The notes under the pieces: model-generated
Told to the model about the DNA's origin: nothing
Database searches by the model: none
Seen by the model: the letters and a program-made list of their open reading frames with translations, nothing else
Translations under genes and position numbers: made by a program
NCBI GenBank assembly: GCA_013792135.1
Contig: VMSP01000060.1
Span: forward strand, 1-62,673
Reading direction: 5' to 3'
Source: Desulfocapsa sp.
GTDB taxonomy: Bacteria; Desulfobacterota; Desulfobulbia; Desulfobulbales; Desulfocapsaceae
Length of the DNA: 62,673 bases
Shown: positions 1 through 62,673 of the stretch, piece after piece
Layout: the number at the start of each line of letters is the position of its first letter
How positions within the stretch are numbered: position 1 is the first letter of the stretch

Positions 1-74
1 CCTCGCAATGCCTCCAGAGCGACCTTCGCTTTGAACTCGGGAGTATGGAACTTTCTCTTCTTCGCTTCACTCAT
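1..74 (-). CDS. IS3-family transposase OrfA, N-terminal 24 residues only
   Basis: Reading the minus strand from the ATG at 74-72 gives MSEAKKRKFHTPEFKAKVAL and four more residues before the window edge. This is the start of the HTH_Tnp_1 domain of IS3-family OrfA proteins, where (K)RKFTPEFKAKVALEAL is a hallmark. OrfA binds the IS ends and is normally extended into the OrfAB transposase by programmed -1 frameshifting. Only the first helix is visible, so neither intactness nor the IS subgroup can be judged. Confidence 0.85.
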   Translation of the reverse strand, partial: MSEAKKRKFHTPEFKAKVALEALR

Positions 75-133
75 ATTGTCTTGTCCCTGGTGGTTACGTA
101 TAGCTTAAACTACTGTCTCAAAACTGGGGTCCA
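1..133 (-). mobile_element. End of an IS3-family insertion sequence (rest outside window)
   Basis: The minus strand of the first bases encodes the N-terminus of an IS3-family OrfA. The segment between that start codon and about position 133 reads, on the minus strand, TGGACCCCAGTTTTGAGACA and onward. It starts with TG and has the ACCCC and TTTTGAGACA core typical of IS3-family terminal inverted repeats. I place the element end at about 133 by this TG rule; a few bases either way are possible. The other end and any target duplication lie outside the window. Confidence 0.82.
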
Positions 134-1724
134 CTATAGATTTTCCGGTAATGAATCAACTCTTACTGCCAGAAACATTGCTGCCTTTCAGACCATCATC
201 GATGGTCAGCTTAACTTGATGCATGGTTTTGATATACATGTGTCAAATGTTAGATTGGATGGCTTTAAAATTCAAAATTGTCGTGCCAATAATGGAGTAG
301 ATGGGCATGGAGGCGGTGTTTCTGTTACAAATAGCTCTACTCTGGTTATTGCCAATTGTACTTTCTTGAATAACAGTAGCAGTTCTACTGGGGGCGGGCT
401 TTTTATATACAACTCCTCTGCGGTAAAGATTGAGAATTGTCTCTTTGCCAGGAATAGTTCAGGAGTTGGTGGGGCGATTCATTCTTACAATTCTGACATT
501 ATTGTATCTTTCTGTATATTTAATATTAACTTGGCCAACCTTGGAGAAAAACGTGGCGGGGCAATTAGGGCATATTCGAAAAGTGTCCAGATTAATAGTT
601 GTATTTTTACCGGTAATATGGCGGAACAGGGAGGCGCTGTTGAATTAAATGATAATACTGGCAGCGTGATTCAATGCTCCGAATTCAAAAGTAATCGGGC
701 TGAAAGTGCCGATCCGGCAAGGGGGGCAGGAGGTGCTATTGCTCTTTTGAAGGTGAGTGCTGAGTCTTCTGTGTCGATCAGGCAGTGCCTGTTTCAGGAT
801 AATGTGAGTAGTCTGGAAGGTGGTAGTCTATGGTCGTACTATGTTCCTGTATTGATTCAGGACAGCAATTTTGTCGGTAATAGCGCCGTCAATGGTGGAG
901 CTTTGATGCTGGACTATAAAACTACCCAGCAAAATACCGTGCAGCGCTGCCTGTTTTCCGGAAATACGGCAACCACGACTGGGGGAGCGATACGTTCCTA
1001 TAAGCGCAGTATGGTGATCGAAGACTCTGTCTTTTCCCATAACTCAGCTCCCGGTGCCGGTGCCATCGGATTACATGCTGGATCTCTAGCTCCAGTTCCA
1101 GATCCAGCATACACGGTTACCATGAAATATTGTACCTTGTATGGAAATGAGGCCACCGGCCCTGTAAATGGCACTGGTGATGGCTATGGGGGAGCAATGT
1201 TGAACATAAAAACTCAATTATTCCTTTATAATTGCATCTTCTGGGGAAACAGTGCAGCAGCAACAACCACAGATCCAGATATATGGAATGGAAATACTAG
1301 TTCCATGGAAACTTGGAATACAGATTTACAATCTTTATCAGGTGATCATGATTCTTATGTTGAAAATCACTACGCACCTTTCTCCCAGGATCCATTGTTT
1401 GAAGATGCAGATGGTGTCGATAATATTGCCGGAACAGTGGATGATAACTTTCGTCTCTTAGACGGGTCTCCCTGTATTGATCAGGCGAATGACTCTTATA
1501 AAACCCTCTGCGACCTGTCTCCTGCTACGCGAGTTGTTTCTTCAGATGTTGGAGCATATGAAAAATTTATATCCCCATTTTCACCCACATCCTGTTCTTC
1601 TTCCGTAACCTGTCCAGCTTTTCCTGCTATTTCTCCACCACCCGTTACCCCGCCGACAATTTCTCCGTCATCGTCTTCTGGTAAGTCTCTTCCCTCTATA
1701 TTTATGCTTCTTTTGAAAAAGTGA
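134..1724 (+). pseudogene. Secreted Pmp-like beta-helix protein, 5' end lost to IS insertion
   Basis: The protein is built of degenerate repeats of about 25 residues ending in GGA(I/V/L), each preceded by C-x-F-x-x-N. At least ten are visible, for example GGGLFIY, GGAIHSY, GGAIRAY, GGAVEL and GGALML. This is the pattern of the polymorphic outer-membrane protein (Chlam_PMP) repeat and of right-handed parallel beta-helices, which act at or outside the outer membrane. A Ser/Pro-rich linker follows, then the last residues LPSIFMLLLKK. The frame stays open leftward to an ATG at 45, but bases 1-133 belong to the IS. The signal peptide and first coils of the original protein are therefore gone. The IS-derived 29 residues (start MELSLLRFTH) happen to be hydrophobic, so an accidental chimeric protein is possible but unproven. 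The C-terminal tail resembles that of the GDSL esterase at 39130-39849. Confidence 0.8.
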
Positions 1725-1747
1725 TAGATGGAGTATGTTTACAGACA

Positions 1748-1785
1748 AACGATTAACAACTTATCATAATAAGTTGTTAATCGTT
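1748..1785. repeat. Perfect 17-bp inverted repeat with 4-nt loop
   Basis: Bases 1748-1764 (AACGATTAACAACTTAT) are exactly complementary to 1769-1785, separated by the loop CATA. It lies 24 bp after the beta-helix stop codon and before the glycan operon. It probably ends or insulates transcription, but no U-run follows on either strand, so it is not a canonical intrinsic terminator. It could also be a binding site or a scar of a mobile element. Confidence 0.75.
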
Positions 1786-1831
1786 GAGAATTACTACTCC
1801 GATTTGTTATATCCCCTGTTTTCGTTCTTTT

Positions 1832-1859
1832 TTGACTGTAACAGATATAATCTTATGGT
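1832..1859 (+). promoter_or_regulatory. Possible sigma-70 promoter of the glycan operon
   Basis: TTGACT at 1832-1837 and TATGGT at 1854-1859 are separated by 16 bp, in the only non-coding gap before the first glycosyltransferase. A perfect TATAAT also lies at 1846-1851 but has no -35 at the right distance. A GGTAGCTG at 1857-1864 recalls part of the JUMPstart element, but the ops core GGCGGTAGC is absent. This is a weak, pattern-only call. Confidence 0.3.
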
Positions 1860-1909
1860 AGCTGAGGTTTTATTGTTATCTTGAGAGTTGATTGATATGA
1901 ATATGTTCA

Positions 1910-3043
1910 ATGAAAATAATGAATATTTTACACGTCTATAGAACATATTTCCCTGATACGCAGGGCGGATTGGAGGAAACTGTTCGGCAGATCTGTTTGA
2001 ATACAGCTCCTTTCGGCGTCAAGCATCGCATATTTACCTTGAGTCAGAAACCTGATCCGGCCATTTTGCAATTTCCTGAGGCTGAGGTTTATCGTTTCCC
2101 ACTTTCTTTTGAAATTGCGTCCTGTGGCTTTTCGATTGCAGGTGTTATTGGATTTAAAAAACTTGTAGAGTGGGCGGATCTTATTCACTACCATTTTCCT
2201 TGGCCATATGAAGATTTGTTGCATTTTCTTTGCAATGTTCAAAAACCGACCCTCGTCTCTTATCAGTCTGATATAATACGGCAACAGGGACTTCTTAAAA
2301 TCTATTCTCCTCTGCAGTATCTCTTTTTATCTAGTGTTACAAAAATCATTACGACTTCTCCAAATTATTTGCAAAGTAGTCATGTTCTGACCACTCTTAA
2401 TAGAGACATAGAGATTATCCCAAATGGTCTGGATGAAAAGGGATATTCTTCCTTGTCTTTTAAGAAGAGAGAATATGTGCGGGAAAGGTTTAGTTCTGAC
2501 TATTTTTTGTTTATTGGGGTGTTGCGTTATTATAAGGGGCTGCAGTATCTGCTGGATGCCGCCAGGGATGCTGCTTTTACTGTTCTCATTGCTGGCAGTG
2601 GTCCCATGGAACAGGAACTGAAAGACCAGGCCCGGCGTCTTGGTTTGAAAAATGTGAAGTTTCTTGGGTATGTGGAAGATGATGAAAAAATTGCCCTCAT
2701 TCAGGACGCACGAGCTATAGTCTTTCCCTCTTGTGAGCGTTCAGAGGCCTTCGGTATCACTTTACTTGAAGGTGCGATGTTTGCTAAACCTTTAATTACT
2801 GCTGAGATTGGTACAGGGACTACATATATTAACAGGGATCGGGAAACCGGGCTTGTGGTTGTGCCAAAAGATCCTGTGTCTCTACGAGCGGCAATGGAAA
2901 TATTATATTTCAACAAGGGTTTTGCCATGCGAATGGGAGTGGGGGCCAGAAAACGATTTGAGTTGTTGTTTACAGGTCAGGAAATGGGCAGGAAATATGT
3001 AAAGGTGTATCGTGACCTCTTGCATCGGGACGAACTCGTTTGA
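1910..3043 (+). CDS. Family 4 glycosyltransferase (GT-B)
   Basis: This 377-residue cytoplasmic enzyme should transfer a sugar from a nucleotide donor to a lipid-linked glycan. The N-terminal Rossmann half begins MKIMNILHVYRTYFPDTQGG, with the GG loop that contacts the acceptor/donor cleft. The C-terminal half shows the GT4 pattern: FIGVLRYYKGLQYLLDA (about residue 195), AGSGPMEQEL, FLGYV, then a SERSEAFGITLLEGA segment containing the E-x7-E donor-binding motif. The start is the ATG at 1910; a second ATG at 1919 would remove three residues. It opens the glycan operon, and its stop overlaps the TTG start of the next gene. Donor and linkage cannot be read from sequence. Confidence 0.9.
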   Translation: MKIMNILHVYRTYFPDTQGGLEETVRQICLNTAPFGVKHRIFTLSQKPDPAILQFPEAEVYRFPLSFEIASCGFSIAGVIGFKKLVEWADLIHYHFPWPYEDLLHFLCNVQKPTLVSYQSDIIRQQGLLKIYSPLQYLFLSSVTKIITTSPNYLQSSHVLTTLNRDIEIIPNGLDEKGYSSLSFKKREYVRERFSSDYFLFIGVLRYYKGLQYLLDAARDAAFTVLIAGSGPMEQELKDQARRLGLKNVKFLGYVEDDEKIALIQDARAIVFPSCERSEAFGITLLEGAMFAKPLITAEIGTGTTYINRDRETGLVVVPKDPVSLRAAMEILYFNKGFAMRMGVGARKRFELLFTGQEMGRKYVKVYRDLLHRDELV

Positions 3044-3984
3044 AGATTAGAAATGCTGCAGATCACATTCTAGTGACTGGAGCCAATGGTTTTATCGGTA
3101 CGGCTTTATGTAACTCATTTGAGATGTTGCAGATATCTTATCTGCCGGTTTTGCGTCAAATCGATACCTCGGAAAGAAAGAGTGCGCTTGTTGCGGATAT
3201 CAATGAATTCACCGATTGGTCTTCAATCCTGCCTGGAATTTCTGCTATTGTTCATTTAGCTGCTCGGGTCCATGTGCTCAAAGATGACAGTGTCGATCCG
3301 TTAACTGAATTCCGCCGGATCAATCTTTATGGTACTTTGAATCTGGCCCGTCAGGCGGCAGCCCATGGGGTTCGGCGGTTTATTTACCTGAGCACTATTA
3401 AAGTGAATGGTGAAGAAACATTTGACCGAGCCTTTAGAGCAGAGGATGTCCCGGCCCCTGTGGATCCCTATGGAATCTCGAAGTTTGAAGCAGAAACAGC
3501 TCTGCGGAAGATTGCTGGTGAGACGGGCATGGAGGTTGTTATCATCCGTCCGCCGCTGGTCTATGGAAGGGGTGCAGCTGGAAACTTCGGACGTCTCCTG
3601 GATTTGGTTAAGAAAAATATTCCCTTACCCTTGGCAGCAATCAACAACAGAAGAAGTCTGGTTTATGTGGAGACGTTATGTGATTTGATCAGGGTCTGTT
3701 TATGGCATCCCAAGGCGCCAGAAGAAGTTCTGCTTGTCTCTGAAGGAGATGATATTTCCACCCCGGAGTTGATTCGAAAGATGGCAAAATATTGTGGACG
3801 AGATGCAAGAATGGTTTTTGTACCAGTCATTTTTTTACGATTGGCAGGAAGAGTGACTGGACGTAGTCATGAAATTCAGCGATTGATCGGTAATCTTCAG
3901 ATTGATAGCTCCGCAACCAGAGAGAATCTCCAATGGCATCCTCCGTTTACTCTTGAACAAGGCCTGAAACGGAGTATTTCATGA
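3040..3984 (+). CDS. NAD-dependent sugar epimerase/dehydratase (WbpV-like SDR)
   Basis: This 314-residue extended short-chain dehydrogenase has the NAD-binding motif GANGFIG at about residue 15, the LAARVH segment and the catalytic Y-x3-K (YGISKFE) near residue 146. Close homologues such as WbpV make the nucleotide sugar used by the adjacent polyprenyl-phosphate transferase, typically by 4-epimerisation or reduction of a UDP-N-acetyl-6-deoxyhexose. The TTG start overlaps the previous stop codon (TTGA), which implies translational coupling; no in-frame ATG precedes the GxxGxxG motif. The next gene overlaps its end by 4 bp. Together with the following two genes it reproduces the wbpV-wbpL-wbpM order of Pseudomonas O-antigen loci. 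The exact product is uncertain. Confidence 0.82.
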   Translation: MKIRNAADHILVTGANGFIGTALCNSFEMLQISYLPVLRQIDTSERKSALVADINEFTDWSSILPGISAIVHLAARVHVLKDDSVDPLTEFRRINLYGTLNLARQAAAHGVRRFIYLSTIKVNGEETFDRAFRAEDVPAPVDPYGISKFEAETALRKIAGETGMEVVIIRPPLVYGRGAAGNFGRLLDLVKKNIPLPLAAINNRRSLVYVETLCDLIRVCLWHPKAPEEVLLVSEGDDISTPELIRKMAKYCGRDARMVFVPVIFLRLAGRVTGRSHEIQRLIGNLQIDSSATRENLQWHPPFTLEQGLKRSIS

Positions 3985-4991
3985 GCCTTTGGTATTATGC
4001 GCTGCTTTTTCTTGGCTCATTGTTGCTTACGGGGGTGTTCAGTCGCTATGCTGTAAAAACACGTTTGCTGGATGTTCCGAATTATCGGAGTTCACATAGT
4101 ATCCCAACACCTCGTGGTGGTGGGCTTGCGATTATTGTGACATTTCTGGCTGGGAGTTTATTGTTGGTACAGTTTGCTGTTCTTCCTGTTAAAGTATTTC
4201 GTGGTGTGAGTTTATGCAGTGGGCTTGTGATAGGGATCGGTCTTTGGGATGATTTTCGTTCTGTGCCGTCCTCAGTACGTCTTGCTATACACTTACTTGC
4301 TTCATCCCTGGTGGTCTTTTGGCTGGTTACAGTATATTCGCCATTCCTGACAGCAGCGTTTTCTAGGGGATGGTTCGGTACCATACTTACTGTCATAAGT
4401 ATGACCTGGCTTCTGAATCTGTTTAATTTTATGGATGGTATTGATGGTATTGCTGCTCTGGAAACAATAAGCGTTGCCGGCAGTGCGATGCTTCTGCTCT
4501 GGTTCACTGGTGCCGCTGGTATGTATGTCTATTGGTTTGGAATACTGTTCGTGGCTGCAGCAGGTTTTCTTGTTTGGAACTGGCCGCCAGCAAAAATATT
4601 TATGGGAGATGCCTGCAGTGGTTTCTTGGGATTTTGTTTTGGCATACTTGCGATAATGACTTCTGTCGATACAAAAATGACTCTTTGGACCTGGCTGATT
4701 CTGCTCGGGGTGTTTATTGCTGATGCAACAGTGACATTGTTGCGGCGCATATTTCGAAAAGAACGATTTTTTGAAGCCCATCGCAGTCACGCCTATCAGA
4801 TTCTTTCAAGGCGTTGGCATTCACATAAAAAAGTGACATTAGGTGTTTTGGCTGTTAATATACTATGGCTTTTTCCTTGTGCCTTCTTTTCTATATCCTG
4901 GCCATGTTATGGCCTTTTTTTTGCCATTATATCCTATGTGCCTTTGCTCTTTTTTTGTCTGATGATTGGGGCAGGTACAACCAATGAGTAG
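3981..4991 (+). CDS. Polyprenyl-phosphate N-acetylhexosamine-1-phosphate transferase (WbpL/WecA family)
   Basis: This 336-residue polytopic inner-membrane protein of the MraY/WecA (PNPT) superfamily transfers a sugar-1-phosphate to undecaprenyl phosphate and so starts repeat-unit or primer synthesis. Visible signatures are HSIPTPRGGG at about residue 39, NFMDGIDG (the Mg-binding DGIDG region) near residue 149, MGDACSGFLGF near 208 and the C-terminal HRSHAYQIL basic loop. About ten hydrophobic segments cover the chain. It overlaps the upstream SDR by 4 bp (ATGA). The pairing with the WbpV-like SDR suggests the substrate is UDP-FucNAc, UDP-QuiNAc or UDP-GlcNAc, by analogy only. A second, unrelated initiating enzyme of PHPT type lies at 51568-52983. 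Confidence 0.9.
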   Translation: MSLWYYALLFLGSLLLTGVFSRYAVKTRLLDVPNYRSSHSIPTPRGGGLAIIVTFLAGSLLLVQFAVLPVKVFRGVSLCSGLVIGIGLWDDFRSVPSSVRLAIHLLASSLVVFWLVTVYSPFLTAAFSRGWFGTILTVISMTWLLNLFNFMDGIDGIAALETISVAGSAMLLLWFTGAAGMYVYWFGILFVAAAGFLVWNWPPAKIFMGDACSGFLGFCFGILAIMTSVDTKMTLWTWLILLGVFIADATVTLLRRIFRKERFFEAHRSHAYQILSRRWHSHKKVTLGVLAVNILWLFPCAFFSISWPCYGLFFAIISYVPLLFFCLMIGAGTTNE

Positions 4992-5050
4992 AACTTTCAT
5001 TTACGATCTGATGCCAGTCTTGCTGGTGGTATGATTTTTAAAGCAGGTTT

Positions 5051-6889
5051 ATGGCAAAGAAATTTTTTAAATTAATTCTTTTAAATCGTTGGTCAGCCTT
5101 GGTGCATGATCTGACGTGTGTGCCGCTGGCATTAACACTGGCATACTGGCTGCGTTTTAACCTTGGTCCTATTCCCCTTCAATATCAACAATCTCTTCTC
5201 ACATTGATTCTTTTTGCAGTACCTGTGCAAGGGATATTTTTTTGGTATTCAGGTCTGTATCGTGGTCTTTGGCGTTTTGCCTCAATCCCTGATCTGGTAA
5301 GAATTTTCAAAGTGGTAGGACTTGGTAGTCTTGTTATTTTAGCAATTACTTTTCTTTGGACTCGCCTGCAGGGGATTCCTCGTTCGGTTTTTCTGTTGTA
5401 TCCGTTGCTACTTGTTGCTGGTCTGTCTGCTTCCAGAATCGCATATAGATGGTATAAAGATAATCGGCTTGGTTTTTCTTCTCAAGAGGGGACTCGTACG
5501 TTGATTGTCGGTGCCGGTCGGGCGGGGGAAATGCTGGTCAGGGATCTACTACATCGTGTTGAATATCATCCACTGGCTTTTCTTGATGATACTCCAGGGA
5601 TGTATAAACGCGAGATTCATGGTGTCCCGGTTCAGGGAGGCACACACCAACTTGGTGATATTTGCAGGTTATTGTCGGTTGAGCTTGTCTTGTTCGCCAT
5701 ACCCTCTGCCAATAAAGCTTTGCTGCAACGATTGGTTCTGGAGTGTAACCAGATCGGAGTACGGTGTCAGACTCTTCCTTCAGTGTTTGAAATGGCTGGA
5801 CATCAGGTAGATGCAAAAAAATTAAGATCTGTCACGGTTGAGGACCTGTTGGGAAGAGAGGTTGTGGAACTGGATTATGACGCCATTGCCGGATATCTTA
5901 CCGGTAAGGTGGTGCTGGTTACAGGTGGTGGTGGTTCTATTGGTTCAGAGCTTTGCCGTCAAATTGCAGCTCAGAAGCCAGCACAACTTATCGTGTTTGA
6001 TAATGGAGAATTTAATCTTTATACCATTGAATATGAATTGCGTCATAGCCTTTCTAATATTGTGTTTGATGCTGTTCTTGGTGATGTGAAAAATCAGGAC
6101 CGCGTTAATTGGCTATTTAAAACGTACCGGCCGGATGTCGTATATCATGCGGCCGCTTATAAGCATGTTCCCATGGTAGAGGCCAATCCCGTGGAAGGTG
6201 TTGGTAATAATATATTTGGGACAAAGGTTGTTGCCGATGCCGCAGATCGATACAGTGCCGGGCGTTTTGTCCTGGTCTCCACGGATAAGGCTGTTAATCC
6301 CGTCAACGTGATGGGGGCAACCAAGAGGATTGCTGAAATTTATTGCCAGAATCTGAATAGTCGTTCCAAAACTCAATTTATAACGACTAGGTTTGGAAAT
6401 GTTCTTGGTTCTGCCGGTTCAGTGGTTCCCTTGTTCCAGAAACAGATTGAAAAGGGCGGTCCTGTCACTGTTACTCATAAAGATATTACCCGATATTTCA
6501 TGACCATCCCCGAATCAGTCAGTCTCATTCTGCAAGCTGGCGCCATGGGGGGAGGCGGAGAAATTTTTGTCCTTGATATGGGAAAACCAGTTCTGATTCA
6601 TGACCTGGCAAAACAGATGATCCAGCTTTCCGGGTTGAAGGTGGAAAAAGATATTAAAATTGTTTATACCGGATTGCGCCCTGGTGAAAAATTGTATGAA
6701 GAATTATTGCACGAAAGTGAGGTGTTGAAAAGAACAACTCATGAGAAACTTTTTCTTGCCCACAGTCGCAATGTGGACTGGAGTTGGCTTGGGAATCAGT
6801 TGGCCGAGTTAGAGCGTGTTTCGGTTTCACGGGATGTTGGAAAAATGCTGACCATCATGCATGATATCGTCCCTGAATTTAAGGAGTAA
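5051..6889 (+). CDS. Membrane UDP-GlcNAc 4,6-dehydratase (WbpM/CapD family)
   Basis: This 612-residue enzyme has four N-terminal membrane helices (residues 1-120), a first Rossmann unit (LIVGAGRAGEM, about residue 154) and a C-terminal SDR domain. That domain shows GGGGSIGSE near 293, YHAAAYKHVPM near 365, STDKAVNP near 408 and MGATK where most SDRs have Y-x3-K. The Met replacement is characteristic of the WbpM/FlaA1 group of 4,6-dehydratases. The product, a UDP-4-keto-6-deoxy-N-acetylhexosamine, is the precursor of QuiNAc, FucNAc and similar sugars, and fits the two upstream genes. The start ATG follows AAGCAGG. It is full length, with no broken motif. Confidence 0.92.
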   Translation: MAKKFFKLILLNRWSALVHDLTCVPLALTLAYWLRFNLGPIPLQYQQSLLTLILFAVPVQGIFFWYSGLYRGLWRFASIPDLVRIFKVVGLGSLVILAITFLWTRLQGIPRSVFLLYPLLLVAGLSASRIAYRWYKDNRLGFSSQEGTRTLIVGAGRAGEMLVRDLLHRVEYHPLAFLDDTPGMYKREIHGVPVQGGTHQLGDICRLLSVELVLFAIPSANKALLQRLVLECNQIGVRCQTLPSVFEMAGHQVDAKKLRSVTVEDLLGREVVELDYDAIAGYLTGKVVLVTGGGGSIGSELCRQIAAQKPAQLIVFDNGEFNLYTIEYELRHSLSNIVFDAVLGDVKNQDRVNWLFKTYRPDVVYHAAAYKHVPMVEANPVEGVGNNIFGTKVVADAADRYSAGRFVLVSTDKAVNPVNVMGATKRIAEIYCQNLNSRSKTQFITTRFGNVLGSAGSVVPLFQKQIEKGGPVTVTHKDITRYFMTIPESVSLILQAGAMGGGGEIFVLDMGKPVLIHDLAKQMIQLSGLKVEKDIKIVYTGLRPGEKLYEELLHESEVLKRTTHEKLFLAHSRNVDWSWLGNQLAELERVSVSRDVGKMLTIMHDIVPEFKE

Positions 6890-6964
6890 ATTTAATAAAA
6901 TTGAACTGGAAATTTTTTTTGTTATCCGTAATTCTTTCATCGGTTGCATAAAACACTATATCTC

Positions 6965-7939
6965 ATGTCAATTTCTTGTGTTGCTCAGAAAAGGCCCTTG
7001 ATCTCGATCATACTTCCCACTTGGAACGGCGCGGCATTTATGCGAGAACTGCTTGGGGTGTTATGCAGTCAGACGGTTCTTTTTAATGAGTTGTTGGTTG
7101 TTGATTCTTCCTCTAGTGATCAAACGGTTGAAATTGCTAAAGAATTTGGTGCTGAAGTTGTGGTTATTCCCGAAGAAGAATTTGATCATGGGGGAACCCG
7201 GACCATGATATCCAAACAAGCACAGGGGGATATCCTGATCTTTCTTACTCAGGATGCTGTTCCTACCTCGACTGACGCGCTAGTAAAACTTATCCAACCT
7301 TTGTTGTCAGATGAGACTATTGCCGTCACCTATGGTCGTCAACTGCCAAATCGTGACGCTACGCTGCTTGCTGCACATTTGCGTTCTTTTAATTATCCAA
7401 ATCAAACGGTTGTACGCAGTTTTGCTGATCGAGAGCGGCTTGGATTTCAAACTGTATTTGTCTCAAATTCCTTTGCAGCCTATCGCAAGATTGCCCTTGC
7501 CGAGGTAGATTATTTTAAAAGCGGCTTAATTTTTGGTGAGGATACCTGTGCGGTTGGTCGGTTATTGATGCGGGGCTATAAAGTCGCCTATGTGAGTGAT
7601 GCGATGGTCTTTCATTCACACAATTATAGCTGCTTACAGGAGTTTAGGCGCTCATTTGATATTGGAGTGCTGCATGTTACGGAAGAATGGTTGCTTGATA
7701 CCTATGGACGTGCCGAGGGAAGAGGTTGGCAATATGTCAAATCTGGCGTCATTCACCTCATGAATGTTAAAAAAGCGTTGTTGCCAAATTTCTTCTGGAG
7801 GATATTTCTCAAGTTTATTGGCTATAAACTAGGGTACAATTTTCAGTCATTGCCGCAATGTTTGATTCCCTTCTTGAGCATGCATCGATCTTGGTGGGTT
7901 AGCTTTAGAGATGCGTCTGTGTTTCATAAGACTTTGTAA
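6965..7939 (+). CDS. Family 2 glycosyltransferase (rhamnosyltransferase-like)
   Basis: This is a GT-A enzyme of about 324 residues. It opens with RPLISIILPTWNGAAFMRE, has DSSSSDQTVEIA, the region ILIFLTQDAVP containing the Q/D-D metal site, and GEDTCAVGRLLMRGYKVAYV, the acceptor-side ED motif. The FDHGGTR segment is typical of rhamnosyltransferase-like GT2 proteins such as WbbL/RfbF. I chose the ATG at 6965; an in-frame TTG at 6944 would add seven residues. It ends 5' of a long stretch that holds only a decayed fcl gene. The predicted role is addition of a deoxysugar to the growing glycan; the sugar identity is inference. Confidence 0.85.
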   Translation: MSISCVAQKRPLISIILPTWNGAAFMRELLGVLCSQTVLFNELLVVDSSSSDQTVEIAKEFGAEVVVIPEEEFDHGGTRTMISKQAQGDILIFLTQDAVPTSTDALVKLIQPLLSDETIAVTYGRQLPNRDATLLAAHLRSFNYPNQTVVRSFADRERLGFQTVFVSNSFAAYRKIALAEVDYFKSGLIFGEDTCAVGRLLMRGYKVAYVSDAMVFHSHNYSCLQEFRRSFDIGVLHVTEEWLLDTYGRAEGRGWQYVKSGVIHLMNVKKALLPNFFWRIFLKFIGYKLGYNFQSLPQCLIPFLSMHRSWWVSFRDASVFHKTL

Positions 7940-8076
7940 AGAAAGATCATTACTGTTTTGAGTGGGAAGCCCTTGGTCTTTTGGGAGAATTGTTCGCGAA
8001 CCAAAATATATAGGGATCAGTAAAAAAATGATCAAATGATACTCAGTTGTTTATCCTGCTGGGAACCAGTAATATG

Positions 8077-8856
8077 TATTGCTGGTCATACTGGCAGTTG
8101 TCAGAGTGGGAGATTCTCTGACCAATGATGCCACTTTTCACGCAGACTTTATTTGTTAACATCTGGTAATTTAGAATAATATTATTTATGCTGCGTGGCA
8201 GCTAGGGGTAAAAATACTGTTATTTCTTTACAGTTCGTTTATTTACCCTAAGCTTGCGTCCCCATCCCATGAAGGAAGAATGTTTTCTCCCCGGGCCTTT
8301 TGAACCAAACAATGAAATGTATGCAATTGCTAAGATTGCCGGTATCAAGATGTGTGAAGCGTATAATTGTCAGTATAGAACCAGTTATTTATTTTGCTGT
8401 TATGCCGATTAATCTATATGCGGTTGGAGATCATTATGGTTTGCATAATTCCCATGTGTTACCAGCCTTGATATGTAAAATGCATGATGCAAAACATGGA
8501 GGTCCAAAAAAGGTCATACTCTAGGGTAACTGGTACACCACACAGGAACTTTTTGCACTGTGATTTCACCATGCCGATGCGATTGTTTTTTACTCTCATT
8601 GGAAAGAGATACTCTGTTTTTCTCGCTACCTTTAAGAGGACCGCTTTTAATTAATATCAGATACGGAATGGATATCACAATCCAGCAGTTTGTCGAAAAG
8701 ATACGCAGGATTATCGATTTTACCAATAAAATCATCAGGGATGAAACGAAATCGGACTGCACCCCTCAAAAACTCCTTGATGTCAATCGGATGACGTTTT
8801 AGGTTGGCAACCAACTGTCTCGTTAACAGACGGTATTTAAGATATCTATATCAATT
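8077..8856 (+). pseudogene. fcl: Decayed GDP-L-fucose synthase (fcl) gene
   Basis: Translating the three frames piecewise recovers ordered blocks of GDP-L-fucose synthase: IAGHTG (8077), then NDATFHADFI and [13 protein letters not shown] with two in-frame stops (8124-8215), then [14 protein letters not shown]. After a frameshift come [20 protein letters not shown] and [14 protein letters not shown], which contains the catalytic Y-x3-K. Another shift gives [35 protein letters not shown] and VTGTPHRNFLHCDF. The final frames give ADAIVFLLSLE, YGMDITIQQFVEKI, CTPQKLLDV and GWQPTVSLTDGI (to about 8856). Roughly 60 residues after the N-terminal glycine loop are missing. At least four frameshifts and several stops rule out function. 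The enzyme would convert GDP-4-keto-6-deoxymannose, the product of Gmd encoded at 11094, into GDP-L-fucose. Confidence 0.93.
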
Positions 8857-8893
8857 ATTCGACCGATATGGTTGAGGTGCAAGTCGCCCATTA

Positions 8894-10936
8894 ATGAGCA
8901 GAATCATTTTATCAAAAAATATCTCTGAAGTTTTTTCAAAAGGCCTTTTTGTCGTATTTTATATGCTTCTGCTGGTTGAAGCTTTTGCGATATTACAAAA
9001 TTCGTCTACCCTTTTATCGTCGACCCTTGTGGTGGCCACTTTTTTTCTTGCCACATTGTTCAGCCCATTCTGGGCTATATGGTTTTTTGTTGCGGTTATC
9101 CCACTCATTAATGGTTTTTTTGTGATGAAAGGGGTTGGTGATATTTCACTGGCATTTGCTGGTGTCTATCTTGCGTGGCTCCCTCAACAGTTGATTAAAA
9201 ATAAAAGTTTTCAATCTTCAAGCTCTGCCGTTTTTTTTGCAAATTTGCTGGCTACTATTGTTTTTTTTAACATATTTCTTGTTTATGTACGCATTTTGGA
9301 ATTTCCAATACCTTCCAGATTGTGGTTTGATTGGTTTACTTATTTTCCATTTGCTGGCCAGAAAGATAATTTGTGGCAGATCAACGCTTCGCTCATTTTA
9401 TTGCAGGGTATATTTCTGTTTAAGATGCTTGATATAGAATTGATAAATCGTAACTATTTTATTTTTTTCACAAAAGTTGTTTATGCTCAGGCAATTTTTA
9501 TTATAGCTTTCTCCTTGATTCAGCTTGTAAATTTTAAAATAAGAGGCGAGAATTACTTAGGAATTTATCTTCCATTTAATGATATCCATTCTTACGGAAG
9601 TTATGTGGTTCTGCTATTGGGCGTATTTACTGCTTTTTTTCTGAATAGTTTAACCATACGAAGGGAATATCAACCTGATAAAAAACAAGAAAAAGATCAT
9701 TTAGCATTTCTTTGGTTTGATGTATCTAGAATAATAGGATTCTTTTATAAGTTGTCATTCAAAACTGTTGTTAATGGATTTCTTGCTGTTTCTTTCTTTT
9801 TTTTATGTTGTTATTCTTCTTCCAGGATGACGTGGTTGGCAATGGGGGTAATTCTTTTTTTTCTTGTCATTGTTGCAATAAGAAATAAAAAAATAATTAC
9901 TTGTTTTGGTATTATTATAGTCCTTATAACTATTATTAGTAGCCTGTTTGTTCCCCAATTGCTTCAATCAAATAATCCCTCATTGTACCGATTGGGATCT
10001 TTTTTAAATGTTAAAAATTTTAACAAGGATGAAAATCTTCTTATACGGTTTGAGTTATGGAAGCGCTCTTTGAAAATGGCTAAAGATTACCCTCTTACCG
10101 GTGTGGGGCTGGGTAATTTTTATAGGACTAATGTACATTACAAAAATAATTCCATGGGCCGGTGGGATTCAGAGAATACTCATAATTATTATCTGCAAGT
10201 ATTAGCAGAGCTTGGAGTTCCTGGTCTCATATTGTTTCTGGTGCTATTGTCTTCTCTTTATTCGCGTCGAGTAACTGTAGCCGTAAGGGAGGGTGATGGC
10301 TTATCTCCTGAATTTTCTGTAAAGCCATTTTGTTATGGTCTTGGTGCCTATCTTTTAACTATGTTAACGGGCCATCCACTTCTTCTTTCCAGTCAACAAT
10401 TTTTATTCTGGGCTATTGTAGCTATAATTTCAAAAGGTCATTTTTTTGTATTAGGTGAGGATGAGAGAGTATTGCCTGAATATAAAATACCCAAAATAGT
10501 TGGTGCTTTTATTTTTTTTCTTTTTGTACTTGGGTTCAGTAAAAATTTGTACAAACATGAACCTTGGACTATTCCTGTTGAATATGGATTGTATCCTACT
10601 GAAAATTGGGATGGTGGCAAGATGAGGTGGATGGCAGGTAAGGCAGAATATTATCTTCCTGAGACGACAAGAGAATTGAATCTAAAGATTGTGGCGCAAC
10701 CTTTTAACAGTCAGAAACCGGAAGGGCTAACACTTATAATATCAATAAACGATTCAGTTGTTGATAAAGTTCATTTTATTGAAGGCGGGACTAAAAATCT
10801 CAGTTATAATATTTCGTCTATTAATAAACAGGATATTAAAGTTAATTTGGAAGTGGATAAGGTATTTTGTCCCAAGACGATTGGACTCAATAGTGATTTC
10901 AGGATACTCGGAGTCGCTTTAGGTTTAGATGATTAG
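8894..10936 (+). CDS. O-antigen ligase/polymerase-like membrane protein with C-terminal beta domain
   Basis: This 680-residue, strongly AT-rich gene encodes about 12 membrane segments. A large periplasmic loop near residues 370-430 contains RFELWKRSLKMAKDYPLTGV and GLGNFYR followed by NTHNYYLQVLAELG, the Wzy_C/O-antigen ligase (WaaL-Wzy) signature with its conserved Arg and His. The last 120 residues, after the final helix, start EYGLYPTENWDGGKMRWMAG and are predicted to be a periplasmic beta-sandwich, a module also found on other membrane glyco-enzymes. It could polymerise repeat units (Wzy), ligate glycan to lipid A-core (WaaL) or glycosylate protein; sequence alone does not decide. The base composition differs from its neighbours, as is common for wzy genes. 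The start ATG is at 8894, just after the fcl remnant. Confidence 0.82.
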   Translation: MSRIILSKNISEVFSKGLFVVFYMLLLVEAFAILQNSSTLLSSTLVVATFFLATLFSPFWAIWFFVAVIPLINGFFVMKGVGDISLAFAGVYLAWLPQQLIKNKSFQSSSSAVFFANLLATIVFFNIFLVYVRILEFPIPSRLWFDWFTYFPFAGQKDNLWQINASLILLQGIFLFKMLDIELINRNYFIFFTKVVYAQAIFIIAFSLIQLVNFKIRGENYLGIYLPFNDIHSYGSYVVLLLGVFTAFFLNSLTIRREYQPDKKQEKDHLAFLWFDVSRIIGFFYKLSFKTVVNGFLAVSFFFLCCYSSSRMTWLAMGVILFFLVIVAIRNKKIITCFGIIIVLITIISSLFVPQLLQSNNPSLYRLGSFLNVKNFNKDENLLIRFELWKRSLKMAKDYPLTGVGLGNFYRTNVHYKNNSMGRWDSENTHNYYLQVLAELGVPGLILFLVLLSSLYSRRVTVAVREGDGLSPEFSVKPFCYGLGAYLLTMLTGHPLLLSSQQFLFWAIVAIISKGHFFVLGEDERVLPEYKIPKIVGAFIFFLFVLGFSKNLYKHEPWTIPVEYGLYPTENWDGGKMRWMAGKAEYYLPETTRELNLKIVAQPFNSQKPEGLTLIISINDSVVDKVHFIEGGTKNLSYNISSINKQDIKVNLEVDKVFCPKTIGLNSDFRILGVALGLDD

Positions 10937-11093
10937 CTCTGTGATCCTTGCTCTCAATAAGGGATAACTCAAATGAGTTGACCTCTGGGGTTTTTCATTT
11001 TAAAATCAATTTTCTAGTGAGCTTGTAATTGTTTTTTTAGGGATACAATTTGTCGTTTGTATGTATAGAATAATAATCCAAAAGGATATTTTA

Positions 11094-12227
11094 ATGAAAA
11101 AAGCTTTAATTACCGGCGTGACTGGTCAGGATGGTGCTTATCTTGCCGAATTTTTATTGAACAAAGGATACGAAGTGCATGGTATGAAACGTCGTACCTC
11201 TCTCTTCAATACAGATAGAATTGATCACCTGTATCAGGGGTCGCATGAAGAACATCGGCAGTTCTTTTTGCATCATGGAGATATGACGGATTCGAGTAGC
11301 TTGATCCATATCCTCCAAAAAGTCCAACCTGATGAGGTATATAATCTGGCTGCTCAGTCTCATGTCGCTGTTTCTTTTGAAGAGCCGGAGTACACGGCTA
11401 ATTCTGATGCCCTTGGAGCCTTGAGGATATTGGAAGCGATCCGGACTATTGGGCTTGCAGAAAAAACAAGGTATTATCAGGCATCTACCTCCGAGTTGTT
11501 TGGTAAAGTTCAGGAAACTCCTCAGACCGAGAAAACCCCTTTCTATCCCCGTTCCCCTTATGCCGTGGCGAAGCTCTATGCCTATTGGATTACAGTGAAT
11601 TATCGTGAGGCCTATGGGTTTTACGCCTGTAATGGAATCCTCTTTAACCATGAATCTCCGGTTCGTGGAGAGACCTTTGTCACCAGAAAAATTACCCGTG
11701 CCTTAAGCCGGATCGTCCTTGGTTTGAAAAAATGTGTCCATCTTGGAAATCTTGACGCCAAGCGTGACTGGGGACATGCAAAAGACTATGTGGAAATGCA
11801 ATGGTTGATGCTCCAGCAGGAGGTTCCTGAAGATTTTGTCATTGCCACGGGCAAGCAATACTCGGTTCGTGATTTTGTCGGGGCGGCAGCCAGTGAATTG
11901 GGTATCAGTATAAAGTGGCAAGGAAGCGGATTGGAGGAGCTGGGTGTTGTTGATCAGGTGGAACATCTTGAAACAAGTGCGTTTGATGCAAGCGTTCATG
12001 TAAAATCGGGTGATGTCATTGTTCGGGTTGATCCTCGCTATTTCCGTCCAACAGAGGTGGAAACTTTGTTGGGGGATGCTACAAAAGCCAAGGAGAAACT
12101 GGGATGGGTACCAAAGATTACTTTTAAGGAGTTGGTTTCCGAGATGATACACCATGACATGGAAGAGGCGCGTCGGGACGAACTTTGTCGGAATGAAGGA
12201 TTTCGAATCAACTCCTATTATGAGTAA
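11094..12227 (+). CDS. gmd: GDP-mannose 4,6-dehydratase
   Basis: This 377-residue SDR converts GDP-D-mannose to GDP-4-keto-6-deoxy-D-mannose. Visible are [15 protein letters not shown] (cofactor loop), [22 protein letters not shown], the catalytic ASTSELFG (Thr/Ser-Glu) and the Y-x3-K in [13 protein letters not shown]. The substrate-side [17 protein letters not shown] and the C-terminal [18 protein letters not shown] are also present; all are Gmd hallmarks. The start is the ATG at 11094 behind AAAGGAT; an upstream ATG at 11061 lacks a ribosome site. The stop overlaps the next gene by 8 bp. Because fcl nearby is dead, the keto sugar must go elsewhere, possibly to GDP-D-rhamnose through the next gene. 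Confidence 0.95.
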
Positions 12228-13188
12228 AACTGCTCTTATCTTAGGGGTCTCTGGTCAGGATGGAGCCTATTTATCCAAACTGCTTCTGAACAAAGGGTAT
12301 CGTGTCGTTGGGTCATCGCGTGATGCCCAGATGTCGTCCTTTGCCAATCTAGAACGTCTTGGGATAAAGGGAGAGGTCCAGACTGAATCCGTTTCCTCCA
12401 ATGATTTTCGCAGTGTACTGCAGGTGCTGAAAAAGGTGGAGCCGGATGAAATTTACAATCTGGCGGGACAGAGCTCTGTTGGCCTTTCATTCAGTCAGCC
12501 CGTTGAGACTTTTGAGAGTATAGGTATAGGAACATTGAATCTGTTGGAGGCGATACGCATACAGGATATGCCTGTACGGTTCTACAATGCCTGTTCAAGC
12601 GAATGTTTTGGTAATACTGATGGTGAACGTGCGGATGAAGAAACCCCGTTTCGTCCACGTAGCCCCTATGCGGTGGCAAAAGCAGCAGCCTTCTGGCAGG
12701 TAGCCAACTATCGTGAGGCATATGGCCTTTTTGCCTGTTCCGGTCTGTTGTTCAATCATGAATCGCCCCTTCGCCCGGAGCGATTTGTTACCCAGAAAAT
12801 TGTCCGCGAGGCGTGTCAGATTAAGGCTGGTTTGCAGCAGAAGATGAAGCTTGGCAATATTACGGTTATGCGTGACTGGGGATGGGCACCAGAGTATGTC
12901 GAAGCCATGTGGCTGATGCTCCAGCAGGATGAGGCCGATGACTATATCGTGGCCACGGGAAAAACTTATAGTTTGGAAGAGATGGTGGAGACCGTCTTCT
13001 CCTCTCTGGGGCTTAATTGGCAGGAGCATGTCGAGTTGAATCCTGATTTGCTGCGTCCAACCGATATCAAGATCTCCCTTGCTGATCCTGGAAAGGCGGC
13101 AAGAGAGTTGGGCTGGAAGGCCAAATATGGAATGAAGGATGTGGCGGCGATGATGGTCGAAGCGTGCATGAAGGATATGGAAAATTAA
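12220..13188 (+). CDS. Gmd-like SDR, candidate GDP-6-deoxy-D-lyxo-4-hexulose reductase (Rmd role)
   Basis: This 322-residue SDR is clearly related to Gmd: [41 protein letters not shown]-x3-K in [13 protein letters not shown], and [17 protein letters not shown]. It is shorter and more diverged than the preceding gene. It lacks the Arg-Thr-Ser block after the second strand ([11 protein letters not shown] instead of HGMKRRTS), and the catalytic Thr position is Ser. Two consecutive Gmd-family genes are otherwise redundant, so I infer that this one acts on the Gmd product as a 4-reductase giving GDP-D-rhamnose or GDP-talose. A second dehydratase is the alternative. The ATG at 12220 overlaps the gmd stop (ATGAGTAA), implying coupling. 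It lies directly upstream of an ABC O-antigen exporter. Confidence 0.78.
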
Positions 13189-13253
13189 TATGGGTCATGT
13201 TTGCCGGGGTGCCATTCTCTTAAATTACGATATCTCATCTATGTCCTGATATC

Positions 13254-14057
13254 ATGGGTGATTTCAAAGGTCGTCTTATTGCCCTGTATCATTATAGAGG
13301 GTTTGTGCTCAGTATGGTTGCCAGGGAGTTCCGCAGCCGCTACATGGGCTCGCTTCTTGGTAGCATCTGGTCTATCCTGAATCCTCTGACTATGATTTTT
13401 ATCTATACGGTGATTTTTTCCCGGGTGATGCGGGCAAAATTGCCGGGCATTGACGATTCAATGGGGTATGGCCTTTTTGTCTGTGCCGGACTGCTGCCTT
13501 GGCTTTTTTTCGTTGAGCTTCTCAACCGTTTCCCCAATATCTTTATTGAACAGGCCGCGCTTCTGAAAAAAGTCAGTTTCCCCAGAATAACACTTCCTGT
13601 TATCGCTCTCTGTTCGGCCACTATCAACTTTCTGATAATTTTCACTCTGTTTCTTGCCTTTTTATTATTGACAGGTCGGTTTCCGGGCTGGGTTGTCTTG
13701 GGGTATGTTCCACTGCTCATTATGCAGCAGATGTTTGTGGTGGGCTTAGGGGTGATGCTCGGTAGTATGAATGTCTTTTTCCGGGATATCGGCCAATTTG
13801 TTAACGTGATCATCCAGTTCTGGTTTTGGTTTACTCCCATTGTCTATACACTGACCATGGTGCCGGAAAAAGCTCAAGGTCTTTTGTCCTTTAATCCAAT
13901 GACCTCTTTTCTCCAAGCCTATCAAAAGATCATTCTCCATGGCATATGGCCTGATTATATGAATTTTAAGTGGCATTTTTTGGGAGCACTTATTGCTCTG
14001 GTTGGTGGTTTTTTTGTGTTTCATCGACTGGCGGATGAAATGGTGGATGAGCTGTGA
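13254..14057 (+). CDS. wzm: O-antigen ABC exporter permease
   Basis: This 267-residue ABC-2 family integral membrane protein has six hydrophobic segments. It starts with a cytoplasmic amphipathic stretch (YHYRGFVLSMVAREFRSRYM) that leads into GSLLGSIWSILNPL, the classic Wzm/KpsM opening. FRDIGQFVNVIIQFWFWFTP carries the conserved coupling-helix and TM5 region. With the ATPase it would flip completed lipid-linked polysaccharide across the inner membrane. It is translationally coupled to wzt, whose GTG overlaps its stop codon. Confidence 0.93.
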   Translation: MGDFKGRLIALYHYRGFVLSMVAREFRSRYMGSLLGSIWSILNPLTMIFIYTVIFSRVMRAKLPGIDDSMGYGLFVCAGLLPWLFFVELLNRFPNIFIEQAALLKKVSFPRITLPVIALCSATINFLIIFTLFLAFLLLTGRFPGWVVLGYVPLLIMQQMFVVGLGVMLGSMNVFFRDIGQFVNVIIQFWFWFTPIVYTLTMVPEKAQGLLSFNPMTSFLQAYQKIILHGIWPDYMNFKWHFLGALIALVGGFFVFHRLADEMVDEL

Positions 14058-15304
14058 ACGCTTGTATCATTGTCAATAATCTGGGCAAGAAGTATAAACG
14101 GTACCCGAATCGCTGGACTCGTCTTGGTGAATGGCTCAGTTTCGGGAGATATCAGGGGCATCAGGCTTCCTGGATTCTGCGTAATCTCAGTTTTGAACTG
14201 AACGCGGGTGAGTCTCTGGGCGTGATCGGAGTTAACGGTGCCGGCAAATCAACATTATTAAAATTATTAACCAGGACATCGGTACCGAGTGAAGGGAAGA
14301 TCGAGATTCATGGCCGTGTTTCTGCCTTACTTGAGCTGGGGATGGGATTCCATCAGGATTTTTCCGGGCGTGTCAATGCCCTGATGACCTGCCAGATGAT
14401 GGGTTATAGTAGTGAAGAGGCTCACGCTCTCCTTGAAGAGATTCGAGAGTTCTCAGAGCTTGGTGACTATATGGATCAGCCTGTCAGGGTCTACTCTACA
14501 GGTATGCAGGTACGTTTGGCCTTCAGTGCCGCTACCGTCAGGCGTCCTGAAATTCTGATAGTTGATGAGGCGTTATCTGTGGGTGATGCCTATTTTCAGC
14601 ATAAATGTATCAGTCGTATTCGTGAGTATCGTGATCAGGGAACCACTCTTCTCTTTGTCTCCCATGATCCCGGGGCAGTGAAATCCTTATGTAATCGGGC
14701 AATTCTCCTGGATGGTGGAGCCATTGTCAAGGATGGTGCTCCGGATACCGTGCTTGATTACTATAACTCGGTAATAGCAAGAAATAAAAATGATGAGGAG
14801 ATTCGGCAGGTCGAGGGGATAGGTGGACGGATCTCAACCCGTTCCGGAAATGGAACTGCCAGAATCATGCAGGTGGATATTACAAAAAATGATGGCCTTT
14901 CAGTACGTTCTTTTTTGGTTGGAGAACAAGTGGTACTGCGTTGTGCTGTAGATTTTTATGAAGATATGGATAATCCTACAGTGGGAATTCTTCTGCGTGA
15001 TAGAATGGGCAATGATGTGTACGGAACCAATACCACGTACCTTGGCCACGGTGATATGAAAGTGAATGGTGGTGATAGCCTTGATGTGGCTTTTACCCTT
15101 CCCTTGAATATAGGCCCTGGAAATTATTCCGTTTGTGTTGCTATCCATGCCGGCGAGTCTCACCTGGAAGGAAATTGTGACTGGTGGGATCGCTGTCTTG
15201 TCCTACAGGTCATAGCTGGGGACGAGCCCCCTTTTGTAGGGGTGGTCTCCCTGCCTGTCGAGGTTATGGTAAGCAAGACCCGCCGGGACAATGTGGTTCC
15301 TTGA
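14054..15304 (+). CDS. wzt: O-antigen ABC exporter ATPase with carbohydrate-binding C-terminal domain
   Basis: This 416-residue protein has an ABC domain in residues 1-245: Walker A GVNGAGKSTLLKLL near residue 62, signature YSTGMQVRLAFS near 150, Walker B ILIVDEALSVGD near 168 and H-loop FVSHD. The first residues, NNLGKKYKRYPNRW, are typical of Wzt. Residues about 265-416 form a Wzt_C-type beta-sandwich (FLVGEQVVLRC, FTLPLNIGPGNYSV, CDWWDR). In known systems this domain recognises a chemically capped non-reducing end so that only finished chains are exported. The start is a GTG overlapping the wzm stop. The methyltransferase gene that follows is the natural candidate for making the cap. Confidence 0.94.
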   Translation: MNACIIVNNLGKKYKRYPNRWTRLGEWLSFGRYQGHQASWILRNLSFELNAGESLGVIGVNGAGKSTLLKLLTRTSVPSEGKIEIHGRVSALLELGMGFHQDFSGRVNALMTCQMMGYSSEEAHALLEEIREFSELGDYMDQPVRVYSTGMQVRLAFSAATVRRPEILIVDEALSVGDAYFQHKCISRIREYRDQGTTLLFVSHDPGAVKSLCNRAILLDGGAIVKDGAPDTVLDYYNSVIARNKNDEEIRQVEGIGGRISTRSGNGTARIMQVDITKNDGLSVRSFLVGEQVVLRCAVDFYEDMDNPTVGILLRDRMGNDVYGTNTTYLGHGDMKVNGGDSLDVAFTLPLNIGPGNYSVCVAIHAGESHLEGNCDWWDRCLVLQVIAGDEPPFVGVVSLPVEVMVSKTRRDNVVP

Positions 15305-15373
15305 GTAATAATAATTAGAGATGATATTGATGATATCAACAGATATTCCGTCAAAGTCTGAGAGGATTGGTTC

Positions 15374-16624
15374 ATGTTAGAAACCCAAAATCCAGAAATC
15401 GATCTGGCTCAGTTGCTTGAAAAAATTGGATTGGAGTTGCACCGGCAACATAAGAGTGTTGTTGGGAGGCTGGACAGGGTTGCTTCTGAGGAACTTGCTA
15501 TCAACGACCCTTACTCCTGGGGCCAACTGGGATCAACGTTGAATGTCGCCGAGCAGAATGTCAATGCCGGAGCCGAGGTCACCTCCATGCTCCATTACCG
15601 CGGCATTATGCGGAAAATTGCCCGCTTTCTTGGGAAGGTAACTATTTTTCTCGGACGGGTAATTACTATTCCGCAGAGAAATTTCAATAGCGCTATCCTT
15701 CATAGTTTCCGTATTACCCTTGATGGTATTCGGGATATGAATCGCAGTACAGCCCTTTTTGAAAGACAGATCGCTGAACAGATGAGACATTTCGATGAAC
15801 AGCTGAAAAAGAAATCAGCTCTCATCGATTACCTGAAAACAGGACTTATCACCCAGGAAAGAAGGGTCTCCATTCTTCTGGAAGAACTGCGCAGGGAGTT
15901 GACTACTGCAGATGGCAGCCAGAAGGCGCTTTCACCTCATCTGACTGGCTTGGATATCCTTGATCCCCTTTATCTTGCCTTTGAAAATCAATTTCGTGGC
16001 ACCCGTGAAGAGATTCGAGATCGATTATTGGAATATGTTCCCCTTATGCGTGAAGCCGGAGCAGGTAATCCAGGACGTGAAGTCCTTGATATAGGCTGTG
16101 GTCGTGGAGAGTGGCTTGGAATCATGCAAGATGAGGATTTATTGGCAAGTGGCTTGGACTTAAATCATGTGCTGGTACAGGAGTGTCGTGAAAAAGGTCT
16201 TAAGGTAATAGAGAATGATGCCCTCACTTACCTGCGTTCTCTCCCTGAGAGCAGTCTGGGAGCAATCACATCATTTCATCTTATTGAACATCTCAGCTTC
16301 GATGACAGAATTGCCCTTTTTGATGAATGTGTCCGAGTTTTGAAGTCTGGTGGAGTTGCAATTTTTGAAACGCCTAATCCCAGAAATTTACTTGTGGGCG
16401 CCTGTAATTTTTGGGCCGACCCGACTCACCTTCGACCGCTCTATCCTGAAACGCACCAATTCCTTATGGAGTATCGAGGATTCTGTAAAGTTGAACTACT
16501 GTTTCTGCATCCCCATGAAGGAGAACAACGTCTTCCTGAGACAGAGGCACCACAGCTTGCTGCACGCCTGAACGAGATTCTCTCCTGTGCCAGGGATTAC
16601 ACGGTTGTTGGATATAAGGCATGA
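15374..16624 (+). CDS. SAM-dependent methyltransferase with N-terminal helical region, candidate chain terminator
   Basis: The 416 residues include a mostly helical N-terminal half with a likely coiled coil around 125-185 (FERQIAEQMRHFDEQLKKK). A class I methyltransferase domain follows with motif I DIGCGRGEWLG near residue 239, LDLNHVLVQECREKG, and SFHLIEHLSF. It sits directly after Wzm/Wzt and overlaps the next glycosyltransferase by 4 bp (ATGA). In WbdD-type systems a coiled coil sets chain length and a methyl cap is read by the Wzt C-terminal domain. The same logic is inferred here, but there is no kinase domain and the domain order is reversed. The start ATG follows AGAGGAT with good spacing. 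Confidence 0.82.
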   Translation: MLETQNPEIDLAQLLEKIGLELHRQHKSVVGRLDRVASEELAINDPYSWGQLGSTLNVAEQNVNAGAEVTSMLHYRGIMRKIARFLGKVTIFLGRVITIPQRNFNSAILHSFRITLDGIRDMNRSTALFERQIAEQMRHFDEQLKKKSALIDYLKTGLITQERRVSILLEELRRELTTADGSQKALSPHLTGLDILDPLYLAFENQFRGTREEIRDRLLEYVPLMREAGAGNPGREVLDIGCGRGEWLGIMQDEDLLASGLDLNHVLVQECREKGLKVIENDALTYLRSLPESSLGAITSFHLIEHLSFDDRIALFDECVRVLKSGGVAIFETPNPRNLLVGACNFWADPTHLRPLYPETHQFLMEYRGFCKVELLFLHPHEGEQRLPETEAPQLAARLNEILSCARDYTVVGYKA

Positions 16625-18948
16625 ACCCTGTTGCCTTTGTTATTCCCTGGTTTGGTAAGAATTTAAAAGGTGGGGCCGAACAGCTTGCTTGGCAAGTCTC
16701 TAATCGTCTGGCAAAACGCGGGCATAAGATTGAAGTCCTGACTACCTGTTGCTCTTCCTTTCTCGAAGACTGGTCCACGAATCATCTGCCTTCAGGAAGT
16801 GAGATGCTCGATGGGCTTCTCGTGCGTAGGTTCAAGGTTGATAAGCGGAATGGAGACCTCTTTAATCATGCCAATAGTCATGCCCTTGCAATTCCTCCTG
16901 AAAATTTAAGAGCCGGTATCAATCCCTTTACCTTTGGGACGGGTGAGCTGTTTGTCGCCGAAAATATCAATTCTCTGGCCCTCGAACGCTATCTGAAATG
17001 GAATAAAAAAAGATATCACGCCTTTGTATTCCTGCCCTATCTTTACGGGGTTATTTTGAATGGCCTTCCTCACGTTGCTGAAAAATCCTTTCTGCAGCCA
17101 TGTCTCCATGATGAGGTATATGCTTATCTGCCCGAAGTTGAAAATATTATGCGAGGGTGTCGTGGTATCCTCTATAATTCACTGGGGGAGGAGTGTCTGG
17201 CCCATACTTTATTCGGGCCGGGTATTGACAGGAAGGGAGAGGTTGTCGGTGTTGGGGTTGAAAGTTTTGATCTGACTCACCAGCCATTACCAAAGCAAGT
17301 GGCAGGACTTGATCTGGACGAAGAAAAATATGTGTTGTGCCTGGGGCGGCGCGACAAAACCAAAAATACCGCGATGCTTGTTCAGGCATATCAGAAATAT
17401 CGCAAGAACCATCCGGAGAGCAAATTAATGCTGATAATTGCAGGCCCCGGTGAGGAACAGTTTGGTGCTTCGGTGCAGGGGGTATATGATCTCGGACTTG
17501 TTTCAGAACTGGACAAAGAAGCCTTGCTTTCCCGGTGCACAGTATTGTTCCAGCCTAGCAGAAATGAAAGTTATTCACGAGTTATTATGGAGGCCTGGTT
17601 TTACAACAGGCCTGTGGCTGTCCATGGTGAGTGTCTTGCAACCGCCATGGCCGTGAATGCGGCAGGCGGCGGGTGGTTAGCAACGAATCGTGAAGCGTGG
17701 GCGCATCTCTTCCATATGATCAGCAGTATGGAGGAAAGTGAATTGCTTGAATTGGGGAAAAAAGGCAGGGCATATGCCCGCCAGTACGCGGAATGGGATG
17801 CGGTAATTGACCGCTACGAGAGCGTGCTGGGGCTAAAATCAGCAGAAATATTAAAAGAAAAAACTCAACACAGGATAGGTCCGCGCACAATTCATCAGTT
17901 GGTTCCGGGTTTTGCCCATGGTGATGCGATCAGTAACCAGACCATGATTATTCGTGATCTGCTGAAGAAAAAAGGCTACAAGTCGGATATTTTTACAGAG
18001 CATATCGACCCTTCAATGACCCATGAAGCCCGCCTGTTCAAGGATGGAAAAGGGATAAAGGCGGATGTCGGTCTTATCTATCATCATTCCATTGGTGCAG
18101 GGCTTACTGATTTTGTCATTAACCACCCAGGGCCCAAAAGTCTTATCTATCATAATATTACCCCTCCGGAGCTGGTTCGCAATGCGGATCCGGAACTGGC
18201 ACTGAAACTTGAACAGGGACTCAATGATTTGAGCAGACTGGCTCCCCACTTTCCTGTCAGTGCCGGAGATTCCCGTTTCAACTGTCGTGATCTGGAAGAA
18301 AGTGGTTTTGCTTCACCATCCGTATTGCCTATCTGTATTGCCCCTGAAAAATGGAATATTCCGGCTGAACCCAATATGCTGACGAGGCTGCGTGACGGCA
18401 AAGATAATATTCTCTTTGTGGGACGACTGGCGGCCAATAAATGTCAGCATGATTTGATTGACGCCTTTGCTGTCTATCTTGCCATGTACGGGAACTGCAG
18501 GCTGATACTCGTGGGCGGTTTTATGGAAGAGGAAAAGTATTACCAGTCGTTGAAGGAGCGGGTACGTTTGCAAGGGCTTGAAGGTGACGTGCTGTTTACA
18601 GGAAAGGTTACCGACACCATCCTCCACGCCTGTTACCGATGTGCAGACCTGTTCTGGTCCATGAGTGAGCATGAGGGTTTTGGAGTGCCCCTTATTGAGG
18701 CCATGTGGTTTGATATTCCTGTCTTTGCGTATAAGAGTTCAGCTGTTCCGGAAACATTGGGGGAGGGCGGGCTTCTTTTTACCGATAAACAGGATGTTAA
18801 AGAACTGGCAGCAGCTGCAAGACTTCTTATGCATGACCCTGAAGTGCGAAGCAAAATACTCTCCGGGCAAAAACAACGAAGAGGAATATTCTTACCGGAA
18901 GCGATTCGGCTACAATTGGATGAATTCATTCGAGGGATGGATGTATAA
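16621..18948 (+). CDS. Double-domain family 4 glycosyltransferase
   Basis: The 775 residues contain two GT-B glycosyltransferases in tandem. Domain 1 (1-410) starts IPWFGKNLKGGAEQLAWQVS and has LGRRDKTKNTAMLVQAY and PSRNESYSRVIMEAW. Domain 2 (420-775) starts IHQLVPGFAHGDAISNQTMI and has FVGRLAANKCQHDLIDAF and SEHEGFGVPLIEAMW. Each half carries the E-x7-E-like donor motif, so two different or alternating linkages may be made by one polypeptide, as in WbdA/WbpX-type polymerases of ABC-exported O-antigens. It overlaps the methyltransferase stop, and the following gene begins inside its last codons. It is probably the main chain-extending enzyme of this module. Confidence 0.88.
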   Translation: MNPVAFVIPWFGKNLKGGAEQLAWQVSNRLAKRGHKIEVLTTCCSSFLEDWSTNHLPSGSEMLDGLLVRRFKVDKRNGDLFNHANSHALAIPPENLRAGINPFTFGTGELFVAENINSLALERYLKWNKKRYHAFVFLPYLYGVILNGLPHVAEKSFLQPCLHDEVYAYLPEVENIMRGCRGILYNSLGEECLAHTLFGPGIDRKGEVVGVGVESFDLTHQPLPKQVAGLDLDEEKYVLCLGRRDKTKNTAMLVQAYQKYRKNHPESKLMLIIAGPGEEQFGASVQGVYDLGLVSELDKEALLSRCTVLFQPSRNESYSRVIMEAWFYNRPVAVHGECLATAMAVNAAGGGWLATNREAWAHLFHMISSMEESELLELGKKGRAYARQYAEWDAVIDRYESVLGLKSAEILKEKTQHRIGPRTIHQLVPGFAHGDAISNQTMIIRDLLKKKGYKSDIFTEHIDPSMTHEARLFKDGKGIKADVGLIYHHSIGAGLTDFVINHPGPKSLIYHNITPPELVRNADPELALKLEQGLNDLSRLAPHFPVSAGDSRFNCRDLEESGFASPSVLPICIAPEKWNIPAEPNMLTRLRDGKDNILFVGRLAANKCQHDLIDAFAVYLAMYGNCRLILVGGFMEEEKYYQSLKERVRLQGLEGDVLFTGKVTDTILHACYRCADLFWSMSEHEGFGVPLIEAMWFDIPVFAYKSSAVPETLGEGGLLFTDKQDVKELAAAARLLMHDPEVRSKILSGQKQRRGIFLPEAIRLQLDEFIRGMDV

Positions 18949-21900
18949 GAAATCAATAGAAAATTGTTTGGTGGCGCTGGCAATGCTCGCTTTAGCGATC
19001 ATTTCTACCTATCCACTGATACAATATTTTGACCAAGCCATTCCCTATGCACCTTATGGCGGACCTTTAGGATGGAATAGAACTGGAGACATGCTGCAGC
19101 TGTTGTATTGGTTCTGGCTTGTGAAAGAAAACTTCATCGGGGCTGTTCCGTTTGATACAAACCCCTATGAGTTTAATACGCTCTTGGCCCATGATACTTC
19201 AGGGCTCAATACCATTCCTTTGGCTTTCCTGTACATGTTGTTCAGCCCTCTAGGGGATATAGCTGCCTATAACTGCACAATCCTCAGTTCATATGTGCTG
19301 GCCGGCGTGTTTATGTACCTTCTTGCTCGGTTGTATACCGGCAGTAGGGCCGGGGCGCTGTTTGGCGCCATAATCTTTACTTTTGCACCCAGTCGTATTC
19401 ATGGTGTGTCATCCGGGCATGGATATGGTTTTCTGTTTTTTTTATATCCATTTATTCTTTTTTTCTTAGAAAAAGGTATTCGGTCACGAAAAATCAGGTA
19501 CGGGATTTTAGCCAGTTTTGGTTTAATTTGTCTCGCAATGCTCGAGCCGCATCTCATTTATTATATTTGTGTGTTCTTGGGAGTGTTTCTACCTCTTCGT
19601 ATTGTTGCGCAATTTCCTGTTGTAAGTGATGAAAAAAATTCTTTTCCCAGAGGTGTTTTTAACTATGTATCTTCATGGTCAACTTCTCGTTCTTTATTTA
19701 TTTTATGGGGAGCTGGTATAGCAGTAATATTTTATACCCAAATACTTTTTGCTTGTCGTGATACCGACAAACTTGTTACGCCATTTTTTTGGTGGATAGT
19801 CGGAATTTATCCTTTCATTCCTATACTCCTTTCAGTCTGCATGGCTTCTGTTTATCAGCGGTTCTCTCCTTTAAGTTTTCGTCAAGGTTTAGCTGTGGAG
19901 GCCGGGGCGTCATTACCGCTTTATTTTCTCATTCTCCTATCCGGGGTGACATATTTTTACCGACCTGTTGATACTACAATAGTCGTTACCGTTCTTCTGG
20001 TGTCAGTTGTATTGGTAAGACTCATTTTGCTCAGATATTATTTGTTTTCCATGTTGCACATCTTGATAAAAGAAATATCTGTCAGAAAAAAGATGGTGTT
20101 ACCGATCATCCCGTTGATCTTTTCCATGGGGCTGATTGTCGTCTGGATTATATCGAGTAAGGTAAATCAAGTTTCCTCTACCATAGCTAGTGGTGGAAGA
20201 ACATTACGAGATGTAGAATTATTTTCTTCTCATCTGTCTGATCTTTTCAATTCTACAAGCCATGTGTATTTGGGAATAGTTCCGACTCTTTTGATCAGTT
20301 ATCTGTTCCTAATAGTTTTTTTGTATGCTGTTTCTTACAAAAAAAATGAAAAGATAGATGACGAAGCACAGTTAATCCGTCTTTTTTATCTAGTTGTGGC
20401 ATTTTGTTGCTATGTGCTGGCTCTTGGCGTAGCTTTCGGGAAATCATCTCTCTATATATTCTTTTATCACTATTTCCCCTTCTTTAATTATCCGAGAGTC
20501 TCTGATCGTATAATGACGATGGTCTTATTCGCTGCGTCTATTGCGGTTGCCTTTTCGGTGAAGAGCATTCAGCGCCGCTGTACGAAACCTGTGGCTCATA
20601 TCTTAGTGATTTCGATATTGGTGATTGCGATGGGTATGCAACTCAAAGATTATAACGTATTCAAGCCAATGGGGATAACCTTGCTTGACAAGGGACAGGA
20701 TACTTATACTCATGTGAAAGAGAATATAGGCGATGGCCTGCTTCTGGAAATACCTCTCTGGCCTGGAGATTCACACCAATCATCACTGTATCAGCATTAT
20801 ATTATGCTTGACAGAGTGAAACGAGTGAACGGGTATAGCCCGCTTGTCTTGAATGAATATATAGAAAATGTTGTTGCTCCTTTGAGCAGTATAAATACAG
20901 GAATGCTAAATCGTCAGCAGTATGAGATGCTACGCAAGCTAAAGGTCAAGTTTATTACTGTGCATGATCATGAAAATGTTTTTCCTAAAAAGGTATCATC
21001 TTATGGGCCGATAACGACTGTTCGACGTCTGATGCAATCGCCCTATCTGGAGTTTGTGAATATCGAAAATTTTATACATTTCAAGACCTTTGATTGGCGA
21101 AATAGGGATATTTATCTTTTCAAGGTTAAAGAGAGTGTTCCTGTTGAAGCTGAAAAAGAACAGAATGATTGGTATGATATGCCTTATTTTTATGGTGTGA
21201 ACAGTCGTCTACATCTGCAAACAGGAGAGGTCACAGAGGATAAAAAAATTGGCAGGCAGATCTTTGAGGCAATTGAGGGGAAACATAAGCCGGGATTTTT
21301 ACTCTATGGGCCATATGATGTTTATTCACCAGGTGAGTATCGTTGTTATTTTACCATTAATACGGATGCAAGTACTGAAGAAGATATTGCCAGGTTAGAG
21401 GTGGCCAGTGTTGCAGAAAACGGAGATCAGGTTGTTCTTTCTCAGAGAGAATTAAAAGGGGAGAAAGGGGACAAGCTTTACAAAAAGGTGTATCTCGATT
21501 TTTCTATTGCCGAGAAAGCTAAGTTGGAGTTTCGGGTTTTCTATTATGGAAAAGGAGAAGTGCGCGTTGAACAAGTCGCCGTTTACAAAGCAGGTAACGA
21601 TAGGCCACTTGACGTTCTTGAAGCGGCTAAGATGGTTGGTGACACCGGGCAGTTGGTCTATGAAAAAGATGCTTCTTCGGGAAGAGTTATTGAGGCCATA
21701 GCTGGGGAAAGTAAAAATGGAGAATTAGTCTATGGCCCCAATAGAATTTACAGCAAAGGGCAGTATCGAGCGCGTTTTTATCTACGAACGAAAAACGCGG
21801 GCAATTTAAATAAAACAGATGTTGCTGCAGCATTGTCGGTGACTAGCGAACCGGACGTGAATATTCTCTCTCATCGTAATGTTACGGTTGGAGAACTCAA

Positions 21901-22027
21901 CGAAAATTCTTTTACTGGAGTTGAGGTTGAGTTTGTATTAATGCGTGATGAAGAACTCAGTTTTCACGTGAAATTTACCGGCAAGGTAAGCCTGCAGCTT
22001 GATGGAATTGAAATTGAAAGGCGTTGA
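18941..22027 (+). CDS. Large polytopic GT-C-like membrane protein with two C-terminal beta-sandwich repeats
   Basis: I set the start at the ATG at 18941, which overlaps the previous stop, giving 1028 residues. Residues 1-600 contain about a dozen membrane helices; the first periplasmic loop has the acidic WNRTGDMLQLLYWF and DTNPYEF. I see no specific family motif, but the architecture (many helices, then periplasmic domain) suits a lipid-sugar-dependent GT-C transferase or YfhO-like protein. Residues about 770-1028 hold two related beta-sandwich units, marked by YGPYDVYSPGEYRCYF and YGPNRIYSKGQYRARFYL. These look like carbohydrate-binding modules. The gene is AT-rich compared with its left neighbours. 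The specific activity is unknown. Confidence 0.72.
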   Translation: MYKKSIENCLVALAMLALAIISTYPLIQYFDQAIPYAPYGGPLGWNRTGDMLQLLYWFWLVKENFIGAVPFDTNPYEFNTLLAHDTSGLNTIPLAFLYMLFSPLGDIAAYNCTILSSYVLAGVFMYLLARLYTGSRAGALFGAIIFTFAPSRIHGVSSGHGYGFLFFLYPFILFFLEKGIRSRKIRYGILASFGLICLAMLEPHLIYYICVFLGVFLPLRIVAQFPVVSDEKNSFPRGVFNYVSSWSTSRSLFILWGAGIAVIFYTQILFACRDTDKLVTPFFWWIVGIYPFIPILLSVCMASVYQRFSPLSFRQGLAVEAGASLPLYFLILLSGVTYFYRPVDTTIVVTVLLVSVVLVRLILLRYYLFSMLHILIKEISVRKKMVLPIIPLIFSMGLIVVWIISSKVNQVSSTIASGGRTLRDVELFSSHLSDLFNSTSHVYLGIVPTLLISYLFLIVFLYAVSYKKNEKIDDEAQLIRLFYLVVAFCCYVLALGVAFGKSSLYIFFYHYFPFFNYPRVSDRIMTMVLFAASIAVAFSVKSIQRRCTKPVAHILVISILVIAMGMQLKDYNVFKPMGITLLDKGQDTYTHVKENIGDGLLLEIPLWPGDSHQSSLYQHYIMLDRVKRVNGYSPLVLNEYIENVVAPLSSINTGMLNRQQYEMLRKLKVKFITVHDHENVFPKKVSSYGPITTVRRLMQSPYLEFVNIENFIHFKTFDWRNRDIYLFKVKESVPVEAEKEQNDWYDMPYFYGVNSRLHLQTGEVTEDKKIGRQIFEAIEGKHKPGFLLYGPYDVYSPGEYRCYFTINTDASTEEDIARLEVASVAENGDQVVLSQRELKGEKGDKLYKKVYLDFSIAEKAKLEFRVFYYGKGEVRVEQVAVYKAGNDRPLDVLEAAKMVGDTGQLVYEKDASSGRVIEAIAGESKNGELVYGPNRIYSKGQYRARFYLRTKNAGNLNKTDVAAALSVTSEPDVNILSHRNVTVGELNENSFTGVEVEFVLMRDEELSFHVKFTGKVSLQLDGIEIERR

Positions 22028-22066
22028 GGCAATAAAATTTCCATACCTTTGAAAAATCCTATTGCC

Positions 22067-23089
22067 ATGGCACAAAGAACAGACTGGGTGGATTATGGTA
22101 AAGGCCTCGGGATTATTCTGGTTGTTTATGCTCATCTCTTAAGTAGCGGTTATCATGCAGGCCTCCAAATTCAGGAGCATTTCTTTCTTCTTTCAGACAG
22201 TATTGTATATAGCTTCCATATGCCCCTTTTCTTTTTTCTCGCAGGATTGCTGGTTGAACAGAGTTACAATAAGCGAGGGGCCAGGGAGTTTGTCGTCAGT
22301 AAAATTAAATTTCTTGTCTATCCTTACCTGATTTGGTCCTTTGTTCAGGCAGGTAGCGAGTTATTGTTTTCAGAGCACTCACTTAGAGGCGTCACTGTAG
22401 CCGATATCTGGACAATCCCTTATCTTCCCTTGGCGCAGTTCTGGTACTTGTATGCTCTTCTTTGGATGTATGTTGTCTATGCACTATTCAGCAAGTTTGG
22501 TGAATTTGCCTTAACCGCGATGATGGTCAGTGCTTGTCTATTGTTTTATTTTCCCATTAATACAGAGATATTGGCCCTGCATGGATTTTCTACCGGATTT
22601 ATTTTTTTTGTATCCGCTGTATTGATAAAAAAATATCTTGGAGATCTGGAAAAATATACCCTGCGACCTTGGGCTACTGTTGTTCTTCTTCCTGTTTTGC
22701 TGGGGACTGGATACTATATTTTTGAAAATCGCATAGAGCCCACTCGCTTAACAAATGGTCTGCATCCATTTTATTTCTTATTCCTTGCTGTTCTTGGTAT
22801 AACCTTTTGTCTTGGACTTGCTCAGTTTCTTGCCAGGAAAAAGTACTGTCAAGTTATACAAAGTCTTGGTATCTACTCCCTGCAGATTTATCTGGTTCAT
22901 ATGTTAGCTGGAGTGGGTGCAAGAGTAGTCCTCTTGAATTTCTTTCATATACAGAATCCACTGGTTCATATGATGATTGGCATGGGTGCTGGGTTGTTTG
23001 CCCCTATCATATTCTACAAAATAGCTTTGAAGATGGATTTCCCCTATTTCTTTGAACCTGGCTGGGATAAAGTAAAGTGTTTGAGGTAA
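22067..23089 (+). CDS. Acyltransferase 3 family membrane O-acyltransferase
   Basis: This protein of about 340 residues has ten hydrophobic segments. It begins MAQRTDWVDYGKGLGIILVV followed by YAHLL, where the His in helix 1 is the family's catalytic residue; FHMPLFFFLAGLL follows. This is the Acyl_transf_3 (OafA/WecH-like) pattern, which adds acetyl or another acyl group to glycans at the membrane. An in-frame TTG at 22049 would add six residues; neither start has a clear ribosome site, and the ATG matches the family start best. It probably O-acetylates a sugar of the polysaccharide made here. Confidence 0.87.
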   Translation: MAQRTDWVDYGKGLGIILVVYAHLLSSGYHAGLQIQEHFFLLSDSIVYSFHMPLFFFLAGLLVEQSYNKRGAREFVVSKIKFLVYPYLIWSFVQAGSELLFSEHSLRGVTVADIWTIPYLPLAQFWYLYALLWMYVVYALFSKFGEFALTAMMVSACLLFYFPINTEILALHGFSTGFIFFVSAVLIKKYLGDLEKYTLRPWATVVLLPVLLGTGYYIFENRIEPTRLTNGLHPFYFLFLAVLGITFCLGLAQFLARKKYCQVIQSLGIYSLQIYLVHMLAGVGARVVLLNFFHIQNPLVHMMIGMGAGLFAPIIFYKIALKMDFPYFFEPGWDKVKCLR

Positions 23090-23104
23090 CTAATTGAGAA
23101 TATA

Positions 23105-23920
23105 ATGATATTTGTAGATTCCCACGTCCATATATATGATTGCTTTGATCTTGACCTGCTCCTTGACTCGGCCCTGAGTAATTTTCAGAAGGTCGCAGAA
23201 CAACATAGAACCGCCCAAAACCCATTATCGTATGTGCTTCTCCTGACAGAAGGGAAAACGGAGAGTTGGTTCCAGACCTTGTCGGCAACACTTGATGCAA
23301 ACCGACAGTGTAAAATAACAGAAAGATGGTCTGCCGTTGACAGTGGAGATGTGGAATCTCTTACTGTCTATCGTAATGATGTTCCTGAAGAAGAGATTCA
23401 TGTTGTTGCTGGTCGACAAGTGGTGACAGTGGAGAACATAGAAGTCCTTGCTCTTTTTGTGAAGCAAGGTATCACGAATGGCTTGTCGCTACATGAGACT
23501 GTTGACAGAGTCAAAGAGTTGGGTGGCATTCCGGTACTGCCTTGGGGAGCGGGAAAATGGTTTGGAAAACGAGGGAAAATTATTAAGAAACTTTTGGTGA
23601 ATCACAAAAAAGGCAATTTGTTTTTAGGTGATAACGGTGGTCGTCCTCGATTCTGGCCAACTCCCAATCTCTTTAGCTTGGCCGAAAAAACAGGTTTGGT
23701 TGTCTTGCCTGGCAGTGATCCGCTACCCCTGCCCAGTGAAGCCTTACGTGTGGGGCATTTTGGTTTTTATCTGCACGAGAATAGTCTTGATGGTGATTCT
23801 CCGACGAAATGCCTTAAAAAGGCTTTGCTATCCACAGAAGTGACAATCTCCCCTTTTGGTTGTTTACAGGAAAATCGATTATTTTTCTTAAATCAGTTTC
23901 GGCTGCGCCGCCTCTCCTGA
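23105..23920 (+). CDS. PHP-like metal-dependent hydrolase
   Basis: The 271 residues open with MIFVDSHVHIYDCFDLDLLL, the D-x-H-x-H metal motif of PHP/amidohydrolase-type phosphoesterases. Later segments GIPVLPWGAGKWFGKRG, LFLGDNGGRPRFW and LVVLPGSDPLPLP (possible further metal ligands, Asp) support a TIM-barrel-like metal hydrolase. It is cytoplasmic, with no signal peptide. It lies 15 bp after the acyltransferase and 22 bp before a GlpD-like oxidoreductase, so the three are probably co-transcribed. The substrate is unknown; a sugar or glycerol phosphate would fit the neighbours. I do not recognise a named family. Confidence 0.6.
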   Translation: MIFVDSHVHIYDCFDLDLLLDSALSNFQKVAEQHRTAQNPLSYVLLLTEGKTESWFQTLSATLDANRQCKITERWSAVDSGDVESLTVYRNDVPEEEIHVVAGRQVVTVENIEVLALFVKQGITNGLSLHETVDRVKELGGIPVLPWGAGKWFGKRGKIIKKLLVNHKKGNLFLGDNGGRPRFWPTPNLFSLAEKTGLVVLPGSDPLPLPSEALRVGHFGFYLHENSLDGDSPTKCLKKALLSTEVTISPFGCLQENRLFFLNQFRLRRLS

Positions 23921-23942
23921 ATGGTATCGAGAGCAAACCATA

Positions 23943-25577
23943 ATGACACGTGATATAAAAAAACTTAGCTCTGACATTTTCGATGTTCTGGTTATTGGAG
24001 GGGGGGTGCATGGAGCAACAATTGCTTATCATACTGCAACGTCAGGTTATCGTACCGCAATTATAGAAAAAAATGATTTCTGCGGCGCAACATCAGCAAA
24101 TAGCCTGAAGATTTTACACGGTGGGCTTAGATACCTTCAACATCTCAATATCAAGAGAATGCGACACTCCATTACGGCAAGGAGAGAGATGATGCATCTT
24201 GCTCCCTACCTTGTGGAGCCTCTCCCCTGTATGATGCCCCTTTACGGTAAAGGCTTGCGAGGGAAAAAAGTCATGCAGGGAGCGCTTTTTCTCAACGATT
24301 GTATAAGCTGGGATCGCAATCATGACCTGCCCGCTGGACTTCATATACCCAAAGGACATATTGTATCAAAAAAGAAATGCCTGGAGGTAATACCTGATCT
24401 TGAGACAGAAAATCTGCATGGAGCCTCCGTCTGGTATGATGTCCTGGCTGTGAATACGGAAAGAGTGGTTCTGGAATATGTTTTGCAAAGTGTTAACCAT
24501 GGCGCTTTGGCTGCTAATTATGTGGAAGCAACAGGAATTGAAAAAGGAGCCGATGAGCTCTATCATGTGACTGTACTCGATAAGCTCAGCCAGCAGAAAC
24601 ACCTTATAAAAACCAGGTTTATCGTCAACGCAGCAGGTCCATGGCTTGAAGACTGTCTTCATGTCCATCAGGAAAGCGTCAAAAAACAAAAATGGGCTCT
24701 GGCCTTGAATGTGGTTTCAAGAAAGAAAATTTTTGCAGACTTTGCCGTGGCCCTTGAAGGACAGAGAAAATACGAAGATAAGGATGCACTTATAAGACGT
24801 GGGAAGCGTCTTTATTTTTTTGTCCCATGGCGTGGACATACCATGATCGGGACTAATTATGAGGAAAGCAGCATGAGCCCGGATTGTCTCCAGGTCAAAC
24901 GTGAAATGATTCAGGATATGGTGGATGAAATTAATGCTATCTACCCTCCAGCTCAGCTGAAATATGAAGACATCTCTTTTTTTCATGCCGGCTTGTTGCC
25001 AATGCGTGGTAAATCGGAAGAGAGCAATATCCAATTGGAGAAAAGCTCGACCTTCTTTGAACATAAGGAGAGCAATTTCAGCAGGGTGCTTTCCGTCAAA
25101 GGAGTAAAATATACCACTGCTCCCCATATCGCCCATGAAATTGTCTGTTTTCTGAAAAAGCAATACCCACCTCTGTTGAGCAAACAAAGACAAAAGGAAT
25201 CTTCTTCTCATGCTGGGCAATACAATGCAAATGAATCTGCATTGCAAGGAATGCTGGAAAAGAAATATGGACAGAGGGCATTGCAAATCCTTCAGTTCCT
25301 GCGCGCTGAACAAGATGACGACATATGGATTGACAAGGATGCGCAATTGCTCAAGGCTGAAGTGAACTATCTGATTAGCGAAGAAATGGTCTGTACGTTG
25401 TCAGATATTATTTTTCGTCGAACAGGGCTCGGAACTGCAGACCGTCCAGAACGGAAGCTTCTGGTCAATCTCTCTGATTTTATGGGGAAGATCCTCGGTT
25501 GGGATGAGGCAAGAAAAGAAGAGGAAAGAGAAGAAGTGCTGCATCGTTACTCTCCTTTAGTTTACAAAGAAGCTTGA
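23943..25577 (+). CDS. GlpD-like FAD-dependent glycerol-3-phosphate dehydrogenase
   Basis: The 544 residues show a DAO-type FAD domain: DVLVIGGGVHGATIAYHTAT (GxGxxG, about residue 18), the acidic strand end IIEKNDFCGATSANS, and LKILHGGLRYLQ, a GlpD hallmark. Further on are FIVNAAGPWLE, LYFFVPWRGHTMIGTNYE and a C-terminal helical cap ending near TGLGTADRPERKLLVN. These match aerobic-type sn-glycerol-3-phosphate dehydrogenases. A GlpD normally feeds electrons to quinones and sits with glpF/glpK. Here it sits inside a polysaccharide locus beside a PHP-like hydrolase and a methyltransferase, which suggests a role in making or turning over a glycerol-phosphate or related oxidised substituent. That role is inference. 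Confidence 0.83.
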   Translation: MTRDIKKLSSDIFDVLVIGGGVHGATIAYHTATSGYRTAIIEKNDFCGATSANSLKILHGGLRYLQHLNIKRMRHSITARREMMHLAPYLVEPLPCMMPLYGKGLRGKKVMQGALFLNDCISWDRNHDLPAGLHIPKGHIVSKKKCLEVIPDLETENLHGASVWYDVLAVNTERVVLEYVLQSVNHGALAANYVEATGIEKGADELYHVTVLDKLSQQKHLIKTRFIVNAAGPWLEDCLHVHQESVKKQKWALALNVVSRKKIFADFAVALEGQRKYEDKDALIRRGKRLYFFVPWRGHTMIGTNYEESSMSPDCLQVKREMIQDMVDEINAIYPPAQLKYEDISFFHAGLLPMRGKSEESNIQLEKSSTFFEHKESNFSRVLSVKGVKYTTAPHIAHEIVCFLKKQYPPLLSKQRQKESSSHAGQYNANESALQGMLEKKYGQRALQILQFLRAEQDDDIWIDKDAQLLKAEVNYLISEEMVCTLSDIIFRRTGLGTADRPERKLLVNLSDFMGKILGWDEARKEEEREEVLHRYSPLVYKEA

Positions 25578-25599
25578 GCTCAGAGTTGGATTCATCCTT

Positions 25600-26352
25600 T
25601 TGATAAAGGGCACCAAACTATTGCTGGAACATGTAACAGAAACCGCTGATATTGAGACAGCTTCAGACGATTATGCATCCCGTTTTGCAGGTCCTGTTGG
25701 TAAATATTTTTTAGATGTTCAGGCCAGTCTGACACTGGAATTATTGCATGATTTGCCTCGTGCCTCTGTGCTGGATGTGGGGGGTGGTCACGCACAACTT
25801 ACCATGCCCTTGGCAAATAAAGGCTACGATGTAACGGTGACAGGGAGTGCTGATTCCTGCAGGGCACGACTGGACAAATATTGTGAAAAAGGTAGATTTT
25901 CCTATATAACATGTGATTCTTTGAACCTGCCCTTTGAGGATAATCAGTTTGATGTTGTGATGGCCTTTCGTTTGTTACCTCATGTACATCAATGGCAAAG
26001 ACTGATTAAAGAAATGTGCCGTGTTGCGGGCAAGGCGGTTATTTTTGATTATCCGGATAAAAGAAGTGCCAATATCCTCTATGATATTTTGTTTGATCTG
26101 AAAAAAAATATGGAAGGAAATACCAGGACCTATACGCTTTTTTCCAGAAAGGAAATAATTGCTGAACTGGCGTCGAATCATTTTGCAGTTCCTGTGTTCA
26201 GGCCCGAATTCTTTGTGCCCATGGTTATTCATCGGAAATTACAGAATCCGGCGATTTCTCGGTCCCTGGAAACCGTTTCTCGATTGACCGGTTTGACATC
26301 TTTGCTGGGATCGCCCATTATTCTTCGTAGTAATATCAAACAAGATATCTAG
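25600..26352 (+). CDS. Class I SAM-dependent methyltransferase
   Basis: This 250-residue protein has motif I VLDVGGGHAQLTMPLA near residue 52, the post-I acidic region replaced by VTGSADSCRARL, CDSLNLPFEDNQFDVVMAFR (motif II/III, Methyltransf_11 type) and LIKEMCRVAGKAVIFDYP. I see no N-terminal signal. The start is TTG, the only start codon close enough to keep the N-terminus. It lies 22 bp after the GlpD-like gene and 19 bp before a GT4 and is likely in the same operon. It probably methylates a sugar or nucleotide sugar. Confidence 0.82.
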   Translation: MIKGTKLLLEHVTETADIETASDDYASRFAGPVGKYFLDVQASLTLELLHDLPRASVLDVGGGHAQLTMPLANKGYDVTVTGSADSCRARLDKYCEKGRFSYITCDSLNLPFEDNQFDVVMAFRLLPHVHQWQRLIKEMCRVAGKAVIFDYPDKRSANILYDILFDLKKNMEGNTRTYTLFSRKEIIAELASNHFAVPVFRPEFFVPMVIHRKLQNPAISRSLETVSRLTGLTSLLGSPIILRSNIKQDI

Positions 26353-26371
26353 TCAGCGGGCGTCGATTATT

Positions 26372-27523
26372 TTGAATATTCTTCTTTTAGCTCCCCAACC
26401 CTTTTACCAGGAAAGAGGTACCCCCATAGCGGTAAAGCTCCTGGCTCAGACTCTGGGCGAGCAGGGGCATGTTGTTCACCTGCTTGTCTTTGCAGAAGGA
26501 GAGGAAATTACTCTCCCCCATGTCACCATTCACCGGCACATCCCTCTTCCCGGAATATCCAATATTAAGCCCGGATTATCGGTAAAAAAGCTCATTTGTG
26601 ATGTCTTTTTGTTTCTTAAGTGTGTTCAGTTGGTCCGGAAGTATGAATTTCAGTTGGTTCATGCTGTGGAAGAGTCTGTCTTTATGGCGATGGTGATAAA
26701 AAAGATTTTTAAAATTCCCTATGTTTATGACATGGATTCATGTATGTCATTGCAACTGTTGGATAAATTTCCATCTTTGGGGCTGGTGCGCAGGGCAATG
26801 GAGTGGTTGGAAATGGCTGCGATCGTTAAAAGTAAAGGTGTTCTTGCTGTTTGCCGGTCCCTTGAAGATATGGTCAAGAAATATGCACCCGACAAGCTCA
26901 CAGCCAGAATTGAAGATATTACCCTGCTTGAGAGTGGAAATGAGGGAGAGGAAAACCTGCGGGAAGAGTTGGGAGTCCAAGGCCTTCTGTTGATGTATGT
27001 TGGGAATTTTGAGAAATATCAGGGTATAGACTTGTTGCTTGATGGATTCAAAGAGGCGGTTATAAGAAAAAAAAATTTGGGGCTTGTTTTGATTGGCGGT
27101 AATAAAAAAGATATTCAATTGTATAAACAACGCACAAGAAAACTTGGTATTGAAACAAACGTCTTTTTTTGTGGCCAGCGTCCGGTGAACATGCTTGGCT
27201 ATTACCTTGGCCAGGCAGATATCCTTGTCTCTCCGAGAACGCAGGGGAATAATACTCCAATGAAGATTTATTCGTATCTTGACTCCGGGATACCTGTTTT
27301 AGCCACAAACTTGCCAACCCATACCCAGGTATTGGATGAAGAAATCGCCTGTCTCGTTCATCCATCACCTGCGGCTATGGCTGACGGGATTGTAGGCCTT
27401 GCAGAAAATAAGGTGTTGAGGGAAAAAATTGGATTTCAGGCAAGGCGACGGGTGCAGGAGGAGTATTCACTGCCAGCCTTCCAGAGGAAATTGGCGGCAT
27501 TTTACGAACAGTTGCAAGGTTGA
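26372..27523 (+). CDS. Family 4 glycosyltransferase
   Basis: This 383-residue GT-B enzyme starts ILLLAPQPFYQERGTPIAV, a loop common in GT4 proteins of surface-glycan loci, followed by LAQTLGEQGHVVHLL. The second half shows LMYVGNFEKYQGIDLLLDGF, VFFCGQRPVNML, SPRTQGNNTPMKIYSYLDSG and PVLATNLPTHTQVL. The E of the usual E-x7-E pair is replaced by a TQGNNTPMK loop, as in several capsule GT4 enzymes. The start is TTG at 26372. The donor is unknown. Confidence 0.87.
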   Translation: MNILLLAPQPFYQERGTPIAVKLLAQTLGEQGHVVHLLVFAEGEEITLPHVTIHRHIPLPGISNIKPGLSVKKLICDVFLFLKCVQLVRKYEFQLVHAVEESVFMAMVIKKIFKIPYVYDMDSCMSLQLLDKFPSLGLVRRAMEWLEMAAIVKSKGVLAVCRSLEDMVKKYAPDKLTARIEDITLLESGNEGEENLREELGVQGLLLMYVGNFEKYQGIDLLLDGFKEAVIRKKNLGLVLIGGNKKDIQLYKQRTRKLGIETNVFFCGQRPVNMLGYYLGQADILVSPRTQGNNTPMKIYSYLDSGIPVLATNLPTHTQVLDEEIACLVHPSPAAMADGIVGLAENKVLREKIGFQARRRVQEEYSLPAFQRKLAAFYEQLQG

Positions 27524-27564
27524 TTGGTCTTTCATGTATGTGTGACACCTGAGGAATCTATTAA

Positions 27565-29427
27565 ATGTGTGGAATTTGCGGTTTTAATTGGAAAGATGAA
27601 GAGTTGATTCGGCGGATGAACAACCAGATGGCTCATCGCGGACCTGATCAGGATGGGCTCTATTGTTGTGACGATGTCTCCTTGGGGCACAGGCGCCTGA
27701 GTATTATCGATCTCAGTGAACATGGCAGGCAACCCATGTTTAACGAGGATGGCAGTCTCTGCCTTGTCTTTAATGGAGAAATCTATAATTTTCAGGAATT
27801 ACGAGATACCCTCATCCAGAAAGGACATACCTTTAGCAGCCATGCGGATTCCGAGGTTATTATCCATGCCTATGAAGAGTATGGAATGGGGGTTCTTGAC
27901 AAACTCCGTGGCATGTTTGCTTTTGCCCTCTATGATCTTAAAGACAAAACGCTTTTCCTGGCAAGGGATCGCATAGGAATAAAGCCACTGTACTATTACC
28001 ACAAAGATGACAAGTTGGTCTTTGCCTCGGAAATAAAAGCGATTCTTGAAGACCGAACCATAGAGAGGAAACTATGTCACCAGGCCTTATATGATTATCT
28101 CGGATTTGAGTTTGTCCCGGCGCCTGCAACCATGTTTCAGGATATCTATAAAATTCCTGCCGGCCACTACCTGCTCTGTCGCCAGGGACAGGTACAGGTC
28201 AAGCGCTATTGGGACCTCGATTTTGCGTCACAAGATCCAGCGCTTTCCTATGATGAGAGTGTGGAAAAACTGCGTGGGTTGCTGGATTATGCGGTCAAGA
28301 GCCATCTTGTCAGCGATGTACCCCTTGGTGTGTTTCTTTCGGGAGGTCTTGATTCCAGTGCAATTGTTGCCATGATGCGCCGCCATATATCCGGTCCACT
28401 CAAGACTTTTACCATTGGCTATCAGGATAAAAGCTTCAGTGAATTGGATTACGCCGCTCAGGTGGCCCAGTATTTTGACACAGAGCATCAGGTGTTGATG
28501 CTTGATGATATTAAATCTGACTATGTGGAAAAAGCCCTCTGGCATCTGGATGAACCGATGACAGATCTTTCCACCGTTCCCTTGTATCTCCTCTGTAAGC
28601 AGGCAAGAGAACATGTGACTGTCTGTCTGAGCGGGGAGGGTGCAGATGAAAGTTTCGCGGGCTATGATCGTTTCAAGGCCAGTAAACTGAATCTTTTTTT
28701 CAGAATGATTCCTGCCCCTGTTCGCAAACAGATTGTTGGCAGGCTGATTGCTGCCCTGCCGGATCAGCCCCAGAAAAAAGGTGCTGTCAACATGCTGAAG
28801 CGTTTTGTCGAGGGTGCAAACCTTCCTCCTGAGGGGCATCATCTTCGCTGGCAATATTTTTCCAGTGAAGAGCAGAACAGCCGTCTCTTTAATGAACATT
28901 TCAAGGGCCATGCTGTTTTTGATCCATTTAGAATCGTTCGTGAATATTCAGAACGTTGCAATGCCCATGACAGAATTAACAGAGAAATATATCTGGATAT
29001 GCGGTATATGATGACCGACAGTGTGCTGATGAAGGTAGATAAAATGAGCATGGCCAGTTCGCTTGAGGTCAGAGTACCGTTACTTGATCATGTGCTGGTT
29101 GAGTTTCTGGCATCACTGCCCGGAGATTGGAAGCTGAAAGGGATGCGTACAAAACATATTTTCCGTTCAGCCCTTGATGGACTGTTGCCTGACAACATTG
29201 TGAATCGTGGAAAACAGGGATACAGTTTACCCGTCAAGCATCTCCTGCGCGGGGAGATGAAGTCCTATCTGATTGCATTGCTGAATGATTCCGCGATTAT
29301 TCGAGAAAATATGCATCTCGATTACGTGAATCATCTGATTAAAGAACACTGCGACATGGTCCATAATCATAACCATGTCCTCTGGGCTTTGATTAATGTC
29401 GCAATCTGGCATAATCGTTTTTTTTAA
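27565..29427 (+). CDS. asnB: Glutamine-hydrolysing asparagine synthase family amidotransferase
   Basis: This 620-residue, full-length protein begins MCGICGFN with the N-terminal nucleophile Cys2 for glutaminase activity. The class II glutaminase domain (1-210) includes MAHRGPDQDG, GHRRLSIIDLS, FNGEIYNF and DSEVIIHAYEEYG. The C-terminal synthetase domain has the PP-loop FLSGGLDSSAIVAM near residue 257 and CLSGEGADESFAGYDR. In glycan loci AsnB-like enzymes often amidate uronic-acid carboxyls or related groups rather than make asparagine; that is a possible role here. The start ATG follows GAGGA. Its neighbours are glycosyltransferases and an SDR. Confidence 0.92.
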   Translation: MCGICGFNWKDEELIRRMNNQMAHRGPDQDGLYCCDDVSLGHRRLSIIDLSEHGRQPMFNEDGSLCLVFNGEIYNFQELRDTLIQKGHTFSSHADSEVIIHAYEEYGMGVLDKLRGMFAFALYDLKDKTLFLARDRIGIKPLYYYHKDDKLVFASEIKAILEDRTIERKLCHQALYDYLGFEFVPAPATMFQDIYKIPAGHYLLCRQGQVQVKRYWDLDFASQDPALSYDESVEKLRGLLDYAVKSHLVSDVPLGVFLSGGLDSSAIVAMMRRHISGPLKTFTIGYQDKSFSELDYAAQVAQYFDTEHQVLMLDDIKSDYVEKALWHLDEPMTDLSTVPLYLLCKQAREHVTVCLSGEGADESFAGYDRFKASKLNLFFRMIPAPVRKQIVGRLIAALPDQPQKKGAVNMLKRFVEGANLPPEGHHLRWQYFSSEEQNSRLFNEHFKGHAVFDPFRIVREYSERCNAHDRINREIYLDMRYMMTDSVLMKVDKMSMASSLEVRVPLLDHVLVEFLASLPGDWKLKGMRTKHIFRSALDGLLPDNIVNRGKQGYSLPVKHLLRGEMKSYLIALLNDSAIIRENMHLDYVNHLIKEHCDMVHNHNHVLWALINVAIWHNRFF

Positions 29428-29455
29428 ATAAGAAAGGTAGAGAGGAGTACGAAAT

Positions 29456-30439
29456 ATGAAAGTTCTGGTGACAGGGGGAACCGGTTTTACCGGAAAGGCC
29501 CTAGTACGGAGACTTTTGGATGATGGGCATGAAGTGGTTGCTCTTGATTATCAGGAAGGGCTGAAGACGGATGAACTCCGTCAGTGGGGAGCAAAAGTTG
29601 TTATTGGTACAGTGACCGATGTCAAGGTAGTTGAAGAGTGTATGCAGGGAGTTGATGTCGTCCAGCATCTGGCCGCCGCTTTTCGGGAGATGGATGTTTC
29701 CAATTCATACTATGACGAAGTCAATGTGGGCGGCACGCGTATTGTCCTGGAATCTGCATTGAAGAATAAGGTGAAGAAATTTATCTACTGCAGTACCTGC
29801 GGTGTGCATGGCAATGTGGAAAATCCGCCGGCCAATGAGACAGCACCTATCAATGCAGCCGATTATTACCAGCAGACCAAATATATGGCCGAGCCAATTG
29901 TGCTTGACTATGTAAAAAAAGGTTTGAAGGCAACTATTCTTCGTCCAGCCGCCATCTATGGTCCTGGAGATCCAGAACGTTTTTTTATGATTTTCAAACG
30001 GGTGAATAATGGGATGTTTCCCATGTTCGGCAGTGGCAAGACCTATTATCATCCCTTGTATATTGACAGTCTGATTGATGCGCATGTCCTTGCCATGGAT
30101 TTGGAAAAGGGGAATGGAGAGGCATACCTTATTGCCGATGAAGAGTATGTTGAAATTGAGGATTTAGTGCGCCGTACCGCTAAAGCTCTGGGGGTTGAAG
30201 TAAAGATTCCTCATTATCCTATCTGGCCGCTAATCATTGCCGGCCATTTTTTTGAAAAGATTTGTAAACCGTTCAAAATTAAACCGCCGATTTTTCCCAG
30301 GCGTGTTGACTGGTATCGGCAGAATAGGGCCTTTGATATCAGTAAGGCAAAGAAAGATCTCGGTTATAACCCCCGGATAGGTCTTGATGAGGGACTGAGG
30401 AGAACCGGAGAGTGGTATAGAGCAGAAGGATATCTGTAG
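29456..30439 (+). CDS. NAD-dependent epimerase/dehydratase (extended SDR)
   Basis: This 327-residue protein starts MKVLVTGGTGFTGKALVRRL with the TGxxGxxG motif, then LDYQEGLKTDEL, VQHLAAAFREMD and the catalytic Y-x3-K in AADYYQQTKYMAE. ILRPAAIYGPGDPERFFMIF and IDSLIDAHVLAM follow the 3-beta-HSD/epimerase branch rather than GalE or RmlB. A clear GAGAGGAG-like ribosome site precedes the ATG. It lies between asnB and a hexapeptide acyltransferase. It probably makes or modifies a nucleotide sugar; the reaction cannot be assigned. Confidence 0.85.
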   Translation: MKVLVTGGTGFTGKALVRRLLDDGHEVVALDYQEGLKTDELRQWGAKVVIGTVTDVKVVEECMQGVDVVQHLAAAFREMDVSNSYYDEVNVGGTRIVLESALKNKVKKFIYCSTCGVHGNVENPPANETAPINAADYYQQTKYMAEPIVLDYVKKGLKATILRPAAIYGPGDPERFFMIFKRVNNGMFPMFGSGKTYYHPLYIDSLIDAHVLAMDLEKGNGEAYLIADEEYVEIEDLVRRTAKALGVEVKIPHYPIWPLIIAGHFFEKICKPFKIKPPIFPRRVDWYRQNRAFDISKAKKDLGYNPRIGLDEGLRRTGEWYRAEGYL

Positions 30440-30471
30440 GGAAATGGAAAGGGTCTGTAAAATCACAAATC

Positions 30472-31236
30472 ATGAATGATGACCTGAAAAAAACACATAA
30501 GGCCATTACCGGAAAAGGATCGGCGCTTACTAAGTATCAGGATGTTATTATTGGTAACCGTTCTCTGCTTTTTTTGTTCTATTACGAGTGGTGTGCCTGG
30601 ATTGGTGTTGTGCCGGGTGCACTTGGTATGCTTCTGCGCCAAATCTTTTGGCCAAGGCTTTTTGGCTCCTGCGGCAGGAAGGCTGCCTTTGCAAAAGGGA
30701 TAGTGCTTCGGCATCCAAGGCGGATACATCTCGGTGATTCCGTGGTGATCAGTGAGGGTTGTATTCTTGACGGAAGGCACGATGATACAGGCAGGGCTAT
30801 TGTGCTGGGCGATAATGTCATCCTTTCCAATAATGTGATACTTTCCTGCAAAAACGGTTCCATTGCCATTGGTGACTCAACCGGGATCAATGCCGGCACT
30901 ATTATTCAGTCAACCAACCACTGCCCGGTTACCATTGGTGCCGATGTAATTATTGGCCAGATGAGTTTTGTGATTGGCGGGGGGAATTATAATATCGATC
31001 GTCTTGATGTCCCTATTCGTCTGCAGGGAATTAAAAATGATGGCGGTGTAATGATCGACAATAATGTCTGGCTTGGTGCCCATGTAACAGTTCTGGGCGG
31101 GGTAACGGTTGGTACTGGATGCGTCGTGGCAGCTTCAGCCGTATTGACCAGATCAATACCCCCCAATTCAATAGCAAAAGGGATCCCGGCAGTTGTCACC
31201 GGCACGAGATGTGAAGGAGTTGAGCAATGCGCATAG
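30472..31236 (+). CDS. Left-handed beta-helix (hexapeptide) acetyltransferase
   Basis: From about residue 75 this 254-residue protein consists of hexapeptide-repeat coils ([LIV]-G-x4), for example VVISEGCILDG, VILGDNVILSNNVIL, IGADVIIGQMSFVIGGG, IDNNVWLGAHVTVLGGVTVG and IAKGIPAVVTG. The latter two carry the conserved LbH C-terminal pattern. A catalytic His could be H in STNHCPV. A hydrophobic segment around residues 35-55 suggests membrane association. It probably O- or N-acetylates a sugar. It overlaps the following GT4 by 10 bp. Confidence 0.88.
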   Translation: MNDDLKKTHKAITGKGSALTKYQDVIIGNRSLLFLFYYEWCAWIGVVPGALGMLLRQIFWPRLFGSCGRKAAFAKGIVLRHPRRIHLGDSVVISEGCILDGRHDDTGRAIVLGDNVILSNNVILSCKNGSIAIGDSTGINAGTIIQSTNHCPVTIGADVIIGQMSFVIGGGNYNIDRLDVPIRLQGIKNDGGVMIDNNVWLGAHVTVLGGVTVGTGCVVAASAVLTRSIPPNSIAKGIPAVVTGTRCEGVEQCA

Positions 31237-32357
31237 CTATTATGATGCGATCAGCTGACGAGGCTGGAGGAATCGGAGTATATGCCAGAAACATCGTGGA
31301 AGAGTTGTTAAAACTGGACCATGATAATGAGTATGTCCTCTTCTATAAAAGTGAAAAGCATCTTGGATCTTACAGCAAATTTACCAACTGCCGGGAAGTA
31401 TTACTGCCCGGCAAAAACAAAGCCATATGGGACCAGCTCACAATACCCAGGGCGGCACGACACGAAAAAATTGATCTGATTTTTAATCCCAAATTCACTG
31501 TGCCTCTATTTACTCGTTGTAAAACAGTGATGGTTGTTCACGGCGCTGACTGGTTTGTGCCACCTTATGATGAGGTGTACACTACTTTGGATAATTTTTA
31601 TATTAAAAGGGTTATGCCCCTCTACTTTCGTAAGGCCGATTATATCAGCTCTGTCTCTGACTATTCAACTGATTGTTTTGTGAACGCATTTCCCTGGTGT
31701 AAAAAGAAAATTAAAACAATCTACTTTGGGCCAAACAAGATTTTCAAGCCTGTTTCGGATAAGCAGGCCTTAGGAATAGTACGCTCAAAGTACAATCTGC
31801 CCGAAATGTTTATTCTCACGGTCATCCGTTACGATCCTGGGACCAGAAATACGCGCAAAAATTTCAAAAGAATGGCAGAAGCCTATTCCCTGTATAAAAA
31901 GATGGGTGGTAAAGAAAAGTTTGTCGTGGTCGGTCGCGATTGTCACCGTTATGGAGAAGAACATGATCTGAAAGCTCTTGGGATACAAGATGACCTTGTC
32001 TTTCCTGGTCTTGTTCCCCAAGAGGATCTTCCGGCATTTTACAGCCTGGCAAAACTTTATCTCTATCCAACTATTATTGAAGCATTTCCTATTCCGACCA
32101 CGGAGGCCATGGCCTGTGGTTGTCCCATTGTTACCTCAAAAGGGACCGGTCTGGAAGAATTGACCCATGGTGTCTCTGTCGCTGTTGATCCTCTTGATAG
32201 TCAAGCCATTGCAAACGCAATGAAAAAAGTATTGAATGATGAAGGGCTGCAGCAGGAAATGCGTGAAAAAGGGTTTGAGCGTTCAAAAATTTTCAGTTGG
32301 GAAAAATGTGCTGTTGAAACCCTTGAGATATTCCAAAATCTGATGGCGGAGAATTAA
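31227..32357 (+). CDS. Family 4 glycosyltransferase
   Basis: This 376-residue GT-B enzyme starts MRIAIMMRSADEAGGIGVYA with the GGIG acceptor loop. It has LPGKNKAIWDQLTIPRAA, typical of mannosyltransferase-like GT4 proteins, SVSDYSTDCF, and a second domain with ILTVIRYDPGTRNTRKNFKR and LYPTIIEAFPIPTTEAMACG containing the E-x7-E motif. The N-terminal ATG overlaps the acetyltransferase gene, indicating coupling. The gene is complete. Confidence 0.9.
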   Translation: MRIAIMMRSADEAGGIGVYARNIVEELLKLDHDNEYVLFYKSEKHLGSYSKFTNCREVLLPGKNKAIWDQLTIPRAARHEKIDLIFNPKFTVPLFTRCKTVMVVHGADWFVPPYDEVYTTLDNFYIKRVMPLYFRKADYISSVSDYSTDCFVNAFPWCKKKIKTIYFGPNKIFKPVSDKQALGIVRSKYNLPEMFILTVIRYDPGTRNTRKNFKRMAEAYSLYKKMGGKEKFVVVGRDCHRYGEEHDLKALGIQDDLVFPGLVPQEDLPAFYSLAKLYLYPTIIEAFPIPTTEAMACGCPIVTSKGTGLEELTHGVSVAVDPLDSQAIANAMKKVLNDEGLQQEMREKGFERSKIFSWEKCAVETLEIFQNLMAEN

Positions 32358-32360
32358 GTA

Positions 32361-33257
32361 ATGAGTTCTCCTCTTGTTGCCGTTGTTATCCTTACCTGTA
32401 ATCAAAAAAAACTTACTTTGGATTGTCTGGACAGTCTTCTTAAATGTCAGTATGAACATAAACAAATTATTCTTGTAGATAATGGCTCCGAAGACGGGGT
32501 TCAGGATGAAGTTTTCCAGAAGTTTCCTCATGTTATTGTCTTGCGTAATGAAGAAAATATTGGCGCCGCTGGTGGACGCAATACAGCCATAGAATATGCC
32601 CTGCAATATCTTGCATTCACATATATCCTATTCATGGATAATGATATTGTTGTCATGCCCGATTTTTTGAACAAGCTGGTGGATGGCCTGGAATCCTGTG
32701 AAGATCCCTCTGTTGAGATTGCTTCGCCTCTTTTATATCAACTGGGAACTGATAAAATTATAGATAGTGCCGGAGGCCCAAAGCTTAATTTTTACACAGG
32801 ATCTACACAGACACGAGGACATGGAGAAGTTGATGCAGGGCAATACAAGAATGAGCGATTCCCGAACTGTGTGCCAACAACCACTGTTTTAATGCACCGT
32901 AAGGCCCTTGAAAGGGCTGGCCGATTTGACGTCTCTTTCGATCCTTATGGTTATGAGGATATAGATATGGTTTTACGTGCTAATCCCGCCATGGCTCCTT
33001 TTCTCTTCGTTCCGGATGCTGTTGTTTATCATTTAGGTTCAAAAACAGGTTTTTCTGGATATACAGCTGATTATACCTGCATGAAAGGCAAAAATATGAG
33101 GATGTTCTTCAAACGTCATTCCACAGCGTTCCAATGGTTCTGTTTTAATCTTTTTCTACCATTTCTCAGTGTGAAAACAATAGTCAGGGAGCTTAGGCGA
33201 GGCAATGTGAAGGCAATTCTGGGTTTGGTGAAAGGATTTTTAAGTGCCACGAAGTAA
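32361..33257 (+). CDS. Family 2 glycosyltransferase
   Basis: This 298-residue GT-A protein starts PLVAVVILTCNQKKLTLDCL with IILVDNGSEDG (first Asp pair). NEENIGAAGGRNTAIEYA and LFMDNDIVV (the DxD metal site) follow, as does FDPYGYEDIDMVLRANPAM on the acceptor side. It belongs to the rhamnosyl/galactofuranosyl-like GT2 group. It starts 4 bp after the preceding stop. There is no membrane helix apart from a short hydrophobic C-terminal patch (FCFNLFLPFLSV), suggesting peripheral membrane contact. Confidence 0.88.
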   Translation: MSSPLVAVVILTCNQKKLTLDCLDSLLKCQYEHKQIILVDNGSEDGVQDEVFQKFPHVIVLRNEENIGAAGGRNTAIEYALQYLAFTYILFMDNDIVVMPDFLNKLVDGLESCEDPSVEIASPLLYQLGTDKIIDSAGGPKLNFYTGSTQTRGHGEVDAGQYKNERFPNCVPTTTVLMHRKALERAGRFDVSFDPYGYEDIDMVLRANPAMAPFLFVPDAVVYHLGSKTGFSGYTADYTCMKGKNMRMFFKRHSTAFQWFCFNLFLPFLSVKTIVRELRRGNVKAILGLVKGFLSATK

Positions 33258-33292
33258 GTTCTGCATCCTCTCTGCTGTGTGAAGTGGCTTAT

Positions 33293-34552
33293 ATGTCTAT
33301 TTTGTCGATATTGCAGAAAAATGAGAATAATTTTTTTTCATTTGGCGCAACTGTATGCCGGGCTTTCAGCAGATTCCTCCTTGTTTTTATAGCCAGCTTG
33401 TTGTTGTCAAAGTATGAGTTTGGTATCTTTAATATTTTCTTGTCTATTTATTTCTTCTCTCGTCTTTTCTCTGAGAATTCCCTCAATCTACCATTTATCA
33501 AATTTGCAAGTGATGGAGAAAATAAGGCCGAGGTGGTCAATTTTCAGATGATTTTGCTGAAAATTTTCTATGTCCTGATTGTCTCTTTTGTGATTCTTGT
33601 CTGTTCTGATTTCATTGTCGAGTACTCCGGGGTAGAGAGAAAGAGGTTGTTGTTGTTTCTACCGTTTATGCTTTTTACCTTGACCGCTTATATGTATGTG
33701 GGGCAGGTTCTAATCTCTCAGATAAAAATGAGGCTTCTGTTTTTTTATGAGTTGCTGAGCTCTCTGGTTTTTATTCTATTCCTTACAGTTGCTTATTTCG
33801 TTGTGGGGAGTTTCTCCACGGAAAAGCTGATTATTATTTTTTCTTTGGCCACAGGATCGGCAGCCCTTGCTGGAGTGCTTGTTTTTCACCGGTTTATTAA
33901 ACTTACTCCCCGGATAGATAAAGAATTATTATGGAAGATTGTTCATTACTCTAAGTTCACTGTTTTGAGTGGAATAAGTTCTCTGGTTATTCTTAAGGTA
34001 GATGTCCTGATGTTAGGGTATTTTTGTTCCCCTAAAGAAGTTGGCGTATATGGTATGGCCTTATTTGTCAACGAAGCGGTGAATGTTGTTTTTGATTCAG
34101 TGCTCCGTGTCTGTTTACCTCAAGTCTCTGTCTTGTCAGGTGTTAATGATGAGAACAGAATCAGGATGATTTTTCGTCAATCAGTAAAAGACATGTATAT
34201 TGGGATTATTCCAATTGTGTCAATTATTGCGGTTGCTGCGCCTACAGCAATTCATTTGATATACAAAGGAAAATATGATGATTCAATTTTACTGATTTAT
34301 ATATTTTTAGCGTCATCATTAGTGAAACCGGTGGGGTATGTAGCAGGGGTTATACTTGGGGCCACTGGAAATATTAGATTCGATAACCGTAACTGCTGGA
34401 TCTCTGCCCTGTTGAACCTGGTGTGTAATTATCTGCTGATCCCCAAATTTGGCGTGATGGGTTCCGCTGTTGCCTCTACGCTAAGTTTTATAAGCCTCAC
34501 AATTCTGCATTATGTGTCCCTGCAAAAAACTGTATTTTACATAAAACAATAG
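33293..34552 (+). CDS. Wzx-type lipid-linked oligosaccharide flippase
   Basis: This AT-rich gene encodes about 419 residues and 12 membrane segments, with a start FGATVCRAFSRFLLVFIASL characteristic of the polysaccharide-synthesis (MVF/MATE-like) flippases. YSKFTVLSGISSLVILKVDV in the middle (conserved helix 7 region) and LVCNYLLIPKFGVMGSAVAS near the end match Wzx. It should flip undecaprenyl-PP-linked repeat units. I take the ATG at 33293; a GTG at 33284 is also in frame. Its presence beside an ABC exporter in the same locus implies a second export route. Confidence 0.85.
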   Translation: MSILSILQKNENNFFSFGATVCRAFSRFLLVFIASLLLSKYEFGIFNIFLSIYFFSRLFSENSLNLPFIKFASDGENKAEVVNFQMILLKIFYVLIVSFVILVCSDFIVEYSGVERKRLLLFLPFMLFTLTAYMYVGQVLISQIKMRLLFFYELLSSLVFILFLTVAYFVVGSFSTEKLIIIFSLATGSAALAGVLVFHRFIKLTPRIDKELLWKIVHYSKFTVLSGISSLVILKVDVLMLGYFCSPKEVGVYGMALFVNEAVNVVFDSVLRVCLPQVSVLSGVNDENRIRMIFRQSVKDMYIGIIPIVSIIAVAAPTAIHLIYKGKYDDSILLIYIFLASSLVKPVGYVAGVILGATGNIRFDNRNCWISALLNLVCNYLLIPKFGVMGSAVASTLSFISLTILHYVSLQKTVFYIKQ

Positions 34553-34880
34553 GCAGAGAAGGGGGAAGGAAAGATGCTTCTTTATATTATTTCGATTTTT
34601 TCTAAAAAGATGGTTTTCAGAGTCATCTTCTTAGATGTGTTTGACAAAAAGATGATTTTGGAGTAAATTAAATATTACTTATTTTAAGTAGGTAATTATA
34701 GATATTCTATTTTTGTGTGGATTGATCTCGCTCTCAAAGGGGAATTCTTGATAGTTTGTAACTATATGACTGAGAATAGCGTATCCTTATTTAATCAAGA
34801 TGATATGTGGTTTAAACATCTTGATGAGTTAATTTTTTTTATTTAATTATATATTCATTTTATGAATAGGAGGAGTAGTT
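34553..34880. other. AT-rich non-coding gap between wzx-like gene and secreted-protein genes
   Basis: I see no coding potential or protein fragment in any frame here. The stretch is very AT-rich and carries one terminator-like hairpin (34794-34825, listed separately). It ends in TAGGAGGAG (about 34866-34874), a strong ribosome-binding site for the TTG start at 34881. A promoter for the next unit probably lies here, but no convincing -35/-10 pair was found. Confidence 0.6.
34794..34839 (+). terminator. Terminator-like hairpin upstream of the BIG2 gene
   Basis: ATCAAGATG (34794-34802) pairs with CATCTTGAT (34817-34825) around a 14-nt loop. It is followed a few bases later by a run of eight T (34832-34839). 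It could end transcription from the wzx-like gene or act as a leader attenuator for the downstream secreted-protein gene. The stem is AT-rich and the T-run is offset, so strength is uncertain. Confidence 0.45.
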
Positions 34881-35273
34881 TTGAAAAAGAAGCAGATTGC
34901 CCAATGGTACAAAAAGAATATAACTGCTGTTTTTGTCCTGGTGGTGATGTTCTTGTCGATGGCAGGTAGTTGTCTTGCTGATGAGTTTGTGAGTATCAAA
35001 TTGTATCCTGAGCATGTTGGGGTTTTTACAACAGTTATGAAACAGCAGTTTGTTGCGTTTGGAGTCAATGCACAAGGAGTTTCAACAAATATTACCGAAC
35101 AGGTTGGTTGGGAAAGCAGCAATGAGGGCATTGTTACTATTGACGCAAGTGGCCTTGCAACCGTGACTGCTGGTCAAACATCTGGCCAGGTCAAGATAAG
35201 CTGTTCGTATCCAAAAAGCAGTAAACTTAATGCCGGTGTTCACATGTTGCTGTTAAAACCACCGGTTAAATAA
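34881..35273 (+). CDS. Small secreted BIG2 (Ig-like) domain protein
   Basis: The 130 residues comprise a long signal peptide (KKNITAVFVLVVMFLSMAGS, cleavage near SCLADE) and a single bacterial Ig-like domain of the BIG2 type. The domain is recognised from FVSIKLYPEHVGVFTTVMKQ, ITEQVGWESSNEGIVTID and GLATVTAGQTSGQVKIS. Such domains are adhesion or surface modules. The start is TTG behind a near-perfect TAGGAGGAG. The C-terminus NAGVHMLLLKPPVK includes an MLLL tetrapeptide also seen at the ends of the beta-helix and GDSL proteins. A cell-surface role is inferred; no partner is identified. Confidence 0.72.
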   Translation: MKKKQIAQWYKKNITAVFVLVVMFLSMAGSCLADEFVSIKLYPEHVGVFTTVMKQQFVAFGVNAQGVSTNITEQVGWESSNEGIVTIDASGLATVTAGQTSGQVKISCSYPKSSKLNAGVHMLLLKPPVK

Positions 35274-35368
35274 CATATAGAGCTTTAAAGAACATGGAGT
35301 TTTTCCTGATTTCTGAGGAACAACGCGTTGCAAACGTATAATGTCAGCTAGTAACAAGGAGTCTTGTT

Positions 35369-35959
35369 TTGATAAATATAAAGAGAATGAAAAAATATTT
35401 CACGGTATTAAGCGCGGTATTGTTGTTGACATCTGGTGTCGTTGAGGGTTCTGTGGCTGGAACCTTGACGGCTTCCACTTCGTTAACAGTTGTTAATGTG
35501 ACTGAATTTCCTGCCGGAAGTGTGGATATAACAAAATGGGTAGGAGCATGGCCTCAACCTCCTGTCGCTCCTAAAACTGCTGCTGATATTGTAACTCCTG
35601 TATTACAGGAAGTCTATATGAGCAAAGTTGATTTTTACCTGAATAAGATGGAGTGGTTTGTTTATCCTTCTCCAACCCCTTATCCGCGATTCTCTAATGG
35701 TATTAATTCCATGATTTGTGCTGTATGGTCAACAGATGGTGGAAAAACCTTTAAGCTTCAATCCTGGGATTATCTCATTCCAACTTCAAGGGGTAAAGGG
35801 TTGGAGGAAGGAATGCCTAATTGTTGGATGGGTACAATGGTACACTCATTATGTGATCGAAAAGCGGGTGAATGTAATGGCCGCAACAGAAGCAATCTGC
35901 TTTTCGAAGAATTTCCTTCAGGAACTACTAGCTGTTGGGGCTCGGCTGTAATGAAATGA
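35369..35959 (+). CDS. Secreted protein of unknown function with Asp-box-like motif
   Basis: I do not recognise a family. The 196 residues (from a TTG at 35369 behind AAGGAG; an ATG at 35387 is an alternative) start with a signal peptide (MKKYFTVLSAVLLLTSG, cleavage after SVAG). The mature part contains VWSTDGGKTF, an Asp-box/BNR-like element. Five cysteines (in ICAVW, NCWMG, LCDRK, ECNGR and SCWGS) may form disulfides. WVGAWPQPPVAP and EWFVYPSPTPYPRFS are Trp/Pro-rich. It forms a small unit with the BIG2 gene, closed by a strong terminator. Confidence 0.55.
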   Translation: MINIKRMKKYFTVLSAVLLLTSGVVEGSVAGTLTASTSLTVVNVTEFPAGSVDITKWVGAWPQPPVAPKTAADIVTPVLQEVYMSKVDFYLNKMEWFVYPSPTPYPRFSNGINSMICAVWSTDGGKTFKLQSWDYLIPTSRGKGLEEGMPNCWMGTMVHSLCDRKAGECNGRNRSNLLFEEFPSGTTSCWGSAVMK

Positions 35960-36001
35960 TTGTTAATCGTTAAGTATCTGTTTGAAGAGGAATGTGTTCT
36001 C

Positions 36002-36044
36002 AAGCAACCTTGTCTTTGTGAAGATAAGGTTGCTTTGTTTTTTT
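36002..36044 (+). terminator. Strong rho-independent terminator
   Basis: AAGCAACCTT (36002-36011) pairs perfectly with AAGGTTGCTT (36026-36035). A G-U pair and a further TCTT/AAGA extend the stem towards a TGTG loop, giving about 15 pairs. TTTGTTTTTTT follows directly. It closes the two secreted-protein genes at 34881-35959 and separates them from the sugar methyltransferase. Confidence 0.92.
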
Positions 36045-36079
36045 AGAATGGTAAGGAAATCAATCAGCAGAAATATATT

Positions 36080-37084
36080 ATGTTTTTTACCCGAATAGTA
36101 AATAACCTGTTGTCTGGATTGGGCCTTCGAATTGTAAAGGAATCGATACTCTATGACTGGCAAACAGGTAAGTCTGGCAAAAGTCAGGAATTGTGTTTGC
36201 CGGATGGAGGTGCGGAATATCTAAATATTGACAATTCGCGCTTGCAGGAACTTCGACAGCGCTATTCCCAGTTTCAGCTTAAGGCATCCCTTCCTATCGT
36301 TTGGACAGATGAATATGTTCAATCCTATGACTTACAGTCTTTTCGAGGAGATAACTGCTATGTCTGGCAAACAAAAGATCCAAATTGTGATGAGATCAAC
36401 TATTGCCTGACTGCCTATTATGTAAAAGCCATTGACTCACTAGGACTTTTACAGAAAAATAATGAGGATGGTCTCTTTGGTGTATATACTTATACTGTAA
36501 ATTCTCAGATCGTCAGCAGGGATCTGTTGGATTCAGTAATTGAGCTTAATTTTCTTGAAAAGTATCTTAAGCTTTCACAAATCAATGATTTGAAGATTTT
36601 GGATATTGGCGCTGGTTATGGTCGTCTGGCATACCGCGCTGCAAGCTCCTTTTCCAATTTGATGGCATACTTATGCACTGATGCAGTGCCCGAGTCTACT
36701 TTTTTGTCAGAGTATCACAGTAAATTTCGTCATATTGAAGACAAGGTGTCAGTTATTCCTCTTGATAATATAGCTGAGCGCTTGCAGGAGCAGCAAATTG
36801 ATCTTGCGGTAAATATACATAGTTTCTCAGAATGTAGTCTTGAGGCTATTGATTGGTGGCTTGCGCTTCTTGTTGCAAACAAGGTAAAGCATCTCTTTAT
36901 CGTTCCCAATGCTGCAGGTCATGGAGGGGAAAAACTTGCCCTTAATAATGGAGTTGATTTCTCCGCTCTGGTTGAAAAATACGGTTATAAACTGCAATGC
37001 AAATCTCCCAAGTATGAAGATCCTCTTGTGCAGAAATTTGGTGTATCGCCTACATTCTTCTATCTTTATCAGCTAACAGATTGA
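36080..37084 (+). CDS. Putative sugar O-methyltransferase
   Basis: The 334 residues contain a SAM-binding motif ILDIGAGYGRLAYRAA near residue 174, preceded by a roughly 160-residue N-terminal region with GVYTYTVNSQIVSRDLLDSV. The C-terminal part has VNIHSFSECSLEAIDWWL and LFIVPN. This pattern is that of the putative sugar O-methyltransferase family found in O-antigen and capsule loci. It is cytoplasmic. It lies between the terminator and a polyprenyl-phosphate-sugar synthase gene and probably acts on a nucleotide-linked or lipid-linked sugar. Confidence 0.78.
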   Translation: MFFTRIVNNLLSGLGLRIVKESILYDWQTGKSGKSQELCLPDGGAEYLNIDNSRLQELRQRYSQFQLKASLPIVWTDEYVQSYDLQSFRGDNCYVWQTKDPNCDEINYCLTAYYVKAIDSLGLLQKNNEDGLFGVYTYTVNSQIVSRDLLDSVIELNFLEKYLKLSQINDLKILDIGAGYGRLAYRAASSFSNLMAYLCTDAVPESTFLSEYHSKFRHIEDKVSVIPLDNIAERLQEQQIDLAVNIHSFSECSLEAIDWWLALLVANKVKHLFIVPNAAGHGGEKLALNNGVDFSALVEKYGYKLQCKSPKYEDPLVQKFGVSPTFFYLYQLTD

Positions 37085-37211
37085 AAGAGCAGTTTGTATC
37101 TGAATCTAGATGTTGCATCCATTGAGATCTTCATGGTAGTGACCTGAAATTTATCATTCGATACGTGTTGTCATTATTACAATTAAAGATAAACAGTTAG
37201 AGGAAGGAAAA

Positions 37212-38156
37212 TTGGACGTTTCTGTTGTTGTTCCCCTGTTGAATGAAGAAAAGAATATACCCATTCTCTATGATGAGCTTACTCAAACACTGCAAAAAAC
37301 AGGACTAAACTATGAGATACTTTTTGTAGATGATGGAAGTAGCGATTGCAGTCTAGAAATTCTGGAGAATTTACAACAGTTCGATTCTCGTATTTGTTTA
37401 ATTTCACTTCGGAAAAATTTTGGGCAGACTGCAGCGATGAGCGCAGGATTTGATATGGCAAATGGTGATATTATTATTGCCATGGATGCTGATCTGCAAA
37501 ATGATCCAGCAGATATTCCTATGCTGCTTGCAAAAATAAATGAAGGTGCTGATATGGTAACCGGCTGGCGATACAATCGTCAGGACCCCTTTTTCAGTCG
37601 AAAACTGCCTTCAAAGATTGCAAACAGAATTATTTCCTTTGCAACTGGCGTACATTTGCACGATTATGGTTGTACTTTGAAAGCCTTCAGGCGTGAGGTA
37701 ATTAAAACTATTAAGTTATATGGTGAGATGCACCGCTTTATTCCTGCAATTGCCAGTGCAATGGGTGTTTCCATTGCAGAGGTGAAGGTTAACCATCGAC
37801 CAAGGAGATTTGGTACATCCAAATATGGCATCTCTCGAACATTGCGGGTGATACTTGATTTGATTACGGTTAAATTTTTATTGAATTATGCGACCAGGCC
37901 TATTCATGTGTTTGGTACATTCGGGTTTGTTTCAGGGTCTCTTGGAGGTTTGCTGGCAATTGTTTTAACAGTTCAGCGGCAGCTTTATGGCGTTCCTCTC
38001 TCTGATCGGCCTCTGTTGCTTCTTGCCGTATTATTGATTTTTGTCGGGGTACAGTTTGTGACTATTGGCTTGGTTGCAGAAATGTTGGCAAGAACCTATC
38101 ATGAGTCGCAGGACAAGCCCACCTATTATATTCGTAAGATAATAAGAAAAGACTGA
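37212..38156 (+). CDS. Polyprenyl-phosphate glycosyltransferase (GtrB/ArnC-like GT2)
   Basis: This 314-residue protein starts VSVVVPLLNEEKNIPILYDE with ILFVDDGSSD, RKNFGQTAAMSAGFDMANGD and IAMDADLQNDP (the DxD site). HRFIPAIASAMG and VNHRPRRFGTSKYG follow, all typical of dolichyl/undecaprenyl-phosphate sugar synthases. Two C-terminal membrane helices (about residues 230-300) match the GtrB/YkcC/ArnC topology. It should load a sugar onto undecaprenyl phosphate for a periplasmic GT-C enzyme; the gene at 39921 is the likely partner. The TTG start follows AGGAAGG. Confidence 0.9.
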   Translation: MDVSVVVPLLNEEKNIPILYDELTQTLQKTGLNYEILFVDDGSSDCSLEILENLQQFDSRICLISLRKNFGQTAAMSAGFDMANGDIIIAMDADLQNDPADIPMLLAKINEGADMVTGWRYNRQDPFFSRKLPSKIANRIISFATGVHLHDYGCTLKAFRREVIKTIKLYGEMHRFIPAIASAMGVSIAEVKVNHRPRRFGTSKYGISRTLRVILDLITVKFLLNYATRPIHVFGTFGFVSGSLGGLLAIVLTVQRQLYGVPLSDRPLLLLAVLLIFVGVQFVTIGLVAEMLARTYHESQDKPTYYIRKIIRKD

Positions 38157-38237
38157 ATGCGATGATCGACAATTAATGGTTTTGAATAAATTTTGCAGAA
38201 AAAGTTGACGGAATTCTTTTGTGGCTTTAGGTGTGTT

Positions 38238-39101
38238 ATGAGATACTGTGGGTTAAATATTCTCTTAAGTAGTTTTTTTCATAAAATATACAGCCGGCAT
38301 GGCTCGTTTCTTTTTTGTACGATTGTTTTAATGTGTCTCATTCTCAACCTATTGTTGAGTCAGGTCCTGCATGCTCAAAAAGCAGAGAGCATCAAGCAAG
38401 AGCAGGATACAAAACTTGTTTGGTCCGCGAAGAATTATGGTCAAGGGGAACAGATATATTACAGTAGTTTTACGAAGAACAAATGGACCACTCCCGTTCA
38501 ACTCAGTCATAGTGCTGATTTGGTTTTTCAGCCTGCAAGCAGTTCGGGAACTGATGGGAAGGTATGGGTCGTCTGGTCACGTCAGGACAAGAATGGAAGT
38601 TTTATACAATTTACTGTTTACAGTGCTTCCGGATGGCTGCAACCAAGGCAGATTAATACAGGGATTGACAATAATAAAGCAGTTGCCATTATCGTAGATC
38701 ATGACAATACGCCCTGGATTGCCTGGACAGCTATTGATGATATATATCCAGAGATCTTTTGGTCCCGCTGGAATGGACAGGGTTGGGATTTGCCTGTTAG
38801 GGCACATGATAAAAATAAAGTACCTGATATTCAGCCTGCACTCGCCCTTGATGAGTCAGGTAATATTAATCTATCTTGGCAAACGTATCTTGATGGAAAG
38901 TATGTAATCGTGTCACAGGTCTGGAAAGGACAGCAGTGGCAAACAGTTTCAAATGAGTCGGAAAAAATTATACGGAAAAAATTGATCCGTGGATATAAGG
39001 GTAGTTTCCTTGTTCCAGATTTTGTTGAAGATTCTCGTAAGGCGTCTCTTTTTATTAAAAGAACTGATGGGGCTGGATCCCTTCCTTTATCTTTGTTTTA
39101 G
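38238..39101 (+). CDS. Exported beta-propeller-like protein
   Basis: The product is about 287 residues, with a long hydrophobic N-terminal segment (FLFCTIVLMCLILNLLLSQV, likely cleavage after LHAQ). At least four repeated blades follow, marked by TKLVWSAKNYGQGEQIYYS, KVWVVWSRQDKNGSFIQFT, TPWIAWTAIDDIYPEIFWS and INLSWQTYLDGKYVIVS. The repeated (V/I)-x-W-(S/T/Q) strand followed by an I-x-(Y/F)-x-(S/T) strand resembles sialidase-type propellers without catalytic residues that I can identify. The ATG at 38238 is preferred over a TTG at 38193. It may bind glycan at the surface; its function is unknown. Confidence 0.6.
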   Translation: MRYCGLNILLSSFFHKIYSRHGSFLFCTIVLMCLILNLLLSQVLHAQKAESIKQEQDTKLVWSAKNYGQGEQIYYSSFTKNKWTTPVQLSHSADLVFQPASSSGTDGKVWVVWSRQDKNGSFIQFTVYSASGWLQPRQINTGIDNNKAVAIIVDHDNTPWIAWTAIDDIYPEIFWSRWNGQGWDLPVRAHDKNKVPDIQPALALDESGNINLSWQTYLDGKYVIVSQVWKGQQWQTVSNESEKIIRKKLIRGYKGSFLVPDFVEDSRKASLFIKRTDGAGSLPLSLF

Positions 39102-39129
39102 CCGTAGGCTGTTTAGTGTATTGCAAAGT

Positions 39130-39849
39130 ATGAAAATTTATAAAATAACTTTAACTATTTGCGTGCTATCTATTTTCCTTGGTGGCATTTTATTGTTTTC
39201 TGATGTTGGGTTTAGTCAAACTATAATAGCTTTTGGAGATAGTCTTACAGAGGGTTGTGAGGTGTCTATACTGGGATGTGATGGCTGGGATGACGGGGAT
39301 TATAATTATCCTGTTTATCTGGAGACATTTGTAAATGCTAATGGTCCAGACTCAACAGTTAAAAATTTCGGCAAAGGTGGCGAAACGACCTCAGAAGGGG
39401 TGAATAGATTAGATACAGTATTAAATAGCTCGTGTAACTTGAAAGTGGACTATGTTTTGTTGCTTCAAGGAACAAATGACTTATTTCATCATGAGGATCC
39501 GAGTGTTATTCGTTTTAATCTTGGGGTTATGATAGACAAGGTTCGAGCTAAGGGAATAGAGCCTGTTCTGGCTACAATAACGCCGGATTGGGATAATACC
39601 TGGAAAGAGCTTGATAAGGCCAATGAGTATATCCGTAGTTTAGCTTCCGAAAAAGGTGTTGTTCTTGCTGATCAGTATAATGCTCTTGCGCCATATTGGT
39701 ACTGGTATACAAATCCAAGGGGATGTTATGGGGATCAGCTTCATCCCAACTCGAAAGGATTTTACGCTATGGCTGTTGTCTGGTTTGAAGCCATACCAAA
39801 ACCTCCCGTGTCCTTTCCCTGGTTGATGCTTCTTCTCGACACACCGTAA
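39130..39849 (+). CDS. Secreted GDSL/SGNH esterase
   Basis: The 239 residues comprise a signal peptide (KIYKITLTICVLSIFLGGIL) and an SGNH hydrolase domain: block I IIAFGDSLTEG (nucleophile Ser), block II FGKGGETTSEG (Gly), block III LLQGTNDLF (Asn) and block V YGDQLHPNSKGF (Asp/His). The family removes acyl groups from lipids or glycans; removal of O-acetyl groups from the polysaccharide fits the locus, which also encodes two acyltransferases. The chosen ATG at 39130 gives a clean signal peptide, whereas the longer open frame to 38989 overlaps the previous gene. The C-terminal tail PPVSFPWLMLLLDTP resembles that of the beta-helix protein at the left edge. Confidence 0.87.
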   Translation: MKIYKITLTICVLSIFLGGILLFSDVGFSQTIIAFGDSLTEGCEVSILGCDGWDDGDYNYPVYLETFVNANGPDSTVKNFGKGGETTSEGVNRLDTVLNSSCNLKVDYVLLLQGTNDLFHHEDPSVIRFNLGVMIDKVRAKGIEPVLATITPDWDNTWKELDKANEYIRSLASEKGVVLADQYNALAPYWYWYTNPRGCYGDQLHPNSKGFYAMAVVWFEAIPKPPVSFPWLMLLLDTP

Positions 39850-39920
39850 TCCTGCTAAGTCTAAGCTGGGTAAAGGTAAAGGTTCTGTCTACGTATCCCA
39901 TAAAAGAATAATCAAATCTT

Positions 39921-42704
39921 ATGAAAGCCATTTTTTGGGACCGATTGTTTTTGGGATTGATTGTTGTATTTGCCGCTGTATTGCTCCTAACAGGATCGTG
40001 GTTTAGTTATACCTCTACTTTTGACACTGGTACTGTTGGCTTGATGAGTGTCAATATTGTCCATGGTGACAGACCGCTGTTTTTTTATGGTCAGCCGTAT
40101 TTCGGTGCCTTAGAAGCGTATTTGGCGGCAATGTTTGTTTTTCTGTTCGGTTTTTCTGAATTCGTAGTGAGTTTGTCCCCTATAAGCTTTAGCCTTGGCT
40201 GGGTTGTTTTTTCCTATCTTCTTTTTTCACGTATTCATAACAGAACAGCTGGACTTGTTGCTGCGGCCTGTACCGCCTTTCCAGGATATTATGTGTTTTG
40301 GTACTCCATAGCAACTTATGGGGGATACTCGGTAATATTGTGTATTGGTACTGCCATGCTCTGGCTTTCCTTGAGAATGCTGCAGGAGAATGTCCAAAAA
40401 ACATCTCTTGCGGTGCATGCTGCCTGTGTTGGTATCCTTATGGGTATCGGTATCTGGGTTCATCCTCTTAGCTTTCCATATATTGCTATTGCTGCAAGTA
40501 TGTTGGGGATTTTTGTACTCAGGGAACGTTTTCGTTTTGACATCGTCTTGTCACTTATGGGAACTGCGATTGTCGGCCTAACTGGATTTGTACCATTTTA
40601 TTTTGAAACCGGCTCTTTTCTGGGAGGGGTATCAGAAAGTGTTCAGATATCCTGGGCTGGCGTTGTTAAGGCACTTTCCAATTTGTTTGGCACTAATATC
40701 TTCGATCTGCTTATCTGGAATTTCATCCATACCATTGAAATACCGATTGTCAGATATCTGGTAGTATACGGCAGTCTCAGTCTTCTTTCCATAGCTTTCC
40801 TCTTAGCTCTTTATGCTCTAATATGTTGTAAGCTTAAACAGTTACAGAAAATCAACTATCTTATTCCGTTTTCGTATTGTCTGCTTTTCCTGATGATGTA
40901 CGTCCAGCATCATATGGCCACAATTAAGGCCCCTCGATACGCCATTAATTTCTGGTGCATGCTTCTCTGTATGCTTTGGTCATTGGCTATAGCCGGCCAG
41001 AAAAAACGTATATTGAAGATAACCGCTTCAGTACTGTTTTGTATTTGGTTAGGCTATCAGGTTGCCGGTACTGTTTTATTTATTGCTGGAAACGCTGATC
41101 ATGCGTGTTCGGAACAGGAAATAGCGCGTGATATAGTGAGTGCTGCCCTGGCAAATAATTTAAAAAGCGTTGTTACCTATGGTGATTCCTATTTTGGGCT
41201 CAAGGGGCAGAAATTCAGTATGTATTCACAAAATAAGATTGCCTTTACCCATGCAGATTCAGAACGCTATCAACCCAATGCCCAGTTTGCTGAAACGGAT
41301 TTAAACAGGGGATATCTCTCCACCGCAGAGTCTAAAATTTCTTTAGAAAATACCTTGAAAGAGCTGGGAGTAGGCTTCACAGTCGAACAGATTCATGACT
41401 ATTTTCTTTTCACTAATCTGCATTCAAGGCCGCAGTTTTCTATGCAGGTTATTCCAAGTGAAGAAATACAATTTGTCTCTTCTGACAATGAGAAAATTGA
41501 AATGGTTGGTGAGTTGTTTCAGGACCGTAGTCAGGATGTCGGTTCTGATCTCAAAACAATTACCGGTCAGACCCTGTCTTTTGATACAGGAAAGGTACGA
41601 AAATTGTGTGCACTCTGGATGTTCACCTGGCAGGATCCTTCCGCCAATAAGTGGAAGGGACCTGGACGCTATGAGGTTTATACCTCACTGGATGGTATCC
41701 ATTATGATGAAATATATAGTTCCTTGCCTGAAACAGGTAATGGATTTCACGCAGGCCCTGGCATATATATTGGGGGACCATGGGGGAAAGTAGAAACCTT
41801 GTTTGCTCCCGTTCTTGCACGGTATGTGAGGGTTCTTTTTCTGGAAAAGAGTTCTTCCCCAATAACAGAGTTATTCTTTTTTCAGACGGATGGCTCGTTG
41901 AGGCAGGATTCTCCTGATGACATTGCACAGTTAATACAATTAATTGTTGACCAGAATATTGATTTTGTTCTAGCTGATCGCTGGTTGAGTGCGAGATTAC
42001 GTGAGGTGTTCAAGGAGGAGAGTAAGGAAGAGATTGCCTTACCAAGACATAGCACTAAATATAAAAACAAACCTTTACGCTATTTTGTAAAACCGGAATT
42101 AGGGCAGGCTTTAATATGCGAGAAGGCTGTTGCCGCTGAATGTGAGAAAGTGTTGATTAGACAATATGGGCAATCTGTGATCTCCAACAGATTTGATTTA
42201 CAAAACTATTCACTTTTTACTCTTGCCGATGCTGAGATTCGTCTTGATCTGCCAAATCCTTCAGCGCTCCTTTGGAATGGTCACTTTCCGCTTCAGACAA
42301 AAGATATGAGCTTGCTGGCTCCCTGGTTTAATGATATGGGATTGCCGGTTTGGAGAGCAGATTTGACCAAGACAAAGGGTGTTTATCGCGATTCCTGGAC
42401 AAACGGAGATGCAAGGTTTTATGATCTTAACTACACGATTCAGCCTGGCAAGGATCAAGAATTACTCCTGTATACTCATGGATGGCGTCCCGATAATGAG
42501 ATGTCCAGTCTGCAGTTAACGCTGACTGCCAATAACCAGATACTCCTGCCCTTTAAGAAAAAAGAGCAGAATGCATATATCTTTTCTATCCCTGAGACCC
42601 TTGTCAGGTTGAATAGTCTTAAAATAGAATCGACAAGATTTATCCCCCTCAGCAAGGATTCAAGAAAACTTGGGATAGATATTAATCGTATTGAAATTCA
42701 ATGA
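39921..42704 (+). CDS. GT-C family membrane glycosyltransferase with discoidin-like domain
   Basis: The 927 residues start with about ten membrane helices (1-400). The first periplasmic loop TSTFDTGTVGLMSVNIVHGD and PLFFYGQPYFGALEAY recalls PMT/ArnT-like GT-C enzymes, which use polyprenyl-phosphate sugars. Residues about 520-660 form an F5/8-type (discoidin-like) beta domain: YEVYTSLDGIHYDEIYSSL and LARYVRVLFLEKSSSPITEL. More periplasmic sequence follows. The GtrB-like gene at 37212 probably provides the lipid-linked donor. It converges with the next gene, with only 10 bp between stop codons. Confidence 0.78.
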   Translation: MKAIFWDRLFLGLIVVFAAVLLLTGSWFSYTSTFDTGTVGLMSVNIVHGDRPLFFYGQPYFGALEAYLAAMFVFLFGFSEFVVSLSPISFSLGWVVFSYLLFSRIHNRTAGLVAAACTAFPGYYVFWYSIATYGGYSVILCIGTAMLWLSLRMLQENVQKTSLAVHAACVGILMGIGIWVHPLSFPYIAIAASMLGIFVLRERFRFDIVLSLMGTAIVGLTGFVPFYFETGSFLGGVSESVQISWAGVVKALSNLFGTNIFDLLIWNFIHTIEIPIVRYLVVYGSLSLLSIAFLLALYALICCKLKQLQKINYLIPFSYCLLFLMMYVQHHMATIKAPRYAINFWCMLLCMLWSLAIAGQKKRILKITASVLFCIWLGYQVAGTVLFIAGNADHACSEQEIARDIVSAALANNLKSVVTYGDSYFGLKGQKFSMYSQNKIAFTHADSERYQPNAQFAETDLNRGYLSTAESKISLENTLKELGVGFTVEQIHDYFLFTNLHSRPQFSMQVIPSEEIQFVSSDNEKIEMVGELFQDRSQDVGSDLKTITGQTLSFDTGKVRKLCALWMFTWQDPSANKWKGPGRYEVYTSLDGIHYDEIYSSLPETGNGFHAGPGIYIGGPWGKVETLFAPVLARYVRVLFLEKSSSPITELFFFQTDGSLRQDSPDDIAQLIQLIVDQNIDFVLADRWLSARLREVFKEESKEEIALPRHSTKYKNKPLRYFVKPELGQALICEKAVAAECEKVLIRQYGQSVISNRFDLQNYSLFTLADAEIRLDLPNPSALLWNGHFPLQTKDMSLLAPWFNDMGLPVWRADLTKTKGVYRDSWTNGDARFYDLNYTIQPGKDQELLLYTHGWRPDNEMSSLQLTLTANNQILLPFKKKEQNAYIFSIPETLVRLNSLKIESTRFIPLSKDSRKLGIDINRIEIQ

Positions 42705-42714
42705 TAGAAAGAGG

Positions 42715-45078
42715 TTACTTCCCAAATCGTGATACCCATGGCGGTCTTAGCCCACTGTTCCGCCATATCTCAAGGTCAGTGGATATTTTTTTGTAATCAG
42801 GAATAAGCTTGAATGTCTGTATGATGCAGTCACCTTTTATTCCGCTTATGACTAGTCGCCCCTGATTGGGCACAAAAGGCTTGGTGAAGTTATATTCCAT
42901 TTTTTGCAGTCCTTTCTTGATTGGAAACATCTGCTTTTGTTGCTTATATAAGCCGCCCTTTGCATCTTCAAGCTCGAAAGTAATGAGAGATTCGTCGACA
43001 AGTCCTTCAATTTCACCTGTAATCTTGTAACTGCCAGCCGGCAGGACAAACTCCCACATGGGGATTATCTCACCAGCCTGTACTTTCCATGAAGGAGAAG
43101 CTTCCATGTAGCGTATATGGCTGAGAGCCTTTAAGTATTGCTCTTCGAGTTCTTCGGGTATCTTTTCCGGAACAGATGGGGAGGCTTCCTGGCCGCCCCC
43201 AAAGAGAGTAAAGAATTCTTTTTCTTTTTGGGTTGTGAGGAGAGTCACCCAGATATCATCATGGGGAACAGATAGCTCCAGGGGAATGATGCGTACCCCT
43301 TGGTTTATTGTTTCACCGTCACTGATTTTCCATTTTTTTGGTTTCAGCAGCACAATTTTTTGTTGATGAGCCTCCAGTTTGATGGTAGTGGTTGCCCCCC
43401 CAAGGTTTATAAACACTTCTGTGGCATATGATCCGCTACGAATCCCCAGTTCCGGAACATTTTTTCCAGTCGGGAGAACAAGATATTTTTTTAAGGTTGT
43501 CCCATGCGCTTGTCCGTGGATAAAAAGCATTCTTTCATTTCGGGGAAAGCTCGGCCCATTGAGAAAGATCCAGTTTTTCCCTATCGCATTTGGAATCTGC
43601 GGCAGAGGGGCTACCTGAATGGTATTCCAGAAATGTGAGTCTGGTCCTTTGGCGTGATGTTTTAGATTTTTAAAAACGGATGTCCCGCTTGGCTCCAGGT
43701 ATAAGGAACGAATACTACCACTCTGCCTGCTTTTTAAGGACTCTGGTGAATAAATCGATGCAGGAAAATTTTGTTCATAAAACAAGTTGTCTTCAAGTCT
43801 CCAGAAGAAATTTTCCTTCCAGCTGATGCTGCCAAATTCAAAGGTAATCAATATGACAAGAAGTAGACTGCTTCCCTTTAATAAAATGGACTGTGAGGCA
43901 TAAAGAAGAGAGAGCAGGGAGCAAGTCACGACGATAATCGGTAGTTGTAAATAGGAAAAATGGAATGGTTGGACAACATATTTCCCGCTTAAGGCAATAA
44001 AGAGAGAGAGCAGGGGAAAGAGAGCTATGGAAAGGATTAAGATGTTCTGGGAACACACAGGTTTTTTTTGAAAATGAAGGCATGAAAGATATTGTTTTCC
44101 TGCAATAAATAATCCGGTAATCAAAGAGAGGCAGGCAATGCAGCCAAGGGAATTTATAATATAGAAGCTGTTGTTTGTTAAACCCAGTATCGCTCGTTCT
44201 ACTGGTGATTTGGCAAGGATCTCGGCCGGGACATTATAATTTTTAATAAATTGGAAGTTTACTGCCATATTAGCTAGCGTAGTATTGAAATCTAATAGCA
44301 AATGAGGAGTGAAAAGGAGTATCCCCGTTATTGTACCTGAAATCAATACACAAGATCTCTTTGCAAAAAGTCGAATGTGTTTATCTTGAAGGAATTCAAA
44401 GAAAAGTACCATTGTTGGAACCATGCCAACAAGAAGACCGTTGTATTTTGCTGAAAATGCTGCACCTACGGCAACTCCACTGGCAAACATCCATGTTTGT
44501 TTCTGATCTTTGTCAATATAGAATAGAAGGAAGAGAAAACAGATGGCTGTAAATAGATCAACGCCAATATCTCCAGTTGCAAAGTGGCTAACTGTTATGG
44601 AGAGCGGCGCTATGGCCAAGAGAAACATTGCCAGTAAGGCGGCAGTCTTGTTCTTAACTAAGGTGTAAACCAGTTTGTAGGCAATGGCCATGGTGACCAT
44701 TCCGTATATCACACGAAGAAGGCGGCCAACATAGTAAAGTGAGTAATGGTTTGGAGTTTCGGCCCCGAAGAAAAAGAGCAATGGGCGCAGCAAGTATTCG
44801 TCAAGATGATTAAGGCCATATGGGTAACCGTCATAAAAGCGACTCCCGTAGTAATGGACATAATCTCCATTAAGAAAGTTAAGCAAGGCTGTGATTTGTT
44901 TGGGCTCGTCAGGATGGAAAATATATCCTAGTTCGCCTAATCCTCTGAAAAGACCGGACATTCGCAAGTACAAGGCCACTAGAACAATAAATGCCCCAGT
45001 TAGGATAAAGAATATTCTTTTTCTGTCAAATGAAGGGAGCTGGTACCTTGTACATGAGGAGTAAATTCTATTTTTCAC
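42715..45078 (-). CDS. GT-C (GT39/PMT-like) membrane glycosyltransferase
   Basis: This 787-residue protein is on the opposite strand to the rest of the glycan locus. About ten helices fill residues 20-430. The first loop has ELGYIFHPDEPKQ, matching the DE motif that binds the lipid-phosphate sugar in PMT/ArnT enzymes, followed by NGDYVHYYGSRFYDGYPYGL. The C-terminal 330 residues are periplasmic, with beta-rich segments (GSYKITGEIEGLVDESLITF) like a carbohydrate-binding sandwich. The start is GTG. The GT2 gene immediately upstream on the same strand (45124-45885) probably supplies its donor. Confidence 0.8.
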   Translation of the reverse strand: MKNRIYSSCTRYQLPSFDRKRIFFILTGAFIVLVALYLRMSGLFRGLGELGYIFHPDEPKQITALLNFLNGDYVHYYGSRFYDGYPYGLNHLDEYLLRPLLFFFGAETPNHYSLYYVGRLLRVIYGMVTMAIAYKLVYTLVKNKTAALLAMFLLAIAPLSITVSHFATGDIGVDLFTAICFLFLLFYIDKDQKQTWMFASGVAVGAAFSAKYNGLLVGMVPTMVLFFEFLQDKHIRLFAKRSCVLISGTITGILLFTPHLLLDFNTTLANMAVNFQFIKNYNVPAEILAKSPVERAILGLTNNSFYIINSLGCIACLSLITGLFIAGKQYLSCLHFQKKPVCSQNILILSIALFPLLSLFIALSGKYVVQPFHFSYLQLPIIVVTCSLLSLLYASQSILLKGSSLLLVILITFEFGSISWKENFFWRLEDNLFYEQNFPASIYSPESLKSRQSGSIRSLYLEPSGTSVFKNLKHHAKGPDSHFWNTIQVAPLPQIPNAIGKNWIFLNGPSFPRNERMLFIHGQAHGTTLKKYLVLPTGKNVPELGIRSGSYATEVFINLGGATTTIKLEAHQQKIVLLKPKKWKISDGETINQGVRIIPLELSVPHDDIWVTLLTTQKEKEFFTLFGGGQEASPSVPEKIPEELEEQYLKALSHIRYMEASPSWKVQAGEIIPMWEFVLPAGSYKITGEIEGLVDESLITFELEDAKGGLYKQQKQMFPIKKGLQKMEYNFTKPFVPNQGRLVISGIKGDCIIQTFKLIPDYKKISTDLEIWRNSGLRPPWVSRFGK

Positions 45079-45123
45079 CTTGACTACCCTGAATGAGAGA
45101 AAGAAAGTTTCGGTACCAAGGCA

Positions 45124-45885
45124 TTATTTTTTATCGTATTGATTAAAATCAAAGTCGTCTCGGAACGAGTTTTTATAGCTTGTAAATCTATTAAACTTAA
45201 GAATACTCCAGATGGCTGAAAATCCATCTTTCCAATTGATTTTCTTACCCTCTTCATAGGTCCGGCCAAAATAGGAAATAGGGACTTCATAAATTCGAAT
45301 CCCTTTTATCTTGGAGATTTTGGCGGTCATTTCCGGCTCGATACCAAATCGGTTGGAAGTGAGAATCATGTGACGAATAATGTCTCCGCGAAACGCTTTG
45401 TAGCAGGTCTCCATATCGGTAAGGTTGAGATTTGTAAACATATTGGAGAGGAATGTTAGAAAACGATTTCCCATATAATGCCAGAAGTAGAGGACTCTGG
45501 AGACCTCTCCTTTAAAACGGGAGCCATACACCACATCAGCCTTTCCTTCTGCAAAGGGGCGCAAAAGAATGGCGTAATCATTGGGGTCGTATTCAAGATC
45601 GGCATCTTGAATGAGGACGATATCGCCTGTCGTTTTTGCTATTCCTGTGCGGATGGCAGCACCTTTTCCGGAATTCACCTCATGGGAAAGTAGTGTGTAA
45701 TTTTTTTTCTGTTTAACCTTTTCCTCCAGTACTCTTTTGGAGTTGTCGGTAGAATGATCATCTATAATAACCAACTCATATGAGCTTATTGAGGCCAATC
45801 CTTCCAGCGCTTCCTCAATGAGATCTAAAATCGAATTAATTGTTTTTTCTTCATTATAAACCGGTACGACAATGCTTAGTTTCAC
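45124..45885 (-). CDS. Dolichyl-phosphate mannose synthase-like GT2 (soluble type)
   Basis: This 253-residue protein reads [57 protein letters not shown] and [18 protein letters not shown] (DxD). [20 protein letters not shown] and [20 protein letters not shown] then follow. The pattern is DPM1-like without the two C-terminal helices of GtrB. It should make a polyprenyl-phosphate hexose. The GTG start follows AAGGTG. It is divergent from the UXS-like gene and lies 45 bp upstream of the GT-C gene it probably serves. Confidence 0.9.
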
Positions 45886-46053
45886 AGGGCACCTTGTTAG
45901 TTATTATTTTACTAGACGTTAAAAATAGATGTTCTGCCTAGTATTTGTAATTGTTTATAAGATCGGAGTATTGTGCGATTCATCCTTGCAATTTTTTAAT
46001 TTAACGGATTAATTAAAAGTTTAGTGTCATATATTAATAAAATGTAAATTTTA

Positions 46054-46070
46054 CCAGTATGATTTACTGG
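46054..46070. promoter_or_regulatory. Short inverted repeat in divergent intergenic region
   Basis: CCAGTA and TACTGG are separated by TGATT within the 260-bp AT-rich region between the divergent GT2 and UXS-like genes. A 6-bp dyad can occur by chance. Its position upstream of a new transcription unit makes an operator possible but unproven. Confidence 0.25.
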
Positions 46071-46179
46071 CTCTGCATGTTTTTATGTATATGTTGTCTG
46101 ATCGGTTACTGTTCTGTTGGATTCTAACCATTAACCACTTTTCTTTTTCATGCATTACTGGACAACTATGAAATCACAA

Positions 46180-47124
46180 ATGCGAAAACAGGTATTGGTG
46201 ACGGGTGGGGCTGGATTTCTTGGTTCTCATCTATGTGAGAGACTGTTAAATGATGGGCATGATGTTCTTTGTGTGGATAATTTTTTTACCGGTAGCAAGG
46301 ATAATATTCTTCATATGCTAAAAAATCCACATTTTGAAGTAATGCGTCATGATGTGACTTTTCCGCTTTATGTTGAGGTGGATGAGATCTATAATCTGGC
46401 CTGTCCTGCCTCCCCGATTCATTATCAGCACGATCCGGTACAGACCACAAAGACCAGTGTGCATGGCGCGATTAATATGCTTGGGCTTGCCAAGAGGGTG
46501 AACGCAAAGATTTTTCAGGCCTCAACCAGTGAAGTCTACGGTGACCCGAAGATTCATCCACAAACTGAAGATTACTGGGGGAATGTCAACCCCATCGGTT
46601 TTCGATCCTGTTATGACGAAGGGAAACGTTGTGCTGAGACCCTTTTTTTTGATTACCGTCGTCAGCATAACCTGCGTATCAAGGTAGCTCGTATCTTCAA
46701 TACTTATGGGCCTAAAATGCATCCAAATGATGGAAGGGTTGTCTCTAACTTTATTATGCAGGCGCTTCAGGGGCTTCCCATTACCATTTATGGTGATGGA
46801 CTCCAATCTCGTTCTTTTTGTTATGTTGACGATCTTATTGAGGTCTTTGTTCGTTTGATGGGCAGCCCTGATGGCTTCACCGGACCGGTCAATACCGGTA
46901 ATCCAGGAGAGTTTACTATCAAGGAACTGGCGGAAAAAATTATTGATCTTACTGGATCATCGTCAAAGCTGGATTACAAACCTTTGCCTAGTGATGATCC
47001 TATCCAGCGTCAGCCTGATATTAGCCTGGCTAGAGAAAAGCTGGGATGGGAACCGAATATTCAACTGGAAGAAGGATTAAGAAAAACAATTCCTTATTTT
47101 GATGAGTTGCTTAAAACGTCATAG
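46180..47124 (+). CDS. UDP-glucuronate decarboxylase (UDP-xylose synthase)
   Basis: This product of about 314 residues starts [20 protein letters not shown] (NAD loop) and has [32 protein letters not shown] and [11 protein letters not shown]. The catalytic [10 protein letters not shown] and [13 protein letters not shown] (Y-x3-K) follow. [20 protein letters not shown] and [15 protein letters not shown] are diagnostic for the bacterial UXS1-type enzyme, which makes UDP-xylose from UDP-glucuronate via the 4-keto intermediate. In-frame ATGs at 46150 and 46168 would lengthen it slightly. A UDP-glucose dehydrogenase is not present in this window. The product would feed xylose to one of the nearby transferases. 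Confidence 0.93.
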
Positions 47125-47215
47125 TCCGGCATAACTGAATACTGAATACATGCAGACGCAAGCCTGATTGTTCCGGCTCAACCATAAAACTGCGTCACCT
47201 GCAGCAATCTGTTCC

Positions 47216-48451
47216 ATGAAAATAGTCATAGATGTGGGAGTTATCGGTCTGGCCCAGCTTTTTGAGACGGCAAGAACCGGTATATACAGGGTTATCAGTA
47301 GTCTGGCGCTTGAGTTGTTGGCCCGTGATGATCTGGATCTTTATTTTTCCTCTCTTTCTTCTCTGCAGGTGAATCAGCTTACGGATCACTATCTTGCAGA
47401 GAAAAATTTTGCCGCAAAATCATTTCCGAAAAATTGGTTTGAGCAGACGCTGATCTCTCTTGCCGGATGTAGTCATGAAACAAAACAGGAGAGTATAACG
47501 GCAAAAGTTCTTTCAAAATTGTATCGTATGTCTTTATCCCGGAGGATTGGAAAAAAGGCTGATCTGTTTCATTCCCATTATTCTTCTCTACCTTGTTTTT
47601 GTTCCCGTCAGCATCCTGTCCGCATGCTGACCATTTATGATATTATTCCTCTTATCCATCCGGAATATTTTGCCGATGGCTTTGTGGATGAATTCCGGCC
47701 TATCGTCGAGTCTTTTTCTCCCCAGAATGATTTTCTCTTTACCATCTCGGAATGTACCAAAAACGATATTTGCACCTATTTTCAGATGGATCCTGAGAGA
47801 GTTTTTGTCACTCCCCTGGCTGCGTCACCGGACCTTTATTATCCGGTGCGTGATAATGCGCTGATTGCAGAAGTGAAAAAGAAATTTCTTATTCCTGAAG
47901 GGCGGTATTTTCTTACCTTGGCCACAGTGGAAAAGAGAAAAAACCTCAAAACGTCCATGAGTTGTTTTCGGGAGATCCTGAAAGAGCCGGGGTGTGATGA
48001 TCTTTCCTTCGTTCTCGTCGGTACCCAAGGTTGGAAAGTAAAAGAGATTCTTAAAGAGATCAATGATGATCCCCTATTGCGCAACAGGGTGATTTTTACC
48101 GGTTTTGTCCCCGATCATTATCTCAGTGCATTATACAGCGGCGCCGAGGCATTTCTCTATCTCTCTCTTTACGAAGGTTTCGGGCTTCCACCTTTGGAAG
48201 CGATGCAATGCGGTCTCCCGGTTATTGCCTCTAATACCAGTTCCTTGCCTGAAGTTGTTGGAGATGCAGGGATTCTTCTGGACCCGCAGGGAAAAGAGCA
48301 AATATGCCAGGCTATGTTGACTTTGCTTGAGAACAGGGAACTTCGCAATGATTATGTACGTAAGGGGCTGGCCAGAGCAGGTAATTTTTCATGGCGTCGT
48401 TGTGCTGAGCAAACCGCAGCCGGATACCAAAGAGCCTGGGATGGTCGTTAA
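47216..48451 (+). CDS. Family 4 glycosyltransferase
   Basis: This product of about 411 residues starts MKIVIDVGVIGLAQLFETAR followed by TGIYRVISSLALELL, the TGI-R opening of GT4 mannosyltransferase-like proteins. HPVRMLTIYDIIPLIHPEYF and FTISECTKNDICTYF mark the hinge. FLTLATVEKRKNLKTSMSCF, VIFTGFVPDHYLSALY and LSLYEGFGLPPLEAMQCGLP (E-x7-E) form the donor domain. The ATG at 47216 gives a proper N-terminus; the frame is open further upstream. It is followed by a related GT4 17 bp later. Confidence 0.92.
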   Translation: MKIVIDVGVIGLAQLFETARTGIYRVISSLALELLARDDLDLYFSSLSSLQVNQLTDHYLAEKNFAAKSFPKNWFEQTLISLAGCSHETKQESITAKVLSKLYRMSLSRRIGKKADLFHSHYSSLPCFCSRQHPVRMLTIYDIIPLIHPEYFADGFVDEFRPIVESFSPQNDFLFTISECTKNDICTYFQMDPERVFVTPLAASPDLYYPVRDNALIAEVKKKFLIPEGRYFLTLATVEKRKNLKTSMSCFREILKEPGCDDLSFVLVGTQGWKVKEILKEINDDPLLRNRVIFTGFVPDHYLSALYSGAEAFLYLSLYEGFGLPPLEAMQCGLPVIASNTSSLPEVVGDAGILLDPQGKEQICQAMLTLLENRELRNDYVRKGLARAGNFSWRRCAEQTAAGYQRAWDGR

Positions 48452-48468
48452 GCCGAGAACCTGATTTT

Positions 48469-49563
48469 ATGCATATATTTTACGACTATCAGATTTTTTC
48501 CCTGCAGAAAATGGGGGGAATCTCCAGGTATTTTGTCGAACTTGCCAGCAGGATGCCCGTCTACTCACCGGTGATCGAAACAACAGTCCTTGCCCCTGTT
48601 CACATAAATGAATATCTTGATTGCAGTTCGGTTCATAAAATTGGCAGGAAGATCCCTTCCTTTCCTGGAATGCATCGTATCCTTCCAGCCATTAATCGTA
48701 TTGCCAGTCGTGCAATTCTCAAGGGCCAGTGTCCAGATATCTTGCATGAGACCTATTATTCTGCCACTTCCCTGCCCGTTGCTGTTCCTCGCATCCTTTC
48801 TGTTTATGATATGATTCATGAACGTTTTCCCTCCCAGTTTAAAGGGCCTGATCTTGATATCCCGAAACTCAAGGAAAAGGCGATTGCTCGCGCCGATCAT
48901 CTGATTGCAATCTCTAATAATACCCGTGATGATCTCATTGAATACCTCAGCGTCTCTCCTGAAAAAATCACGGTTATTCCCCTGGCCTCATCAATTGAGA
49001 AACCTGAGGAGAACAAGGATGTGGAGAACTGTCAAAGGCCTTATCTCCTCTATGTGGGATTGAGAGGTGGGGTGAAAAATTTCAAGAGGCTTCTCTCAGC
49101 CTTCAGTCATTCGACGATTTTACGTTCTGAATTTGATCTCATCTGTGTTGGTGGAGGTGGATTTACATCTGAGGAGCTTTCCACTTTTGATGGATTATCT
49201 ATGAGTGAACGGATAAAGCATCTCTCTGCAGATGACACCTTACTGGCCTCTCTCTATTCGCATGCGGCTCTGTTTGTCTATCCATCCTTGTATGAAGGTT
49301 TTGGCTTGCCGCTTCTGGAGGCTATGCGTTGCGGTTGTCCCATTGCCTGCAGTAATACCAGCGCAATGCCGGAAATAGCTGGAGAGGCCGCAATGTTTTT
49401 TGATCCATCCGATGAAGAGGAGATGCGCGTGGTTATCGAGTCGACAGTGCAATCAAAAGAAACTGTAACTTTATTACGAACACATGGATATGAACGGGAA
49501 AAAATGTTTTCCTGGGATAACTGTGTGTCTCAGACCGCAGAGTTGTATCGGAGCAAGGTCTAG
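48469..49563 (+). CDS. Family 4 glycosyltransferase
   Basis: This 364-residue protein reads MHIFYDYQIFSLQKMGGISR followed by YFVELASRM, with the GGISR acceptor loop. LSVYDMIHERFP and HLIAISNNTRDDLIEYL are in the middle. YLLYVGLRGGVKNFKRLLSA and YPSLYEGFGLPLLEAMRCGC (E-x7-E) form the donor half. It shares about the same architecture as the previous gene and they probably act in succession on the same glycan. It ends 6 bp before the next start. Confidence 0.92.
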   Translation: MHIFYDYQIFSLQKMGGISRYFVELASRMPVYSPVIETTVLAPVHINEYLDCSSVHKIGRKIPSFPGMHRILPAINRIASRAILKGQCPDILHETYYSATSLPVAVPRILSVYDMIHERFPSQFKGPDLDIPKLKEKAIARADHLIAISNNTRDDLIEYLSVSPEKITVIPLASSIEKPEENKDVENCQRPYLLYVGLRGGVKNFKRLLSAFSHSTILRSEFDLICVGGGGFTSEELSTFDGLSMSERIKHLSADDTLLASLYSHAALFVYPSLYEGFGLPLLEAMRCGCPIACSNTSAMPEIAGEAAMFFDPSDEEEMRVVIESTVQSKETVTLLRTHGYEREKMFSWDNCVSQTAELYRSKV

Positions 49564-49569
49564 GTTTTT

Positions 49570-50460
49570 ATGGAAACAGGTCATTCACTACAAAATCAAC
49601 AGGAAAAGGTAACGGGAGGCTTGCGTAGCCGTGGAATAGAGGTGCAAGGTGGGCCCTGGCATCCTCTGGTTTCCATTATTACCATTGTGTTCAATGGAGA
49701 GTCCTTTATTCGGCAAACTATTGACAGTGTCTTGCGGCAAAGCTATGACTCCATAGAATACATTATCATTGATGGGGGATCAAATGACACCACCGTCTCT
49801 ATTATTCGTGAATATGATGCCAAAATAGCTTATTGGCAAAGTGAACCGGACAAGGGGATCAGCGATGCCTTTAATAAAGGTATCAGGGCCGCCCGTGGAG
49901 AGATAATAGGGCTGGTTAATGCTGGAGACTGGTACGAGGTAGATACTGTGAAACGCGTGGTTGAAAACTTCCTGGCAGAACCGGACGTCGGCGTTATCTG
50001 CGGGGGCATACAGTTCTGGAAAGGTCTGAAACGAGAATATCTCTGTCATTCTGTCCCAGCTCTGCTTGAACGCGAGATGACTGTTACTCACCCGAGCTGT
50101 TTTGTCCGCGCCGGCATCTATCACCATTACGGTCTTTTTGCCACTGATTACAAATTTGCCATGGATTATGAGTTGTTGCTGCGTTTTAAAAGGCAAAGGG
50201 TCAAGTTTCTGGCCATTGAGTTGGTTCTTGCCAATATGCAGCATGACGGTGTCTCCGAGGCACATTGGAAAAGGGCACTGCAGGAAACCCATAAAGCACG
50301 AACTGAGCTATTGGAGAAGTCTTTTTTTACCACGAAAAGCTATTACTATTTTCTCATGGTTAAACGGCAGATACGTATTTTACTGGAAAAATTCGAATGG
50401 AACCATCTCATTCGTTTATACAGGAGCAAATTGGCCCTGGTAAAAAAAACTAAATTTTGA
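49570..50460 (+). CDS. Family 2 glycosyltransferase (WcaA/colanic-type)
   Basis: This 296-residue GT-A protein has PLVSIITIVFNGESFIRQTI, DSVLRQSYDSIEYIIIDGGS, YWQSEPDKGISDAFNKGI, EIIGLVNAGDWYEVD and VTHPSCFVRAGIYHHYGLF. This is the GT2 subgroup with the SEPD(K/N)GI-YDA(M/F)NKG block seen in many O-antigen transferases. About 25 residues precede the core and may form a membrane-contact tail. The donor is unknown. Confidence 0.9.
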   Translation: METGHSLQNQQEKVTGGLRSRGIEVQGGPWHPLVSIITIVFNGESFIRQTIDSVLRQSYDSIEYIIIDGGSNDTTVSIIREYDAKIAYWQSEPDKGISDAFNKGIRAARGEIIGLVNAGDWYEVDTVKRVVENFLAEPDVGVICGGIQFWKGLKREYLCHSVPALLEREMTVTHPSCFVRAGIYHHYGLFATDYKFAMDYELLLRFKRQRVKFLAIELVLANMQHDGVSEAHWKRALQETHKARTELLEKSFFTTKSYYYFLMVKRQIRILLEKFEWNHLIRLYRSKLALVKKTKF

Positions 50461-50469
50461 GTTGTTACG

Positions 50470-51384
50470 ATGGATTCTCCTGTTTTTCTTTCTGTTTTAA
50501 TTCCTGCCTATAATTGGGATGTTGGGCCACTGCTTACCAGCCTTTATTCTCAATGTCTGCATCTGTCGGAAGGGCAGCGGGCGGAGATAATTGTCATGGA
50601 TGACGGCTCCACAGAGAAATTTACCAACAGAACAGTGGCAGAGCAACTCTCTCTTGTCAGGTATGAGGAGTCCGCTGTAAATAAGGGGCGGGCGGAGATA
50701 CGTAATGTGCTTCTTCAGCAGGCAAAAGGAGTGTATGTCCTCTTTTTGGATGCCGATATGCTTCCTGATCGGGATGATTTTATACAAACCTATCTGGAAC
50801 AGGGGCGGCAGGGCCGAGAGATTGTCTGTGGTGGAATCAGTTATTGTCAGAATAAACAGAAGGATCCCGAATATTCTTTTTATCTTTATAAAAGTGGTAA
50901 GACAGAGGCCCTGCCATCATCTGTCAGGAGAAGCATTCCCTGGCGATATCTTTTTACCTCAAATATCATGGTGCGTCGTGATATAATGCAGTCTGTTCAC
51001 TTCGATCCACGATTTACCGGCTACGGATTCGAAGATATTGAGTGGGGAATTCGCTTGGGAGAATCGTTTACCATAACGCACATTGATAACACTTGTTCCC
51101 ATATGGGGGTGATGAGTAAACAGCAGGTCTTTTCTAAAATGCGTGACTCGATACAGAATTATGCTCTTTTTCTTTCTCTGCACCCTTTAAAGATAGGTCG
51201 TACGGGAGCTGCCGGGCTTGCCTCTTGTCTCAAGCATTTACCGGATGCTCTCCTCAAGCTGGGAGATCTATTGTTAAGCCGTTTGTTTACCAAGATCCCA
51301 TGGAATTGGTGTTTGTTTTTTATTTTTCAATGTACTAAAGCTGTTTTACTGGCTAGGGTTTTGAAAAAAGATATTAAGATATAA
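50470..51384 (+). CDS. Family 2 glycosyltransferase
   Basis: This 304-residue GT-A protein starts PVFLSVLIPAYNWDVGPLLT with IIVMDDGSTEK, VNKGRAEIRNVLLQQAKGVY and LFLDADMLPD (DxD). FTSNIMVRRDIMQSVHFDPR and FTGYGFEDIEWGIRLGE follow. The GYGxED(I/T)E-W block places it near the GalNAc/N-acetylhexosamine and chondroitin-polymerase-like GT2 enzymes. It is the last transferase before the initiating enzyme; a 180-bp gap with no coding signal follows. Confidence 0.88.
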   Translation: MDSPVFLSVLIPAYNWDVGPLLTSLYSQCLHLSEGQRAEIIVMDDGSTEKFTNRTVAEQLSLVRYEESAVNKGRAEIRNVLLQQAKGVYVLFLDADMLPDRDDFIQTYLEQGRQGREIVCGGISYCQNKQKDPEYSFYLYKSGKTEALPSSVRRSIPWRYLFTSNIMVRRDIMQSVHFDPRFTGYGFEDIEWGIRLGESFTITHIDNTCSHMGVMSKQQVFSKMRDSIQNYALFLSLHPLKIGRTGAAGLASCLKHLPDALLKLGDLLLSRLFTKIPWNWCLFFIFQCTKAVLLARVLKKDIKI

Positions 51385-51567
51385 CATCTTTGAGCTAGCA
51401 TCATATTATGATGCAGTAGGGTGGGATGAAATTTGTTGAGACGGTAATCCCACCAGGAAGCTTGATGCGTTTGATCAACTTGGCCATACATTACAAGTAC
51501 CAATTATCCCTTCCTTGAGTCAATTATCCGGTACTGATATGGAACATTTGTTTAACTGTAAGCGAGC

Positions 51568-52983
51568 ATGAATATATTATCTGCAAATCTACGCGAGCAA
51601 AGCTCTGTGATGGTTAGGATCCTGCATTTACTCGATATCATTGTGGTGGGTGGTTATTTCTGGCTTCTGCTTGTCTGGTACCGGGTACCTTGGACTTTTT
51701 ATTATACCCGCTTTCTCTTGATTACTCTGTTCTTGTGTCTTATCAGTTTTCATTCCTTCCAGCTGTATCGTTCATGGCGAGGATGGAAATTTTATCAAGA
51801 GTTTCTGGTTATTGTCAAAGCATGGGGTACAGTTATTGGCGTGTTGTTGTTCTATTTTTTTATTTTTAAAATATCCCAGGCTTATTCGCGGGCAGTTTTT
51901 TTGTTTTGGTCGCTGACAACCCCGCTCTTGTTGTTTGTACTTCATGTGATTGCCAGAAAGATCCTTCGATATTACCGATCACAAGGCAAAAATGTCCGGC
52001 ATGCCGTGATCGTCGGGGCTGGTGATCTTGGGATGAGACTGGCCAGGGAAGTTGAGGCTATTCCCTGGGCAGGGATTGAGGTCATTGGCTTTTTTGATGA
52101 TAAGATCAAAGAAAATGACGTCATGCAGGTTATGGGGAAACCTGTATTGGGTAATATCTCAATGGTAGAGGAGTATCTGAACGATAATGATATTGATTAT
52201 GTCTATATTGCCCTGCCCATGCGGGCTGAGAAGAAGATCTTCACAATTCTAAGGAGATGCCGATCATTAGGGGCACGTATCTATCTGGTTCCTGACATCT
52301 ATATTTTTGGCCTGCATCATGCCGAGATCCAGTCCCTTGGCAATCTGATGGTTCTTAATTTTAATCCGAACACTGAATGGAAACGTGGTTTTGATCTGGT
52401 CTTTGCCAGTCTGGCCCTATTTTTCACCCTGCCGTTGACATTGCTTATTGCCCTGTTGATTAAACTGGAGAGCAGAGGGCCGATTTTTTATCGTCACAGA
52501 AGGATTGCCGCTGCCGGAAAAGAGTTTGATTGCCTGAAGTTCCGGACCATGTGCGAAGGGGCTGAGGGAAAGCTGGAGGCACTCTTGGCCGGAGATGCGG
52601 CCTTGCGTGAAGAGTGGCAGCGCACCTTCAAACTCAAGAATGATCCCCGGGTGACCCGGATCGGACGTTTTCTGCGTAAAACCAGTCTTGATGAGCTGCC
52701 TCAGTTCCTGAATGTCCTGAAGGGAGAAATGAGCGTGGTGGGGGCGCGCCCGATCGTGGCCAGAGAATTGAGCGATTTCTACAAGGAGAGTGCCGGCCGT
52801 TATTGTTCCATGAAGCCCGGTGTCACCGGTCCCTGGCAGGTGGGGAGTCGCTCTGATGCTGAAGATTATAACGAACGGGTCGAGCTGGACGACTGGTACA
52901 TCCTCAACTATTCCCTGTGGACCGATCTGAAGATCATTGCCAAGACTGTGCGTTGTATGTGGCGAGGCAAGGGGGCGTATTAA
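51568..52983 (+). CDS. Undecaprenyl-phosphate hexose-1-phosphate transferase (WcaJ/WbaP family)
   Basis: This 471-residue protein has four N-terminal membrane helices (1-130), a CoA-binding-like Rossmann domain (VIVGAGDLGMRLAREVEAIP, about 150-250) and a PHPT catalytic domain. The latter has the entry helix KRGFDLVFASLALFFTLPLT and FDCLKFRTMCEGAEG, and then PRVTRIGRFLRKTSLDELPQ followed by FLNVLKGEMSVVGARP. These carry the Asp-Glu catalytic dyad. It attaches glucose-1-P or galactose-1-P to undecaprenyl phosphate. This is the second initiating enzyme of the locus, unrelated in fold to the one at 3981-4991. The gene is complete and ends the glycan locus. Confidence 0.93.
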   Translation: MNILSANLREQSSVMVRILHLLDIIVVGGYFWLLLVWYRVPWTFYYTRFLLITLFLCLISFHSFQLYRSWRGWKFYQEFLVIVKAWGTVIGVLLFYFFIFKISQAYSRAVFLFWSLTTPLLLFVLHVIARKILRYYRSQGKNVRHAVIVGAGDLGMRLAREVEAIPWAGIEVIGFFDDKIKENDVMQVMGKPVLGNISMVEEYLNDNDIDYVYIALPMRAEKKIFTILRRCRSLGARIYLVPDIYIFGLHHAEIQSLGNLMVLNFNPNTEWKRGFDLVFASLALFFTLPLTLLIALLIKLESRGPIFYRHRRIAAAGKEFDCLKFRTMCEGAEGKLEALLAGDAALREEWQRTFKLKNDPRVTRIGRFLRKTSLDELPQFLNVLKGEMSVVGARPIVARELSDFYKESAGRYCSMKPGVTGPWQVGSRSDAEDYNERVELDDWYILNYSLWTDLKIIAKTVRCMWRGKGAY

Positions 52984-52985
52984 GA

Positions 52986-53060
52986 GCCTGAGCGTAAGTA
53001 AATCCTGTAAGAAATCCGTTGCTCTTGCAACAGGGACTCTTTACAGGCAAGCTCTCAGGC
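52986..53060. terminator. Nested stem structure between convergent genes
   Basis: Three nested inverted repeats occur: GCCTGAG (52986-52992) with CTCAGGC (53054-53060), CCTGTAA (53004-53010) with TTACAGG (53041-53047), and GTTGC-TCTT-GCAAC (53018-53031). They lie between the stop codons of the WcaJ-like gene (+) and the CooC-like gene (-). A bidirectional terminator is the simplest reading, although no long U-run follows. Confidence 0.55.
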
Positions 53061-53067
53061 CAGAGGA

Positions 53068-53820
53068 TTATCTGCTCAGGGCCTCCATTAAAAGATGCGG
53101 AGCATCCTCTGCCGGGACTGGAATGTGGGTCAGGGGAGTTTCAGCCCGTTCAGCCTTTCTGATTGCCTGGGAGTCGGTAAAGAAGACAATGGGTGTGGTA
53201 CCCAATCCTTCGCTTAGAAATTCACGATCACTTGCATCCTTGATCAGATTGCCGACGAAATCAATCCTGGGAATCTTGACATCTTCTGCCAGCTTCTTGA
53301 TCTTGAGGGCCGTGCGGATGGAAGAGCGGGAGGGGATGACCACAATCAACAACTGATCAATACCGGCAATGGTGCCGCGGCCAAGATGTTCAACACCTGC
53401 CTCCATGTCGAGCAGGACAACCTGTTCCGGTGACAGCAGGAGCTTGGTCAGCATCCGGCGCAGCACATTGTTTTCTGGACAGGCACACCCCTTGTCACCT
53501 GTCTGGATGGCGCCAAGCACCATGAGCTTAATCCCTTCATGACTGATCATGAAGTCATGGAGCAAGTCGTTTACCTGGGGGTTCATGTTGTAAAAAGGGG
53601 ATCCCTCCACCTTGCCGGAGCGTTCAACCAGAAGCTTGGTCATCTCGGCAATGGGCTTGATCTTTTCAATATTCCTGACCCCCAGGGTCTCCGCCATATG
53701 CGGGCTGGGATCGGCGTCAATGATCAGAACATCTTTGCCGGCCTTGTTGTATTCATTGGCCAGAAGAGCCATAATGGTGGTTTTGCCTACGCCGCCTTTG
53801 CCGCTGATTGCAATCTTCAT
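53068..53820 (-). CDS. cooC: CooC-like nickel-insertion ATPase (MinD/SIMIBI family)
   Basis: This 250-residue protein starts MKIAISGKGGVGKTTIMALL with the deviant Walker A (GKGGVGKTT). LIIDADPSP forms the switch I region and VVLLDMEAGVEHLGRGT the Walker B. A C-x-C motif falls at Cys112 and Cys114 (KGCACPEN). The family dimerises through this CxC, binds metal, and helps insert nickel into carbon monoxide dehydrogenase. I chose the ATG at 53820, which has GAGG nine bases upstream; the frame continues to 53871. No CODH gene is in the window, so the partner is elsewhere or the ATPase serves another metalloenzyme. Confidence 0.85.
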   Translation of the reverse strand: MKIAISGKGGVGKTTIMALLANEYNKAGKDVLIIDADPSPHMAETLGVRNIEKIKPIAEMTKLLVERSGKVEGSPFYNMNPQVNDLLHDFMISHEGIKLMVLGAIQTGDKGCACPENNVLRRMLTKLLLSPEQVVLLDMEAGVEHLGRGTIAGIDQLLIVVIPSRSSIRTALKIKKLAEDVKIPRIDFVGNLIKDASDREFLSEGLGTTPIVFFTDSQAIRKAERAETPLTHIPVPAEDAPHLLMEALSR

Positions 53821-53926
53821 CCTTCTCATCCTCTTTTTCTTGCATGCTGAAACAAAATGATTAAGATACAATCTACTTATGTATCCTATTTACTGTCAGA
53901 CGTAAACTATGAAAAGGAGAATTGAC

Positions 53927-54634
53927 ATGTACGGAAATACAAATCAGATTACCTTGGCTCAGGCCCGGCAGGAGGCATCCACCATCTTCCTTGCCAAGGT
54001 CTTTAACTGGATGGCCATTGGCCTTGGGCTTACCGGTGTTGTTGCCTATCTTGCCGCTGAATCCGGAATTGCCATGCAGATTGCGTCCAGCCCTCTGTTC
54101 ATAATCCTGATCCTGGCTGAGTTGGGTATGGTCTTTTATCTTTCGGCGCGGGTGGACAAAATTCAGGCCTCCACGGCTACCGGACTTTTTCTCGGCTACG
54201 CTGTGCTGAATGGTTTGACCTTGTCCACCATCTTTCTGGCTTATACCCGATCATCCATTGCCGGGACCTTTTTTATTACGGCCGGGATGTTTGGCGCCAT
54301 GGCCGTTTACGGACTGGTGACCAAACGTGATCTCTCCGGTCTGGGATCTTTTCTCTTCATGGGCCTGATTGGCATTATCATTGCCTCGCTGGTCAACATG
54401 TTTATGCACAGTTCTGCCATGTCCTGGGTGATTTCCATGGCAGGTGTCTTGATCTTTACCGGACTTACGGCCTATGATGTGCAGAGGATCAAGACCATGG
54501 GCGAGCAGGGGATTATGACTCAGGGTGATGAAATGGTCAGGAAAGGGTCGATCATGGGTGCATTGGCCCTTTATCTTGATTTTATCAACCTTTTTCTCAT
54601 GTTGCTCAGATTCTTTGGGGGCAGCCGGGACTAA
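53927..54634 (+). CDS. Bax inhibitor-1 (BI-1/YccA) family membrane protein
   Basis: This 235-residue protein has seven hydrophobic segments, with the cytosolic N-terminus QARQEASTIFLAKVFNWMAI and the family pattern GLGLTGVVAYLAAESG. YAVLNGLTLSTIFLAYTRSS and GLTAYDVQRIKTMGEQG carry the conserved di-Asp/pH-sensor region of BsYetJ-like calcium-leak channels. The start at 53927 follows AAAAGGAGA; an upstream ATG at 53909 precedes that site. It is a single-gene unit with a terminator downstream. The physiological role in bacteria is not well defined. Confidence 0.93.
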   Translation: MYGNTNQITLAQARQEASTIFLAKVFNWMAIGLGLTGVVAYLAAESGIAMQIASSPLFIILILAELGMVFYLSARVDKIQASTATGLFLGYAVLNGLTLSTIFLAYTRSSIAGTFFITAGMFGAMAVYGLVTKRDLSGLGSFLFMGLIGIIIASLVNMFMHSSAMSWVISMAGVLIFTGLTAYDVQRIKTMGEQGIMTQGDEMVRKGSIMGALALYLDFINLFLMLLRFFGGSRD

Positions 54635-54660
54635 AAGGAATTGTTGTCGTCATTATTTAG

Positions 54661-54704
54661 AGAAAGGCATGTTCTGCACGGCGCGGGGCATGCCTTTCTT
54701 ATTT
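54661..54704 (+). terminator. Rho-independent terminator after the BI-1 gene
   Basis: AGAAAGGCATG (54661-54671) pairs exactly with CATGCCTTTCT (54689-54699) around a 17-nt GC-rich loop, followed by TATTT. The 11-bp stem and position 26 bp after the stop codon support termination; the U-tract is short. Confidence 0.72.
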
Positions 54705-54743
54705 CAGGATTTTTGATAAATCTTTACAGGGTAAAATCTTTTT

Positions 54744-55961
54744 ATGCATACAACATTTGCGGGAAAACGAATTGTTGTGGGAGTTACCGGCAGTATTGCC
54801 GCCTTTAAGGTTGCTGGTTGGGTGAGTTCTCTTACCAAAGAAGAGGCGCGGGTCGCTGTGATTATGACTGATTCGGCCTGTCGCTTTGTGGCTCCTCTTA
54901 CCTTTGCCGCCCTTTCCGGTGAGCGGGTGCACACCAGTTTGTTTGCACAGGAAGACGCAGAGGACATCCCCCATATCCAATTGGCACGGGAGGCTGATCT
55001 TCTTGTTATTGCCCCGGCTACGGCCCATACCATTTCCCGTCTGGCCCATGGCATGGCTGATGATTTGCTGGCCTGCACGGTGCTGGCCAGCAGGGCACAG
55101 GTGCTTGTCTGTCCTGCCATGAACAGCCAGATGTACAGTCATCCTGCCGTTCAGGAAAATATCGAAAAATTGAAGAGCTATGGCTACCAAGTTCTTATCC
55201 CTGAGAGTGGCCGTATGGCCTGCCGGGAAGAAGGGCCAGGTCGTCTGCCGGAATGGGAGCTGGCGCGGGAGGTTATGCTCCAGATCCTGGCTGTGCCTGA
55301 TCTGGCAGGCGAGAAAATTTTGATTACCGCCGGTCCTACCCGTGAACCCCTGGATCCGGCCAGATTCCTCAGTAACCGTTCATCAGGGAAGATGGGATAC
55401 AGCCTGGCCCGGACTGCCAGGAGGCGAGGGGCGGAGGTGACCCTGATTACTGGGCCTACGGCGCTTGCCTGCCTGCCGGGTGTGTGCTGCGTGGAGGTTG
55501 AAACAGCTCGCGAGATGCATGAGGCTGTATTTGCCCATTGTCATCAAGCGTCCGTGATTGTCAAGGCGGCTGCGGTGAGTGATTTTAGACCAGTTACGCC
55601 CTTTGCCGAGAAGGTAAAAAAAGAGCAGGCCGATCTGTTGCTGCCCCTGGAACAGACCACGGATATCTTAAAAGAACTTGGAAAACTGAAGAAGAAGGAT
55701 GGATTCCTGCTCGTCGGTTTTGCGGCTGAGAGCCATAATCACGTGGCAGAGGGAGAGAAAAAACTCAAGAAGAAAAATCTTGATCTGATTGCCATCAACG
55801 ATATCGGCTCTGCGGATACCGGATTTGCGGCGGATACCAATCAGGTGACCTTGCTGGATAATAATGGCGTCACTCCGTTACCTTTGGTCAGCAAGGAGCA
55901 GACGGCAGATCTGATATGGGATCATGTGGTGCAGATGCTGGAGAAAAGGAACAAGGAATAA
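54744..55961 (+). CDS. coaBC: Bifunctional phosphopantothenoylcysteine decarboxylase/synthase
   Basis: This 405-residue enzyme of coenzyme A synthesis has an N-terminal CoaC flavoprotein domain (1-185): GVTGSIAAFKVAGWV, the active-site His in EDIPHIQLAREADLLVIAPA, PAMNSQMY and the Cys lid GRMACREEGPGRLPE. The C-terminal CoaB domain (190-405) has ILITAGPTREPLDPARFLSN followed by RSSGKMGYSLA, KAAAVSDFRP, VGFAAES and the NDIGSADTGFAADTNQVTLL segment. CoaB joins cysteine to phosphopantothenate using CTP; CoaC decarboxylates the product. All key residues are present. The next gene converges. Confidence 0.97.
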   Translation: MHTTFAGKRIVVGVTGSIAAFKVAGWVSSLTKEEARVAVIMTDSACRFVAPLTFAALSGERVHTSLFAQEDAEDIPHIQLAREADLLVIAPATAHTISRLAHGMADDLLACTVLASRAQVLVCPAMNSQMYSHPAVQENIEKLKSYGYQVLIPESGRMACREEGPGRLPEWELAREVMLQILAVPDLAGEKILITAGPTREPLDPARFLSNRSSGKMGYSLARTARRRGAEVTLITGPTALACLPGVCCVEVETAREMHEAVFAHCHQASVIVKAAAVSDFRPVTPFAEKVKKEQADLLLPLEQTTDILKELGKLKKKDGFLLVGFAAESHNHVAEGEKKLKKKNLDLIAINDIGSADTGFAADTNQVTLLDNNGVTPLPLVSKEQTADLIWDHVVQMLEKRNKE

Positions 55962-55966
55962 CTGAT

Positions 55967-56033
55967 CTCGCGCCGAGACGCAGAGGCGCTGAGAGAGAAC
56001 TAGAACAATCCTTTCTCTGCGTATCTGCGCGAG
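55967..56033. repeat. Imperfect palindromic intergenic repeat
   Basis: CTCGCGCCGAGACGCAGAG (55967-55985) is nearly complementary to CTCTGCGTATCTGCGCGAG (56015-56033). The mismatches are CC against CA and G against T. The CGCAGAGACGCAGAG-type words resemble dispersed intergenic palindromes known from many bacterial genomes. It lies between the convergent coaBC and alcohol dehydrogenase genes and could serve as a bidirectional terminator. Its copy number cannot be assessed from one window. Confidence 0.65.
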
Positions 56034-56081
56034 AAAAAATTGTCATGACGTAATGATTTATACTTCTACCTCTTCGTATTA

Positions 56082-57242
56082 TCAACACCTGGCCAGAATG
56101 GTCTGGATTCGCTCACTGTCATAGTCCGGCATCCGCCAGACCCTGGCCAGGGCCACCGCGTTTTCGGCAATCTGCTGGATGTCTTGGTCCGGGATATTCA
56201 GGGCCGCAAGAGAGGTCGGGCTGTTGATCTTCTGAAACCATGCCTCCAGGGCATCGATCCCTTTCTGGGCACGCTCTTTGGTGCTGCCGCTCCTGAAATC
56301 AAAGACCCGTTCGGCAAACTGGGCAAAACGCTGGGGAATGTCTTGGCTCTGATGGCGCATCCATCCGGTGATGATGGCGGAGAGCCCGGCCCCGTGGGGA
56401 ACATTGTAGAGTGCGGAGAGGGAGTGTTCGATCAGGTGCATGGGGAAACCGACCTTGCCTAAGCCGGCCGCGGTCAGCCCGTTCAGGGCCAGGGTGGACG
56501 TCCACATGAGATCCGCACGTCCTTGATAGCTGCGCAGATCGGCAAGAACCCGATCACAGCTCTCCATGGCATTGATTATCAGTCCTTCCATGAAACGATC
56601 CTGAACAGGTGTGGCTGGGTCCTGGGTGGTGAAGTAGAATTCGAGGACATGGGCGATGGTATCCACCGCGCCATATGCGGTGTAGTCGGCAGGGACGGTA
56701 AAGGTCGCTTCCGGGTCGAGGATGGAGGTCTTGGGATAGAGCTTCTTGTTAGCGAAACCGAATTTCTGCATGGTCTCACCGTTGGTGATGACCATGCCGG
56801 AATTCATCTCGGAACCGGATGCGGCCAGGGTCAGGACGGTGGTCAGGGGCAGGGGTGCGGTGATGGACTTTTTGCCGGTAAAGAATTTCCACACATCATG
56901 GTCAACCATTGCTCCGGCGCAGATTGCCTTGGCCTCATCAATCACCGATCCGCCACCGATGGCGCAGACGACTTGGCATTTCTGGGTTTTGGCCAGCTCA
57001 ATGCCTTCCCGTACATGGCTGAGCAGGGGATTGGACTGAACTCCCGGATGCTCAACAATCTCGGCCCCGGATTTACGCAGAGAGTCGCTTACCTGCTGGT
57101 AGATCCCATTCCTTTTAATGGATCCGGAGCCATACACCAGCAGCACTTTGCTCCCAAAGGCAACGGTTTCAGGGCCGATGGCGGGAATGGTGCCTTTGCC
57201 GAAAAGGATCTTGGTCGGATTATGAAAGACGAAGTTCTGCAT
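56082..57242 (-). CDS. Iron-containing NAD(P)H-dependent alcohol dehydrogenase (YqhD/BDH type)
   Basis: This 386-residue protein begins MQNFVFHNPTKILFGKGTIP, the usual start of YqhD/butanol dehydrogenase proteins. It has VYGSGSIKRNGIYQQV, VCAIGGGSVIDEAKAI (nucleotide binding, GGGSxxD), TLAASGSEMNSGMVI, AVDTIAHVLEFYF (metal-binding D and H) and LIEHSLSALYNVPHGAGLSA (two further His ligands). It reduces aldehydes to alcohols. It lies 37 bp from rsmA on the same strand and probably shares its transcript, without an obvious functional link. Confidence 0.93.
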   Translation of the reverse strand: MQNFVFHNPTKILFGKGTIPAIGPETVAFGSKVLLVYGSGSIKRNGIYQQVSDSLRKSGAEIVEHPGVQSNPLLSHVREGIELAKTQKCQVVCAIGGGSVIDEAKAICAGAMVDHDVWKFFTGKKSITAPLPLTTVLTLAASGSEMNSGMVITNGETMQKFGFANKKLYPKTSILDPEATFTVPADYTAYGAVDTIAHVLEFYFTTQDPATPVQDRFMEGLIINAMESCDRVLADLRSYQGRADLMWTSTLALNGLTAAGLGKVGFPMHLIEHSLSALYNVPHGAGLSAIITGWMRHQSQDIPQRFAQFAERVFDFRSGSTKERAQKGIDALEAWFQKINSPTSLAALNIPDQDIQQIAENAVALARVWRMPDYDSERIQTILARC

Positions 57243-57279
57243 GCTGTTTTAAAGGTGAAAGATAAAAAGAAATGAAGGC

Positions 57280-58161
57280 CTATCCTGCAAATGCCAGGGT
57301 GAGTTGGACAAAATCCTCAAGGGTCAAATCTTCAGCCCTTGCTGAGGGTGCTATTCCAGCCTTGCGGATGGCGGCCTCGGTCAGTTGTTTGACGGTTGCC
57401 TTTTCCTGTTCGGGGACCATGGGGAGGATATTGGTGCTGCTCAGGGTGTTCAGTAGGGTTTTACGCCGCTGGCTGAAGGCTCCTCGGACGACGCGTTGGA
57501 GAAGTGAATAGTCGTATACAGGAAGGGCCCTGATCCGCTCGTCCTGACGATCAAAATCAATCCGGACCACCACCGAGTCTATTTTGGGACGGGGATGAAA
57601 TTCTGCGGGTTTCAGGGTCATTAATTTCTTCACTGTTGCGCAGGCGCTGAGCAGAACCGTTGGCACTCCATATTGTTTGCTCCCCGGTTGTGCTGTCAGC
57701 CGGTCCGCCACTTCCTTCTGCAGCATGATGGTTGCCCAGGCCATCTTTTCCTTATTTTCAATCAGTTTGAACAGAAAGGGATTGGAGATGGAATAGGGCA
57801 GATTGGCCATGATCTTAATCGGTCCCTGACACAGCTCGGAGAGCTCATGGAAATCAGCTTTCAATACATCCTGGTGGATGAGGGTAACATTCTCGGGCAG
57901 GTCTTCTTCTTCCTGATGAAACCTGATAATACCACTGTCGATTTCCAGGCCGATAACCTGTTTGGCTGTGAGGGCCAGTGGCCGGGTGAGGGCGCCTAAT
58001 CCAACACCCACCTCCAGAATGATTTCCTCGGTCGTTATCCTGCCTGCACGGACAATGGCTTCAGCTGTTCCCGCATGGACAAGGAAGTTTTGGCCAAATC
58101 GTTTTTTAGGGGTCAGGTGATGTTTTTCAAGGGATGATCTGGTGTTATGGGCTGCTGTCAT
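57280..58161 (-). CDS. rsmA: 16S rRNA dimethyladenosine transferase (KsgA)
   Basis: This 293-residue protein dimethylates A1518 and A1519 of 16S rRNA during small-subunit maturation. Motifs are KKRFGQNFLVH (N-terminal), ILEVGVGLGALTRPLA (SAM motif I), VIGLEIDSGI (motif II), ANLPYSISNPFLFKLIE (catalytic NLPY) and a C-terminal helical domain with FSQRRKTLLNTL. Lengths and order are normal. It lies 18 bp downstream of the YfcE-like gene on the same strand. Confidence 0.96.
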   Translation of the reverse strand: MTAAHNTRSSLEKHHLTPKKRFGQNFLVHAGTAEAIVRAGRITTEEIILEVGVGLGALTRPLALTAKQVIGLEIDSGIIRFHQEEEDLPENVTLIHQDVLKADFHELSELCQGPIKIMANLPYSISNPFLFKLIENKEKMAWATIMLQKEVADRLTAQPGSKQYGVPTVLLSACATVKKLMTLKPAEFHPRPKIDSVVVRIDFDRQDERIRALPVYDYSLLQRVVRGAFSQRRKTLLNTLSSTNILPMVPEQEKATVKQLTEAAIRKAGIAPSARAEDLTLEDFVQLTLAFAG

Positions 58162-58179
58162 TGAGGTACCATGATGATA

Positions 58180-58896
58180 TTAATTTAACTTTCGCCCTTG
58201 GCGAAACATGTCAGTATATATTTCCGGCAGATGCTGTTGTCGCAGAGCTGTCACCACATCCTCCACCGGGTATGGGATGCGTTGGAGAGAAACCTGGATA
58301 TCCTGTCCTGAGAGAGTCAGGGTGGCGCAACTGGCCTCTGGGTTCCCATCGAACATCCTGCCGGCACTTCCCGGGTTGATAAAATGAGTTCCCTGGATGT
58401 TTTTGTAGTAGGGGGAATGGGAATGGCCGGTGACAACGATCCGACAGTTAGTCAGTTGGCTGAGTTCCTGAAAACGGCTGTCCGGGGTCTGGGCAAAGAG
58501 CAGTTCTCTGGGGTGGTCAGGGCTGCCATGGAAGAGACCGATGGTGTAATCACCAAACTCTATTATCTGTGAGTTTCCCAAGGAAAGCAGGTGCTTTTTG
58601 CTCTCATCGTTCAAGGCCTGCACCGTTGAGCGGTACATGATGCGTTTTTCTTCATCGTGGGGCTTCTTAAAGTTCTTACCCTGGAGCAGGGTTATGACCT
58701 TATGGTCGGTATTCCCCAGGATGGAATATGCCTGTCTGTCTTGCAGCCACTGTAATGTTTCGTTCGGGAATGGGGCGTAGACTGTCGAGTCTCCACAGTT
58801 GCAAATGGCGTCAAAGGATTTATCTGTAAAGTAATGGTCAATGGCCATAAGGGCAGGAAGATTTCCATGGATATCTGACAGAAGAAGGATCCGCAT
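58180..58896 (-). CDS. Calcineurin-like metallophosphoesterase (YfcE family)
   Basis: This 238-residue protein has MRILLLSDIHGN (D-x-H), ICNCGDSTVY, SILGNTDH (GNxD/H), TVQALNDE, IGLFHGSPD, VVTGHSHSPYY (GH-x-H) and HFINPGSAGRM. These are the metal ligands of YfcE/YmdB-like phosphodiesterases. A C-terminal extension of about 35 residues (VEDVVTALRQQHLPEIYTDM) is longer than in E. coli YfcE. The substrate is unknown. Confidence 0.88.
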   Translation of the reverse strand: MRILLLSDIHGNLPALMAIDHYFTDKSFDAICNCGDSTVYAPFPNETLQWLQDRQAYSILGNTDHKVITLLQGKNFKKPHDEEKRIMYRSTVQALNDESKKHLLSLGNSQIIEFGDYTIGLFHGSPDHPRELLFAQTPDSRFQELSQLTNCRIVVTGHSHSPYYKNIQGTHFINPGSAGRMFDGNPEASCATLTLSGQDIQVSLQRIPYPVEDVVTALRQQHLPEIYTDMFRQGRKLN

Positions 58897-59108
58897 GACA
58901 AATGGCTGGTAGAGGTGGAAGTGACAGAATATATCTTTTGAGGCCCAATGGTAATTCTACACGTGAACGGAGAAACAGGAAACCTCTTTATTTTTAACTG
59001 GCATATTTAGTAGAATGGATGGTACCTTTATTTCGGTTGGAGAAATTTGTTGCCAAGGGAATGGAAGTAGCTGTTTATCAATGATTAAATAAACTAAAGA
59101 GAAAAAAT

Positions 59109-60293
59109 ATGGAAATTAAAGGGTTTAAGGCAGCGGCAGTTGCTGCCGGTATCAGATATGCAGACAGGTTGGACCTTGGTCTTATTGTCAGTGACTTGCC
59201 AGTTGTTACTGCCGGGGCTTTTACTACCAATCAGGTGAAGGCTGCGCCTGTTGTCCTTGATATGGAGCGGCTCAAAAAAGGAAAGGCTCAGGCTATTTTA
59301 GTTAATAGTGGCTGCGCCAATGCCTGCACTGGAGAAGCTGGAATGCAAGCCGCCCTTGCAGCCGGCAGTAGTACCGCATCGGCTCTTGGTATTCCCGATG
59401 AAATGGTGCAGGTCTCGTCCACCGGTGTTATCGGAGAGCAGTTGAATGTGGATGCCATAAAGAAAGCCATGCCAGGGCTTGTTGCGGGCCTGGCCCCAGA
59501 TAATTTTGAACAGGTTGCCAAGGCCATTATGACCACGGATACCGTTTCGAAAACGGCATACCGGACCGTTGTCATCGGTGAACAAGAGGTTCATCTCATG
59601 GGGATGGCCAAGGGGGCTGGGATGATTATGCCCAATATGGCCACCATGCTTGCCTTTGTGCTGACGGATGCCCAAATCAGTTTTCCACAACTCCATGGCG
59701 CCTTGATCAAGGGCGTGGAGCGCACTTTCAACCGGATTACCATTGATGGCGATACCAGCACCAATGATATGATCCTGATCATGGCCAATGGTACTGCCGG
59801 AAATCCCTGGATTGACGAAGACAGCCCGGCCAACCAGGAAATCTTTCAGGCGACCCTGATGGATCTGTTAAAGGATCTGGCCTTACAGATTGTCGCTGAC
59901 GGCGAGGGTGCCACCAAGTTTATTACTATCCGGGTATGTGGGGCCAGAGAGGAGCAGGATGGTGTACAGATTGCCAGAACTGTGGCTAATTCCAATCTCG
60001 TAAAAACTGCCTTTTTTGGCGAAGATGCGAACTGGGGCAGAATCATAGCCGCTATGGGACGTTCAGGGGTACGTATCTATCCGGAACGGGTGGATATTTC
60101 ATTCGGTGATGTGATGATTGTTAAGGACGGTTTGGGGCAGGGAAAAACAGCTGAAAGAGAGGCAACCGCAATCCTGAAAGAGAAGAATATTGTGGTGACT
60201 ATAGACCTGAAAGATGGAGTAGCATGTGCTGAGGTGTATACCTGTGATTTTTCAATTGATTATGTAAAGATTAATGCTGATTACCGGAGCTAA
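59109..60293 (+). CDS. argJ: Glutamate N-acetyltransferase / amino-acid N-acetyltransferase
   Basis: This 394-residue Ntn-type enzyme transfers acetyl from N-acetylornithine to glutamate in cyclic arginine synthesis. It has VTAGAFTTNQVKAAPV, VNSGCANACTGEAGMQAA, VSSTGVIGEQLN, MGMAKGAGMIMPNMATMLAF (autocleavage before Thr about residue 179), NRITIDGDTSTNDM and VADGEGATKF. Bifunctionality (also using acetyl-CoA) cannot be told from sequence. It stands alone; other arg genes are not in the window. Confidence 0.96.
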   Translation: MEIKGFKAAAVAAGIRYADRLDLGLIVSDLPVVTAGAFTTNQVKAAPVVLDMERLKKGKAQAILVNSGCANACTGEAGMQAALAAGSSTASALGIPDEMVQVSSTGVIGEQLNVDAIKKAMPGLVAGLAPDNFEQVAKAIMTTDTVSKTAYRTVVIGEQEVHLMGMAKGAGMIMPNMATMLAFVLTDAQISFPQLHGALIKGVERTFNRITIDGDTSTNDMILIMANGTAGNPWIDEDSPANQEIFQATLMDLLKDLALQIVADGEGATKFITIRVCGAREEQDGVQIARTVANSNLVKTAFFGEDANWGRIIAAMGRSGVRIYPERVDISFGDVMIVKDGLGQGKTAEREATAILKEKNIVVTIDLKDGVACAEVYTCDFSIDYVKINADYRS

Positions 60294-60747
60294 CGAAATC
60301 GCCGTTGCAGTGTTCAAGAGATTCTGTGAGTCTGGTGTCGACTTGTAAATAGATCTACTAATGTGTAGTTGTTCAGAGACCATCTTAAATTACAGTTTTG
60401 CTTAAATAGTTAAGATTGCCACTGGCTCCCTTCGGAAATATTTTTCAGAATCCTTGTTAAAAATATTGCAGCTGTGATTGAATGAATCAACGTTTGTTTT
60501 TATGATGAGGGGAATTAGGGAATAACCTAAAAGACAGTTCTTGATTAACTGGTTAAGGTTGGCACTGAAAGTAGAAGGTAGAGCAATTTGATGATATAAA
60601 GTTTATTGATATCATACATGGGGTGAATGATATCAGGTTAGAAGTGCAACTAACTGCCTGATCTTTTGAGCCGATGTAGATATCAAGAAACTAGATACTA
60701 ACTTTTTCGGTGGCATCAGACGGCGTAACCGTTTGGAGGTGAAAAAG
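60294..60747. other. Non-coding gap with repeated TGATATCA palindromes
   Basis: I see no gene or protein fragment in either strand. TGATATCA occurs at 60607-60614 and 60628-60635, centres 21 bp apart, and a related AGATATCA at 60678-60685. This could be an operator array for the next gene. Two loosely similar words (TAGTTAAGATTGCCACTG near 60406 and TGGTTAAGGTTGGCACTG near 60548) also recur. The gap ends in GGAGG (60735-60739), the ribosome site of the downstream GTG start. Confidence 0.5.
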
Positions 60748-61743
60748 GTGAAACAGATAGGTCATACGTGGATAGCACTTCGAGCGATTGGTCTGATTCA
60801 AGATGATCCTAAGACAAAAGATCTAGCGCGGATTCTTTCGCCATGGGCGAAGTATTCTTATATCGGTTGCTGGTTGCCAGATATGCAAAAGTTCAAAAAA
60901 GGGCACGGCATCATAGGTAATCACACCTTCAAGAACGCACCGTACACGGGCAACAATCAGTCCCGCTTTATTTTACCGAAACAGAAGCTGCTCGACGTTC
61001 TTGATCCCAACCTTGCATTACACGATTACATAAGCGCTATCTCAACACTCAACGAGTCTTGGTGGAATCAACCATACAAAGCAATTCAGAAAGATGGAGA
61101 ACACCTGCCAGATTGTCTTTCCTCCTTGTTCGACACAATTGCCGACATGCTTCTCCTTGGTGATCCCGAGCTTGACTCTCTTGTTCCTGGTTCTACCGGC
61201 TACGGTGATTATCTTGATCCTGCTTGTGCCTTGACTAAAGAACATGTTTCAACATTTTTCTTTATGCTGTCGCACTACATAGCCGATAGTTTCATGCCCT
61301 GTCATGCTGATAAACGGAAGCTGTCGGCGTTTGCGATGGATGGCGTTCACGAGGGTTGGGAGAAGCATTGGGATAAGCTGGTTGGCGCCTACTTCCAAAA
61401 GAATAGGCTTGAAAATACGAGTGACACTTCCACGCAGGTCATCGAAAAGGCGAAGGATTTGGACGCGATTCTCGGTTTGACGTTCAAGACTCCGTTGACC
61501 TGGCCGGACACGGACAATGACATCTGGGAGACGGCAATATTTTGGTGCCGTGCTTCGTTCGCTTTCTCATGCAATGTCTTTCCAATAGAGATGTATCCAT
61601 ATGATAGCCAGGAGCAGCCGCTGTTCAAAGAGTATTTTACAGATGTGAAGAAGTTGGCAGAATATGATCGTATTGTACTGCAATCGGCCGTATATGCGGT
61701 AGCGAGTACATGGAAGCAGATTTGGCGAAAATTCCAAGGTTGA
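60748..61743 (+). CDS. Zinc-dependent phospholipase C / P1-nuclease-like protein
   Basis: The 331 residues resemble the zinc-dependent PLC/S1-P1 nuclease fold. Near the N-terminus is GHTWIALRAIGLI, then YIGCWLPDMQKFKKGHGIIG with NHTFKN, the central HYIADSFMPCHADKRK and later VHEGWEKHWDKLVGAYF, giving the scattered His/Asp zinc ligands and helical spacing of the family. No signal peptide is visible, which is unusual for a secreted PLC. I chose GTG at 60748 because GGAGG lies eight bases upstream; a TTG at 60733 precedes the ribosome site. It lies between argJ and a mobile-element remnant and may be recently acquired. Confidence 0.65.
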   Translation: MKQIGHTWIALRAIGLIQDDPKTKDLARILSPWAKYSYIGCWLPDMQKFKKGHGIIGNHTFKNAPYTGNNQSRFILPKQKLLDVLDPNLALHDYISAISTLNESWWNQPYKAIQKDGEHLPDCLSSLFDTIADMLLLGDPELDSLVPGSTGYGDYLDPACALTKEHVSTFFFMLSHYIADSFMPCHADKRKLSAFAMDGVHEGWEKHWDKLVGAYFQKNRLENTSDTSTQVIEKAKDLDAILGLTFKTPLTWPDTDNDIWETAIFWCRASFAFSCNVFPIEMYPYDSQEQPLFKEYFTDVKKLAEYDRIVLQSAVYAVASTWKQIWRKFQG

Positions 61744-61789
61744 TGGGAACTCAGGCATTCTCTGAATGGAGATAACAGATAGCTACACC

Positions 61790-61905
61790 AAAGCGGGATA
61801 GGAAGGGGGGGGGGATCCCCCTCCCTCCCACACCACCCGGCATGTGGGTCCGCCACCGGGCCATTACCAAGAGCGTCGGACCGTAGTCGGACAAGCCAAT
61901 CAAAT
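61790..61905 (-). mobile_element. Probable group II intron remnant (region 3' of the reverse transcriptase ORF)
   Basis: On the minus strand this segment reads CCCGGTGGCGGACCCACATG followed by CCGGGTGGTGTGGGAGGGAG, then a G-rich run facing a run of C. That is the hairpin-plus-GGTGGTGTGGGAGG element normally found after the intron-encoded protein in bacterial group II introns. In translation it gives ADPHAGWCGREG. Neither the reverse transcriptase nor a convincing domain V is present, so it is a fragment. The nine-G run at 61806-61814 may also be a sequencing weak spot. Confidence 0.5.
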
Positions 61906-62133
61906 GGAATCATCTTGATTAACTTTGAAAATCCTATTTCTATCGTCGCGCCTAAGAACTTTTACGTGAACCGGTCGGCTCAAGCTGAGGATAGAGCATA
62001 ATGGGGAATTGTCTCTCTTGGCTTCAGGCCTTCGCTTCATCAAACATGAATCCACTACTATGCCTTCTACTGACTTCTGCCCAATCACCTCATGCATTAC
62101 TACAAGAAGCGCTCCCACTAAAAAAATAAGTAG
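61906..62133. other. Gap of unrecognised sequence between intron remnant and HU fragment
   Basis: No complete gene is visible. A minus-strand open frame over 61900-62139 includes MHEVIGQKSVEGIVVD, but it has no ribosome site and matches no family I recognise. It may be more of the decayed element or of sequence inserted into the HU gene. Confidence 0.4.
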
Positions 62134-62418
62134 GCGCAAAGTCGGACAGATCTCACCAGGTTAAACTTACTTGCGGTTACAGCTAAAGCATTGGCCAATG
62201 ATGAAAGTGTTACCCTCGTTGGGTTCGGATCTTTCTCAGTAGCTATGCGGGCAGCCCCTACAGTCAGAAATTCTCAAACCGGCAAAGAGGTGAAAGTTGT
62301 TGAGAAGAAGGTCGTGAAATTCAAAGTTGGTAAGACGCTGAAAGATTCAGTCTGTGTCAAAACAGCAAAGACTGGTTGTGGTTGTGGATGCTATAAGCCT
62401 ATGGTGAAGAAGAAATAA
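62134..62418 (+). pseudogene. 5'-truncated HU-family DNA-binding protein gene with Cys-rich tail
   Basis: The frame from 62134 reads LLAVTAKALANDESVTLVGF followed by GSFSVAMRAAPTVRNSQTGK. This covers the end of helix 2, the beta-saddle (VTLVGFGSFSV) and the R-N-P/S-Q-T-G-K DNA-binding arm of HU, then KVVKFKVGKTLKDSV. The normal first 30 residues (MTK-ELI-IA) are absent. A stop lies at 62131, and a residual KSDRSHQ in another frame hints at decay by frameshift. A TTG at 62191 could start only a crippled protein. Past the usual HU end the frame continues KTAKTGCGCGCYKPMVKKK, an unusual tail with four cysteines. The break lies next to the intron-like remnant. Confidence 0.75.
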
Positions 62419-62493
62419 CAGGTGCAGTTGACCTCATTTCGAGGTTTGGATAGAGCGAAACCTTTTCAAATCCAATCTGAATTACTACAAATA

Positions 62494-62538
62494 AACAAGG
62501 CCGGAAGATTTTTAACTGTCAGATATTCCGGTCTTGTT
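62494..62538 (-). terminator. Intrinsic terminator between convergent ends
   Basis: AACAAGGCCGGAA (62494-62506) pairs with TTCCGGTCTTGTT (62526-62538), 13 pairs including one G-U, with a 19-nt loop. On the minus strand it is followed by TATTTGT, so it best serves the partial gene at the right edge, but it may also stop transcription from the HU fragment. Confidence 0.75.
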
Positions 62539-62553
62539 AAAGAGAGTTGATTA

Positions 62554-62673
62554 TTATTTGGTGACTTTAACCTTTTTCTGTTCTTTGTTGACGTAGGTGT
62601 AAAAAGCCGGAAAGGCGACAAAGAAGGCAACACAGATCAGATATTCAATGCCCTTGATGTGGGTGTAGAAATC
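62554..62673 (-). CDS. Small membrane protein, C-terminal 39 residues only
   Basis: The minus strand from the window edge reads DFYTHIKGIEYLICVAFFVA and continues FPAFYTYVNKEQKKVKVTK before a TAA. There is one membrane helix followed by a basic tail. Short single-helix proteins with this FYT-x-(I/V)KG-x-EY start occur in operons of transmembrane redox complexes of sulfate-reducing bacteria (Hmc-like), and that is my tentative reading. The N-terminus lies outside the window, so length and operon context are unknown. Confidence 0.55.
   Translation of the reverse strand, partial: DFYTHIKGIEYLICVAFFVAFPAFYTYVNKEQKKVKVTK

Follow-up and report, generated by a model that had tools for sequence, protein, structure and literature searches.

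An ABC-transporter O-antigen cluster holding gmd, wzm, wzt and fcl is described from Dickeya (PMC7877592), and PMC6712391 describes pseudogenes as common in O-antigen islands, for example those of Salmonella, where in O:2/O:9 a frameshifted tyv is associated with the replacement of one glycan sugar by another. Two more sources serve as background only (PMC10606467, PMC10191223). The window analyzed here, a stretch of 62,673 nucleotides from a draft genome of Desulfocapsa sp. (GCA_013792135.1, contig VMSP01000060.1), unites gmd, wzm, wzt and fcl as does the Dickeya cluster, but its fcl is dead and a second gmd-like gene stands between gmd and wzm. Similar to the Salmonella tyv, the window fcl is a decayed sugar-nucleotide gene inside an otherwise working cluster; unlike in that case, intact fcl copies elsewhere in the genome probably keep the sugar available. 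When set against Fcl/WcaG itself (NF047922; PDB 1bsv and others), the relic shows collinear similarity to the greater part of the protein, but it is without an open frame, a start codon and the active-site Cys, and some 48 codons are deleted. Reciprocal, or divergent, loss of duplicated genes is a known concept, and the present case resembles it in that the window and a second contig of the same genome, C60, carry copies of a two-gene gmd-fcl module each of which is without a different member; unlike in reciprocal loss after a recent duplication, the two modules are diverged homologues. A literature search on gmd/fcl remnants in O-antigen gene clusters returned no match, from which we claim no absence from print, and for reciprocal gene loss the phrase was absent among the matches listed.

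The fcl (GDP-L-fucose synthase) pseudogene occupies approximately 8044–8882 of the plus strand, as delimited by profile matches together with frame-aware and nucleotide alignment. When the interval separating its two flanking genes (7940–8893) was aligned in a frame-aware manner to an intact fcl from contig C26 of the same genome, the plus strand scored 523 and the minus strand 41, while the highest score among 60 dinucleotide shuffles was 49 (mean 32.6, sd 4.7). Among 130 tiles of the window, aligned on both strands, the top score beyond the relic was 109, at 46747 within an SDR-type gene. Further, a search with the fcl model NF047922 returned four separate, ordered matches within 8082–8796. 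Against the closest intact relative, the fcl of congener G002 at the same locus, 182 of 260 residues are identical (70%) over 8085–8879, and the frame-aware alignment changes frame six times and passes through four stops (8157, 8172, 8522 and 8838). Nucleotide alignment to G002, which also covers window 7996–8096 (G002 4930–5032), revealed a deletion of about 146 bp (about 48 codons) near 8085–8096, bounded by imperfect short direct repeats such that window 8085–8096 matches both sides. By eye, the start codon at about 8044 is changed and no longer a start; similarity to Fcl runs in order along the protein, but there is no open reading frame. Moreover, the motif GSSCIYP, kept in all 13 intact fcl compared, reads YSSFIYP in the relic, which has thereby lost GSSC, taken here to be the active-site motif of Fcl with Cys as the active-site residue. 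The relic makes no protein any more. The earlier note on this DNA had described it as recoverable in ordered blocks across frames, with stops, shifts and one internal deletion, and had proposed a frame-aware alignment to GDP-L-fucose synthases as a check; the strong similarity to Fcl over 7940–8893 and the lesions listed above bear out this description, and the limits given there (8077–8856) place the relic correctly while being slightly short of its extent. In a scan of 7900–11150, promoter-like sites numbered 17, as compared with a mean of 12.0 (sd 3.6) in shuffled sequence, and terminator-like sites five, as compared with 2.3 (sd 1.5).

Frame-aware scores of the relic were highest with the fcl genes of the same locus in G002 (799), G003 (793) and G006 (760), and did not exceed 523 with seven other fcl tried, both copies from its own genome included. 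In the tree, the relic groups with these three orthologues (a fork of four rows, 80/84) inside a clade of five rows that also includes G022 (100/100), on a branch of 0.43 as compared with 0.09–0.11 for the orthologues (about four times longer), and the C60 fcl falls in a different clade from the relic's closest kin. Derivation of the relic from a C60- or C26-type module is ruled out by the scores and the tree. Where the three orthologues agree (221 sites at codon position 1, 225 at position 2 and 125 at position 3), the relic carries 31, 27 and 21 private changes, respectively, while those of the orthologues themselves lean to the third position (3/7/11, 9/4/31 and 9/12/28). Such an even spread over codon positions is as expected if a gene that once functioned here has been drifting neutrally. 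The relic is thus the decayed counterpart of an orthologous fcl that is still intact at the same ABC-transporter polysaccharide locus in congeners.

The genes described below all lie on the plus strand. Upstream of the relic is a GT2 glycosyltransferase gene (6944–7939; 76–82% identical in G002, G003 and G006), followed by a spacer (7996–8043) homologous to the one between the ligase-like gene and fcl in G002. Directly after the relic, where the earlier note had put a ligase/polymerase gene, an O-antigen ligase-like gene indeed follows (8894–10936; Wzy_C, 97.1 bits with a cut-off of 31.7), and beyond it are gmd, encoding GDP-mannose 4,6-dehydratase (11094–12227, the ORF being called from 11061), a second GMD-like gene, gmd2 (12154–13188), and a downstream core of a Wzm/Wzt-type polysaccharide ABC exporter (13254–15304), assigned from best NCBIfam matches that lie below the curated cut-offs. 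The order in the window is thus GT2, fcl relic, ligase, gmd, gmd2, wzm, wzt, and that in G003 and G006 is GT2, ligase, fcl, gmd, gmd2, wzm, wzt; G002 has the latter order, but its ligase-like gene is very different (25% identical). In other words, the ligase-like gene stands upstream of fcl in these three relatives, and between the fcl relic and gmd in the window. The window's order of fcl, ligase and gmd recurs, with fcl intact, in G023, a member of another genus, to whose ligase that of the window is 65% identical, as compared with 55–56% to that of G006; the block beside it that runs from gmd to a glycosyltransferase is 91–99% identical to a congener. Because the spacer upstream of the relic is still alignable with the one that separates ligase and fcl in G002, an older ligase gene seems to have been lost from that place, another now being present on the gmd side of the relic. 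The polysaccharide locus is a mosaic. In G003, the ligase-like gene (L029, C76, 10512–12555) matches in two pieces and may be split or damaged, and in G024 (L153, C4) an extra Wzm-like stretch (104262–105017; identity 33%) immediately precedes fcl, while the usual wzm is present behind gmd2 as well.

The gmd of the window, which the earlier note had reported as intact 2.2 kb from the relic, is indeed intact: it scores 591.9 bits (592 when rounded) against the 415-bit cut-off of TIGR01472 and carries TSELFG and YAVAK, which contain TSE and YxxxK, presumably the catalytic motifs of GMD. It is 98% identical to the gmd of G006, with 13, 2 and 53 differences at the three codon positions over 378 codons, and is under strong constraint. 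In a profile search of this draft of 186 contigs it was the sole full-length canonical gmd found; a further one could lie in an assembly gap. The adjoining gmd2, which overlaps the end of gmd and follows gmd in the nine relatives' loci mapped, scored 336.7 bits, below the TIGR01472 cut-off of 415, and in its motif SSECFG the TSE reads SSE. Among solved structures it is nearest to 1rpn, a GMD (331.8 bits), with the reductase 2pk3 at 117.2 bits. The intermediate that Gmd makes could also come from Gmd2.

A search of the genome for another fcl, also proposed in the earlier note, revealed two intact copies, at C60:31365–32333 (322 aa) and C26:7589–8569 (326 aa). Both are full-length frames with GSSC, YxxxK and SHV, which we take to be functional motifs of Fcl, and that of C26 aligns to the E. 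coli-type GDP-fucose synthetase 1bsv over residues 10–324. Their scores with NF047922 (485.2 and 472.1 bits) fall slightly under its cut-off of 500, which is passed in just 6 of 93 genomes of the family. Both are predicted to encode an expressed and active epimerase/reductase. Directly before the C60 fcl lies an ORF of 107 aa whose first approximately 100 residues are native gmd; about 0.8 kb of this gmd is missing by comparison with G015 and G012, where an intact pair of gmd and fcl is present, and the remainder holds neither TSE nor YxxxK, is not full-length and scores 137.2 of the 415 bits. A reading of this deletion as in-frame, taken from the alignment ends, was rejected on the junction sequence, in which the tail is in another frame. 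Therefore two gmd-fcl modules of this genome, those of the window and C60, have lost opposite halves.

Both contigs carry further genes consistent with continued fucose use. On C60 this is a member of the GT11 family, which scored 89.1 bits against a cut-off of 23.9, whereas 14 control genomes gave no match; on C26 it is a gene for a GH29 fucosidase (E 3.3e-79). A NodZ-like fucosyltransferase match on C26 was weak, 30.5 bits against a cut-off of 28.3, and fell below it in a second search (17.4). The 85% alignment of C60:30271–30869 to G015 supports C60 belonging to this genus; in tetranucleotide profile, the parts of C60 outside 20–40 kb correlate with window 1–15 kb at 0.61–0.67. C26 (15 kb) could be misplaced in the draft. 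Its correlation with the same part of the window is 0.96, but G022, of another genus, also reaches this value, so that composition does not discriminate; its acyltransferase-like protein has relatives just 34–43% identical, in 8 of 16 congeners, a result that bears on the placement in neither direction.

Within the genus, fcl (>400 bits) and full gmd (>600 bits) occur in the same 8 of 17 genomes. Family-wide, counting gmd matches above the cut-off and fcl matches of at least 300 bits, with weaker matches and C-terminal halves excluded, gmd was found in 62 of 93 genomes and fcl as well in 59 of these 62. The two genes are no more than 1.5 kb apart in 53 of the 59; the six exceptions are the source genome itself (G000), three genomes with a distance of 1.5–2.7 kb (G023, G024, G025) and two with the genes on different contigs (G033, G091). 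The three gmd holders in which no fcl was detected are all drafts, G032 being 72% and G045 81% complete; the gmd of G045 borders the end of its contig, and in G035 the contig starts within the ligase gene. A tree of gmd (110 columns, no starred fork, the G032 row left out) is not used as evidence. In the congener G012, the gmd on C7 (L064) has suffered an internal deletion, a frame shift and an insertion, whereas the fcl that follows it is intact; this genome also has a complete gmd-fcl pair on C2 and a C-terminal fcl fragment with a stop on C25 (L066). The broken gmd next to an intact fcl on C7 suggests that splitting of the module recurs in the genus, even though the complete pair on C2 is retained beside it.

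The substrates of Gmd and Fcl are diffusible, cytoplasmic GDP-sugars. We consider it likely that fcl decayed at this locus while the capacity for GDP-L-fucose was kept, the window gmd supplying the Fcl of C60 and C26 in trans. Since two intact fcl are present on those contigs, the capacity is very probably retained, and as the only full-length canonical gmd found, that of the window most likely supplies Fcl from other loci: it would make GDP-4-keto-6-deoxy-D-mannose for Fcl enzymes encoded elsewhere, and those from C60 and C26 would convert this 4-keto intermediate to GDP-L-fucose, so that the pathway is probably completed between loci. In a stronger form, put forward tentatively, all GDP-L-fucose of the organism may depend on the dehydratase of one locus and the synthases of others after complementary loss from the modules. 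If true, several surface glycans would be coupled through their supply of this sugar, and the window gmd would be indispensable though its local fcl is dead. That two copies of a two-step module have decayed in opposite halves makes this a clean example of an outcome already known in evolution, with no new kind of system involved.

As the assembly is a draft, the frame damage might be an error of sequencing or assembly over an intact fcl; yet the lesions are of many types (four stops, six frame changes, the deletion of about 146 bp, the changed start and active-site motif), and private changes amount to 12–17% at otherwise invariant sites, evenly across codon positions. Given lesions this numerous and varied together with the neutral pattern, we reject an artefact as next to inconceivable. 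The earlier note had instead concluded from the relic that L-fucose (or colitose-type) synthesis is lost, with gmd as a stranded survivor. The fcl of this locus is indeed dead, and the three of 62 family gmd genomes in which no fcl was seen, drafts throughout, indicate that real loss may happen. Against such a loss here stand the two intact fcl of the same genome, together with the GT11-family (89.1 bits) and GH29 genes on the very contigs that carry them, and we regard it as very improbable. An altered glycan at this one locus, which the earlier note had called probable, is possible. The local relic hints at loss of fucose and the whole genome contradicts it, which calls for caution when sugar composition is inferred from a single cluster.

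As the chief alternative, gmd may be retained together with gmd2 to serve a local glycan, in view of the pair without detected fcl in G032 and G035. On this explanation gmd never needed fcl for its local role, Gmd and Gmd2 would lead to a different GDP-6-deoxyhexose, such as one of the D-rhamnose type, for an ABC-exported polysaccharide, fcl would be dispensable cargo and the reciprocity with C60 coincidental; it is compatible with supply in trans. The block gmd-gmd2-wzm-wzt stays together in nine of nine mapped relatives' loci holding it (G002, G003, G006, G022, G023, G024, G032, G033 and G035), while fcl and the ligase vary; these loci, however, were fetched for their resemblance to the window, and in G004, where a gene resembling gmd2 (64%) accompanies gmd and fcl, no match to wzm or wzt occurs within the 16 kb covered. 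Among the nine, G033 has its fcl solely on another contig, and gmd with gmd2 but no fcl was found in G032, a draft at 72%, and in G035, where the contig starts inside the ligase. Across the family, on the other hand, gmd and fcl lie within 1.5 kb in 53 of the 59 genomes holding both, and gmd2 is much nearer to a dehydratase (1rpn, 331.8) than to a reductase (2pk3, 117.2), so that a reductase for a D-rhamnose-type sugar is not shown. We hold a purely local role of gmd to be possible but rather doubtful, and prefer retention of GDP-L-fucose synthesis with supply in trans.

Several minor features were observed in passing. The G012 fcl on C2, with an inserted stretch, was at first taken as odd and possibly damaged; this was dropped, many fcl of the family matching in two pieces inside long ORFs. 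In-frame N-terminal insertions are present in three fcl, those of G004 (L067), G005 (L054) and G015 (L068), and the stretch inserted in the G012 gmd relic (L064) is rich in glycine and charged residues; these insertions look like short repeat elements within coding sequence. Finally, further along the window, the frame of 1120 aa called at 18665–22027, for which no Pfam match was obtained at E 0.001, overlaps the end of the preceding glycosyltransferase gene by 284 bases, and its true start is probably further downstream.
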